Below are positions 1 through 42,930 of a stretch of 42,930 bases of DNA, in pieces. The translations under genes and the position numbers were made by a program. Under the pieces are notes generated by a model. It was not told the DNA's origin. It made no database searches and worked only from the letters and a program-made list of their open reading frames with translations. The first letter of the stretch is position 1; each line of letters begins with the position of its first letter. This DNA comes from a virus. The stretch spans positions 1 through 42,930 of the IMG/VR virus record IMGVR_UViG_3300030390_002222, one strand, 5' to 3'.

Positions 1-3000
1 ATGGTGTATCTCAAGCTGTACTTTCTCGTAATATTGAGAACTGGATGGAAGCTCATGGTACTTATGAATCATATAAGGCAGAGAAGTTAGGTCAAATAGA
101 CAATAAGACTGGAGAGAAATACACGGAAGAAGAGGCTAATAGGCTAGCAAGTACTGCAGCTGCAGATAACTGGAAGAAAGGTTGGGCTATGCTATTGCAA
201 GATATACCTCAATACTTAGCTATTGGAAAGATATTTGATCCTATCTCTAAAAAGATGGTAAAATCTATTGATGCTGCTTCAAAAAAAGGAATTGTTTCAA
301 AAATGAAACCTTGGCAAAAAAAAATAGTAAGTGGAGGAAAAACATTTGTTGGTGAAGGATTAGAAGAGAGCTATCAATACGTTATTGCTGAGCATGCTAA
401 ATTCAAAACTGATTTAGATTCAGGTTATATTACTGAAAAAGAGTATGAAAAAAAGATGTCTGATGCATACGGATCTGAAGATATGCTTACATCTGCATTT
501 TTTGGTGGACTTGGAGGTAATGTATTTCAAGCTACAGGCTCCAGGTTAAATGAAGTATTCAAGTCTAAAGATAGAAAAGAATATGAGAAGAAACTAGGGG
601 AAATGTACACTGATAATATCAACAACAAAGCTAAGCAGGTTGCATTAATGTTTCAGCACTTAAATAATGCTGATGATTCGGGTTCAAAAAACTTAAGAGA
701 AACTATTATAAATGAATCAATGCTTAATCTAACTTCTGATGCATTAGAGGCTGGTAAATTTGATCAGTTTTATGAAACTATTGGGTTAGTTTCTGAGATG
801 TCTGAAGAAGATTTAAAATCTTTCGAAGAAACAACTGGACAGGAATTCAGTGTAGATTTAGCTAAAGAATACGCACCTAAGATTCAAAAGAAAGCTATTG
901 AGATGCGTGATAGGTATTTTAAATACAGAAAAAGATACTCTGCACTTACTTCTTCAAAGTTATCAAGACTTGAAATGGAGAATAACTCTGTTGCTGATAT
1001 TGTAAATGAAAAGAATAAAGTAGTTGAAAATATAAAGAATAATATTGGTCAAGACTTTGACACGAATGCAAGTGATAGATTACGTATTAGACTTGACATA
1101 AGGGAGAGAGGTCAAGTATTAACAAAGAGAAAGAAAGAATTAAATAATAAGCTCATAGCAGAGACATCTGATGTAAAGAAGACATTCATAAAGGCGGCTA
1201 TTGAGAATAACGAGTTATTAATTAAAAAACAAAAAGCTGACGCTCAACAGCAAAAAGTAGATACTAAAAATAGAACTGCTGAACAAAAGAAGATTGATGA
1301 TCAAAAAATTGATAATGATAAAGCTGCAGAAAAGATATACAACAAGCTTCACAAGCAGGATATACTTGATGCGCTTGATATAGCCGCTCAAGGTAAAGAG
1401 CAGATTATCATAAATAATGAGGACATGGCGTTTGCCAAGACTAGTGAAGGAGCTAAACTTCAACAAGCTGAAAAACTTAGAAAGCAGATTGCTTCATATG
1501 ATCAAATTAAAGATAAGGCAGAAGCTATATCAGCTCTTAAAGAAGCTAAAGAGTCTTTGATTCCTAATGCAGATTACATCACTAATGCTCAAAAAGAAGA
1601 GGCAATTAAGAGTATTGATGATAAGATTCTTGAATATGAGAATCAAATAGGTGAAGCTAAGGCAACAAAACTTGCTGCAGAAACTGAAGCTAGATTAAAA
1701 GAGAAAAATAAAAAAAATAATGAGGATCCTACTGTAGAAAACAATCAGATTATAAAGGATATTGGTGATGTAATTGAGGATGAAAACTTTGAGGCTAATC
1801 CAGATACAACATATGCTCAGATAGAGTCTGCTGCAGAAGTAGATAGATCTAAAGCTGGTGATGGAAAATTATTAGCTCTACTTGATAAGGTAAACGGTAC
1901 TGAAGCTTATCAAAAATGGAATGAAAATCCTACAAGTAAAGTTGATAAAGAATTTAGATACACTGTGTCTGAAAGAACTGAAATGATAGATAAGGAACAA
2001 AATGATGCTATAGAGGCTTTTGAGAAGCTACCTAAAGATCAAGAAATTCCACAAATAATATATGACAACCTACCGATAAGGGCTACATTGAAAGATCACC
2101 CTGCTATTATGACATATTTACCACATAAACCATCTGATAAAACTCCGCTAGAAGACAGGGTGGCTTATCAGAAGGGGTATGCTGCTCAAAGAGTAATAAT
2201 TATAGACAAGCTTAGAAAAGGTGAGACTGTAACTTCAACTGTGGCTCTTAATACAGGTGGTGAATTAAATGTAGAAGAACATGATGATGATAGCATGTCA
2301 GTTCCTGAGAACTCTGTGCTGGACCTATTGCAAATTGGAAACATCATTTCTAATGTCAAGTTATTAATCACGGATAAATTTGGGTACCTTATGGACACAA
2401 ACAAGGAAACTGATACAGATCTTGGTTATAGACAAATCTTACTTCAAAATGATATTAAAGGTAATAAAATGCCTTATCGTGGAGGAATGTTCTTGAAAAT
2501 TAAAAAGGCTAATGGTGATCCATTTGCTTTAAGGTTGAACCTATTGAAGAATACTGAGGAACAAGCTCAGATATTAGCTGGGCTTTTAATTAGGCTTAGT
2601 GTACCAACTGCTCAGCGCGATAAGGAAGGTGTTGTTATTAAAAATGAGAAAGGCACTCAGGTAGTAAAGAAAGAGATAGAACCGGATTATAAGTTGTCTG
2701 ATTTAAGCGAAGATTTTAGAGAGGATGTTGAGAGAATAATGGGAACTGAAATTAAAATGCTAGATCCTAAACATCAAGATCCAAAGATTGCTGACTTAAT
2801 AAATTCGTTTGTATATTTTTCTAAAGAAACTGAGAATAAAACAACTGCACTACACTTTAGTGATGATAATAGATTAATATTTGGAAACGAAGGAGATGCT
2901 GTTACTCTTATAAATAGAGAAGATAATGATGTGTTTGATAAATTAGTTACATTCTTAACCACTAAAAAAAGAAGACAATTTAGCATCAACTTATGGAATA

Positions 3001-4544
3001 AAAGTGATGAATATAAAAAATATGTTCTTGAAAACAAAATCGTAAATACTGACGTTCCTACGGGTAAAGCGATGTTTACCAACCAAAGAAAAAGATGGGC
3101 TGGCAAAATGGGAGGTAGAAGAATACAGTTGTATATGAATCCCGTTAAGGTCAAATCTCAAGCTGGTGTAATTAAGGATAGCAAAGGAAATGAAACTTTA
3201 TCTAACCAATCTGAACAAGAGGGATTAGATGAGCCGCACGGATCTGTAATAGGATTGTCTTCATTGAAAAAAAGTATGGGATTACCTGCTGATAAGGCAG
3301 TTGAACAACCAACACAACAAAGTAATGATGATATTGTATTAAGTGAAGATATAGTTTTTAATAGCGCTATTGGCCAGCAAGTTGCTTGGGATTCATCCTC
3401 TAAAAGCTGGGTAAAAAAAATAGATGAAAGTATGTCTATATCTGAAGAAACTTCGTTTAAAAAAGATGGAGTTTCTTACTCATATGCAGACTGGATGCCT
3501 TCAGATCAACAATATCAAAAACAAGACTTATCAACAGGTAAGATTGTTACCAAAAACATAACTAAAAAAGAGTATGATGAAGCAAAAGGAAGTTTAGATG
3601 ACAACCGTTTTAGGGTAGAAGAGATTTCTTTTGAAGAAGCTAAAGAACTTTACGAATACTCTAAACTAGCACAACAAACTAGTGAGGTTGAAGGAAGTAT
3701 TAATGAAAATCTTAAGAAAATAATAAACAATGTTTACCCCGGATGGATAAATAGTAATAACAATCAAATTAGTCTTGCTGCTGAATTTAAAAGCATAAGC
3801 CTTCTTGCTCAAGAAGAAACACCAATTAAAGATAGGATTGCATTTGGTAAAGAAGCAGAAAACTTATTAAACGAAGTAAAAAAAGGTAAGAATCCTTTCA
3901 CTGAAGACACTACAGTAGAAGAGCAAATTCCAAATTTACTATATGCATACATAAGTGGAGAGTTAGCTAAAGATAATGTTTCTGAAAAAGATATGTATAA
4001 AAACATATTACAACAACCAACACAACAAAGTAGTGAGGTTGAAATTGAAGAGTATTTACGTAGAGAAGAGAATGATCATAATGGCAATAACTTAGAGATT
4101 CTAGCAAAAAAAGAGGGTGTTAGTGTAATGAAGATGGCTGAGGCTATCAAGAATACTATAGAGAGAAAAGAGTCTTTGGAGCTATCGAACACTCCTGACT
4201 TTGGATCTGCAGTACATTCTTTAAAGGTTGAAAGCACGGACACGTATTCAGCTAGATACTTAATGGATAACATTAAAAAAGAATTAGCTGCCTTAAATAT
4301 TAAAGAGTCACCTAGTGTTAGTGATGGTAATGTTAGGAATGCATCTAAAAAAGTTGTACCTTCCCCAAAATTAGCTACAAAAGAAGTAGTTAGTCAAACA
4401 TTTATAAACTTCGCTACAGAGGAAGAATACGAAGAAGAAGACTTTAGTGATGTTGAAGGAGATGATGTTATAACAACAAAGGATATCGCTAGTCTTGATA
4501 ATGGTGAGATAAAAACTAATTGTAAAAAAGTTAAAATTAAATAG
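1..4544 (+). CDS. Giant helical virion cargo/ejection protein, 5' end truncated by the window
   Basis: The reading frame is open from base 3 with no stop before the Met at 45, and the residues before that Met (GVSQAVLSRNIENW) look like ordinary coding sequence, so the true start lies upstream. At least 1,513 residues are present. The protein is highly charged, rich in Lys, Glu and Ala, with long predicted helical or coiled-coil stretches around residues 300-600 (numbered from the Met at 45). A small glycine-rich amphipathic segment (FFGGLGGNVF) lies near residue 155. The C-terminal third has repeated Gln/Thr/Ser linkers (QPTQQS). No enzymatic motif was recognised. It directly precedes the putative virion RNA polymerase and ends in TAG, six bases before the next ATG and in the same frame. 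By analogy with crAss-like phages it is probably packaged with the polymerase and delivered into the cell. The family assignment is inferred from size, composition and gene order only. Confidence 0.7.
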   Translation, partial: GVSQAVLSRNIENWMEAHGTYESYKAEKLGQIDNKTGEKYTEEEANRLASTAAADNWKKGWAMLLQDIPQYLAIGKIFDPISKKMVKSIDAASKKGIVSKMKPWQKKIVSGGKTFVGEGLEESYQYVIAEHAKFKTDLDSGYITEKEYEKKMSDAYGSEDMLTSAFFGGLGGNVFQATGSRLNEVFKSKDRKEYEKKLGEMYTDNINNKAKQVALMFQHLNNADDSGSKNLRETIINESMLNLTSDALEAGKFDQFYETIGLVSEMSEEDLKSFEETTGQEFSVDLAKEYAPKIQKKAIEMRDRYFKYRKRYSALTSSKLSRLEMENNSVADIVNEKNKVVENIKNNIGQDFDTNASDRLRIRLDIRERGQVLTKRKKELNNKLIAETSDVKKTFIKAAIENNELLIKKQKADAQQQKVDTKNRTAEQKKIDDQKIDNDKAAEKIYNKLHKQDILDALDIAAQGKEQIIINNEDMAFAKTSEGAKLQQAEKLRKQIASYDQIKDKAEAISALKEAKESLIPNADYITNAQKEEAIKSIDDKILEYENQIGEAKATKLAAETEARLKEKNKKNNEDPTVENNQIIKDIGDVIEDENFEANPDTTYAQIESAAEVDRSKAGDGKLLALLDKVNGTEAYQKWNENPTSKVDKEFRYTVSERTEMIDKEQNDAIEAFEKLPKDQEIPQIIYDNLPIRATLKDHPAIMTYLPHKPSDKTPLEDRVAYQKGYAAQRVIIIDKLRKGETVTSTVALNTGGELNVEEHDDDSMSVPENSVLDLLQIGNIISNVKLLITDKFGYLMDTNKETDTDLGYRQILLQNDIKGNKMPYRGGMFLKIKKANGDPFALRLNLLKNTEEQAQILAGLLIRLSVPTAQRDKEGVVIKNEKGTQVVKKEIEPDYKLSDLSEDFREDVERIMGTEIKMLDPKHQDPKIADLINSFVYFSKETENKTTALHFSDDNRLIFGNEGDAVTLINREDNDVFDKLVTFLTTKKRRQFSINLWNKSDEYKKYVLENKIVNTDVPTGKAMFTNQRKRWAGKMGGRRIQLYMNPVKVKSQAGVIKDSKGNETLSNQSEQEGLDEPHGSVIGLSSLKKSMGLPADKAVEQPTQQSNDDIVLSEDIVFNSAIGQQVAWDSSSKSWVKKIDESMSISEETSFKKDGVSYSYADWMPSDQQYQKQDLSTGKIVTKNITKKEYDEAKGSLDDNRFRVEEISFEEAKELYEYSKLAQQTSEVEGSINENLKKIINNVYPGWINSNNNQISLAAEFKSISLLAQEETPIKDRIAFGKEAENLLNEVKKGKNPFTEDTTVEEQIPNLLYAYISGELAKDNVSEKDMYKNILQQPTQQSSEVEIEEYLRREENDHNGNNLEILAKKEGVSVMKMAEAIKNTIERKESLELSNTPDFGSAVHSLKVESTDTYSARYLMDNIKKELAALNIKESPSVSDGNVRNASKKVVPSPKLATKEVVSQTFINFATEEEYEEEDFSDVEGDDVITTKDIASLDNGEIKTNCKKVKIK
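3304..4045 (+). repeat. Three direct repeats encoding Q/T/S linkers within the first giant gene
   Basis: A 21-base sequence is identical at 3304-3324 and 4012-4032. It encodes the linker QPTQQS. A related copy at 3671-3692 matches the stretch at 4024-4045 with one mismatch and encodes QQTSEVE. The copies separate segments of different sequence. This fits linkers between exchangeable or duplicated domains near the C-terminus. Confidence 0.75.
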
Positions 4545-4550
4545 ATAAAA

Positions 4551-7500
4551 ATGATAATTTGTAATGTAAACAACGAGGCAACTGGGAAAAAATCCGTATT
4601 GCACGCTGAATTACTTAAAGTTTTTAAAAATCAAAAAGAAGCTGACTTAATATATAAGAAAGTTAAAGGCAATGATTTTAAAGGAATTTTTGGTGACTGG
4701 GTGGCAAAATACAAGGGTAAATCAACAATTAAAACTGGAGAAACCTATTCCACTGGTGAGCCAAAACTAAAACTAAATAAAGGAACTAATCAACATTATT
4801 TTAAACTTCAAGATGGTACTAGTTTTTTTATAGACAAAAAGGGCTTAAGAGGAACTTTTACACCACGAGAAATTAAAGACATATCAAAGTATTTCTTATA
4901 CAGATACGTACAAGACGGTGGAATTGATTCATTTAATGACTATGATTCACTTAAGAATGAATCTAAGTTAATGAAAAGCATGGAAAAGGCCATGGATGAT
5001 TACATGGTTCAAGCATCCGGATTTAAGTCTGAAAAAGCTAGAATTGGATATTCTAAAAGAATGGACAGGATAAGGCTTCATAAAGAGGACTTTAAAAAAG
5101 AGCTTATTTATCAGCTTGATTCACTAGGTCAAAAGTTTATAGAAAATATAACTGATGCAGAGGGGAACCTTCTTGGGGAAGTAACAGAAGAAGACAAAGG
5201 TGGTGGAATTAATATTATTGAATCTATTAGAGTTAATACAAAGTCAACCGCTACAGTAAATACTAAGATATTCTTATCTCAATTAGAATCATCTGTAATA
5301 CAACCAGACGGAAGTTATAAGAAAGTTCCATCTAAGTACTTGAATACTCCTTCATTCGAAGATTTCAATGAAGTATGGGAAACACTGCAGCCATTATTGG
5401 CAGATAGAGTTGCTGTTCAATCTAATGAAGGTGTTATTTCAGCATATACAAATATGAGGGAAGTCATAGTTGGACTACAGGAAGTTAAACCTTGGGCTAA
5501 AGACCTATTAAATAAGCTTGACATACTTTATAAAGACAACAGTAACGGACGTTACAAGGTGTACGAATTCGTACAAGCATTCAACAAAAACAAACTAAAC
5601 TACTACGTTACTGAATTTAATTCGGCTAATTCTGGGTACACAATATACAATGCTACAGCTACTAACAGTAGAGAAAGCCAAATTTTAGACAGATGGGGAA
5701 TTAGATTCCAAGATAAATGGCTAGAAAATGGTAAACAAATCTATTTAAGTACAGATAAACTTAAAACAATCAAAGGAATAAGTGATAATATTGAGTATAT
5801 TTATAATGAATGGTTAGGGCTAATAGGTGCTGCTAATAAAAGCAATAATAGAGACTTAACAAACGAAGCATATGGATACGCTTCATCAAATTTGTTTAAA
5901 GAGCTTAGAAATTTGGGTGTATTTGGATTAAAAGATACAGATATTAATTCAATGATTCTTTTGGGTGGTGGTAACATAAATGAATTCAAGACAACTAAGG
6001 ATTTGTTTGAGGGAGTTATGCACATGATCAATGGAGATATTCTCAATGTTGATAAACAAGGTAATGGTGTTAAATTTATTGATGATGACGGCAATGGTAT
6101 TAATCCATTTAGATCTCAAAAGATGGTTAAGATGCTTGCAAAAGCTCAAGCCATGAGAGAGCTTGATATTGCTGAATCTACAATTCTTGCCAGTGGTGGT
6201 AAAACTTACTTCGCATATGCTAATCCAACATACATATCTAATAAGATAGCTGAATGGAAAAAAGATCCTAGTGAACTTATAGAATTATCTACTCAACCTA
6301 TTAATGCTAGTTCGCAATGGATTAATTACCTGTTGGCCAATCATATTAAAAATAATGATGCTCAGCAAAAAAAAATATCTCAACAAAGGCTTGATAAATT
6401 AGAATCCGGATTAGCTAGTTCATTTACATCTGTAGGTAAAGATGATGGTGTTGATAATACCGACATATCATTAGGTGATCAAATTAATGACAATCTCTCT
6501 AAATTACTTGGATCAAGACTTAATAAGGGAGTTTCCTACTTCCCCTCTATTATTGCTGCAGATAAATCAAGAAGGGTAGAATTCAAAGGTTTTGAATTGA
6601 TTGAATCAGGAATGCACGGTAGAAATACAGACGGTTCTACTCATATTCCACAACAAACTGTAGACATATTTGTTGACTACTTCGAAGATGAGTACAATAG
6701 AATGAGAATTGTAGCTGGAGAATTAGAGAGTTTACCTAAAAATAAAAGAATACAACACTACCATACTGGAGATATTAATGGATTAAAGTCTCAGTTATTT
6801 CCTGAACTAAGCCACGATGTACTTAAAGGGCCTCTTAGTAAGGCTTTATATAAAAATGGCTTACCAATAGACTCTAAAGGTATTCAAGGACTTGATAGCG
6901 TTCAGAGAGCCGCAGTATCTGTTGCTATAAAAAAATCTTTATTAGAGAGACATGCTGAAACTAAAGTTAAAATTGAAGCTCTAAATAGTCAGACTAAAAT
7001 GAACGCTAAGTTAATTAGATTTTACAAAAATAATGGCGGTATGGATGCTATGGTAGGAGATTACCTTGTTAATGGACTGGTATCTTCTATTGAATACACT
7101 AAAGTATTCTCAGGAGATCCTGCTTACTACAAGAATTTACCTGATTTAATTAAAAGAGTTCCTGCAACATATACTGATGGACTACAATTGGCTTTAGAAT
7201 CTAATGATGACATGAAGTTTAATATCGCTATTGTAGAAAATGTTCAAGTTACTTCTAAATATATACAAAAGATTAAGGACTCTATTAACGACAAGACTAT
7301 TGCGAAAGCATACGAGGCTGATTCAAGAGGCAAGGGCGGTGTAAACACTACTGATGCTCAAGCATGGATAACTCCAGAGAGATGGAAGTTTCTTAAGCAG
7401 AGACTTGGTCAATGGAGTAATCAACATGATATTGTTTACAATAAAATGAAAAATGGTAAGAATTTAGATGAGTCAAAAGGTGAGTTAAAACTTGCAGCAC

Positions 7501-10500
7501 AACCATTAAAGGGAGTGTATTTTGAAATCAATAATGGCGTTCCTACTTACTTGAAATATTCTCAGGCTGTACTTATACCACACATGGTAAAGGGTACTCC
7601 AATGGAGAAATTACTACATAAAATGACACATGATAAAGATGGTAATTATATAAAAAATGTTTCTAATCAAGTGCATGAAGTTATTACTGAAGATGGAATA
7701 AAAGTAGGTGCTATTAGTCCGACTAAAATAAATAAGGGTGAATCAACTGAAATGGCTGAAGATTTTGAATTAAACTCAAACACCATGAACAATAAAGGTT
7801 GGAAACTTCAACAAGATCTTCCTATTAAGTCAATGCATGAAACCAATCTAGGTTCTCAGATACAAAAGAACATTCTTGAAGGACTCGAGATATATGGTGA
7901 CTACAAGGTGTTTGGTGAAAAAGGCACAATAAAAGGAGAAGTGTTACTTCAAAAGGTTCACGATGCTATATCTGAATTAATAAATATTGGTGCTGAGGAA
8001 GTTGGTGAAAAACTCGGAATTGTTGGTGGAAAGATTAATGATAAATCTGAACTATATCAAGTTATGATTAGTGAGTTTAGGGAAAGAAGTGGTAATGAAA
8101 ATATCATTGCAGCTCTTGAAAAGCAAACTTCATTTGATGCTATTCCTCAGATTAGAGGAAGAATTGACAGTATATTAATGTCTGTATTTAACAGAGCTAT
8201 GACTAAAATCTCCACTGAAGGTGGATCTTTCATTCAAGTAAGTCCATTTGGATTAGAGACATTTAGTGACAAGTCTGGTATTATAAAGATATCTAACAAT
8301 TATGACGGTAAAGGATTACAGCCACCACATAGGGGGCCAGATGGTCAAACTGTTCCAGGACAAGTACTAATACCTCATACATTAGCTATGAAATTATTAG
8401 AACAATCTGATCAAAAACTAGAAGACATGACTCCTGCTAAATGGAAGAGAGCATTCGCGGGTAAAAAGACTAGAGAGCTAGTTGGATATAGAATTCCTAA
8501 CCAGGGGATGTCATCTAATGATACTCTTGAGATTGTAGGGATACTTCCTGAAACTATGGGAGATAGCATTATAGGTTATGACGCAATACCCGCAAAGACT
8601 GGTAGTGATTTTGATATTGATAAGATGTATGTTATGGCTCCAAATATGCTATACAACAAAAAATCAGAAAGATTTGAGCTACTTAATGACGAAAATAAAA
8701 AGTTCTACAAAGGGGGTAAAAATGTAAATAAGCTAATTGCTCAGAATACTGTATTGAATTTGTATTCAGATATACTTCAGAGTCCTCATACTTATGATAG
8801 AATGATGACATCTATTGATACAGATTTCTTAAAAAAGGATATTGATAAATTACATCCAAAAGGTGATGATAAGAATTTAGATTTATTCTCACCTATTACA
8901 CAATTGACAACTAAGATGAATTACATGTCTGGTAAAATGGGAGTTGCTCTTACTGCGAATCAATTAGTTGATCACGTAGCTAATCAATCTATTAACATAC
9001 AGGTAGATACTAACCTTGGGTTTCTTGATACTGTTTTGCAGGAGAAATATAACAAGACCCAAATGGATAAGTCAATGCCTGGAAAAAGAAGCATATCAGC
9101 AACACTTTCTTCATTCTTGAATGCGTATGTAGATATTGCTAAAGATCCTTATATTACAAGAGGTAATCATAATGACGTCACAGCTAATACAACATTCATG
9201 TTAATTAGAGCTGGAGTACCATTAGAGACTATCAACAGATACATTGGACAGCCAATATTAAAAGAATACGTTGAGCTCAAAAAGAGATCTGAGAGTATTA
9301 CAGCTGAGCCTCTTACTGTGGTAAATCCTGAAAATGGAACTTCAACCTTTGTGACGCCTGTAGAGTACTTAAAAAATAAGTACAATATAAAAGACTATGA
9401 TAAATCTCATTTAAAACTTAAAAGTATATCTGCAAAAGATATGGAGGCTAGTATTAAAGGGAATCGTAGTAAGTTTATTGACTCAGTAGTATTGAATGCA
9501 TTCATATTTCATGAAAAGAAAGCAGCTCAATGGACTGAAGCGGTACTTGCGGCAAAAATTGATACAAAAGGTGCCGGCGGGTCTCCAATAATGATGAATA
9601 TTGCTATCAATAAGATTGATAAAGTTAAAAGAATTGGATTTGTTTTAGGATACGAAAAGAAATTTGAAGGTACCGCATTAGGTACTTATGAAAATAAAGC
9701 ACTTGAGTTTACTAGGTCTGTGTTAAATAGAAGTGAAGTTGTGTTGTCAGGTACTGAAGATGCGGCTTACTTTATGAACACAGTGTCAGCTAAAATAACT
9801 AAAGAGCCAGCACTTGTGTCTGAGAAGCTAGGTAAAGCTATAGATAAAGGAATGTATGCTTACATGATGTCAGGTACAAAAATGATGAAAAGTAATAGAA
9901 ATAACTTTAAAACGTTATTTGAAAAATTACCTTTAAAGATTTCTGAAATGCAAAAGACTTCTAAAAACTTTCTTATAAAAGAGTTAGAGATTCAGATGAG
10001 AGGTAATTATAACTTCATTGGCGTAAATGCTAAAAACAAACCAGCGTTATATGAGAATGAAATATACAGAGCCTGGATGGACTTGTATGAAGATCCTAAC
10101 ACAAAGGATATTGCAGTTCGTTTAGTTAAGTACGCGTACTCTCAGTCAGGATTCAGCGCCAATCTTAACCAATTCTTTACGCATATTCCTCATGAAATAC
10201 TTAAAGATGAGGGAATAAATGCAGAAGTCAATGGGTTCTTTCAAAAAATGGGAGATATGGCTTCGGACGAGATATTTATAGATCAATTCTTGAGACATGA
10301 GTCTGATAATTCTGATGTAGTGCCTAGAGTTAATGCGCTTCAAGCTCAGGAGATTAGTGGCATATCAAAAGAACACGGATTTTCAGCTAGCAATAAATTC
10401 TTAGAAAAGTATAAGGTCATAAATGGTAAAGACCATTATTTCAATCCACCTCTATTTGTTACGACAGCTGAAGGACTTTACAAGCTTCACAACCTTGGAG

Positions 10501-10874
10501 ATGATTTTGAAAAAATACCTCCAATGTATGCTAGAACATATAAACTTGGATATAAAGCAGGTAAGAACAAAGTATTTGAATATTCTTATGATAACTCAAT
10601 AAAAAAGTCTATCTTGCCAGAGAATAATAAATTGTTTACGCAGGAATTCAAGAATGCAATATCTCAAGCAAAAAGAAAGATGGATCCTCTAGGTGCAGGT
10701 AATGATGTGAAAGCTAGTATTGAAATAAGTGCAAAAATGAATCCAGAGACAACAACAGCTGAAGAAGATATAAATGACAATACTAATATAGAGTATAAGC
10801 CATTTAAGTTGACTGCAGATATGTTAACTGAAGATATGTTAAAAAAATTAGGTATAACTACAAACGACTGTTAA
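4551..10874 (+). CDS. Virion-packaged single-chain DNA-dependent RNA polymerase (crAss-like type)
   Basis: A 2,107-residue protein. The segment TGSDFDIDKMYVM at about residues 1350-1362 carries a D-x-D-x-D triad (D1353, D1355, D1357). It resembles the metal-binding DxDGD loop of two-barrel RNA polymerases and the DFDID motif reported for the roughly 2,200-residue gp66 virion polymerase of Cellulophaga phage phi14:2. Length, motif position about two thirds along the chain, and location between two other giant genes all agree with that family. The expected role is to enter the host with the DNA and transcribe early genes before other polymerases act. The ATG follows an A-rich leader without a Shine-Dalgarno sequence. 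It is in frame with the upstream gene across one TAG. The second barrel's basic residues were not located with certainty. Confidence 0.85.
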   Translation: MIICNVNNEATGKKSVLHAELLKVFKNQKEADLIYKKVKGNDFKGIFGDWVAKYKGKSTIKTGETYSTGEPKLKLNKGTNQHYFKLQDGTSFFIDKKGLRGTFTPREIKDISKYFLYRYVQDGGIDSFNDYDSLKNESKLMKSMEKAMDDYMVQASGFKSEKARIGYSKRMDRIRLHKEDFKKELIYQLDSLGQKFIENITDAEGNLLGEVTEEDKGGGINIIESIRVNTKSTATVNTKIFLSQLESSVIQPDGSYKKVPSKYLNTPSFEDFNEVWETLQPLLADRVAVQSNEGVISAYTNMREVIVGLQEVKPWAKDLLNKLDILYKDNSNGRYKVYEFVQAFNKNKLNYYVTEFNSANSGYTIYNATATNSRESQILDRWGIRFQDKWLENGKQIYLSTDKLKTIKGISDNIEYIYNEWLGLIGAANKSNNRDLTNEAYGYASSNLFKELRNLGVFGLKDTDINSMILLGGGNINEFKTTKDLFEGVMHMINGDILNVDKQGNGVKFIDDDGNGINPFRSQKMVKMLAKAQAMRELDIAESTILASGGKTYFAYANPTYISNKIAEWKKDPSELIELSTQPINASSQWINYLLANHIKNNDAQQKKISQQRLDKLESGLASSFTSVGKDDGVDNTDISLGDQINDNLSKLLGSRLNKGVSYFPSIIAADKSRRVEFKGFELIESGMHGRNTDGSTHIPQQTVDIFVDYFEDEYNRMRIVAGELESLPKNKRIQHYHTGDINGLKSQLFPELSHDVLKGPLSKALYKNGLPIDSKGIQGLDSVQRAAVSVAIKKSLLERHAETKVKIEALNSQTKMNAKLIRFYKNNGGMDAMVGDYLVNGLVSSIEYTKVFSGDPAYYKNLPDLIKRVPATYTDGLQLALESNDDMKFNIAIVENVQVTSKYIQKIKDSINDKTIAKAYEADSRGKGGVNTTDAQAWITPERWKFLKQRLGQWSNQHDIVYNKMKNGKNLDESKGELKLAAQPLKGVYFEINNGVPTYLKYSQAVLIPHMVKGTPMEKLLHKMTHDKDGNYIKNVSNQVHEVITEDGIKVGAISPTKINKGESTEMAEDFELNSNTMNNKGWKLQQDLPIKSMHETNLGSQIQKNILEGLEIYGDYKVFGEKGTIKGEVLLQKVHDAISELINIGAEEVGEKLGIVGGKINDKSELYQVMISEFRERSGNENIIAALEKQTSFDAIPQIRGRIDSILMSVFNRAMTKISTEGGSFIQVSPFGLETFSDKSGIIKISNNYDGKGLQPPHRGPDGQTVPGQVLIPHTLAMKLLEQSDQKLEDMTPAKWKRAFAGKKTRELVGYRIPNQGMSSNDTLEIVGILPETMGDSIIGYDAIPAKTGSDFDIDKMYVMAPNMLYNKKSERFELLNDENKKFYKGGKNVNKLIAQNTVLNLYSDILQSPHTYDRMMTSIDTDFLKKDIDKLHPKGDDKNLDLFSPITQLTTKMNYMSGKMGVALTANQLVDHVANQSINIQVDTNLGFLDTVLQEKYNKTQMDKSMPGKRSISATLSSFLNAYVDIAKDPYITRGNHNDVTANTTFMLIRAGVPLETINRYIGQPILKEYVELKKRSESITAEPLTVVNPENGTSTFVTPVEYLKNKYNIKDYDKSHLKLKSISAKDMEASIKGNRSKFIDSVVLNAFIFHEKKAAQWTEAVLAAKIDTKGAGGSPIMMNIAINKIDKVKRIGFVLGYEKKFEGTALGTYENKALEFTRSVLNRSEVVLSGTEDAAYFMNTVSAKITKEPALVSEKLGKAIDKGMYAYMMSGTKMMKSNRNNFKTLFEKLPLKISEMQKTSKNFLIKELEIQMRGNYNFIGVNAKNKPALYENEIYRAWMDLYEDPNTKDIAVRLVKYAYSQSGFSANLNQFFTHIPHEILKDEGINAEVNGFFQKMGDMASDEIFIDQFLRHESDNSDVVPRVNALQAQEISGISKEHGFSASNKFLEKYKVINGKDHYFNPPLFVTTAEGLYKLHNLGDDFEKIPPMYARTYKLGYKAGKNKVFEYSYDNSIKKSILPENNKLFTQEFKNAISQAKRKMDPLGAGNDVKASIEISAKMNPETTTAEEDINDNTNIEYKPFKLTADMLTEDMLKKLGITTNDC

Positions 10875-10876
10875 TA

Positions 10877-13800
10877 ATGGCATGTAAATTTAATTATAAA
10901 GGAAAGGATTATACTGAGGCAGAACTAATAAAAGTTCTGTCTAGTGATCCAAAAATTGTAGAAGAGTATTTCCCTCAAGAAGAGAGAGCTAAAAGTGACT
11001 ACACAAAAGAAGATATTGAAATATTTAAAAATAAGGTTAAGATACTTCAGGATTCTATGAATGTTGAAGTTATTATGGATGACACTGTTGAGAGCTCTAG
11101 AGTTCTTGGCAAGGGTGATCAGAGAGTTAAAGATGCGGGTAGGCCTGTCATCTTGATAAATCCTGGCAAAATCTTTAAGACTACAGCTATTCATGAATTT
11201 GGACACATATTTGTTGACTCACTTCCGGGAGGTTTAGATAATCCTAGACTAAAGAGGGCTTTGGATATGCTAATGGGCACTGAATTAGAAGCGGAAGTTA
11301 GAGAGTTATATCCTGAATTAAATGAAGAGATGTTTGCAAAAGAACTAATCGTAACTGCTATTGGTAGAAAAGGTGCAGAGCTTTTTGATAGTCAAGATAA
11401 AGCAGGCATTTGGGAATCTATTAAAAACTGGTTTTTTAGTTTCATAAGTAGAAAATTTAATATATTCAATAAGGATGTAATAGAATCTCTTACTAGAGAC
11501 ATAATTGACAATAGAGTGAAGAAAACAAATCTTTATGAAGGTCTATCAGAGATGGATCAAGAAGAAAGGGTAAGAAAGATTGATAAGGAGGCGCAAGAAG
11601 AAAAAGTGGCTATAAAGTCTTTAGAAGCTGTATTTGAAGAGACTCTTGCCAGGGTGACTAATATTTATAATGAATACTTACCTGATACGCCTGATAAAAA
11701 GGAAAGAGAATCTCTTAATCAATTAGATGGCACCACTAGATTTCAATCTATTGAGGCGCTTAAAAATGAGTTAGATAAATTAGATGAGACTGATAAAAAG
11801 CTAGGTTTATCTAAATACATCCAGTGGGTTCGTGAAGAAATAGAAGAGGTGAATAGAATCGTTGATGATAGAAAGAAATTTGGTAATCTTACTGAAGATA
11901 ATGTTATTTCAAGTATAGAATGGAACCAAGGTTTCAGTATGGTTGAAGATATTCAGAGTCTAATAATAGGAATGAATGATGCTGGTGAATTGTCTGATAA
12001 AGACAAAAAGTATTACGAAAGAGTTCTTTCAAATGTACAAAAAGATAGATCTAAATTAGATGCCAAATTACTGCATGCTTCTCGGGAGGCATACGCAGAA
12101 TTCATGGCAGACAACGATAATAAAATAAAAACTGAATACACCAAAGGATTTGAAAGAGAATATGATGACTTAGATCTAAAAGCTTCAGGACAAAGTATTG
12201 ACTCTTACGTTATGGAGAAACTATTAGTAAACGCTGATGAAATTAGAAAAGTAGCATACAATGAGGCATTTGCAAATGCACAAAAGTCTGTGTCTGACAT
12301 ACATAAATTGGCAGCAACAATGTGGTCCGAGAAAAATGCAAATTCTCAAGACATTCAGGTGCTATCTACTCTAGTCGATTCAGTTGAGCAGCAGATTGCT
12401 GAATACGCTTTAACTCAAGCTAGAGAGTTTGACACAATGAACAAGCAATTTAAAAAGGATGTAAGCAATAATAATAATCAAAAAAAGAAGTATGAAAACA
12501 TGTTCACTACTTCTAAATCCGGACAGTCCTACTATGCATCTCAGTATAAGCCTGATTTCATGGAGAAAAGAAACGAGTTAATATCTGATGCATTCGATAG
12601 AGATAAGGCTGATGAAAAATATGGCGATGTAAAGGTTGATAGTTCTAAATTAAAATACACTATTAACGGCGTGACTAGATCTATTAGATTTGGTGATGCA
12701 ACCAGGTTCAAAGTAGATACCAATGAAGCAGGAGAATCTATTCAAATATCATATGTATTACTTGGGGAAAGAGAATATATCCCTACTTCAGAAGCTATAG
12801 CTAGATCTGAATATGAGTACTGGATAAAAGAAAACACTGAATCCATAGTAGTTAAAGGTAAAGATAATTGGGTTCCAAAACAGAAATGGATTAATAAAGA
12901 TTACAATAAAATGACTCCTAAACAGAAGTCTCATCTAGACTTCCTAAAAGGCAAAGTTAAAGACGCTGATAAATTATCAAAAGGAAAAGACACTTTGATC
13001 TCCAGGAGTTACAATCAGGAGTGGATTAGATTACCAGGAGTTTTAAAATCTGATGTTCAAAGGATAGTTGAAGGTGATTATCTAGGTGCAGTTAAGCATA
13101 AAGTGTCTGAGATAACATCTGTACAGGCAGATGATTACCAGACTCAAGAAAATAATAATACAACTAAAGAATCGTTTATAAGAGTATATGCTGACATTTC
13201 TAATAAAGAAAAGCTAAGAGTACCTATTTCATTTAGAAAGAAGCTATCTGAAGCTGATCAAAGTTTTGATTTACATACGATGACTTTAATGAATACTATT
13301 GCTGCTAAGAACTACGAAAAAAAGAAAGAAGTTGAGTCTACTTTTTTGATTGTATTAGAAGTAATGAAAAATAGAAAAGTGCCGGATAAGGCAGGGCTTA
13401 GGAGACTTACAAAAATTCATGCATTATCTAAAAAAGATAAAGAAGTTGAAATATTCAAGGACTTACGTGATGGGCTTCCAAATGATGGCAAGAAGGCACT
13501 TGATATGCTTCACAATAGAATGTATGACATCAAGAGTAAAGATGCGGGAAAAGTCAAGATAGCTGGCAAAGAAGCTGATGTTAATCAGTTGGCTAAGTCT
13601 TGGTTAAAGTATTCTGGTATGACGGCATTAGTTGGTAACTGGATAAATAGTACTGTGAATTTAAGTATGGGTACTATTAATAATTTTATTGAAGCTTCAG
13701 GTGGTGAACATTTTAATTTTAAAGACTGGGCTTATGCAAGTAAAGTTTACACAAAGGACGTTAGACACATTATGAATGATTGGGGGTCTAATGTAGATAA

Positions 13801-14902
13801 ATCAAGAACTAATATGTTTCTTAACACATTCAATGTAATGGGTGGTAAAGAGTATTTAGACAATAAGTTTGAAGAAAACACTAAAGGACAGGCATTAATG
13901 AAGATGAACTCTATGCGTCCAATTGCAAAAGCAGGTGAGCATATGATGCAATCTAAAGTTATGTACGCTACTATGCGTCACATTAGGGTGATGAATAAAA
14001 AAGGTGACTATATAGATATTGACGGCAATGTTGTTAAATCTAAAAAAGAAGCAGCGTCTTTGGACCAGATGATTACATTCGTGCCAACCACTGGGGGCGG
14101 AATAGAAATGAAGTTAAATGAAGCTGTGAAAGCTACGACTTTTACTAGAACTGGTGGTCAAGCCCAAATAATGCTGGAGACTAGAAATCTAATCAAGTAT
14201 AAGATCCGTGAACTACACGGTAATTATGATTCGGATTTACAAGCTGCAGCTCAAAGGGAATTTTGGGGTAAACTTACTTTTTTCCTACGTAAGTGGATTG
14301 AGGAAGGATATTTTAGAAGATGGAGAGGCACAGGAACTATGTTTACAAAAAATGAAGATATGCTAGAGGCAAATAGATTCTACTCTCAAGATGCTAAGGG
14401 CAATAGAGAAGGCTACTATGTCACTGCAATTAGATTTATGAGTAGAGTTATTGCTCCAGCTATTAGACAAATGAGTATTGAAATTATCAAAAAGGGTGCG
14501 GGTAATCTATCTACACATGAAAAGGCTAATCTTAAGAAAATAACTACAGAGCTAATGATTATAGCATTAAGCATGATTGCTTATATGTCATTTGAAGATG
14601 ATGAAGAAGAGGTTACAATGAAGTACATATTTAGGAGACAAATTTCAGAGCTTACTTTTTTTATGATTCCACAAGAGGCAATTAAAATAGTTTCGACACC
14701 TACTGCATCTGTTGGTACTTTAAGAAACGTTCTGAATCTTATGACTAAAGCAATGAATCCATATGAGACATACGAACAAGGACCTCATAAAGGTAGAAAT
14801 AAACTTACAGTATCAGCACTAAAGGCATTCCCTATTACGTCTCAGACAAATAAGGATATTAAAAGTGCTTTAGATTACCTAAATAATTCGGCAGGATTCT
14901 AA
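10877..14902 (+). CDS. Giant virion cargo protein with N-terminal zinc metallopeptidase-like motif
   Basis: A 1,341-residue protein starting two bases after the polymerase stop codon. Residues 105-110 read IHEFGH, an HExxH zinc site (H106, E107, H110). Downstream acidic residues in LNEEMFAKELIVTAIG (about 152-167) could supply the third ligand, as in gluzincins. The rest is mainly charged and helical. Near the C-terminus a hydrophobic stretch (ELMIIALSMIAYMSF) followed by an acidic cluster may be a membrane segment. Position last in the giant-gene cassette, before the terminator, suggests a co-packaged ejection protein. The peptidase might process cargo proteins or open the host envelope. Activity is inferred from one motif, and the third ligand is uncertain. 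Confidence 0.7.
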   Translation: MACKFNYKGKDYTEAELIKVLSSDPKIVEEYFPQEERAKSDYTKEDIEIFKNKVKILQDSMNVEVIMDDTVESSRVLGKGDQRVKDAGRPVILINPGKIFKTTAIHEFGHIFVDSLPGGLDNPRLKRALDMLMGTELEAEVRELYPELNEEMFAKELIVTAIGRKGAELFDSQDKAGIWESIKNWFFSFISRKFNIFNKDVIESLTRDIIDNRVKKTNLYEGLSEMDQEERVRKIDKEAQEEKVAIKSLEAVFEETLARVTNIYNEYLPDTPDKKERESLNQLDGTTRFQSIEALKNELDKLDETDKKLGLSKYIQWVREEIEEVNRIVDDRKKFGNLTEDNVISSIEWNQGFSMVEDIQSLIIGMNDAGELSDKDKKYYERVLSNVQKDRSKLDAKLLHASREAYAEFMADNDNKIKTEYTKGFEREYDDLDLKASGQSIDSYVMEKLLVNADEIRKVAYNEAFANAQKSVSDIHKLAATMWSEKNANSQDIQVLSTLVDSVEQQIAEYALTQAREFDTMNKQFKKDVSNNNNQKKKYENMFTTSKSGQSYYASQYKPDFMEKRNELISDAFDRDKADEKYGDVKVDSSKLKYTINGVTRSIRFGDATRFKVDTNEAGESIQISYVLLGEREYIPTSEAIARSEYEYWIKENTESIVVKGKDNWVPKQKWINKDYNKMTPKQKSHLDFLKGKVKDADKLSKGKDTLISRSYNQEWIRLPGVLKSDVQRIVEGDYLGAVKHKVSEITSVQADDYQTQENNNTTKESFIRVYADISNKEKLRVPISFRKKLSEADQSFDLHTMTLMNTIAAKNYEKKKEVESTFLIVLEVMKNRKVPDKAGLRRLTKIHALSKKDKEVEIFKDLRDGLPNDGKKALDMLHNRMYDIKSKDAGKVKIAGKEADVNQLAKSWLKYSGMTALVGNWINSTVNLSMGTINNFIEASGGEHFNFKDWAYASKVYTKDVRHIMNDWGSNVDKSRTNMFLNTFNVMGGKEYLDNKFEENTKGQALMKMNSMRPIAKAGEHMMQSKVMYATMRHIRVMNKKGDYIDIDGNVVKSKKEAASLDQMITFVPTTGGGIEMKLNEAVKATTFTRTGGQAQIMLETRNLIKYKIRELHGNYDSDLQAAAQREFWGKLTFFLRKWIEEGYFRRWRGTGTMFTKNEDMLEANRFYSQDAKGNREGYYVTAIRFMSRVIAPAIRQMSIEIIKKGAGNLSTHEKANLKKITTELMIIALSMIAYMSFEDDEEEVTMKYIFRRQISELTFFMIPQEAIKIVSTPTASVGTLRNVLNLMTKAMNPYETYEQGPHKGRNKLTVSALKAFPITSQTNKDIKSALDYLNNSAGF

Positions 14903-14931
14903 TGGAGTAAAAAAAAATTGCCAATAGGAAT

Positions 14932-14978
14932 AAAAAGAAGCCCCAATAGAATAATCAGTTCTATTGGGGTTTTCTCTT
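14932..14978. terminator. Bidirectional intrinsic terminator between convergent gene blocks
   Basis: An 11-bp perfect stem, CCCCAATAGAA (14941-14951) with TTCTATTGGGG (14959-14969), encloses a 7-base loop. It is followed by TTTTCTCTT on the + strand, and by CTTCTTTTT when read on the - strand. It lies between the end of the + strand giant genes and the end of the - strand block, so it can stop both transcripts. Confidence 0.92.
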
Positions 14979-15019
14979 CACTAACATAACCATTAATTTA
15001 AATCACAAAATTAATTCCT

Positions 15020-15337
15020 TTAAACTCTATCTTTCATTTTTAGATATAGTCTTTCATACTCTTTGTCAATTGCAGCTACATACTTAACTACATCATTTTG
15101 ATCATTTTGGTCATATTCAATATTATTGAGAGGTTTGAATATCTCTCCTTTTTGTACAAATAGCTTAACTAATGAAGATTTATGCGCCTGTGAAGACGCA
15201 TATATCGTTAGCCCTTTACTATTACAGAACTTCATCGCATCATAATTACGATTAAAGTACCTGGTTGTCTCTTCTTGTTTCCTCAAGTGCTTTTCTCTTT
15301 TCACCTGCATTGTTGTTTTCTTCATCTTCACATTCAT
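15020..15337 (-). CDS. Hypothetical basic protein, 105 aa
   Basis: Not recognised. The 105-residue protein starts with a Lys/Arg-rich segment (MKKTTMQVKREKHLRKQ). The middle has a possible small alpha/beta fold and the C-terminus is helical and charged (AIDKEYERLYLKMKDRV). The true start could be the Met at residue 5, immediately before KKTT. It is the last gene of the - strand block before the shared terminator and lies 18 bases downstream of the 154-residue gene, so it is probably cotranscribed with it. No membrane segment or enzymatic motif is visible. Confidence 0.6.
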   Translation of the reverse strand: MNVKMKKTTMQVKREKHLRKQEETTRYFNRNYDAMKFCNSKGLTIYASSQAHKSSLVKLFVQKGEIFKPLNNIEYDQNDQNDVVKYVAAIDKEYERLYLKMKDRV

Positions 15338-15355
15338 TTATCATGTCATAGAGAT

Positions 15356-15820
15356 CTATTTGTTTTCCCAAGAAAAAGGTATTTTATAATTATTACTCAC
15401 TTGAGCAGAAATATAATTTTTAATATTACGACTGTACTTTTCCAAGTCTCTCTCTATAAAATCTTGAGACGTTGAAGATAGTGAATCTTTTTTAATTAAA
15501 AAACTTTTTTTAGCTTTAATTAATGACATTAAACCAGCTGCACTAAAATTATCATTTTCAATAGAAACTGGAATAACCTTTACTAATCCATCAAATATAA
15601 ATTCTTCAATTATATATACCAATGTAGCGTCAGCTAGCATTGCTGTAAGTCCCGATTTTTTTCTTAATGATGACTGTCTGATAGGTCTACCATTAGAATG
15701 AAAAGTTGCTGATTTACTTTTATACATCCAGCTATCTTTCATTGAATCTTTAACATCATTTTTTATGACGCAAATTGTGCCCACATCCGCAGGTCTTGCT
15801 TGTTTTCTTTTAAATATCAT
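15356..15820 (-). CDS. Hypothetical protein, 154 aa
   Basis: Not recognised. A soluble-looking 154-residue protein with a basic, polar N-terminal third (FKRKQARPADVG) and a hydrophobic centre (LADATLVYIIEEFIFDGLVKVIPVSI), which looks more like a folded core than a membrane span. The C-terminal half is helical and rich in Lys and Ser. It ends in TAG, one of few genes here that does. It sits in the small-gene zone between the giant-gene terminator and the SPFH gene. Such positions often hold virion or host-interaction genes, but nothing in the sequence settles its function. Confidence 0.6.
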   Translation of the reverse strand: MIFKRKQARPADVGTICVIKNDVKDSMKDSWMYKSKSATFHSNGRPIRQSSLRKKSGLTAMLADATLVYIIEEFIFDGLVKVIPVSIENDNFSAAGLMSLIKAKKSFLIKKDSLSSTSQDFIERDLEKYSRNIKNYISAQVSNNYKIPFSWENK

Positions 15821-15893
15821 GTGATTTAATTTATTATGTTAATTATATATTTTTTATCATCTACATTAAAAACGATATAATCTCAACTAATTT

Positions 15894-16010
15894 TTAAGTA
15901 GTTCTTCTTCGTCTCCATGCTTTACTACGGTTTAGTACTCCTTTTCCTTTTTTTCCACTAATTAAAGATTCCTTTCTTTTAGCATATCTGTCTTCTGTTC
16001 TTGTAATCAT
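15894..16010 (-). CDS. Small Arg/Lys-rich protein, 38 aa
   Basis: A 38-codon frame beginning MITRTEDRYAKRKE and ending NRSKAWRRRRTT. It is strongly basic, with a run of four arginines near the C-terminus. Its composition, distinct from random AT-rich frames, argues that it is real and suggests nucleic-acid or ribosome binding. It lies between two other small genes in an otherwise empty 400-base stretch. No family was recognised and the start is simply the only ATG. Confidence 0.4.
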   Translation of the reverse strand: MITRTEDRYAKRKESLISGKKGKGVLNRSKAWRRRRTT

Positions 16011-16043
16011 TTTTAATCTATTATATTAGTTAATTTTATCTTA

Positions 16044-16154
16044 TTACCAAGTAATCGAGTAGGTATAAGTTAACCAGCCCACTGTTATTGCTCTTCCTTT
16101 ACTCTTTCCCCATTCAAAAGCTAATAAAGGAAATATCAATATTGTATTTTTCAT
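16044..16154 (-). CDS. Small hydrophobic peptide, 36 aa
   Basis: A 36-codon frame starting MKNTILIFPLLAFEWGK and ending LTYTYSITW. The N-terminus is short and hydrophobic, possibly a membrane-associated peptide. It directly follows (on the - strand) the hairpin terminator of the SPFH gene. It is AT-rich like its surroundings and could be a chance frame, so support is weak. Confidence 0.3.
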   Translation of the reverse strand: MKNTILIFPLLAFEWGKSKGRAITVGWLTYTYSITW

Positions 16155-16183
16155 ATTTTATATTTTTAAATAATTTTTAATAA

Positions 16184-16207
16184 AAAGAGGGCTTTTACAC
16201 CCTCTTT
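16184..16207 (-). terminator. Intrinsic terminator after the SPFH lipoprotein gene
   Basis: An 8-bp stem, AAAGAGGG (16184-16191) with CCCTCTTT (16200-16207), has an 8-base loop. Read on the - strand it is followed by a T-rich tract (TTTTTATTAAAA). It lies 17 bases downstream of the SPFH gene stop codon. Confidence 0.8.
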
Positions 16208-16223
16208 CACACTATTTGTAGTT

Positions 16224-17027
16224 TTAATTCTTAAGTCCTTTAAGAATATTTACTCCTGATCCAAATACATTATTATTACCATATTTAGACACACCTTTTA
16301 AAGCCCACTGTCTATCAGTTTCAGCCTCATACAGCCTTAATACTGCTGGCTGAGACATTAACTTTTTAGTTCTAACGTCATACTCAGATGCTTCAAATAA
16401 ACCTTTAGATTTAGCTACTGCTGCTTTAGCCAAAGCTGTTTGCTCAGCTTCCTTCTTAGTTGCTAATTCATTACGCCCTAATTGAACTGCAGTTTCTTCA
16501 GCTAATTGAGCCACTTTTAATGGAATATCTACATCTGTCATCTGTAATCTAGCAAATGTAACATAGAATTCAGGAAGTTCATCAGCAATAATACTTGCTA
16601 GCTTATTTTCAGCTTCATTACGTCTTGTAATGTTTAATTCAATAGCAGAATACTGAGGTACAACTTCTTTTCCAGCTGACTTTAAAGTCTTAAGAATTTT
16701 AGTTTCAATATCTGAGATCTCTTTATGGATAAAATTAACTTTAGTTCTATCTAGCTTGTAATCTAAAGCTAATTCAACCTTTGTAACCATATTATCCTTG
16801 TCGTTGAACTCAAAAGTTTTAACTAATGTCTTTTCACGAACATCATACTCAACCATGTCATTCCATATCCAACTAATTCCTGTTGCCATTCCTTCGTTGT
16901 AAACTTTTGACATGTTTGTTTCACCACCCCAAGATACTTCTACTCCTGCGTGACCTGACTCTACTGTTGTGCATGATCCAAATGATAATGCTAATACTAA
17001 TACTAATAATCCAATTACTTTTTTCAT
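16224..17027 (-). CDS. SPFH/Band 7 (prohibitin-like) lipoprotein
   Basis: A 267-residue protein. Residues 1-18 form a signal peptide with lipobox LSFGSC, predicting lipidation at C19 and anchoring to a membrane on the periplasmic side. The region from about residue 24 (SGHAGVEVSWGG) to 200 matches the prohibitin/SPFH pattern: a beta-rich N-terminal domain, then a helical part with NRRN-type features (ELNITRRNEAENKLA) and an Ala/Glu-rich coiled coil (residues 180-215). SPFH proteins assemble into large membrane-bound rings. Prohibitin-like genes occur in several Bacteroidota phages, but their role is unknown. A terminator follows, and the A/T-rich leader upstream separates it from nrdB, so it may be its own transcription unit. 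Confidence 0.85.
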   Translation of the reverse strand: MKKVIGLLVLVLALSFGSCTTVESGHAGVEVSWGGETNMSKVYNEGMATGISWIWNDMVEYDVREKTLVKTFEFNDKDNMVTKVELALDYKLDRTKVNFIHKEISDIETKILKTLKSAGKEVVPQYSAIELNITRRNEAENKLASIIADELPEFYVTFARLQMTDVDIPLKVAQLAEETAVQLGRNELATKKEAEQTALAKAAVAKSKGLFEASEYDVRTKKLMSQPAVLRLYEAETDRQWALKGVSKYGNNNVFGSGVNILKGLKN

Positions 17028-17056
17028 ACTCTATCTAATTTAATTTAATTGTTAAT

Positions 17057-17146
17057 TTACTGTTTTTTGTTTCTAAGCCATTGCCATGACATCCAAAACA
17101 CCCACACAACTGCGCAGATTGTTAATAATCCTAATGCTCCTTTCAT
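17057..17146 (-). CDS. Tiny single-span membrane peptide, 29 aa
   Basis: A 29-residue frame with a basic end (LRNKKQ) and one hydrophobic segment rich in Val, Trp and Leu (ALGLLTICAVVWVFWM). This is the typical layout of a tiny phage membrane protein. It lies between the terminator that follows nrdB and the SPFH gene. The ATG has an A/T-rich leader. It is real only if transcription restarts after the hairpin, so confidence is moderate to low. Confidence 0.4.
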   Translation of the reverse strand: MKGALGLLTICAVVWVFWMSWQWLRNKKQ

Positions 17147-17172
17147 TTGATAATTGTTTTAAATTAATAATA

Positions 17173-17199
17173 GGGAAGTCATCTTAAAGACAACTTCCC
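17173..17199 (-). terminator. Hairpin terminator after nrdB
   Basis: The stem GGGAAGT (17173-17179) with ACTTCCC (17193-17199) encloses a 13-base loop that can fold further. It lies downstream of the nrdB stop codon in the direction of transcription. The flanking T-run is stronger on the + strand side (ATTTTTGTTTTT), so it may also act as an antisense barrier. Confidence 0.7.
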
Positions 17200-17264
17200 A
17201 TTTTTGTTTTTATTTAATTTTACTAGCTACACTAACAGACGCTAATTCACCAATAAAATAATTT

Positions 17265-18236
17265 TTAGAAATCAGCATCAAAACTAATGCTTCCAGTCCC
17301 ACCAGATTTCACTCCAGCTTTTTGATAATTTGACTCTCTTTTTTCAAACATGTTTGCTTTACCTTGTAAAGAAATCATCTCCATAAAATCAAAAGGATTT
17401 GCAGAGTTAAATTCTTTTGGACATCCAAATTGAACTAAAAGCTTATCAGCAACAAACTCTAAATATTGAGTCATAAGTTTAGCATTCATACCAATTAAAC
17501 TAACCGGCAATGATTCTGTGATAAACTCATTCTCTACTTTAAGAGCATCAATAATAATCTCTTTAATCCTTTCTGGAGCAACCTTGTTTATAAGGTGATT
17601 ATTGTGAACATGTACTGCAAAATCAGTATGTAATCCCTCATCTCTAGCTATTAATTCATTTGACTGAGTAAGACCAGGAAGTAAACCCCTCTTTTTCATC
17701 CAAAATATAGCGCAAAATGATCCTGAAAACATAATTCCTTCTACAGCAGCAAATGCAACCAATCTCTCTGCGAAAGATTCTGAAGTCATCCATTTTAATG
17801 CCCAGTCTGCCTTTAATTTAATTGCAGGAAAATGCTCAATTGCATTAAAAAGCTTATCTTTCTCTACTGCATTTTTTACGTATGTTTCAATAGTCAATGA
17901 ATATACCTCATTGTGTACATTTTCCATTGATGTTTGAAAGTCATATGTAAATTTAGCTTCAAGATAAGCAACCTCGTTAAGGAAATTGTCATTTATATTC
18001 TTATTTACAATACCATCTGAAGCTGCAAAATAAGCTAATATATGTTTAATAAAGTACCTTTCCTGATCATTTAATTTGTTATTCCAATCATCAAGGTCAT
18101 CATCAAAATCTATCTCTTCAGCTGTCCATATACATGCTTGCTGTTCCTTATACCTCTCCCACAAATCCGGATGTTGAATAGGTAGTATTGTAAATCTGTT
18201 GTTTTCTTCTTGTAAAATAGGCTCTAATTTGTTCAT
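17265..18236 (-). CDS. nrdB: Class Ia ribonucleotide reductase, beta (radical) subunit
   Basis: A 323-residue R2 protein. The di-iron ligands are all present: D74 (AASDGIV), E105 and H108 (ENVHNEVY), E166 (EGIMF), E200 and H203 (RDEGLH). Y112, four residues after H108, is the expected radical tyrosine. The C-terminal tail SISFDADF is the peptide that docks R2 onto the alpha subunit. Together with NrdA it reduces ribonucleoside diphosphates to deoxyribonucleotides and supplies precursors for phage DNA synthesis. It lies 24 bases after nrdA, with an A-rich leader and no Shine-Dalgarno. A hairpin terminator follows, so the pair ends this operon. Sequence features resemble the eukaryote-like R2 branch. 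Confidence 0.97.
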   Translation of the reverse strand: MNKLEPILQEENNRFTILPIQHPDLWERYKEQQACIWTAEEIDFDDDLDDWNNKLNDQERYFIKHILAYFAASDGIVNKNINDNFLNEVAYLEAKFTYDFQTSMENVHNEVYSLTIETYVKNAVEKDKLFNAIEHFPAIKLKADWALKWMTSESFAERLVAFAAVEGIMFSGSFCAIFWMKKRGLLPGLTQSNELIARDEGLHTDFAVHVHNNHLINKVAPERIKEIIIDALKVENEFITESLPVSLIGMNAKLMTQYLEFVADKLLVQFGCPKEFNSANPFDFMEMISLQGKANMFEKRESNYQKAGVKSGGTGSISFDADF

Positions 18237-18260
18237 TTTTTTTAAAATTTAAATTAATAA

Positions 18261-20645
18261 TTAACTACCACACGCTAGGCAGTCATCTCCATTTTCTTGA
18301 GCAGCTTTTCCTTTTTCTATCATTTCTTTAAAATCATTGGGCGAAACTGACTCATCTTGCACAACATTAATTGGCTCATCAACCGTAACTTTCTTTGCAT
18401 CAACTGCAGGCTTGCCTCTTAAATAATACATTCCAGTCTTAAGTCCTTTTTTCCATCCATAAAAATGCATAGATGTCATTTGATTGAAAGTAGGATTATC
18501 CATAAAAAGATTCATAGACTGAGCTTGACAAACAAATTTTTGTCTATCAGCAGCCATGTCTATAAGGGATTTCATAGAAATCTCAAAAGCTGTTTTGTAT
18601 CTTTCTTTTATATCCGTTGGGATAGGAAGATTTATTACAGATCCATTATCTCTTTTTAATCCATTTCTAATCTCCTCATTCCACATACCTATCTCTTCAA
18701 GGTCCTTAACCAAGTGCTTATTACTCACGATGTATGTACCACTCAAGGTTCCACGGGTGTATAAGTTACTTGTAAATGGCTCAAAGCATTCGTTGTTTCC
18801 TAATATTTGACTAGTACTTGCTGTTGGCATAAGCGCTATCACTAAAGAGTTTCTTAATCCATCTTTTACAATATCTCTCTTTAAGCCTTCCCAATCTAAT
18901 TTAGGGTTAAGATTTATTCTACCTTCATCGACATCATCATACATATCAAACTGTAGTTCACCCCTAGATGCTGGTGATCCAGCAAATGATGGATGAGTAC
19001 CTCTATCTATTGACAATCTATTAGACTCTTCTAATGCAAAGAAATACATATGCTCAAATATGTCCTTATTTAAAGCTCTTGCTTCTAGACTATCAAATGG
19101 CATTTTCATCATTGCAAATACATCAGCCAATCCTTGAACACCTAATCCAACAGGACGATGCTTGAAGTTACTAATTTCAGTTTCATGAGTTGGGTAATAG
19201 TTAGCATCAATTACATTGTCTAAATTCCTTATAGCTTGTGTAACTACTTCTTTTAAACTATTAAAATCAAAAACAAACTTACCTCCCTTAGAGTTTACAA
19301 ACTTATTTAAAGCAATAGATGCTAAATTACAAACTGCCTGCTCTTTTCCATCTGAATACTCATTTATTTCTATACATAGATTAGAGCTCTTGATTGTACC
19401 TAAGTGTTGCTGATTAGATGACTTGTTTACCCTATCTTTGTATCCTAAATAAGGTACACCAGTTTCTAATTGAGAAACCAATATGTTTTCCCATACATCA
19501 CGAGCCTTTACAGTTTTCATTTGTAGATTTCTTTCGACAGCCATATCATAAGCCTCTTTAAATTTATCTCCAATTAAATCTTGCAAATCAATACCTGCTA
19601 ATTTTAATTCATTTGGACAAAACAAATGCCACTCTTCATTATTCTGAACCCTTCTCATGAACTCATCATTTACCCACAACGCATAAAAAAGATCTCTAGC
19701 TCTCCTAGACTCTGCACCATGATTCTTTTTTAACTCTAAGAATTCAAATATGTCAGCATGCCAAGGCTCCAAATAAATAGCGAATGAACCTTTTCTTTTT
19801 CCACCTTGGTTAATCCATCTTGCAATCTCATTGTAAGTCTTCATCATTGGTACAAGTCCATCAGATTTACCATTAGTTCCCTTAATAAGACTACCTTTGG
19901 CTCTAACGTCACTTATGTGCACTCCAATTCCTCCGGCCAACTTAGATATTTTAGCAATATCTTTCATTGTGTCAAACAGCCCATCTATGCTGTCACCTTT
20001 ATTACCTAATAAAAAACAGCTACTCAATTGACATAACTTAGCTCCTGAATTAAATAACGTTGGTGTTGCATGTGTAAAATAACCTTGACTCATTAAATTA
20101 TATGAATTTACTATTTGCTCCATATCATAAGCACCAGTTTCAATAGCAACTCTCATCCACATATATTGCGGACGCTCTATAGTGTTACCTTCTTTAGGAT
20201 TATCTTTCAGTAAATAAGACTTTTCTAGAGTTCTTAATCCAAATATATCGTGATTAAAATCTCTGTTTTGATCTATCAACCCATCAAGCTCCTCCTTGTT
20301 TTGCTCCACAAAAGCCATAAACTCATCTGACAAAACATTTGTTGTTTCTCGGACTTTATTCATAGCCTCAGAGAAGCTTTCTGGTGTACTTTTACGCAAT
20401 TGTGTTACAAATAGACGCGCAGCTAAAGTACTGTAGTCTGGGTGCAGCGTAACCATAGAGGCTGCATTCTCAATACATAATGTATCAAGCTCCTCTGTAG
20501 TTATGTTATCTGCCATTTGACTGATAACTTTAATAGCCATTGTATCTGGCATTACTTTAAGTCCTTTTGATTGATCTTTAATCCTAATCATAATTTGATT
20601 AGGATTAAAATTCACGGACCTTCCACTTCTTTTAATTACTTTCAT
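18261..20645 (-). CDS. nrdA: Class Ia ribonucleotide reductase, alpha (catalytic) subunit
   Basis: A 794-residue R1 protein. An ATP-cone domain fills about residues 1-90 (KRSGRSVNFN...), so overall activity should be allosterically regulated by ATP/dATP. The redox pair is C210 (QLSSCFLL) and C439 (AVCNLASI). N422, C424 and E426 (SNLCIEI) are the catalytic triad. The paired tyrosines of the radical path appear in GMYYLR. The C-terminal CLACGS (C789, C792) is the thioredoxin- or glutaredoxin-reducible shuttle. The Met start overlaps the end of the upstream 172-aa gene by 14 bases. All catalytic residues are intact, so the enzyme is probably functional. Confidence 0.97.
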   Translation of the reverse strand: MKVIKRSGRSVNFNPNQIMIRIKDQSKGLKVMPDTMAIKVISQMADNITTEELDTLCIENAASMVTLHPDYSTLAARLFVTQLRKSTPESFSEAMNKVRETTNVLSDEFMAFVEQNKEELDGLIDQNRDFNHDIFGLRTLEKSYLLKDNPKEGNTIERPQYMWMRVAIETGAYDMEQIVNSYNLMSQGYFTHATPTLFNSGAKLCQLSSCFLLGNKGDSIDGLFDTMKDIAKISKLAGGIGVHISDVRAKGSLIKGTNGKSDGLVPMMKTYNEIARWINQGGKRKGSFAIYLEPWHADIFEFLELKKNHGAESRRARDLFYALWVNDEFMRRVQNNEEWHLFCPNELKLAGIDLQDLIGDKFKEAYDMAVERNLQMKTVKARDVWENILVSQLETGVPYLGYKDRVNKSSNQQHLGTIKSSNLCIEINEYSDGKEQAVCNLASIALNKFVNSKGGKFVFDFNSLKEVVTQAIRNLDNVIDANYYPTHETEISNFKHRPVGLGVQGLADVFAMMKMPFDSLEARALNKDIFEHMYFFALEESNRLSIDRGTHPSFAGSPASRGELQFDMYDDVDEGRINLNPKLDWEGLKRDIVKDGLRNSLVIALMPTASTSQILGNNECFEPFTSNLYTRGTLSGTYIVSNKHLVKDLEEIGMWNEEIRNGLKRDNGSVINLPIPTDIKERYKTAFEISMKSLIDMAADRQKFVCQAQSMNLFMDNPTFNQMTSMHFYGWKKGLKTGMYYLRGKPAVDAKKVTVDEPINVVQDESVSPNDFKEMIEKGKAAQENGDDCLACGS

Positions 20646-21150
20646 TTTTGAATGTTTCTGGTGTTATTGTTAATTTTTTTATGTTATTCATAAATACCTC
20701 TCTCTTCATGTCAGGAGGAGCAGATGTAAGAACTGCAAATGTACTCATAATATCTTTAATACGCTGAATATTTGTAGCTCCAGAATCTATCAAGTGCTTA
20801 ATTACGGACTCCTTGTGTTCTTTAGAGAACTCTCCGTACTTACCATTGATAAAATTTTCTTTACCAGCCTGCATATGTCTAGATAATCTAAATTTATATA
20901 CAGTTTTATCTCCATAGTCTTCATGTCCAACACATAAGTTATGCCCCATCATCTCTCCTTCAAACTTAAGGAAATCAGGTGAAGCACTCCAATTATACAT
21001 TACGCAAAATACATCATCACCTTCTTCAAATGATAAATATGAATTAATTAACTGATGAGGGAACTTAAAATTTACCTGCTCATTTACAAAAGGCAACATA
21101 TATGTTGTACTCTTGTTTTTTACTACATTTATTTTAAATTCTTCTCTCAT
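20632..21150 (-). CDS. Hypothetical protein between exonuclease and nrdA, 172 aa
   Basis: Not recognised. The 172-residue soluble protein has an N-terminal beta-rich part (TTYMLPFVNEQVNFKFP, YNWSASPDFLKFEGEMMGH). A helical C-terminal part (ESVIKHLIDSGATNIQRIKDIM) could be a small nucleic-acid-binding or protein-contact module. Its start codon overlaps the exonuclease stop by four bases, and its 3' end overlaps nrdA, indicating translational coupling. Context suggests a role alongside the exonuclease or nucleotide supply, but this is inference. Confidence 0.65.
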   Translation of the reverse strand: MREEFKINVVKNKSTTYMLPFVNEQVNFKFPHQLINSYLSFEEGDDVFCVMYNWSASPDFLKFEGEMMGHNLCVGHEDYGDKTVYKFRLSRHMQAGKENFINGKYGEFSKEHKESVIKHLIDSGATNIQRIKDIMSTFAVLTSAPPDMKREVFMNNIKKLTITPETFKNESN

Positions 21151-22238
21151 TTTCCAAGTATTTCTAAAGCATTCATATTTACCACTCCCTTATTGGTAAT
21201 TTCTTCATGCGTATATTCCAGGTTACCGTTAGATGCACTGTAATAGTAATCATCCAGTAAATCATGCACACCTCTGTATTTGTATCCAAATCTATCAGTA
21301 AATCCATCTAATGCAGCTTGATGCATATCTTCTGCAACAATAAACTTCATTGGTTTATTTGGATTCAATTTAGAAATATATACAAACTCAAAAGGCTTAA
21401 CTACATATTCCATCAATTCGAAATCATTATTAACAATAGTCTTTAATGCCTCTCTATACAAAGCGCCCTGTATGTAGTACCTGTGTGATGTGTATAGCAT
21501 TGGAAAATCCTTACAAGGTGATTCACCAGTCTTTAAATCAACTGGGAAAATTAACTTGGCAGTATGATTAATAACTAAACAATCCAACATACCCTTACAT
21601 CTCTTCCCGTCAACTATAGTATCAAACTTATACTGATAAATAATCTCTATCCCTTTTATTCCCAGGGCAAAGTATTTAGCGGTAAATGGATGTGATATTA
21701 ATGTTGCTGCTGTATGAGCTGCATGGGCCCACATTTCAGGTTTAATAAGATTCTTTCCTCTTGAAGTCATCTTATCTTTAAAGTAATCAGACCCTGCATT
21801 AACTACCGTGTCTGTTAACTTTTTTTCAGAATAGTTCTTATAGATCTTAAGTTTTGCAGCAGTGGTTGCTAATAAATGCTTGTAATCTAAAAGCTTATTA
21901 GACACTTTCATTTGTTTTCTCTTTCCAAGTCCTGTAATAACTTCTGTTGTTTGACCTACCTCCCCTTTCGTGGTATTTAGTATCATATCACAGATATTTT
22001 TTACATTAGTTGTTGGAGGTTTCGAGCTTGCTCCTTGATAGAACACATCTTTAACCCTGTGAGGTTCAAAACACATCATATCAACTAGACTTCCGAACTT
22101 TAAATTAAAGCTCTGTTTTACTCCACCAACCACATCAACTCCTTGCTTATCTATACTTGCTAGCATAGAATAAGAAGGTAATTCTAAGTCTCTATACTGT
22201 TGTTCCGTCAACTTTAAATTATGATCTTGTATTGCCAT
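21147..22238 (-). CDS. PD-(D/E)XK exonuclease (RecE/YqaJ/Cas4-like)
   Basis: A 363-residue protein with the PD-(D/E)XK nuclease core. FGSLVDMM (residues 48-55) matches the N-terminal helix motif, D219 lies in GMLD, D234 and K236 in VDLKTG, and Q257 in YYIQGAL completes the RecB-type motif. Such phage enzymes resect dsDNA ends for recombination, often with an annealing or RecA-like partner. The Sak4-like ATPase and RusA-like resolvase in the same strand block fit this. It starts after a short A-rich leader and overlaps the next gene by four bases. Confidence 0.85.
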   Translation of the reverse strand: MAIQDHNLKLTEQQYRDLELPSYSMLASIDKQGVDVVGGVKQSFNLKFGSLVDMMCFEPHRVKDVFYQGASSKPPTTNVKNICDMILNTTKGEVGQTTEVITGLGKRKQMKVSNKLLDYKHLLATTAAKLKIYKNYSEKKLTDTVVNAGSDYFKDKMTSRGKNLIKPEMWAHAAHTAATLISHPFTAKYFALGIKGIEIIYQYKFDTIVDGKRCKGMLDCLVINHTAKLIFPVDLKTGESPCKDFPMLYTSHRYYIQGALYREALKTIVNNDFELMEYVVKPFEFVYISKLNPNKPMKFIVAEDMHQAALDGFTDRFGYKYRGVHDLLDDYYYSASNGNLEYTHEEITNKGVVNMNALEILGK

Positions 22239-22262
22239 TTATTATTTCATTGTTTTTATTTT

Positions 22263-23096
22263 TTAAAATATATATCTAATTGTTTTTAAATCAAAAAATT
22301 CAGAATACTCATCTTTAAATATTTGAATTGCTCTTGATTTGTATTCTAAAGGGTACCTCATAACACCCATCTTATTTTTAACCTGACTAGACTTAAACAT
22401 CATTTCTGATGCTAATCCATCTACTCTTTCCATTTGATTTGGATGATTAGTTAAAAATATCACTTCACATTTATTCTCTCCTGCCATATCTTTTACTTGA
22501 CTGAATAAGCTTCTATACTCTTTTCTAAAGTCTTTGTAAATAATAACTGGTGAGTAATTTATGTGTACCTCCCATCCTAATTTCTTAAGCCTATTTATAT
22601 CATGTATTCTAGAATCTATGCTCTGCATCTTAGGTTCTAAAATCCTAGAGTAAGACTGAGGCATAATGCTAACTCTAACTCTTGGTTTTTTCTTAAAATG
22701 ATTAACATCTAATTTTAACAAACTAGGATATTTAGTAGCCATAGTTGTATTAATTTCCGGATGCTCATCATACATTTCTAAATAGTTTAAAAGAGGTATA
22801 GGACAATGCTTTTGCATAAGAACTAAATCTGTATTACAAGCAATATCTACCATCTTATAGACAAGGTCCTGTTGGTCAGGTATTTTTTCATAATTGTTCG
22901 ACCATTGAAACACAGATGATACAATCTCCATTACATTACTGTTAACGAACACTCTCTTGCCATTGTATCTAGACATATAGCAATAAGTGCCAACACAACC
23001 TCCAAAACATCCATAAATTAGGTTTGGAGCTATTGCATTAGCACTATTGTCATTAGGCTTTGTTACCAAAGTCTTAGTTGTTTGATATTTAATCAT
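22263..23096 (-). CDS. Radical SAM protein of the spore photoproduct lyase-like family
   Basis: A 277-residue protein. Near the N-terminus, YGCFGGCVGTYCYMSRYNG holds three cysteines (C30, C34, C39), the expected [4Fe-4S] site. The aromatic after the last Cys and the following TIM-barrel-like alternation of helices and strands (RVRVSIMPQ, WEVHINYSPVIIY, CEVIFLTNHPNQ) match SPL/DNA-photolyase-like radical SAM proteins. The spacing is C-x3-C-x4-C rather than the classical C-x3-C-x2-C. Members could repair UV dimers or modify nucleic acid; the substrate is unknown. The start is the ATG overlapping the previous gene's GATGATTAA end, rather than a TTG one codon earlier. Neighbours are an exonuclease and a resolvase. 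Confidence 0.75.
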   Translation of the reverse strand: MIKYQTTKTLVTKPNDNSANAIAPNLIYGCFGGCVGTYCYMSRYNGKRVFVNSNVMEIVSSVFQWSNNYEKIPDQQDLVYKMVDIACNTDLVLMQKHCPIPLLNYLEMYDEHPEINTTMATKYPSLLKLDVNHFKKKPRVRVSIMPQSYSRILEPKMQSIDSRIHDINRLKKLGWEVHINYSPVIIYKDFRKEYRSLFSQVKDMAGENKCEVIFLTNHPNQMERVDGLASEMMFKSSQVKNKMGVMRYPLEYKSRAIQIFKDEYSEFFDLKTIRYIF

Positions 23097-23292
23097 CAAA
23101 CATGCCTATTTGTTTAGGGTCAATTTGATCAAAATAAGTCCCGTCAGAATTGCATTCTTTGCCATTTTCATCTTCATAACCTGCTACAAAAGAATCTGGA
23201 CTACATATTTCATTAGTATTATCCATTGCCTCTTCCATAGTCACAACCATGTCTGAAAAACCTAGTCTAACCATTACTTTTTTTGCTGTCAT
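23089..23292 (-). CDS. Small acidic protein, 67 aa
   Basis: Not recognised. A 67-residue acidic protein beginning MTAKKVMVRLGFSD and ending in an Asp-rich tail (QIDPKQIGMFDD). The ATG at 23292 lies two bases after the RusA stop codon and is preferred. An alternative ATG 21 bases upstream would overlap the resolvase gene. Its stop overlaps the radical SAM start, so the three genes are coupled. Confidence 0.6.
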   Translation of the reverse strand: MTAKKVMVRLGFSDMVVTMEEAMDNTNEICSPDSFVAGYEDENGKECNSDGTYFDQIDPKQIGMFDD

Positions 23293-23294
23293 AA

Positions 23295-23762
23295 TTAAAA
23301 TAATTTTATCCATACTCCAGGATTTTCTTTATCTACTGAGTATAGTGGTTCATCTCTAATTTTACCCTCAACAGGCAGCTTGCCGTCAATTGTCATTGGT
23401 GCAGGAAATACAAACTTCACATTATCATCCTCGATGAAATCATGCGCTGTCATTAAATCCTGTATGATTTCAACACTGTTGCTGAAATCAAATAACCTTT
23501 TACTTCCTCGTACTTGATGATATCCTATTACCAATGGATCACCCTTCTTACCCTTCATAGCTAAAAATACGCTACGAAGTGCTTCAAATTGATTAGGTCT
23601 AGTTGGATCAACATATCCTTTAACTGTCTTCTTACGAGAGTTAAAGTTTTGTATTCCTATAGATCTAAGAAATTTAGAAACAGTAGGAGACGAGAAGATT
23701 CCTCTACTCGTCTTTACCTTGCTGTTCTTTAATGAAGGGATGTTTCCCGGAATGAACATCAT
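23295..23762 (-). CDS. RusA-like Holliday junction resolvase
   Basis: About 155 residues. The N-terminal IPGNIPSLKNSK matches the RusA opening strand. The core FDFSNSVEIIQDLM...HDFIEDDNVKF contains the conserved Asp residues (D in FDF, the DD pair in EDDN) that bind metal in RusA dimers. Such enzymes cut four-way junctions to debranch phage DNA before packaging. The start was set at the MMFIPG methionine, just after the upstream stop; an earlier in-frame ATG (23795) would add 11 residues overlapping the neighbour. Its Lys/Arg-rich insertion (NSRKKTVKGYVDPTRPNQ) is longer than in E. coli RusA. Confidence 0.8.
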   Translation of the reverse strand: MMFIPGNIPSLKNSKVKTSRGIFSSPTVSKFLRSIGIQNFNSRKKTVKGYVDPTRPNQFEALRSVFLAMKGKKGDPLVIGYHQVRGSKRLFDFSNSVEIIQDLMTAHDFIEDDNVKFVFPAPMTIDGKLPVEGKIRDEPLYSVDKENPGVWIKLF

Positions 23763-23763
23763 A

Positions 23764-24114
23764 TCAACTACTTTCTTCCTTTGTTTCAAACTCATTACCT
23801 AATACTAATAAATTAATATACATACCTAAATTCGTCATAGATATCTTGCCTGCAACATCACCATTCCATAGTAAGACTATATCCTGCACTACTTCATTAC
23901 CTTTATTATCGCCAATCTTGCTTGATTCAACTAAATATAAATAATTTTTTGAAATTAATAGATGCTTTCTAAAATAATCTGACTCACAAATATTTAATGT
24001 CCATTTTTCATTTGAGACTTTAGTAAAGCCTAGAGATTCTATCATTTCTAGGCTCTCTACTACATCACAATAAAGGTTCTCTTTTACTTTTGGTTCTTTT
24101 CTTTTACTTAGCAC
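23764..24114 (-). CDS. Hypothetical protein after the VWA gene, ~116 aa
   Basis: Not recognised. The frame is open to 24270, but that part overlaps the VWA gene. The plausible starts are a GTG at 24114, overlapping the VWA end by 11 bases, or an ATG at 24045. The protein looks like a small alpha/beta domain (YCDVVESLEMIESLGF, SKNYLYLVESSK, QDIVLLWNGDVAGK). A hydrophobic stretch (MYINLLVLG) lies near its end. Its stop abuts the resolvase start. Confidence 0.5.
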   Translation of the reverse strand: MLSKRKEPKVKENLYCDVVESLEMIESLGFTKVSNEKWTLNICESDYFRKHLLISKNYLYLVESSKIGDNKGNEVVQDIVLLWNGDVAGKISMTNLGMYINLLVLGNEFETKEESS

Positions 24115-25561
24115 AATATTCGAATTTACTTGTATTAGAATTGTAAGCCACACATTGACTATTTGCTTTGTAATCATTAAACACTGATTCTCCGTAAGGA
24201 TCAAACCTTGTGCCTCCAATTCCAATCCAAAATGCTTGTTTTGAGTATTTTTCACAACGATCATACCCATCAGTAATTATAACAGAATTGTTGCCATTAA
24301 TGTTTATCATGTCAATAACTTTGTTAAAATTTGTACCTCCAGACTTAGAGAAACTAAGAATAGATATTTCATTGACATTGTCAATCTTGTAAAGATTGTT
24401 ATCAAAGAAATATAAATTATCAATCATTCCCATTCTGTGCAACACCATAGCTATGCCTTTTGCAAGATCAATCATTCTAATATTAGTACCTTCAAATTTT
24501 TCCGTCGAATCCATAGAGCCAGAGCAATCAAGATATAAATCCATTTTACCTTTGTAAATTCTAGTTTCATTACCAATACTCATGATCTCAGCATTCTTGA
24601 AAATTGGGTGCAGAAATTCTAATCCAAATAAATCTTCACATTCTTCACAATCAAAAAGACTTTCTTCTACTCTTTTGAATTTAGTAGAGAAATAATTCAT
24701 AGACTCATTAAGGATCTTTTGCATAACCTTTTGAATACTCTCTTTATTAATAGATACATTTTTCAATCTATTTTTTAATTTGTCGATTTCTTCTAAAAAT
24801 TCCGGATTAGTGTTCATAAGATCTTTCATAGCTTCTTTTCCAAGTTGATCTTCAAGATTTTTAATCTTTTCATCAGTATTGCTTTTAGCTTTTTCAATAT
24901 CTTTGCTAGCATTTTTTAGTGCATTATCAACAATATCTCCAAGATTTTTCCTGTTATGCCCAGTTCCATTACCAGCCTCTTTACCTTCTCCTTGCTCCTC
25001 ATTTCCTTCACCTTTTCCTTCTCCTTCTTCTTCCCCGTCACCATCACCATTACTCATAGATGATTCCAGTCCTTTATCACCATCTTCATCTCCACTTTCA
25101 CCTCCATTACCTGGGTTTTTCTCCTGTTGGTCCTGTACATCATCATCAACTTTCTGCAGTACTAATGCAAGTTCTCTAGCTAATATTTGAGTGTACAATG
25201 GTGAGTCAACAGTTACAACCTTAGTAAGAGAGTCATAAACTTTGTCTAAAACTTTATGTCTAATCTCATTATTTTCATTAGAAGGCCTTCTTTTAACATC
25301 TTCATTAACGTAAATACTATATACGTCATTTATAAGCTCCTGAGACAAAGTACAAGGTTTACCAGTTTCTTTTTCAACGTACCTTTTTACTGCTTTTAGC
25401 TTATTTTCTTCATACGCGCTTACACCAGGCATGATAACGTGTTTATCCTTTCTAAATCCAAATACACCATTTCCTGTGTTTTTGTACTTTCCGTATGGAT
25501 CAAAAGTAGGGGCAGTTAAACCCCTATTTTTAAAACCATTTTTTCTAGAAAAAAAACTCAT
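24104..25561 (-). CDS. VWA-domain protein (CobT-like), partner of the adjacent MoxR/CobS-like ATPase
   Basis: A 485-residue protein. The C-terminal von Willebrand A domain has a complete MIDAS: D345-x-S-x-S (DCSGS), T410 (SGGTNF) and D431 (ITDGYD). The middle (residues 145-200) is a low-complexity Glu/Gly/Asp linker, as in CobT-like chelatase subunits. The N-terminal part is helical. Its ATG overlaps the stop of the AAA+ gene (TAATG), so the two are translated together. MoxR/VWA pairs act as metal-insertion or protein-remodelling machines. The phage substrate is unknown and no cobalamin gene is nearby, so the name CobT would mislead. Confidence 0.8.
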   Translation of the reverse strand: MSFFSRKNGFKNRGLTAPTFDPYGKYKNTGNGVFGFRKDKHVIMPGVSAYEENKLKAVKRYVEKETGKPCTLSQELINDVYSIYVNEDVKRRPSNENNEIRHKVLDKVYDSLTKVVTVDSPLYTQILARELALVLQKVDDDVQDQQEKNPGNGGESGDEDGDKGLESSMSNGDGDGEEEGEGKGEGNEEQGEGKEAGNGTGHNRKNLGDIVDNALKNASKDIEKAKSNTDEKIKNLEDQLGKEAMKDLMNTNPEFLEEIDKLKNRLKNVSINKESIQKVMQKILNESMNYFSTKFKRVEESLFDCEECEDLFGLEFLHPIFKNAEIMSIGNETRIYKGKMDLYLDCSGSMDSTEKFEGTNIRMIDLAKGIAMVLHRMGMIDNLYFFDNNLYKIDNVNEISILSFSKSGGTNFNKVIDMININGNNSVIITDGYDRCEKYSKQAFWIGIGGTRFDPYGESVFNDYKANSQCVAYNSNTSKFEYCAK

Positions 25562-26595
25562 TATGCATTCAAGATTGCTGCGTCATCATCAGATTTCAAG
25601 AAGTCTAACTTAGACTCTTCTTCTGCCACCTTGCCTTGTAAATCCTCTTCATCTTGCTTACTCAACATACCTGAAGCGCTAGCTTTACCATAAGCTAGCT
25701 CTAACTTGTCGTACTGCTTGTTGTATTCAGAATGATCAACACACTGACCTATCGAATCAATAAGGTCATATAATGCGCGAACCTCTACAGGTACAAGAGT
25801 TTTAGCCAATGCTCTAGCTATTTGCTTACCTACTAATAATTCAGTAGTTTTGACTAAACCTCTATCTTCACTCATACTCCAAACACACATTACATTCTTA
25901 ACCAACGTAGGTAAGAATGATAAAGCTCTATCAGATAACTCATTATGAGATATGTCTAAAACTTTCTTCAACTTATCAGGATTTAATGTAATGGCGTCAA
26001 GATCCGCTTGTTCAGGTAAAACAATATTATGATTTTGAGAAAAATCTTTACCTCCCTTAGAATAATAATTCATCATGTCTGTACGAGACAATCTTCCAAC
26101 TTCATGTGTGATTAAGAATCTATCCCAAAATGGAGAGTCTTTTTCGTCATCTGGAATTTCATTACATGTAGCAATAAAATTATTCCAAACACAGTCAATC
26201 TTTTCTTTACCGTTAAATAAGATTTTCTCATTCATAATACCAAGTAAACTATTTCTTAATGATGCTGACGCTTTGTCAATCTCATTAATAACAACCACCT
26301 TAGCTTTAGTTACTGGTGAATCAACCTTGTATTTGTTGTTTGTAGTCAACTCTTCAAGATCAACATTACCCTTAACGGCGTTACTTCTAGTACCCTCATC
26401 AGTTTCTAATAAGAATAAATCTTCATTACCCAATGTTCCTAACGATGCTTTTGCAAAATCAATCACTGCTGCAGTCTTTGCAACTCCGGGAGGGCCAATT
26501 AATAATATTGGTGTGTTTACTGCTTCACCAAGAGCCATTACTTTGAATGTCTCTAATTTTTTCATTAAGTTTGTCGTTACTTTTCTTTTAATCAT
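25561..26595 (-). CDS. MoxR/CobS-family AAA+ ATPase
   Basis: A 344-residue protein. Walker A is GPPGVAKT (residues 34-41). The Walker B region is VVVINEIDK, with Asn104 where the usual Asp stands but Glu105 kept, as seen in some MoxR relatives. Sensor 1 is FIATCNE and the arginine-finger region is SPFWDRF. The C-terminal part is helical and acidic. It precedes and overlaps the VWA gene, forming the standard ATPase plus VWA-adaptor pair. The likely role is ATP-driven remodelling of a protein or metal-protein target. It lies 18 bases after the primase gene. Confidence 0.85.
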   Translation of the reverse strand: MIKRKVTTNLMKKLETFKVMALGEAVNTPILLIGPPGVAKTAAVIDFAKASLGTLGNEDLFLLETDEGTRSNAVKGNVDLEELTTNNKYKVDSPVTKAKVVVINEIDKASASLRNSLLGIMNEKILFNGKEKIDCVWNNFIATCNEIPDDEKDSPFWDRFLITHEVGRLSRTDMMNYYSKGGKDFSQNHNIVLPEQADLDAITLNPDKLKKVLDISHNELSDRALSFLPTLVKNVMCVWSMSEDRGLVKTTELLVGKQIARALAKTLVPVEVRALYDLIDSIGQCVDHSEYNKQYDKLELAYGKASASGMLSKQDEEDLQGKVAEEESKLDFLKSDDDAAILNA

Positions 26596-26613
26596 GATTT
26601 AAATTTTAAAATA

Positions 26614-27681
26614 TTACATTATTTGTTTTAATTCCTCTTCTCTTAATCTACTACTAATTAGCTTGAGGATCATGCTAACTAGACTTTTACTACCAAATTT
26701 CTCAATATAATCTGATGGGTCTTTTACTTCAGCTCCATCGGGTATTTCAATTTGCAAGAAGTCAGTTTGCTCAGCTATTTTGGCTCCAGCAATTCTACCT
26801 CTATTTTTATCACTACTAAAATCATTGTCATACATAACAAAGATTTCTTTAAATCTTCCCCTCAGTTCTTCAATGACACTTTCTTTAGGGTTCACTCCTT
26901 CACTTTGTAGAGCACACGATGTTATTTCTTTTGATGGAAATAGACTCTTTATTACAGCAGCATCTTTCCTGCTACTTGTTATTATTAATATATTACCTTT
27001 GTCAGGTAATTGAGTCCATAACTCCCAAGTTGAAAAATCATTGTTATTATTCCACTTTTCCGTCTTTGGAGCAAATGGTTGGTAGATCTTGAATGTTTGT
27101 AATCCATCCTTTTCCTCTACAAACGCATATGCAAGCTCATGAGCAATATTACAGACACCATTGATAAAGTAATGTGAAATAGGAAAGATATTGCAGTATT
27201 CAAGCTGTTTTATTCCCAATCCATACTTTTTTTCCCAATAATTTCTATCTTTAATTTTCCATGATCTAACTCTAACAGTTATTATTAACTTGTAAGAAGT
27301 TATACTTTTCTTCTTTTTTACGTGAACTTTTTTTGGAGTAGAAACAATAGTGGTTTTGCCTATATTGAATTCATCTAAATTAAAATCACGCGCAATCTTA
27401 TTAAATGTGTCAGTTTTTGATTTTATTCTAAACAATCTCATTACAAATAAGAAACAATCGCCTGATTCACCTGTTGCAAAATCCTTGAAAAAAACTTTAC
27501 CATGTTTTTCACTCATAAATAAGCTAAATGATGGTTTAGTATCTTCTCTTAAAGGACTACTTATAGGTCTTGTTGGAATACTCCCTAGATACATCTCAAA
27601 TATTTCTAAATCTGAAACATGCTTTAATATATCTCTAGAATTAGGCAATTTCTTAAAATCTCTGTTACTTCCAAAAGCCAT
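26614..27681 (-). CDS. DnaG-like primase with TOPRIM domain, lacking zinc ligands
   Basis: A 355-residue protein. The N-terminal part (SSPLREDTKPSFSLF, KDFATGESGDCFLFVMRLF; about residues 41-84) aligns by pattern with the CHC2 zinc-binding domain of DnaG, but the Cys/His ligands are replaced. The C-terminal TOPRIM domain shows ITSSRKDAAVI (235-244) and the metal-binding DND (D285, D287 in VMYDNDF). It would make RNA primers or regulate the helicase. An upstream in-frame ATG exists, but it lies inside the hairpin after the SSB gene; the MAFGSN start is preferred. Confidence 0.8.
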   Translation of the reverse strand: MAFGSNRDFKKLPNSRDILKHVSDLEIFEMYLGSIPTRPISSPLREDTKPSFSLFMSEKHGKVFFKDFATGESGDCFLFVMRLFRIKSKTDTFNKIARDFNLDEFNIGKTTIVSTPKKVHVKKKKSITSYKLIITVRVRSWKIKDRNYWEKKYGLGIKQLEYCNIFPISHYFINGVCNIAHELAYAFVEEKDGLQTFKIYQPFAPKTEKWNNNNDFSTWELWTQLPDKGNILIITSSRKDAAVIKSLFPSKEITSCALQSEGVNPKESVIEELRGRFKEIFVMYDNDFSSDKNRGRIAGAKIAEQTDFLQIEIPDGAEVKDPSDYIEKFGSKSLVSMILKLISSRLREEELKQIM

Positions 27682-27706
27682 ATTATACGTATTAATGATT
27701 AATAAA

Positions 27707-27738
27707 AGAAGAGGATACAAAATAATGTATCCTCTTCT
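27707..27738 (-). terminator. Strong hairpin between the SSB-like gene and the primase gene
   Basis: A perfect 13-bp stem, AGAAGAGGATACA (27707-27719) with TGTATCCTCTTCT (27726-27738), has a 6-base loop. On the - strand it is followed by TTTTATTAAT. It lies 23 bases after the SSB-like stop and only 25 bases before the primase ATG. It may be a partial terminator or a 3'-end stabiliser. Confidence 0.8.
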
Positions 27739-27761
27739 ATAGTTTAAAATAATGTTATTTA

Positions 27762-28697
27762 CTATACTTCAGGCATGTCTTCGTGTAACCAATCCATATC
27801 CTCTGCTGGAGCTTCATCCACTGGAGTGTTAGCTGTTCCAAAAATATCAGTTTGATTACTGTTATCTCCAGTAATTACTGTTGGAGTTATTGAAAACTCT
27901 CTAAGAACTAAGTCTTTGTTACCAAAATCAACGTTACCAAAAGCACCTGCTGCTTTAGATTCTTTTAAATCCTTTTTAATCCATTTAAACTTGTCAGCCC
28001 TAGTACTTGGAATAGAATATTGACGTAAAGTATGTCTGTTAAAACATGCCTGAACAACCTTCCCATCACCTTTAGTCTTCACTCCTAATAACACACCAAC
28101 CTTGTTGTTAGTGCTATCAATAATAGACTTAAGTAACGAAATATCTCCTTTGAAAATACTTGCCCATTCATCTTTATCAATCCTAGCATAAGCTTCAGAT
28201 ACATCTGACACTTTATCTAAATTGAAAGGAAGGTTCAGTAAGTTCACTAAAAAAGAGATTAATTCAACCTCACCTCTTTTAGAAACTTTTAAACCATCTG
28301 TGTTGTACCATTGCATATTATCAGGCATAACTTTAGTTTGAATTAATTCCTGAGTCAACCAAGAGTCTTTACCAAATGAATTTATAACTTTGAACTTTCC
28401 AGATGCAGATTTTTGATAAGTATTACCTACATAAAACTGAATCTTAGTGGTAATGCTATTGTCTTCATTTGCAAGAAAGAAATCTAACCTAATCTGATCA
28501 ACTTCTCTTTCACCATCACCGTCAGTAACCTTAGTTTTACCTAAGTATTCAGGTGTAAAGTTTAATTCACGACCATACATTGCCTCAAGCTCTGCTTTTG
28601 TAGGATTTACCGCAACTACTCTGAAGTTTTCAGCTCCAGTGTACAATTTAACCGCTCCACCTTCTTTAACTTCTACCTCTTTACCAAATGCACTCAT
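27762..28697 (-). CDS. Putative single-stranded DNA-binding protein
   Basis: A 311-residue protein. It has no clear catalytic motif. The C-terminus is low-complexity, ending in an acidic, Trp-containing tail (DMDWLHEDMPEV) like the protein-docking tails of SSBs. The N-terminal half is rich in beta-strand patterns (DQIRLDFFLANEDNSITTK) compatible with an OB fold. Residues 200-230 (KVGVLLGVKTKGDGKVVQACF) add another beta sheet. The location between the primase and the Sak4-like ATPase, its own strong downstream hairpin, and the composition all fit an abundant ssDNA-binding protein. The fold is inferred and remains unproven. Confidence 0.6.
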   Translation of the reverse strand: MSAFGKEVEVKEGGAVKLYTGAENFRVVAVNPTKAELEAMYGRELNFTPEYLGKTKVTDGDGEREVDQIRLDFFLANEDNSITTKIQFYVGNTYQKSASGKFKVINSFGKDSWLTQELIQTKVMPDNMQWYNTDGLKVSKRGEVELISFLVNLLNLPFNLDKVSDVSEAYARIDKDEWASIFKGDISLLKSIIDSTNNKVGVLLGVKTKGDGKVVQACFNRHTLRQYSIPSTRADKFKWIKKDLKESKAAGAFGNVDFGNKDLVLREFSITPTVITGDNSNQTDIFGTANTPVDEAPAEDMDWLHEDMPEV

Positions 28698-28754
28698 AAT
28701 TTTTTACTTTTTTAAAATTAATAATTGTTTATTTACTTTTTATTTTTTACTATA

Positions 28755-29465
28755 CTAGTATTCTGAAGTATCAAGAGCTTCAATAGATCTTTTTTGTAGT
28801 CCAGATCTCTGTAGTACTGGAGAATCACTCTCTTCTTGAGTCACTTGCTCTTCATGAAAATCAACTACATCTTGAACTTTCTCACCAATTAATTCTTCAG
28901 CTGTCATATCAACATTATCAGTTTCAATTTCAATAACATTCTCAGCTACATCATTCATTGAAGTAGATGTAGTATCTGATGATAAATTCTCTTTGTCTTC
29001 ACTAATTTCTGAAACAACCTCTAAAGAATAAGCTTCAACTGAATCAGAAGGAAATGAAACTAATTGAAACTCAGCATCTGCAGTTTCATCCAGGCTTAAA
29101 AAGCTAAAGATTTCCTTACACATGTGAGAAGAAGTAATTGCTTTACTCTTTTCATTAGATTCACCATGAGAAACCTTATTCTTAGATGTTTTGTAAGAGA
29201 CCATGTCTCCAGTTTCGCTATCAATTGTAGATATGTTAGCTATTAATACTTGCATAGTATCTTCTACTGGAGCAAATATTAATTCCTGCACATCACCAAC
29301 TTCAAGATCTAGCAACTGTGAAGCCATAGTGTTTAATAATATTCTACGAGATTTCTTCGCACCTTTAATTCCCTCCACAGTCAATACTGGGATGGTTTCA
29401 TACTTTTCAAAAGAAGCTAATCTTGTTGTTCCACTCAATTTTTTTGTACCAAATACAATTTTCAT
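28755..29465 (-). CDS. Hypothetical acidic protein, 236 aa
   Basis: Not recognised. The first half is a compact, beta-rich region (TTRLASFEKYETIPVLTVEG, EVGDVQELIFAPVEDTMQVLIAN) that could be an OB- or SH3-like fold. The second half is strongly acidic and Ser/Thr-rich (residues 150-220), probably disordered. Ends in TAG. Position between the SSB-like and Sak4-like genes suggests a recombination or replication accessory role, possibly an annealing partner, but no motif confirms that. Confidence 0.6.
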   Translation of the reverse strand: MKIVFGTKKLSGTTRLASFEKYETIPVLTVEGIKGAKKSRRILLNTMASQLLDLEVGDVQELIFAPVEDTMQVLIANISTIDSETGDMVSYKTSKNKVSHGESNEKSKAITSSHMCKEIFSFLSLDETADAEFQLVSFPSDSVEAYSLEVVSEISEDKENLSSDTTSTSMNDVAENVIEIETDNVDMTAEELIGEKVQDVVDFHEEQVTQEESDSPVLQRSGLQKRSIEALDTSEY

Positions 29466-29500
29466 AATTTTTAATTTTTATTTTATGATTTAATAATAAT

Positions 29501-29519
29501 GGGAGGGCTCTCACCTCCC
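29501..29519 (-). terminator. Short GC-rich hairpin after the Sak4-like gene
   Basis: The stem GGGAGG (29501-29506) with CCTCCC (29514-29519) has a 7-base loop. On the - strand it is followed only by ATTATTATT. It lies 12 bases downstream of the ATPase stop and about 36 bases before the next ATG, so it is probably a weak terminator or an mRNA processing element. Confidence 0.6.
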
Positions 29520-29531
29520 TTTGCTTAATTC

Positions 29532-30233
29532 TTACTCTCCTTCTTCGTAAATCCTAACAGCTTCTAAAACAGCTTTCATGTCGTTAGGGATTGTGCTTGC
29601 ACCAAACATTTCAGCTGGACTTTTAGCCATATTAGTAGTGTTGTTTTGTGTCATAAAGCCATAACTTATGTCATTTCCTTTCTTTTCCACAATAGTTTCT
29701 AATATTATACTAAACATTCCTTCTGGCTTAACAACGTCCTGAACTAATTTTCCTCCCGGAACACCAAATACTGTTTTGTCTACACCGTTAAAACTTTTAA
29801 CTTCTGTGTGAGCCATAACCAACACAGTCAAGTCATCTCTTAATCCATCAATACTTTTCAATGTCTTGTAAACATTATCACCCATCTCAGTAAACTTAGC
29901 AAAACCTACTGTTTTAGCTTTGTCCATAAACTCTCCAATCATAGCATAGGTTATAGTGTCTATTACAATTGTTTTGATGTCATTCCTGTTCTTGCTTACA
30001 AAAGCCATTGCAGCTCTAATCTTATCCCAGTTTGTAGTTTTTAAATAGTTACAAGTGTTGGGATTAAATATTCTAGAAACAGGATCTAAAGATACATAAT
30101 TCTTTTTCCAACCTCTAAATGGTAGTGCTTTTTCATCAGGACAGATAATAAAAGTCTCTTTAGGATCCAATGTTCCTAATGAGAAAGTCTTGCCTGTTCC
30201 ACTATAACCTGTTATTAAAATTTTATTCGCCAT
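29532..30233 (-). CDS. Sak4-like RecA-fold ATPase (AAA_24 type)
   Basis: A 233-residue single-domain P-loop protein. Walker A is GYSGTGKT (residues 9-16). Walker B is IKTIVIDTITY, with D92. The segment LTVLVMAHTEVK matches the motif-3 strand, and FGVPGGKL is a possible DNA-contact loop. Phage Sak4 proteins are ssDNA-stimulated ATPases that work with SSB in recombination. Here it lies close to a putative SSB and shares the strand block with a PD-(D/E)XK exonuclease. The upstream 105-aa gene ends directly at its ATG. Confidence 0.85.
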   Translation of the reverse strand: MANKILITGYSGTGKTFSLGTLDPKETFIICPDEKALPFRGWKKNYVSLDPVSRIFNPNTCNYLKTTNWDKIRAAMAFVSKNRNDIKTIVIDTITYAMIGEFMDKAKTVGFAKFTEMGDNVYKTLKSIDGLRDDLTVLVMAHTEVKSFNGVDKTVFGVPGGKLVQDVVKPEGMFSIILETIVEKKGNDISYGFMTQNNTTNMAKSPAEMFGASTIPNDMKAVLEAVRIYEEGE

Positions 30234-30551
30234 TTACTTTTTTTCTTTTAATTGTTTTAAACTTTCATTATACGCAGCCTGTAACACATCCTTAGACATT
30301 AAGAATACAATTTCTCTTGTAGAAAATGTATCTTCAATTCTTTGGGCTAATGTTACTACCGGATTTGCTTTACTAGAGTCAACAATCAAGTTATTAAATA
30401 ACTCATCATGCCTTCTCTTGAACCCATCAATGTCTGTAATGCCACATGCATTCAAATCATTATCAAAGTTACTTGGATCATACTCTCCGAAGATAAGCTC
30501 TTCCTTAACCTTCTTCTTTTTTCTATTAAAAAAATCCTTGTCTTTACTCAT
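30234..30551 (-). CDS. Hypothetical protein, 105 aa
   Basis: Not recognised. A small charged protein with a Lys-rich N-terminus (FFNRKKKKVKEE) and a helical C-terminal half (VVTLAQRIEDTFSTREIVFLMSKDVL...). Its stop sits immediately at the Sak4-like start, so the two are coupled. It could be a partner of the ATPase; this is inference from position. Confidence 0.6.
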   Translation of the reverse strand: MSKDKDFFNRKKKKVKEELIFGEYDPSNFDNDLNACGITDIDGFKRRHDELFNNLIVDSSKANPVVTLAQRIEDTFSTREIVFLMSKDVLQAAYNESLKQLKEKK

Positions 30552-30599
30552 TTTATTCTAAAGTTTTAATACTTGTTAAAGATACTCATTCACTGTGAC

Positions 30600-30983
30600 T
30601 TAGCCAAACTTTGTGGTAACTATTTCATATATTTCAGACCACTCTGGCAATCCTGTTAAGCACTTGTCATCTATGTACATATCGGCTGATATCTTTCTAC
30701 AATCTGCGCCATATTGTTCAATTAAATGAGGGAAATTACAGTTAATGTAATGATAATTAATACCATTATGGTTTAACCAATTCATAGCGTCATACAAAGC
30801 CACTCCTTCTCTACAGGTGTTTATAACAACACCGTATCCACCAGATATTAACATCTGTATATAGGTTGATGCATTTTTTCTTTCTTTCCCTAATGCAGGA
30901 TAATCACTCATACATATAGTATGGTCAAAATCTATAGCTAATATAGCTTTAAAATTTTCATTGTATTCTTTAATTTGACTCAT
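30600..30983 (-). CDS. HAD-superfamily phosphatase
   Basis: A 127-residue protein with all HAD motifs: motif I DFDHT (D18, D20), motif II Thr in NTCRE (T56), and motif IV DD in YIDDK (D105, D106). The cap is minimal. It is the right size for the small phage HAD hydrolases that act on nucleotides or 3'-phosphorylated nucleic acid ends. The substrate is not evident from sequence. The ATG overlaps the stop of the upstream Cys-rich gene by four bases (ATGA). Confidence 0.85.
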   Translation of the reverse strand: MSQIKEYNENFKAILAIDFDHTICMSDYPALGKERKNASTYIQMLISGGYGVVINTCREGVALYDAMNWLNHNGINYHYINCNFPHLIEQYGADCRKISADMYIDDKCLTGLPEWSEIYEIVTTKFG

Positions 30984-31402
30984 ATTTTATGTTTTTTTAC
31001 TTGTTGTTCATTTAATTCTTTTATCAAAAGAGAATCTAATGTTTTTCTAGTTAACATTTTTTCCGCTTCTTCTATTTTAATACCCTTGTAATGAGCATAA
31101 AATTCAGCTTCGTTTGCAAATACAGTTTCTGTATCTTTTGGAAGTATTGCTATTGCTTCTGGTAATTCATAAGGCAAATCACAATTAGATCTAAAAATAG
31201 CTGCACCTGCACATTGAGATACTTTTGCAGGGTCACTATTTTTATCAGCATAATTTTTGTCTTTATGGCATGGTAGCCAAAATGGTCCACGAACTTGCCC
31301 TAGATAAACTTCAGGAGGACTTCCACCAGGATTACTACCTGAAAGATTACTCTTCTTTTTAAAAGGACAAGCACCACAACATTTAGTTTTTGATTTAATC
31401 AT
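30980..31402 (-). CDS. Cys-rich protein with CPF...LPCH...CAG pattern, ~140 aa
   Basis: Cysteines are arranged as CCGACPF near the N-terminus, then LPCHKDK and SQCAGAA. Spaced Cys/His sets suggest a metal or Fe-S site. The pattern recalls small phage and bacterial proteins with a CPxC...PCH...CAG layout (DUF6283-like; from memory, not checked). The ATG at 31402 is preferred over the GTG one codon earlier, and it overlaps a copy of the junction repeat. The C-terminus is helical. It is coupled to the HAD gene. Confidence 0.65.
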   Translation of the reverse strand: MIKSKTKCCGACPFKKKSNLSGSNPGGSPPEVYLGQVRGPFWLPCHKDKNYADKNSDPAKVSQCAGAAIFRSNCDLPYELPEAIAILPKDTETVFANEAEFYAHYKGIKIEEAEKMLTRKTLDSLLIKELNEQQVKKHKI

Positions 31403-31420
31403 CACACTAATTTTAATTGT

Positions 31421-31531
31421 TTAAACATCACCTGCGCATGAATCATAATTACTATGTCCACAATCACATGTTCCGTACGCTCCGTGAATTTCTACAGCAT
31501 ATGGGCAATCTAATTTTTTGCTCTTCTTCAT
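31421..31531 (-). CDS. Small Cys-rich protein, 36 aa
   Basis: A 36-codon gene. Four cysteines (C9, C22, C24, C32) with a His or Asp near each pair (DCPYAVEIHG, CDCGHSNYDSC) suggest a metal-binding fold. Its ATG overlaps the stop of the upstream membrane gene (TAATG), strong evidence that it is real. Similar tiny C...CxC...C proteins are common in Bacteroidota phages, with unknown function. Confidence 0.7.
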   Translation of the reverse strand: MKKSKKLDCPYAVEIHGAYGTCDCGHSNYDSCAGDV

Positions 31532-31695
31532 TACAATAATTTTAATTGTTTAACTTTTTCTATTATAATTCCAGAAATAAAAAACAGCAGTATTCCAAAT
31601 ATTAAAAATAATGATGGTGCTTCTATTTGTAATTCTCTAGGATATTTACCTATATAAATCACAATTAATATTAACTGAATTATTAATTTTACCAT
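31531..31695 (-). CDS. Small membrane protein, 54 aa, two spans
   Basis: A 54-residue protein with two hydrophobic segments (LIIQLILIVIYIG and LFLIFGILLFFISGIII) and a short polar loop. It ends in EKVKQLKLL encoded by the junction repeat. The start overlaps the upstream gene stop and its own stop overlaps the next ATG (TAATG). No family recognised; the genes either side share its layout. Confidence 0.65.
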   Translation of the reverse strand: MVKLIIQLILIVIYIGKYPRELQIEAPSLFLIFGILLFFISGIIIEKVKQLKLL

Positions 31696-31856
31696 TACAC
31701 TAAATTTAATTCTCTAACTATTAATAATATACCTACTACACTGAGAAAAAATAAACATATTCCTACCCAAGAATACCAAAAACCCTCTGCACTCCATCTA
31801 AAACACATACATAACAAAAATATTACACATGCTATAATAAATACTAATTGCATCAT
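31695..31856 (-). CDS. Small membrane protein, 53 aa, two spans
   Basis: A 53-residue protein with two hydrophobic segments (LVFIIACVIFLLCMCF and YSWVGICLFFLSVVGILLIV) around a loop with Trp residues. It ends in VRELNLV from the junction repeat. It has two adjacent start codons (ATGATG) one base after the upstream stop. It resembles the next membrane gene in layout but not clearly in sequence. Confidence 0.65.
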   Translation of the reverse strand: MMQLVFIIACVIFLLCMCFRWSAEGFWYSWVGICLFFLSVVGILLIVRELNLV

Positions 31857-31857
31857 A

Positions 31858-32151
31858 TCACACTAATTTTAATTGTTTAACTTCTGTTAAATTATATACT
31901 ACTATTTCCCAATCTTTTTTATTTGTAATTAAATAATTACCAAACCTATTAATATTAATTTTTGTTATATTAAACTTTTTAATTAAAGTATCTGAGATAT
32001 TTACACCTCCTGTATGTAGATCTTTTGGGTATTGATGAGTTTCATATAATTTACCTCTAGTACCAAGATTTGACTTATCTTTAGACCATCTACCTTTTAC
32101 AGGTTGATAAAATAATCCTGTAGGCTTATGTCTTAGTTTATAAACTTCCAT
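31858..32151 (-). CDS. Hypothetical protein, ~97 aa
   Basis: Not recognised. The N-terminus VYKLRHKPTGLFYQPVKGRW looks like a small beta-strand domain with many aromatic and basic residues. The C-terminus ends in VKQLKLV from the junction repeat. The start is the ATG overlapping the dNMP kinase stop (TGATG); a GTG one codon earlier is also possible. Small proteins opening with this KLRHKPTGLFYQP pattern seem to recur in flavobacterial phages, from memory. Confidence 0.65.
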   Translation of the reverse strand: MEVYKLRHKPTGLFYQPVKGRWSKDKSNLGTRGKLYETHQYPKDLHTGGVNISDTLIKKFNITKININRFGNYLITNKKDWEIVVYNLTEVKQLKLV

Positions 32152-33056
32152 CACACTAAATTTAATTGTTTAACTTTTTCCACTAATTCTTCTAGACTAC
32201 CATTGTTATCAATAACATGGTCAAACTCATAATCATCTAAAGCTGTTTCTGAAGAGTGTGTTAAACTTTCACCTAATTTTCTCCAATCTTCTAAAGTATG
32301 AGTTTGAAGCCAGCTTATAAAAAAATTTTCAGTTAACTTAGCATCTTTATCAGCAGCTTGAGAAAAATGCTTCCATTGTTCTGGAAACCTTAAATGGATA
32401 GGTCTATTAACCCTAATAACAATACCACCTCTCTTCTTTATAGCCTCACATTCATTAGGGAATCTAACATCTGTCACCAGCCATTTAGGTTTATCTTTAA
32501 ATCCTTCTTTAATATCTCTAGTAGAACATGAAGTAAAGCCACACTTTTCACCAACACTCTTATAATCAGCAAACAAAGCATTTACCCAAATTTGAGGATG
32601 AATAATATCTCTACCACATTCAGTACCTAAGAGTTGTAAAAGTTTACGAGGTGTTAGTTTATTAATGTACATTTTTGCATTATTAAAGACCTTGAGCTGC
32701 TTTTCTATATCTTCTTTTTTTGAAGGATATAAAATAGGTTTTCTAGTGTTTTCTCTAAGTAAACCATATTGCCACCACTCTTCACCAAGTTCTTTTTCCT
32801 TAAACTCTCTGTCTTCTAATTGCTCTCTAGTACAACCAATCCATCTACAAACAGTGTCTTTAATTTCATCTGCAAACTTTTTGATTTGGTAAGGGTTAGA
32901 AGAATCTACATCACTAGGTGCTTCTATAAAATCCTCAACCTCTAAGTATGGTCCACTTTCAGTGTTTTCAATATCCCATAGAAATCTTATGATCTCTCCT
33001 ACAGTGTCTTTGCCTGAATTTATTATACCTGATATTCCTATTAAATTTGTTTTCAT
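32151..33056 (-). CDS. Deoxynucleoside monophosphate kinase (T4 gp1-like)
   Basis: A 301-residue P-loop kinase. Walker A is GIINSGKDT (residues 10-18). KFADEIKDTVCRWIG, TPRKLLQLLGTECGRDI and WLVTDVRFPNE match the conserved blocks of phage dNMP kinases. It phosphorylates dNMPs to dNDPs, feeding the same dNTP pool as NrdAB. It ends in VKQLNLV, created by the junction repeat, and starts ten bases after the ligase stop. Slightly longer than T4 gp1 (241 residues), with acidic and polar insertions. Confidence 0.85.
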   Translation of the reverse strand: MKTNLIGISGIINSGKDTVGEIIRFLWDIENTESGPYLEVEDFIEAPSDVDSSNPYQIKKFADEIKDTVCRWIGCTREQLEDREFKEKELGEEWWQYGLLRENTRKPILYPSKKEDIEKQLKVFNNAKMYINKLTPRKLLQLLGTECGRDIIHPQIWVNALFADYKSVGEKCGFTSCSTRDIKEGFKDKPKWLVTDVRFPNECEAIKKRGGIVIRVNRPIHLRFPEQWKHFSQAADKDAKLTENFFISWLQTHTLEDWRKLGESLTHSSETALDDYEFDHVIDNNGSLEELVEKVKQLNLV

Positions 33057-33066
33057 AATTTATAAT

Positions 33067-34125
33067 TTATTTGTCTAATCTAAATCCATACATTACAGGA
33101 TGTCTAGGCACTCCAGTATCCGAATACTCAAAGAATCTTAACTCACAAACTTTACCAATGTGCTCAGCTTTATTTGCTAGCAAGTCTTCAGCTTCTTCAT
33201 GTGACATTGATAATCCCGCACCTAATTCATTGTTAGTAGCTCCTTCCCAGTGAAAAATAGGCTTACCATGTGTAGGCCTCTTCTCTGATGGTATTACATC
33301 CATTAATGTTAAAGATAAATCTTCAAAATCCTTAAGCTTCAATAAGCTAGAACTTCTTCCATTTAATTTGTAACTTTCATTTCCGTGACGCACAATAGTT
33401 CCTTCATATCCTTCAGATATATTTAAAGCATGAAATGTCATAAGCTCTTTTTTGTTATTGATTTTAATAGTTGGAACATATTCAAGAACTTCATGATGTT
33501 TTAAACAAATGTTTTTTAATATGTTTAATCTTTCATTAAAAGGCTTGTCTAGTACAATATCATAAACGTGATACTTTATATTCTCAGTTTTACCTGGTCT
33601 GTACTTTTTTATCATTCTCATATTTTCCTGAAAACTTTCTCCATGAGCATATAATTCACCATCAACTATTAATCCGTCTTGAATTGGTAGGTTGTTTGCA
33701 ATATGATCTAAATTCTGTATAAGATTTCCAGACCTAGATGTTAATGTACCTTTACCGCAATCAGCCAAGGCTCTCATTCCATCTAATTTTGGTTGAGCAT
33801 AACAAGGATATTTTACCTTTTTTTCTTCTTTACCAAACACCTTTGCAAGCATGGGTAAAATAACAACCTCATCAATAGCCTCTTCCTGTGTACGAAAGTA
33901 ACCTTCTTTAATTTTCTTTACAAACTTAGCATTAGCTATTAAAAGAGCTTGTTCCTCAGCAGAGGTTTCATTAGATTTTCCAACATTTTTAGGACTGCAT
34001 TGACTGGTGTTAACAACCGGCTTACCTCCAACAATACCAGATGTTCGAACAACCTTGGCACCATTTGTATCAATGTGTAAAAATCTAATTTTACCTTTAC
34101 TGTCTTTTTTGAATATTCTGTACAT
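33067..34125 (-). CDS. ATP-dependent DNA ligase with N-terminal WGR-like extension
   Basis: A 352-residue ligase. Motif I is PKLDGMR, with nucleophile K113. Motif III is IVDGELY (D155, E157), motif IV EGTIVRHG (E241) and motif V LLKLK (K263, K265). The first 75 residues (KKDSKGKIRFLHID...SGIVGGKP) look like a WGR-type domain. It seals nicks during replication and repair. Its ATG overlaps the upstream stop (TAATG). Confidence 0.92.
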   Translation of the reverse strand: MYRIFKKDSKGKIRFLHIDTNGAKVVRTSGIVGGKPVVNTSQCSPKNVGKSNETSAEEQALLIANAKFVKKIKEGYFRTQEEAIDEVVILPMLAKVFGKEEKKVKYPCYAQPKLDGMRALADCGKGTLTSRSGNLIQNLDHIANNLPIQDGLIVDGELYAHGESFQENMRMIKKYRPGKTENIKYHVYDIVLDKPFNERLNILKNICLKHHEVLEYVPTIKINNKKELMTFHALNISEGYEGTIVRHGNESYKLNGRSSSLLKLKDFEDLSLTLMDVIPSEKRPTHGKPIFHWEGATNNELGAGLSMSHEEAEDLLANKAEHIGKVCELRFFEYSDTGVPRHPVMYGFRLDK

Positions 34126-34358
34126 TATTCTAAGAATTCTTTAATCTTATCAGCTAATCTACTATTTTTTATGCTAATACCAACCAAAGAATCTCTCTCT
34201 GCTCTTGCTGCTTCAATTTTAATTTCAGAAGCTTCGATATCTTTTTTGATATCAGCATCTGCAGCAGCTAATTGATTGACAGTGTCCTGAAATACTGAAA
34301 ACGCATTATCACTAACTGATTGATGTCTTTCTACTGTGTTTACTTTTTTAACAAACAT
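34125..34358 (-). CDS. Small coiled-coil protein, 77 aa
   Basis: Not recognised. It is almost entirely helical, with heptad-like Ala, Leu and Ile spacing and many charges (DADIKKDIEASEIKIEAARA). Its A-rich leader (TTTAAAAAAAGTAAAGAG) is the same style as that of the SSB-like gene. It is coupled to the ligase by a TAATG overlap and could be a replication scaffold or regulator. Confidence 0.65.
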   Translation of the reverse strand: MFVKKVNTVERHQSVSDNAFSVFQDTVNQLAAADADIKKDIEASEIKIEAARAERDSLVGISIKNSRLADKIKEFLE

Positions 34359-34381
34359 ACTCTTTACTTTTTTTAAATTAA

Positions 34382-35596
34382 TTAACTTTGTCCAAAATTC
34401 TTTGGTTTTCTAGGCTTACCTACTCTACCTATTAGTTGATCTGCAGCCTGTTCATAAGACAACATCTTATTCTTTTCTTCAGCCTTTGGCATCTCTAAAA
34501 ATCTATTCGTGGCCCCATCAAATAAAAAATGATGATATTTATTTGGCGCACCGAATCTATTTTTTAAAATTTTAATAGCTCTGAAAGTATCTCTGAACCT
34601 TCTAATATCATAACCATGATAATCTTCAAATCCATAACGGTCTGGTGAGTAAACTCCAATTATAACTTTAGCATCTCTTTGTATTTCTTTATTGTTAGCA
34701 AATGCAGCTAGGGATGGCTCAGTTTTCTTCTGAATGCTCTCTCCCTTATTTGTAAACTGCTCTTTCTCACTAGATTGTTCTTGTTGTATGACATTTACAA
34801 CAGCCCAATTCCAATGTTTAGTAAGTTGCTTTAACGCATAATTTGTACTCCAATGTGCCATTGTCTGATGTTGATTCATCATATTTCCAGTGTCTTTAAC
34901 CTTTTCAGGTGTAAGTAAACTCATATGATCAACTATCACAATTGTTATTGCATTTTTATCACTAGGAATATAGTGACTATATACTTTAGTAATCTCTTTC
35001 TTAGTATATGAATTACCGTTTTCATCAATTTTATTTTTGATGAACTCCCTATCTTCATATATATGCGTTCCATTTTTATCAGCATAATCTCTACAGTATT
35101 TATAAATGCCTGTTGGATTATATACTGAATCAATGATCTCTACTCTTTCCAATAAAGCCTCAACATCATCTATATGTAATTCGATAAGATCCATTGAACT
35201 CTGATCAAGAGAATTCTCTCTATAACCCTGCAGTGTTAACAAATCCATCCTGATATTACATCTTGATGATATGAAATTACATATCATAGTGTCAATAAAC
35301 TCTTGCTTAGACTCCTCTAATGCAAAATAGAATATCTTTAAATTAAGATTATTTTTCAATGCATATTCCAAAGGCTCTCTAACTGCAAAAGCTTTTGTTA
35401 CTTGAGTTTTACCTACACCTGAACCAGCTGTAATCATTGTTATCATACCTGGAACTATTCCTGGTATTGATGTGGAAAACTTTGGATAGTTTACAAAGGG
35501 TACACAAAATATTTGACCTGAATCTTTATCAGATTTAATCTTCTTCAACCCCTCTAATCTTTCTCTTACTTTTCCAATAATTTTTGGCTCATCCAT
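34382..35596 (-). CDS. DnaB-like replicative helicase (RecA-like domain only)
   Basis: A 404-residue protein. Walker A is GSGVGKT (about residues 58-64) and Walker B is ITIVIVDHMSLL. The His/Gln motif is VVNVIQQEQ, and RAIKILKNRFG resembles the C-terminal DnaB motif. The usual N-terminal DnaB domain is absent, as in many phage helicases, so the C-terminal hexameric ATPase stands alone and may need a separate loader. The ATG at 35596 overlaps the upstream stop by eight bases. A longer frame adds 17 residues that overlap the neighbour. Confidence 0.9.
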   Translation of the reverse strand: MDEPKIIGKVRERLEGLKKIKSDKDSGQIFCVPFVNYPKFSTSIPGIVPGMITMITAGSGVGKTQVTKAFAVREPLEYALKNNLNLKIFYFALEESKQEFIDTMICNFISSRCNIRMDLLTLQGYRENSLDQSSMDLIELHIDDVEALLERVEIIDSVYNPTGIYKYCRDYADKNGTHIYEDREFIKNKIDENGNSYTKKEITKVYSHYIPSDKNAITIVIVDHMSLLTPEKVKDTGNMMNQHQTMAHWSTNYALKQLTKHWNWAVVNVIQQEQSSEKEQFTNKGESIQKKTEPSLAAFANNKEIQRDAKVIIGVYSPDRYGFEDYHGYDIRRFRDTFRAIKILKNRFGAPNKYHHFLFDGATNRFLEMPKAEEKNKMLSYEQAADQLIGRVGKPRKPKNFGQS

Positions 35597-35873
35597 TGAA
35601 ATCATCCTCCTCTCTGTAATGAAGTCCTTCATTGCCATTTTGGCCAATCATCTTCATTCTGTGTTCAGAAACCTCTTCATCCCAAGCAATTATACCGGAT
35701 CCAAAAATAGTCTTCTTTTTATTATTTTTGTATTCCAAATTAGAATCAGGTGGTTTTTGACCAACTTCAGTAATTTCACACTCATGACCATCAGCCCATC
35801 TAGGGCTTGTAGGAGGGTCTTCTCCTGTTGTACTATAATTAGTACAACATGTTTTACATTTAAATTTTTTCAT
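35589..35873 (-). CDS. Small zinc-ribbon-like protein, 94 aa
   Basis: The N-terminus KFKCKTCCTNYS plus GHEC give a Cys/His set that could bind zinc. The rest is polar and acidic (EEVSEHRMKMIGQNG, EEDDFNG). A 9-bp inverted repeat (35826-35834 with 35841-35849) lies inside its 5' coding region. Coupled to the DnaB-like helicase by an eight-base overlap, so a replication accessory role is plausible. Confidence 0.65.
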   Translation of the reverse strand: MKKFKCKTCCTNYSTTGEDPPTSPRWADGHECEITEVGQKPPDSNLEYKNNKKKTIFGSGIIAWDEEVSEHRMKMIGQNGNEGLHYREEDDFNG

Positions 35874-35923
35874 AAACTATTTAGATTTAATTAATTTTAA
35901 TGCTTCTTGTAGTTCTTTCATAA

Positions 35924-36475
35924 TTACATGTAATCTTCATTTTCGTAATGGTTCTGAGGTTTCTCCTCATCTACCAAATAAGAGTATTTTTCATGATACC
36001 CTTCATTCAACCATCTTGAAGCTTCAACCATATATTCAAGATCACCTGACTTGGTCTTATCTTTAATTTCTAGTTCAAGCACTTTAATAGCTAGTTTTTG
36101 CTTTTCAATATCTTTCTTAAATATAGACAACCATTTCTTTTTTAATCTCTTACCTAGTATAGTGTCAGCACTTGCAGGAGATAACGCTCTCTTGCCTCCA
36201 TGCCTTTTCTTAACCATTGTGGGATATTTTTCAATCCAATTGATAAAATAGTCTTCATCTTCTGCAAAAAATACAGTAGATTTATCTCTAAGAAATATAT
36301 CGTTGTCAGACAACTTAATGAATCCTTTTCTCTCTAATGCTACTAATGAATTCAATCCGCTGTCAATCAAGCCAGATATTGGATATCTATTATTAATATT
36401 ATAGAGTAACAAGTATTCATTTATTGACAATCCGTTCTTAACAATATCATCAATTGGTATTGTTATATCATCCAT
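35924..36475 (-). CDS. Possible replication accessory / helicase-loading protein, 183 aa
   Basis: The first 70 residues (NEYLLLYNINN, ISGLIDSGLNSLVALERKGFI) look like a winged-helix fold. The second half is helical and basic, then acidic (KKKWLSIFKKDIEKQKLAIKVL, MVEASRWLNEGYHEKYS), with an architecture recalling phage replication initiators or helicase loaders. It sits next to the DnaB-like helicase and overlaps the 96-aa gene by eight bases. Function is inferred from layout and position only. Confidence 0.6.
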   Translation of the reverse strand: MDDITIPIDDIVKNGLSINEYLLLYNINNRYPISGLIDSGLNSLVALERKGFIKLSDNDIFLRDKSTVFFAEDEDYFINWIEKYPTMVKKRHGGKRALSPASADTILGKRLKKKWLSIFKKDIEKQKLAIKVLELEIKDKTKSGDLEYMVEASRWLNEGYHEKYSYLVDEEKPQNHYENEDYM

Positions 36476-36758
36476 GCTTCTGTCTATAACTAAATGCTTG
36501 AGTTATCGCTTCTAGAATAGTAGATCCATAAAATGGTTTTAGCTCATCTGTTATAGGTTTATCCTCAACGGTGTGGCGATCAGTTCTTGAATCAATAAGC
36601 ATAAATCTTTGTTTGTCATCCTCAAAGCATGTGGTTGATATTGAATACGTAGGATCATAAGAATCAGCATTTCTACCGTGCTTTGTAAAATCCTTATTCA
36701 AAATAGCCAACATTTCGTCAACACTATAAGTTTTTTTGACTCTTCTTTTTAAGCCCAT
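36468..36758 (-). CDS. Hypothetical protein, 96 aa
   Basis: Not recognised. Starts with a basic segment (GLKRRVKKTYSVDEM), followed by a mixed alpha/beta stretch (CFEDDKQRFMLIDSRTDR). It overlaps the SF2 helicase at its 5' end by ten bases and the next gene at its 3' end by eight bases, so it is tightly coupled to the replication genes on both sides. Confidence 0.6.
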   Translation of the reverse strand: MGLKRRVKKTYSVDEMLAILNKDFTKHGRNADSYDPTYSISTTCFEDDKQRFMLIDSRTDRHTVEDKPITDELKPFYGSTILEAITQAFSYRQKHG

Positions 36759-38005
36759 GTTATATATTTTTTATTAAAATTATCCATTGATTTATTGAAG
36801 TACACCATATCCTGAGTGTCTTGAACTACAAGTAAATGCATTTCAGGAAATTCATATCTAAGGCATCTTCCTAACATTTGAAAAAAGGAACCAATCTTGC
36901 TATCTAATTGTGTGATTATTCCTTTCTCAATCTGAGTAAGGTTTACACCTTCTCTTAACATCTTTACTGCAAAAAGTTCGTTACACTCTAATCTATTAAA
37001 ACAATCAATTAACTCATCGTTAACATCATTGTTGTTATTAGAGTGTACAGAACTACCTGATCCTATATCCTCAACCTGCTTAATAGATCCTGTAAAGCAG
37101 ATAAATCTAGACTTACTAATTCTAAACTCTTCTACTAGGTCTTTAACTTTTTGAGTCTTAACTTCAGCTAAGAATTTCTTCCTAGTTGAGGCTATATTAA
37201 GATACTTATTTCTACAACCTGTCCTAATTGGAAAAGGGATGGTCAAGTCTTGACTTAGATCATAATAATAAGACATTTGCTTAGTTAAAGCATCATAATG
37301 CTCCTGCTCTGTACCCTGACATATTACACTAAAATCTTTAGGTGTATTCTTCATGGTCATATACATCATCTTGTGACTACATCTTACAACCCTACCTTTA
37401 ATTTCACCTTTAGATTTCCTTGCCATAAACTCCCATAGCTTACCATTAACGATACTTTTATTTAATTGTATCTTATGGACTATAAGTTCTGGCTCAGGTA
37501 GTAATTTAAGCTCAAATGCTCTATTCAGCGGGATTATATCATAATGAACTTTTTTACATAGCGTATTCATTAATACCTTCTTATCGTCGGGAATAGTAGC
37601 AGATAGAAATATTATCCTGGTGCCTTTTTTAAGTATATTTCTTAATGCTTTTATCCTTAATGGAGTTAGAGCATGACATTCATCTAATAACACAAAATCA
37701 GCCTTCTTTTTTTGATTCTTAAGAGATGCATATAATATACTTTTCATTGATTTACTAACTTGAACCATATTGTGCTTCTCAATCTCTTTTTTCCAGCTCT
37801 TTTTATGTGTGCTCTCCTTGCATATAAGATATCCTACTGCTTCAGGATTCTCTTCTAAAAATCCTTCTACAATCTTTAATGCTCCAAGTGTCTTGCCAGT
37901 TCCCGTTGACCATTCAAGGCACAAGAATCTATGCTTCTTACTTAAACTTAGAGCATTAGATTGTATTTTGTCTTTAGGACTGACCACTACCTTTTCTACT
38001 ATCAA
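36749..38005 (-). CDS. Superfamily 2 DEAD/DEAH-type helicase
   Basis: A 418-residue SF2 helicase. Motif I is STGTGKT (residues 33-39), motif II is DECH (108-111) and motif III is SAT (135-137). In the second RecA-like domain, MLREGVNL is motif V and FQMLGRCLRYE is motif VI with its arginine fingers. It would remodel branched DNA or DNA-protein complexes during replication. The ATG chosen overlaps the upstream gene by 32 bases; a GTG seven codons downstream is an alternative. Confidence 0.9.
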   Translation of the reverse strand: MIVEKVVVSPKDKIQSNALSLSKKHRFLCLEWSTGTGKTLGALKIVEGFLEENPEAVGYLICKESTHKKSWKKEIEKHNMVQVSKSMKSILYASLKNQKKKADFVLLDECHALTPLRIKALRNILKKGTRIIFLSATIPDDKKVLMNTLCKKVHYDIIPLNRAFELKLLPEPELIVHKIQLNKSIVNGKLWEFMARKSKGEIKGRVVRCSHKMMYMTMKNTPKDFSVICQGTEQEHYDALTKQMSYYYDLSQDLTIPFPIRTGCRNKYLNIASTRKKFLAEVKTQKVKDLVEEFRISKSRFICFTGSIKQVEDIGSGSSVHSNNNNDVNDELIDCFNRLECNELFAVKMLREGVNLTQIEKGIITQLDSKIGSFFQMLGRCLRYEFPEMHLLVVQDTQDMVYFNKSMDNFNKKYITWA

Positions 38006-38432
38006 TCATTCTTTCTATCATTTCTTGGATATCTTTATCTGTTAACGAATTAATTTCATCAAGACTCATTGAAAATCCAGCAATAGTACCGTCAGGTAAT
38101 TTAAATTCTTCCAAAACATTTTTATCAACATTGTCGCTTGATTTTTTATTTATATCTAATACATTAGTAAAAGAATTAGATTTAACTTTATTAGAAGCTT
38201 CATGTAAGATTTTAGCAAATCCCTTATCTTGTTTTGCAGTAACAACCAATAGTTTTTCTAAATCTCTTGAATCACCTGCTACAAACGAAACTCCATCTAA
38301 TTTGTCTGATGAAAGAAATATAGTAGAAACTTTATCATTCTTTTTAGAGATTTTCTTAAGTTTAACTACAGTTTTCTCAATAAGTGCTTTAGTTTTTTTT
38401 TGTGTGTACTTTTTGTCTTTATTCTTGCTCAT
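37974..38432 (-). CDS. Hypothetical Lys-rich protein, 152 aa
   Basis: Not recognised. A basic N-terminus (KNKDKKYTQKKTKALIEK) is followed by a more acidic C-terminal half with an Asp/Glu-rich helical end (LTDKDIQEMIERMID). It overlaps the upstream gene stop (TAATG) and the SF2 helicase start. Probably soluble. No motif was found. Confidence 0.6.
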   Translation of the reverse strand: MSKNKDKKYTQKKTKALIEKTVVKLKKISKKNDKVSTIFLSSDKLDGVSFVAGDSRDLEKLLVVTAKQDKGFAKILHEASNKVKSNSFTNVLDINKKSSDNVDKNVLEEFKLPDGTIAGFSMSLDEINSLTDKDIQEMIERMIDSRKGSGQS

Positions 38433-38875
38433 TATTTTACGTCTTTTAAAAATGAAAAATCCAAGTAAGGTTTCTCCTCACCTGGCAATTGAAATTTGTT
38501 TATGAAGTCTGTAATTTCATTTGACCTCATTATTTGGTCACCAAACAATCTAATGACTTCCTTTTTTCCTTTAATCTTTAAACCTTCAATAAGTTTTTTT
38601 GTTAATTCAAAAGGAATATCGCCAGATTCAGCTTTAATACTTTCTATATTATCATCAATCTTATTGTCGAATTCAATAGAACTTTTGATAACTCCAATCA
38701 TTTTATCATATTCTTCATTCACTACTTTTAATACTGCTTCGAATTCTTTTTTTGTTACTGACTTTTTAAAGTCTTTAAATGCTACTTTTTCTTTTACTAA
38801 TACTTCTTTAGCTGTTTTTTTTTTAACTGCTACTTTTTTTGATTTAGAGTCTTTAGACTTATTTTCTTTTGCCAT
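38432..38875 (-). CDS. Hypothetical protein with Lys-rich N-terminal tail, 147 aa
   Basis: The first 35 residues are mainly Lys with Ser, Ala and Val (KSKDSKSKKVAVKKKTAK), a histone-tail-like composition that could bind DNA. The rest is helical and mixed in charge (FDNKIDDNIESIKAESGD). No family was recognised. The ATG has an A/T-rich leader and the stop overlaps the next gene by one base (TAATG). Confidence 0.6.
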   Translation of the reverse strand: MAKENKSKDSKSKKVAVKKKTAKEVLVKEKVAFKDFKKSVTKKEFEAVLKVVNEEYDKMIGVIKSSIEFDNKIDDNIESIKAESGDIPFELTKKLIEGLKIKGKKEVIRLFGDQIMRSNEITDFINKFQLPGEEKPYLDFSFLKDVK

Positions 38876-38882
38876 ATTATAA

Positions 38883-39125
38883 TTATTTAAGGTTATACAC
38901 TTGTCTATAAATTAATTCTATTTCTAACAATACTTTAAAATTATTTTTCCAATTTTCAGTTCTATTGATTTTATTCAATACATTCTTAATGTGGTTTGTA
39001 TCCATCTCTTTAATAGTCCTGTTCTTTCCAGTACTATCTATATAAATGGTATTTCTTTTAGATGAATGATCTAGGAAAAGTGAACTATCTTCATTCCACT
39101 TAAAATCTTTTCTTTTGGGTAACAT
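38883..39125 (-). CDS. Hypothetical basic protein, 80 aa
   Basis: Not recognised. A small basic protein (KRKDFKWNEDSSLFL, HIKNVLNKINRTENWKNN). The C-terminal half looks helical. It starts one base after the winged-helix gene's stop and ends seven bases before the next gene, so it belongs to the same operon. Confidence 0.6.
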   Translation of the reverse strand: MLPKRKDFKWNEDSSLFLDHSSKRNTIYIDSTGKNRTIKEMDTNHIKNVLNKINRTENWKNNFKVLLEIELIYRQVYNLK

Positions 39126-39126
39126 A

Positions 39127-39525
39127 TTATTCTTTTAATTTAATCAATATGTCCTTACTTATAGAATTCCATCCTCTTATATCCATTCCAGCTATTAAAT
39201 AATTAATAACTTTGTTGATATTTCTTGGTTTACCTATCTTCTTTTTGTGTTTAACAGGCATATTCCCTGTTAAATCCCATTCAATAACATTTCTACCTGT
39301 TACTGAGCACTTCCTTGAGCCAACCTCATAAATCACATTCATATCTCTTAGTTCAGTGAATCTAGATCCAATTCCAAAAGAACTTGTGTTGATAGCTGAA
39401 ATTGCCTCAGATGTTGTGCATGGACATGTCTTTGATATTGCCTCTAAAACTTCTAACCTTCTTTTAGATACTAAACCTGTTAATTTAATTTGATTAAAAC
39501 AATCTATTGATGTTTCTCTTGTCAT
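39127..39525 (-). CDS. Winged-helix DNA-binding protein, 132 aa
   Basis: Residues 18-75 (VSKRRLEVLEAI, TTSEAISAIN, RFTELRDMNVIYEVGSRKC) form a winged helix-turn-helix with a typical wing after TELR. The C-terminal half is basic (KHKKKIGKPRNINKV). The pattern fits small phage transcription or replication regulators. It lies in the operon with the SF2 helicase and may control early or replication genes. Regulation by it cannot be read from the sequence. Confidence 0.7.
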   Translation of the reverse strand: MTRETSIDCFNQIKLTGLVSKRRLEVLEAISKTCPCTTSEAISAINTSSFGIGSRFTELRDMNVIYEVGSRKCSVTGRNVIEWDLTGNMPVKHKKKIGKPRNINKVINYLIAGMDIRGWNSISKDILIKLKE

Positions 39526-39534
39526 GATTTTAAT

Positions 39535-39666
39535 TTAAAGGTTACAATAACATTTATCGCATTTTTTATTATCACATATGGTAAGTTTTACCTTACCATT
39601 ATTGTAATAATTATATATAACGCCATTACTATCTTTTATTTGCTTGTAAGGAAGTCTATTAATCAT
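39535..39666 (-). CDS. Small Cys-rich protein, 43 aa
   Basis: A 43-codon gene. The C-terminus CDNKKCDKCYC has four closely spaced cysteines, likely a zinc knuckle. A perfect 8-bp stem (39578-39585 with 39592-39599) lies within its coding sequence. It precedes the winged-helix gene by nine bases. The Cys cluster supports a real gene; no family was recognised. Confidence 0.6.
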   Translation of the reverse strand: MINRLPYKQIKDSNGVIYNYYNNGKVKLTICDNKKCDKCYCNL

Positions 39667-39702
39667 AATTAATAACTTTCTTTTCACCTTGTCTTGCTTT
39701 AT

Positions 39703-40170
39703 TTAATTTGTTGCTTTTATTATTTGAGACACTGTGTAAGTTCCTGTAGTTGTTCCGTCAGTATAATATTCAGATTGTCTTAATCTGATTTTTTCTACAA
39801 CCTTAGTTATTAAAGGACTATTAAAGTCTATCCTAAATAAAGAAGGCATAGAGTCTGAACAATCTATATCTGATAAATCATCACGCAATTCTATTTTAGT
39901 ACCATCTGTAAATTTAAATATAACGTAATTTCCAGATGCTCCGGAACAACCTAAGTCACTAGTTGATTTTATCTTTATGTAATAAAAATTATTTATCCTT
40001 AATGCCGATAATTTTAGTATGCCTGTACTTGTTTTTGCGACATTGTAATAGTTTGTAAACTTCTTTACGTCTCCTGTAAAATCATCTACTTCATTTTTCC
40101 ATAATTTTTGGCCACTCATTGATACTGTTGTCAATAATACTACTAATAATGTAAATAATACTTTTTTCAT
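39703..40170 (-). CDS. Secreted or periplasmic protein with signal peptide, 155 aa
   Basis: Residues 1-20 (KKVLFTLLVVLLTTVSMSG) are a signal peptide, probably cut after Ser-Gly. The mature part is beta-rich with two cysteines that could form a disulfide (CSGASG, DIDCSDSM). An ATG nine codons further upstream is less likely because it adds a charged stretch before the signal. No domain was recognised. With the lipoprotein next to it, it forms an exported pair that may change the host envelope. Confidence 0.75.
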   Translation of the reverse strand: MKKVLFTLLVVLLTTVSMSGQKLWKNEVDDFTGDVKKFTNYYNVAKTSTGILKLSALRINNFYYIKIKSTSDLGCSGASGNYVIFKFTDGTKIELRDDLSDIDCSDSMPSLFRIDFNSPLITKVVEKIRLRQSEYYTDGTTTGTYTVSQIIKATN

Positions 40171-40235
40171 CTTTATTTGTTTTTTAATTAACACTGTTTT
40201 TACTATTATACTATTTTGTTACTTTTTGTTACTAA

Positions 40236-40634
40236 TTATATCTTTCTAAATGTTTCAAAAGCTACTCCATCAATGTAATTTACTTTAATATCTCCATTAC
40301 TTAAAGGTTCTATTATATATTGAAGTTCATCATTTTGAAACATCTCATCTCCAATTATCTCCCCAACCTCTTCATCGTAAGGTACATTATAATTTGGACA
40401 CTCACATGCGTTATATATCCAAGTCCATACTCCATCTTCAATTACCAATCCAACCTCTACTTGACTACCATCTGTAGCTTGTGGATACAATACATAATAA
40501 CCATTATCTTGTTTCACACTATATGAAACTCTTTTATAATCTCCATCGAGCTGTCCAACTCCTAAGTTATCATCTTGCTCACAACTTGTCAACCCTAAAG
40601 TCAACAATAATACTAGTAATAATACTTTCTTCAT
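40236..40634 (-). CDS. Lipoprotein, possible surface-exposed, 132 aa
   Basis: Residues 1-17 are a signal peptide with lipobox GLTSC, so C18 should be lipidated. The residues after it (CEQDDN) are acidic, and acidic residues just after the lipid-bearing Cys act as surface-export signals in Bacteroidota. The mature part is beta-rich, with two neighbouring cysteines (ACECPN). Phage-encoded surface lipoproteins often block superinfecting phages, which is a plausible but untested role here. Confidence 0.75.
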   Translation of the reverse strand: MKKVLLLVLLLTLGLTSCEQDDNLGVGQLDGDYKRVSYSVKQDNGYYVLYPQATDGSQVEVGLVIEDGVWTWIYNACECPNYNVPYDEEVGEIIGDEMFQNDELQYIIEPLSNGDIKVNYIDGVAFETFRKI

Positions 40635-40667
40635 ACTTAATTGTTTATTTGTTTTGCTTACCTATTT

Positions 40668-41083
40668 GTAGAGTTGTCAGCTTAATTCTCTTTTGTTTAA
40701 ATAAGATAATAGCCGGCTTTATCTCCCACTTAACATGCGGGACACACACAGTCGGCGTTTATACTGTTGGCTTTAATTATCTTATAGTTTTGAGCACCTT
40801 GGTAGGCTTTAAGCCTTACGAGCACTCTACTGTTACTCGGTGAGCCTATTAGGCGTTAAGTAACAAGAATGTAAATGAACCACCATATAAAAAGCAACTT
40901 CAAAATATGAAGACTTGATATGATGAGTCATTAAAACTTGTGACATGTTATTCTGTGGGACGGCAATTCGGGAATTCCTACTTTTGCAACCACAGCACAT
41001 CACATAGATTAAAGTATTAATAAAAGCTATAAACTACTATAGATTGCGCACATTTAATGTGTATCACTCTCTATATTATATAG
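40668..41083. ncRNA. Candidate structured noncoding RNA
   Basis: This 500-base gap between coding genes is visibly richer in G and C than its AT-rich flanks and is dense in stems. GTAGAGT (40668-40674) pairs with ACTCTAC (40824-40830). TAAGATAATAGCC (40702-40714) pairs with GGCT plus ATTATCTTA (40769-40784). There is a 7-bp hairpin at 40802-40819, and TGTTACT (40831-40837) pairs with AGTAACA (40859-40865) around a GCCT/AGGC hairpin. Further stems are at 40898-40912, 40953-40995 (CTGTGG/CCACAG), 41027-41042, 41049-41061 and 41071-41083. Strand and boundaries are uncertain. No tRNA or known RNA family was recognised. Confidence 0.6.
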
Positions 41084-41145
41084 TCACTAAATCTATAAAT
41101 ATTCTCCCCCTACGGCAATTGTTTTATTTATATTAATACCAATTT

Positions 41146-41448
41146 TTAAATGATTAATCTTTTATTTTTTCTCCTAAATAAAGATGAAGCTCTCTTTTTA
41201 TACATCTTTCTTTTAGACTTTATACAACCTCTAGATTTTAGAGTTATTCCAGAATATCCATTTTCAAACCTGTAATAGATGTTGTTAGCTTTTTTAACAT
41301 CTTCATCTGATATAACAAAATCTGTTAAATGCAACCTATTTGGTTTGATTAATCTTGATTCAGGCTTTAGGTCATCACTACACAACACTATATATTTACT
41401 AGCATTAAACTTAGGAAGCCCATAGTAAGCATATTTTCTAAAAACCAT
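41146..41448 (-). CDS. Hypothetical basic protein, 100 aa
   Basis: Not recognised. A basic protein with a short N-terminal domain (KYAYYGLPKFNASKYIVLCSDDL). The C-terminal tail is strongly Lys/Arg-rich (KSKRKMYKKRASSLFRRK), suggesting nucleic-acid binding. It overlaps the upstream DnaA-domain-IV-like gene by one base, and the candidate RNA lies directly downstream. Confidence 0.6.
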   Translation of the reverse strand: MVFRKYAYYGLPKFNASKYIVLCSDDLKPESRLIKPNRLHLTDFVISDEDVKKANNIYYRFENGYSGITLKSRGCIKSKRKMYKKRASSLFRRKNKRLII

Positions 41449-41879
41449 TATGACATGATTGATTGCTCTATTTTAAGATTGCGAATAAATGGTTTAAATA
41501 TCTTGTTATCAAAATATTTAATATCTTTTCTACTTAATCCTAACAATGTATCTATCATTGACGCAGTCGATGGGTTTTTGTCAATACCATTTACTGAATT
41601 GTATATCTGTATTGGTAATTGAAAATATTCTACACATTTATTGTATATCCTAAGATCAATTGGAGTTATTTGATTGAATGTATTACGATGAAATATACAA
41701 ATATCGTGTTTAATCCAATCATACTCTTTTTTTATTTCAGCGTGAGTAAATCCATAGTCAACAAGTATAGTTATTAATACTTTCCTTGCATAAACTATTT
41801 TTCTTTTTCTAGACTTTTTTAACACATCAAAACCATACACTGAATCTAAGTGTGTTTTAATTAAATTTATTGTTATCAT
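41448..41879 (-). CDS. DnaA domain IV-like DNA-binding protein, 143 aa
   Basis: Residues 22-66 contain KSRKRKIVYARKVLITIL and EIKKEYDWIKHDICIFHR. This matches the layout of bacterial DnaA domain IV: Arg-x-x-x-Val-x-Ala-Arg on the basic helix, then the DnaA signature region ending in a His. The AAA+ part of DnaA is absent, so the protein may bind DnaA-box-like sites or interfere with host initiation. Its start overlaps the 43-aa gene by four bases. Confidence 0.65.
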   Translation of the reverse strand: MITINLIKTHLDSVYGFDVLKKSRKRKIVYARKVLITILVDYGFTHAEIKKEYDWIKHDICIFHRNTFNQITPIDLRIYNKCVEYFQLPIQIYNSVNGIDKNPSTASMIDTLLGLSRKDIKYFDNKIFKPFIRNLKIEQSIMS

Positions 41880-42007
41880 TTAGCTATTGTTTTATAGATA
41901 AAATCATCTAGTTCTTCTCCACTGTTACTACCTTTTTTTATTAACTCTACCTCATCTTCATTAAACTGAAAAAAAGGCACTGTATGATGCACTAATGTTG
42001 TTATCAT
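41876..42007 (-). CDS. Small acidic protein, 43 aa
   Basis: A 43-codon gene rich in Glu and Asp in its centre (FNEDEVELIKKGSNSGEELDD). Its stop overlaps the start of the DnaA-domain-IV-like gene (ATGA), strong evidence of translation and coupling. No family was recognised; an accessory to its neighbour is possible. Confidence 0.6.
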   Translation of the reverse strand: MITTLVHHTVPFFQFNEDEVELIKKGSNSGEELDDFIYKTIAK

Positions 42008-42051
42008 TTTTTTGTGATTTTAATGATTATTAATATTTATTTGCTTTAATA

Positions 42052-42188
42052 TAAAATAGAGCTGAATCTTCTAAGACACTACCATTTATCCTGATTTCAC
42101 TCATACTGCACGCATGCAATATGATAACCACGTATAAATCTTATGATTTAATTTAGCTAAAAATTTACGTATCAGGCACTCTATTTTA
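42052..42188. ncRNA. Candidate structured RNA closed by a 10-bp stem
   Basis: TAAAATAGAG (42052-42061) pairs perfectly with CTCTATTTTA (42179-42188). Inside, CCTGAT (42090-42095) pairs with ATCAGG (42171-42176). TGCA-CGCA-TGCA forms a small hairpin, and CGTATAAAT (42131-42139) can pair with ATTTACG (42162-42168). A T-rich tract follows on the + strand. It fills the gap between two small genes. Strand and function are unknown. Confidence 0.5.
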
Positions 42189-42191
42189 TTA

Positions 42192-42359
42192 TTATATTTT
42201 TTTAAAACGTTTATTGTAGATACCCATTGACAGTGAAAATAATATTAATCCTGCTAGGGACCACAATACACCGTTATCAATAAATATTAATGACAATCCT
42301 GTTGTCATTAATATTAATACTATAAGGAAATACATTGCTTGTTTTAGTTCTAAATTCAT
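42192..42359 (-). CDS. Small membrane protein, 55 aa, two spans
   Basis: A 55-residue protein with two hydrophobic segments (MYFLIVLILMTTGLSLIFI and VLWSLAGLILFSLSM) and a basic C-terminus (YNKRFKKI). The layout is that of the tiny membrane proteins in the junction-repeat cluster. The start has an A/T-rich leader. No family was recognised. Confidence 0.55.
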   Translation of the reverse strand: MNLELKQAMYFLIVLILMTTGLSLIFIDNGVLWSLAGLILFSLSMGIYNKRFKKI

Positions 42360-42404
42360 GATTTTTAATAATTTATTAATGATGGTTTAATGATTATGTT
42401 GACA

Positions 42405-42431
42405 AAATATATTAACAATGATAATATATTT
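42405..42431. other. AT-only 10-bp inverted repeat
   Basis: AAATATATTA (42405-42414) pairs with TAATATATTT (42422-42431) around a 7-base loop. It lies in a 160-base gap between small genes with no coding frame. It could be a weak terminator, a protein-binding site or, given the AT richness, chance. Confidence 0.35.
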
Positions 42432-42519
42432 ATTTGTTATTGATTATTATTTTTTATTTAGATAAAAAATTAAACATACTCAAACAATTGTAAGTAATTA
42501 AAAGTTCTTATTCTAATAA

Positions 42520-42633
42520 TTACTGCATTTTAAACTCATAATCAACCATATCTTTTTGATGGTCTGTTAATTGGTTGAATCCTAGTTTATACATACTAAG
42601 CGCTATCTGTTCTTTTGTTTTTAAATTATCCAT
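42520..42633 (-). CDS. Small protein, 37 aa
   Basis: A 37-codon frame (MDNLKTKEQIALSMYKLG to KDMVDYEFKMQ), helical and mixed in charge. Its ATG overlaps the stop of the upstream membrane gene by eight bases, supporting translation. Not recognised. Confidence 0.5.
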   Translation of the reverse strand: MDNLKTKEQIALSMYKLGFNQLTDHQKDMVDYEFKMQ

Positions 42634-42868
42634 AATAATTAAATTGCAACCAATTAGCAAACAAAATCAACTGCTTGCTATCATCTATACAACTATGTGT
42701 ATAATTAATAGCTTGGTCTATGTGCTTTTTTTGCCTTAATATTTCATTCTGTTCTTCCAATAAAGTATTTCTATACTTCATTTCTGTAATTACATTACCA
42801 ATTTTCCAGCACACAAGCCATCCATATGCGATTAAGTTAATGTATAATAATGTTTTTAGTATTTCCAT
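42626..42868 (-). CDS. Single-span membrane protein with coiled coil, ~80 aa
   Basis: Begins with a hydrophobic segment (LLYINLIAYGWLVCWKIG), then a charged coiled coil (MKYRNTLLEEQNEILRQKKHID) and a short tail. The layout recalls small phage membrane proteins such as holin- or spanin-like accessories, but no motif proves that. An ATG nine codons upstream (42895) is also possible. Confidence 0.55.
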   Translation of the reverse strand: MEILKTLLYINLIAYGWLVCWKIGNVITEMKYRNTLLEEQNEILRQKKHIDQAINYTHSCIDDSKQLILFANWLQFNYYG

Positions 42869-42930
42869 TTCTGTAATTTTAAAAGCGTACAACATTGTAT
42901 AAAGTTAATACGCTATAATGGTCAGTACTT

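Follow-up and report, generated by a model that had tools for sequence, protein, structure and literature searches.

The window, by which is meant the whole 42,930-nt stretch of virus record IMGVR_UViG_3300030390_002222 that was analysed, carries near its end a gap between two minus-strand genes (40236-40634 and 41146-41448), in which the initial annotation had placed a possible large structured noncoding RNA of phage (40668-41083). Two small proteins are encoded 3' of the RNA (39703-40634, minus strand), and the product of the gene nearer to it, P0001 (40236-40634), is short and lipoprotein-like; for the small proteins adjoining the RNA no known family was found. In the whole window no tRNA, tmRNA or Rfam family was found. 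At its opposite end, positions 45-14902 of the plus strand are occupied by ORFs of 1499, 2107 and 1341 aa, all three very long, and the middle one has no PHROG match.

Since the adjoining small proteins belong to no known family, the search for relatives started from the helicase gene at 36749-38005. In two of the 26 contigs recovered a homologous stretch is present, with the helicase about 2 to 2.8 kb downstream: L005, with 80% identity to the window over 232 nt, and L016, which has diverged from the window with its motif order unchanged. A further 23 records of helicase relatives, many of them fragments, gave no match.

Local GC content is raised, as had been noted earlier (0.33-0.36, against 0.22-0.30 in most flanking windows), and the repeats and stems listed in the initial annotation are found in the window at the positions given there. 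Compared with shuffled sequence, the folding signal is modest over the whole 511-nt stretch (z -2.1 on the plus strand and -2.8 on the minus strand) and clear for minus-strand positions 41000-40695 (z -4.4). The proposal of a structured phage noncoding RNA thus holds as to its nature, but its strand is minus and not plus, and neither its extent nor its outer helix was borne out. Homology backs only about 40870-40699 (minus strand) of the roughly 500 bases proposed, and no similarity to L005 was found in the window beyond 40872, which leaves the other half of the flagged stretch unsupported. The two sequences of the supposed closing helix, GTAGAGT (40668-40674) and ACTCTAC (40824-40830), are present but lie outside the conserved helix P1 described below, and no counterpart of the partner of ACTCTAC is visible 3' of the element in L005 and L016. 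The ACGGCAATT nonamer does occur at 40960-40968 and 41112-41120, but these two copies lie outside the conserved unit, in a part without detected homologue. The proposed pairing of TGTTACT (40831-40837) with AGTAACA (40859-40865) is supported by the relatives and corresponds to hairpin A in Table 1.

Core architecture and 5' extension

Minus-strand positions 40787-40699 of the window are a compact conserved RNA made of helices P1, P2 and P3 and near-invariant joints (Table 1). Across the family these joints are AAGCCA, AAUAAAACCG, GUG and AAAGCCGG, and about 25 unpaired bases are near-invariant. The P3 segment folds with at least two pairs in 67 of the 71 distinct members, most of these folds being weak individually, and its length differences are not multiples of three.

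Table 1. Positions in the window of the core RNA and of the 5' extension found in window-type phages.
Feature	Position	Strand	Basis
Core (P1, P2, P3 and junctions)	40699-40787	-	Covariance model, 68.6 bits, E 9e-15
P1 5' strand, AUAAGAUAAU	40776-40785	-	10/10 complementary to 40701-40710; columns covary in 53 sequences
P1 3' strand, AUUAUCUUAU	40701-40710	-	Complementarity and covariation
Joint AAGCCA, near-invariant	40768-40773	-	Alignment of 53 members
P2 5' strand, ACAGU	40763-40767	-	Pairs with 40748-40752; family-wide covariation
P2 3' strand, ACUGU	40748-40752	-	Alignment and covariation
GCCG, end of P2 loop, proposed pseudoknot strand	40753-40756	-	Faces CGGC 40712-40715
CGGC, proposed pseudoknot 3' strand	40712-40715	-	Partner of GCCG 40753-40756
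P3 hairpin segment (UCCC / GGGA)	40721-40744	-	Variable hairpin in 67/71 distinct members
Joint AAAGCCGG, near-invariant	40713-40720	-	Alignment of 53 members; one search anchor
Hairpin A (UGUUACU / AGUAACA)	40831-40865	-	Different-sequence hairpins in the same place in L005 and L016; by eye, three sequences
Shared motif CAGUAGAG	40825-40832	-	Identical in window, L005 and L016
Hairpin B, overlapping GAG of CAGUAGAG	40792-40827	-	Near-identical in L005, shorter in L016

The window, L005 and L016 share an additional 5' domain, in which hairpin A, CAGUAGAG and hairpin B follow one another before the core; with it the RNA measures about 170 bases. In these phages the RNA lies just upstream of a gene whose product is small and either lipoprotein-like or secreted: the position of P0001 is taken in L005 by a short counterpart that ends similarly (AFETF), and in L016 by a gene for a secreted protein. 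At locus L162, the element comes after a large structured intergenic stretch (10180-10430; z -3.5 over 411 nt) that has TACCAAGGTGCT in common with hairpin B of the window and is possibly a longer version of the RNA.

Distribution and covariation

The pattern taken from L005, L016 and the window consists of a closing helix, AAGCCAACAGTA, CCGACTGTGTG, a hairpin, AAAGCCGG and again the closing helix; scanning with part of it sufficed to find further phages. The first family pattern returned mostly chance matches, from which true members were chosen by the AAGCC and AAAGCCGG joints; with P2 left free, the pattern matched at least 120 viral stretches, a few of them by chance. The covariance model, built together with the pair counts on an alignment of 53 members, scores 68.6 bits at 40787-40699 (minus strand) in the window, a score that is not independent of the model because the window is one of its 53 source sequences; the next best match in the window reaches 11.7 bits. 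Besides the window it matches 118 fetched loci (76 + 42), some of them near-identical, and the element recurs in more than 100 uncultivated phage sequences. In 40 whole records, the longest of 198 kb, there is exactly one confident copy each (E <= 0.001), to which a looser cut-off added one marginal match of 14.7 bits in G011.

By blastn, no copy was found in 50,697 annotated phage records, which suggests why the class has been overlooked, and the covariance model found no copy in two UvsX relatives. The closest annotated relative by UvsX, Microcystis phage Mel-JY01, has no copy, and its uvsX lies 8 nt from the preceding annotated gene. Model scans of 7 bacterial genomes and of 295 genomes of one Bacteroidota class, both run without a positive control, gave no copy. 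A pattern with a specific P2 matched genome contigs 45 times, but the flanking joints were absent on reading and none was therefore accepted. An exact 16-mer from the window gave two matches with otherwise no homology between them, and P0003 as query returned no relatives.

The compensatory base changes in homologues that the initial annotation had named as a check were found, and are strong, in P1 and P2. All nine model pairs of P1 and all five pairs of P2 have changed on both sides among the 53 members, 93.6% of the P1 and P2 cells are paired, and the covariation score of 0.704 compares with 0.178 in shuffled controls and with a maximum of 0.175 when partners are slid. P1 and P2 of the proposed new class are thus supported by compensatory change. 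In the same two helices G-U cells outnumber A-C cells (36 vs 8), which points to an RNA on the minus strand.

A pseudoknot between CCG at the end of the P2 loop and CGG is likely. Both triplets are invariant among the 53 members, largely as a consequence of the search pattern, which prescribed them. When a first base other than C was demanded and the 5' half kept, no site was found. The pair flanking CCG/CGG differs compatibly, being G-C in the window and A-U in L005.

Genomic context and promoter-like sites

Context was surveyed at 101 sites (100 fetched loci and the window), with gp32 and nuclease genes named from PHROGs and other genes by sequence reading. The gap between gp32 and uvsX holds the element at 36 of these sites, the distance being 4-15 nt to the preceding gp32 stop codon and about 3-21 nt to uvsX. 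Other neighbours are ThiS-like/E2-like, JAB-like, ThiF-like, helicase or nuclease genes, some copies lying after helicase genes, and 42 of the 101 sites have no neighbour from the named gene groups. The element is optional, including at the gp32-uvsX junction.

In large phages the element lies inside tRNA islands, often directly after tmRNA and tRNA-Met. The island tRNA-Met, of which the first bases were read, mostly begins with C, a mark of initiator tRNAs, and is thus initiator-like as far as these first bases indicate. GOLLD follows downstream of the element at 11 of 13 island loci and at L213. Islands such as L222, L249 and L286 hold about 24 to 26 predicted tRNA/tmRNA genes per locus, and include tmRNA, initiator-like tRNA-Met and GOLLD.

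Among 79 distinct loci, 15 have a promoter-like site of the TTTGG...TATCTTTG type whose end is 0-13 nt from the start of P1, and the argument for it is this fixed distance. This TTTGG...TAnnTTTG type of site is one that we take to be a Bacteroidota-type promoter. Given where the site ends, the RNA at these loci probably starts there as its own transcript. Several loci have a second promoter-like stretch 3' of the element. For most members, which lie within operons, no dedicated promoter was seen; the window shows no promoter of the TTTGG...TAnnTTTG type directly before P1, and a run of U directly 3' of the element is present in few members.

Comparison with known RNAs and candidate roles

No Rfam family covers the stretch, in agreement with the initial annotation, which had recognised no known RNA in it. 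Rfam 15 (4227 families) gave no match at the gathering cut-off over the element in the window and further members, and at E 10 only chance matches over window positions 40400-41300; the best relaxed match, CsrC with 27.4 bits (cut-off 61) around the element in L224, is at chance level. The open-access PMC papers searched contained no earlier description. Measured against Rfam 15 and this literature, the element is a previously unclassified RNA class.

Of the two phage RNAs suggested earlier, GOLLD can be set aside for the window, where the model of its conserved 3' domain (RF02032) is unmatched, and ROOL has no match there at the gathering score, nor at E 10 in 40400-41300. GOLLD resembles the element in being a structured phage RNA of tRNA islands and adjoins it in 12 loci, but it exceeds 800 nt, against about 90 nt for the element, and is a separate downstream stretch, with a promoter-like stretch between and no sequence match to the element. 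ROOL is likewise a phage RNA near tRNA islands (PMC12286853), but is far larger. The tmRNA shares islands with the element as a neighbour and is a separate RNA, the element having no tRNA-like or mRNA-like part. The species 1 and 2 RNAs of T4 (rnaC/rnaD) are also small stable RNAs in the tRNA cluster of a T4-like phage; they are set aside as well, since the covariance model has no convincing match in that cluster, its best score of 11.3 bits falling inside a protein gene.

The minus-strand RNA of the window is best read, with a probability of roughly 55%, as a member of a new class of accessory, trans-acting small RNAs kept by many tailed phages. Such an RNA would either have a promoter of its own or be processed from a longer transcript, and would act in trans, its near-invariant junction binding a widely conserved partner. 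Our best guess for this target is a part of the translation apparatus, because in large phages the neighbours of the element are phage tmRNA, initiator-like tRNA and GOLLD; this link is one of gene neighbourhood, and only one part of the family shows it. Ribosome binding in pull-downs is described for GOLLD, as cited in PMC12286853, and bears on that neighbour only. More tentatively, the optional, single-copy RNA, carried between unrelated genes by T4-like and other phages, might work in trans with phage tmRNA, initiator tRNA and GOLLD in the takeover of host translation or in shielding from host defence.

A cis-acting intercistronic element, which would stabilise or process the upstream mRNA (e.g. 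of gp32) or gate downstream translation, would suit the gap between two same-strand genes, such as gp32 and uvsX, that forms most of the protein-coding contexts. The neighbouring genes nevertheless differ and are unrelated between phages, and one copy per record is unusual for a general processing signal. Island copies have a promoter-like site before them and another such stretch or an RNA gene after them, so that there is no gene for them to control, and the promoter-like sites before P1 and after the element make a cis role hardly the general one; we consider it rather doubtful. The absence of a downstream gene in the islands, and of a shared one across loci, also makes a metabolite-binding riboswitch improbable, even though the compact junction, invariant joints and variable closing P1 recall many aptamers. 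Known small ribozymes have a build similar to that of the element in size, three helices, likely pseudoknot and some 25 near-invariant unpaired bases, so that a new self-cleaving class, small, pseudoknotted and with a highly conserved junction, deserves mention. It is unlikely, as Rfam ribozyme families are unmatched, the sequence gives no pointer to a cleavage site, and the 5' end at promoter-driven loci is already set by transcription.

That the hairpins work as DNA, in an origin or packaging site, would agree with the single copy per record, but is very improbable in view of the excess of G-U over A-C pairs and of promoter-like sites directed into the element. A chance fold or a piece of coding region, to which the partial overlap of the element with a spurious plus-strand ORF (40481-40843) might point, can practically be dismissed: compensatory changes across unrelated contexts refute a chance fold, and P3 varies in length by non-multiples of three.

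Phages have so far yielded few classes of structured RNA, and what GOLLD and ROOL do is still open. The trans-acting RNA proposed here is small enough for routine biochemistry and has a strictly covarying core, and its copies beside GOLLD, with their own promoter-like site, offer a handle on the role of those RNA islands. Two further stretches occur in the islands. One, the short conserved AUAGGYRAUGAAAGAUACUC, lies between the element and GOLLD, at most about 300 nt from the element (L214, L249, L262, L209, L222, L230, L293, L299 and L223); it has complementary ends and usually its own promoter-like site, and is possibly another unclassified small RNA. The other, AAGATTCA..AAATAAAGTAGTTGATTGG..GAATCTTT, is short, lies in the same islands (L213 1430-1510, L216 and L269), and also has complementary ends and its own promoter-like site.
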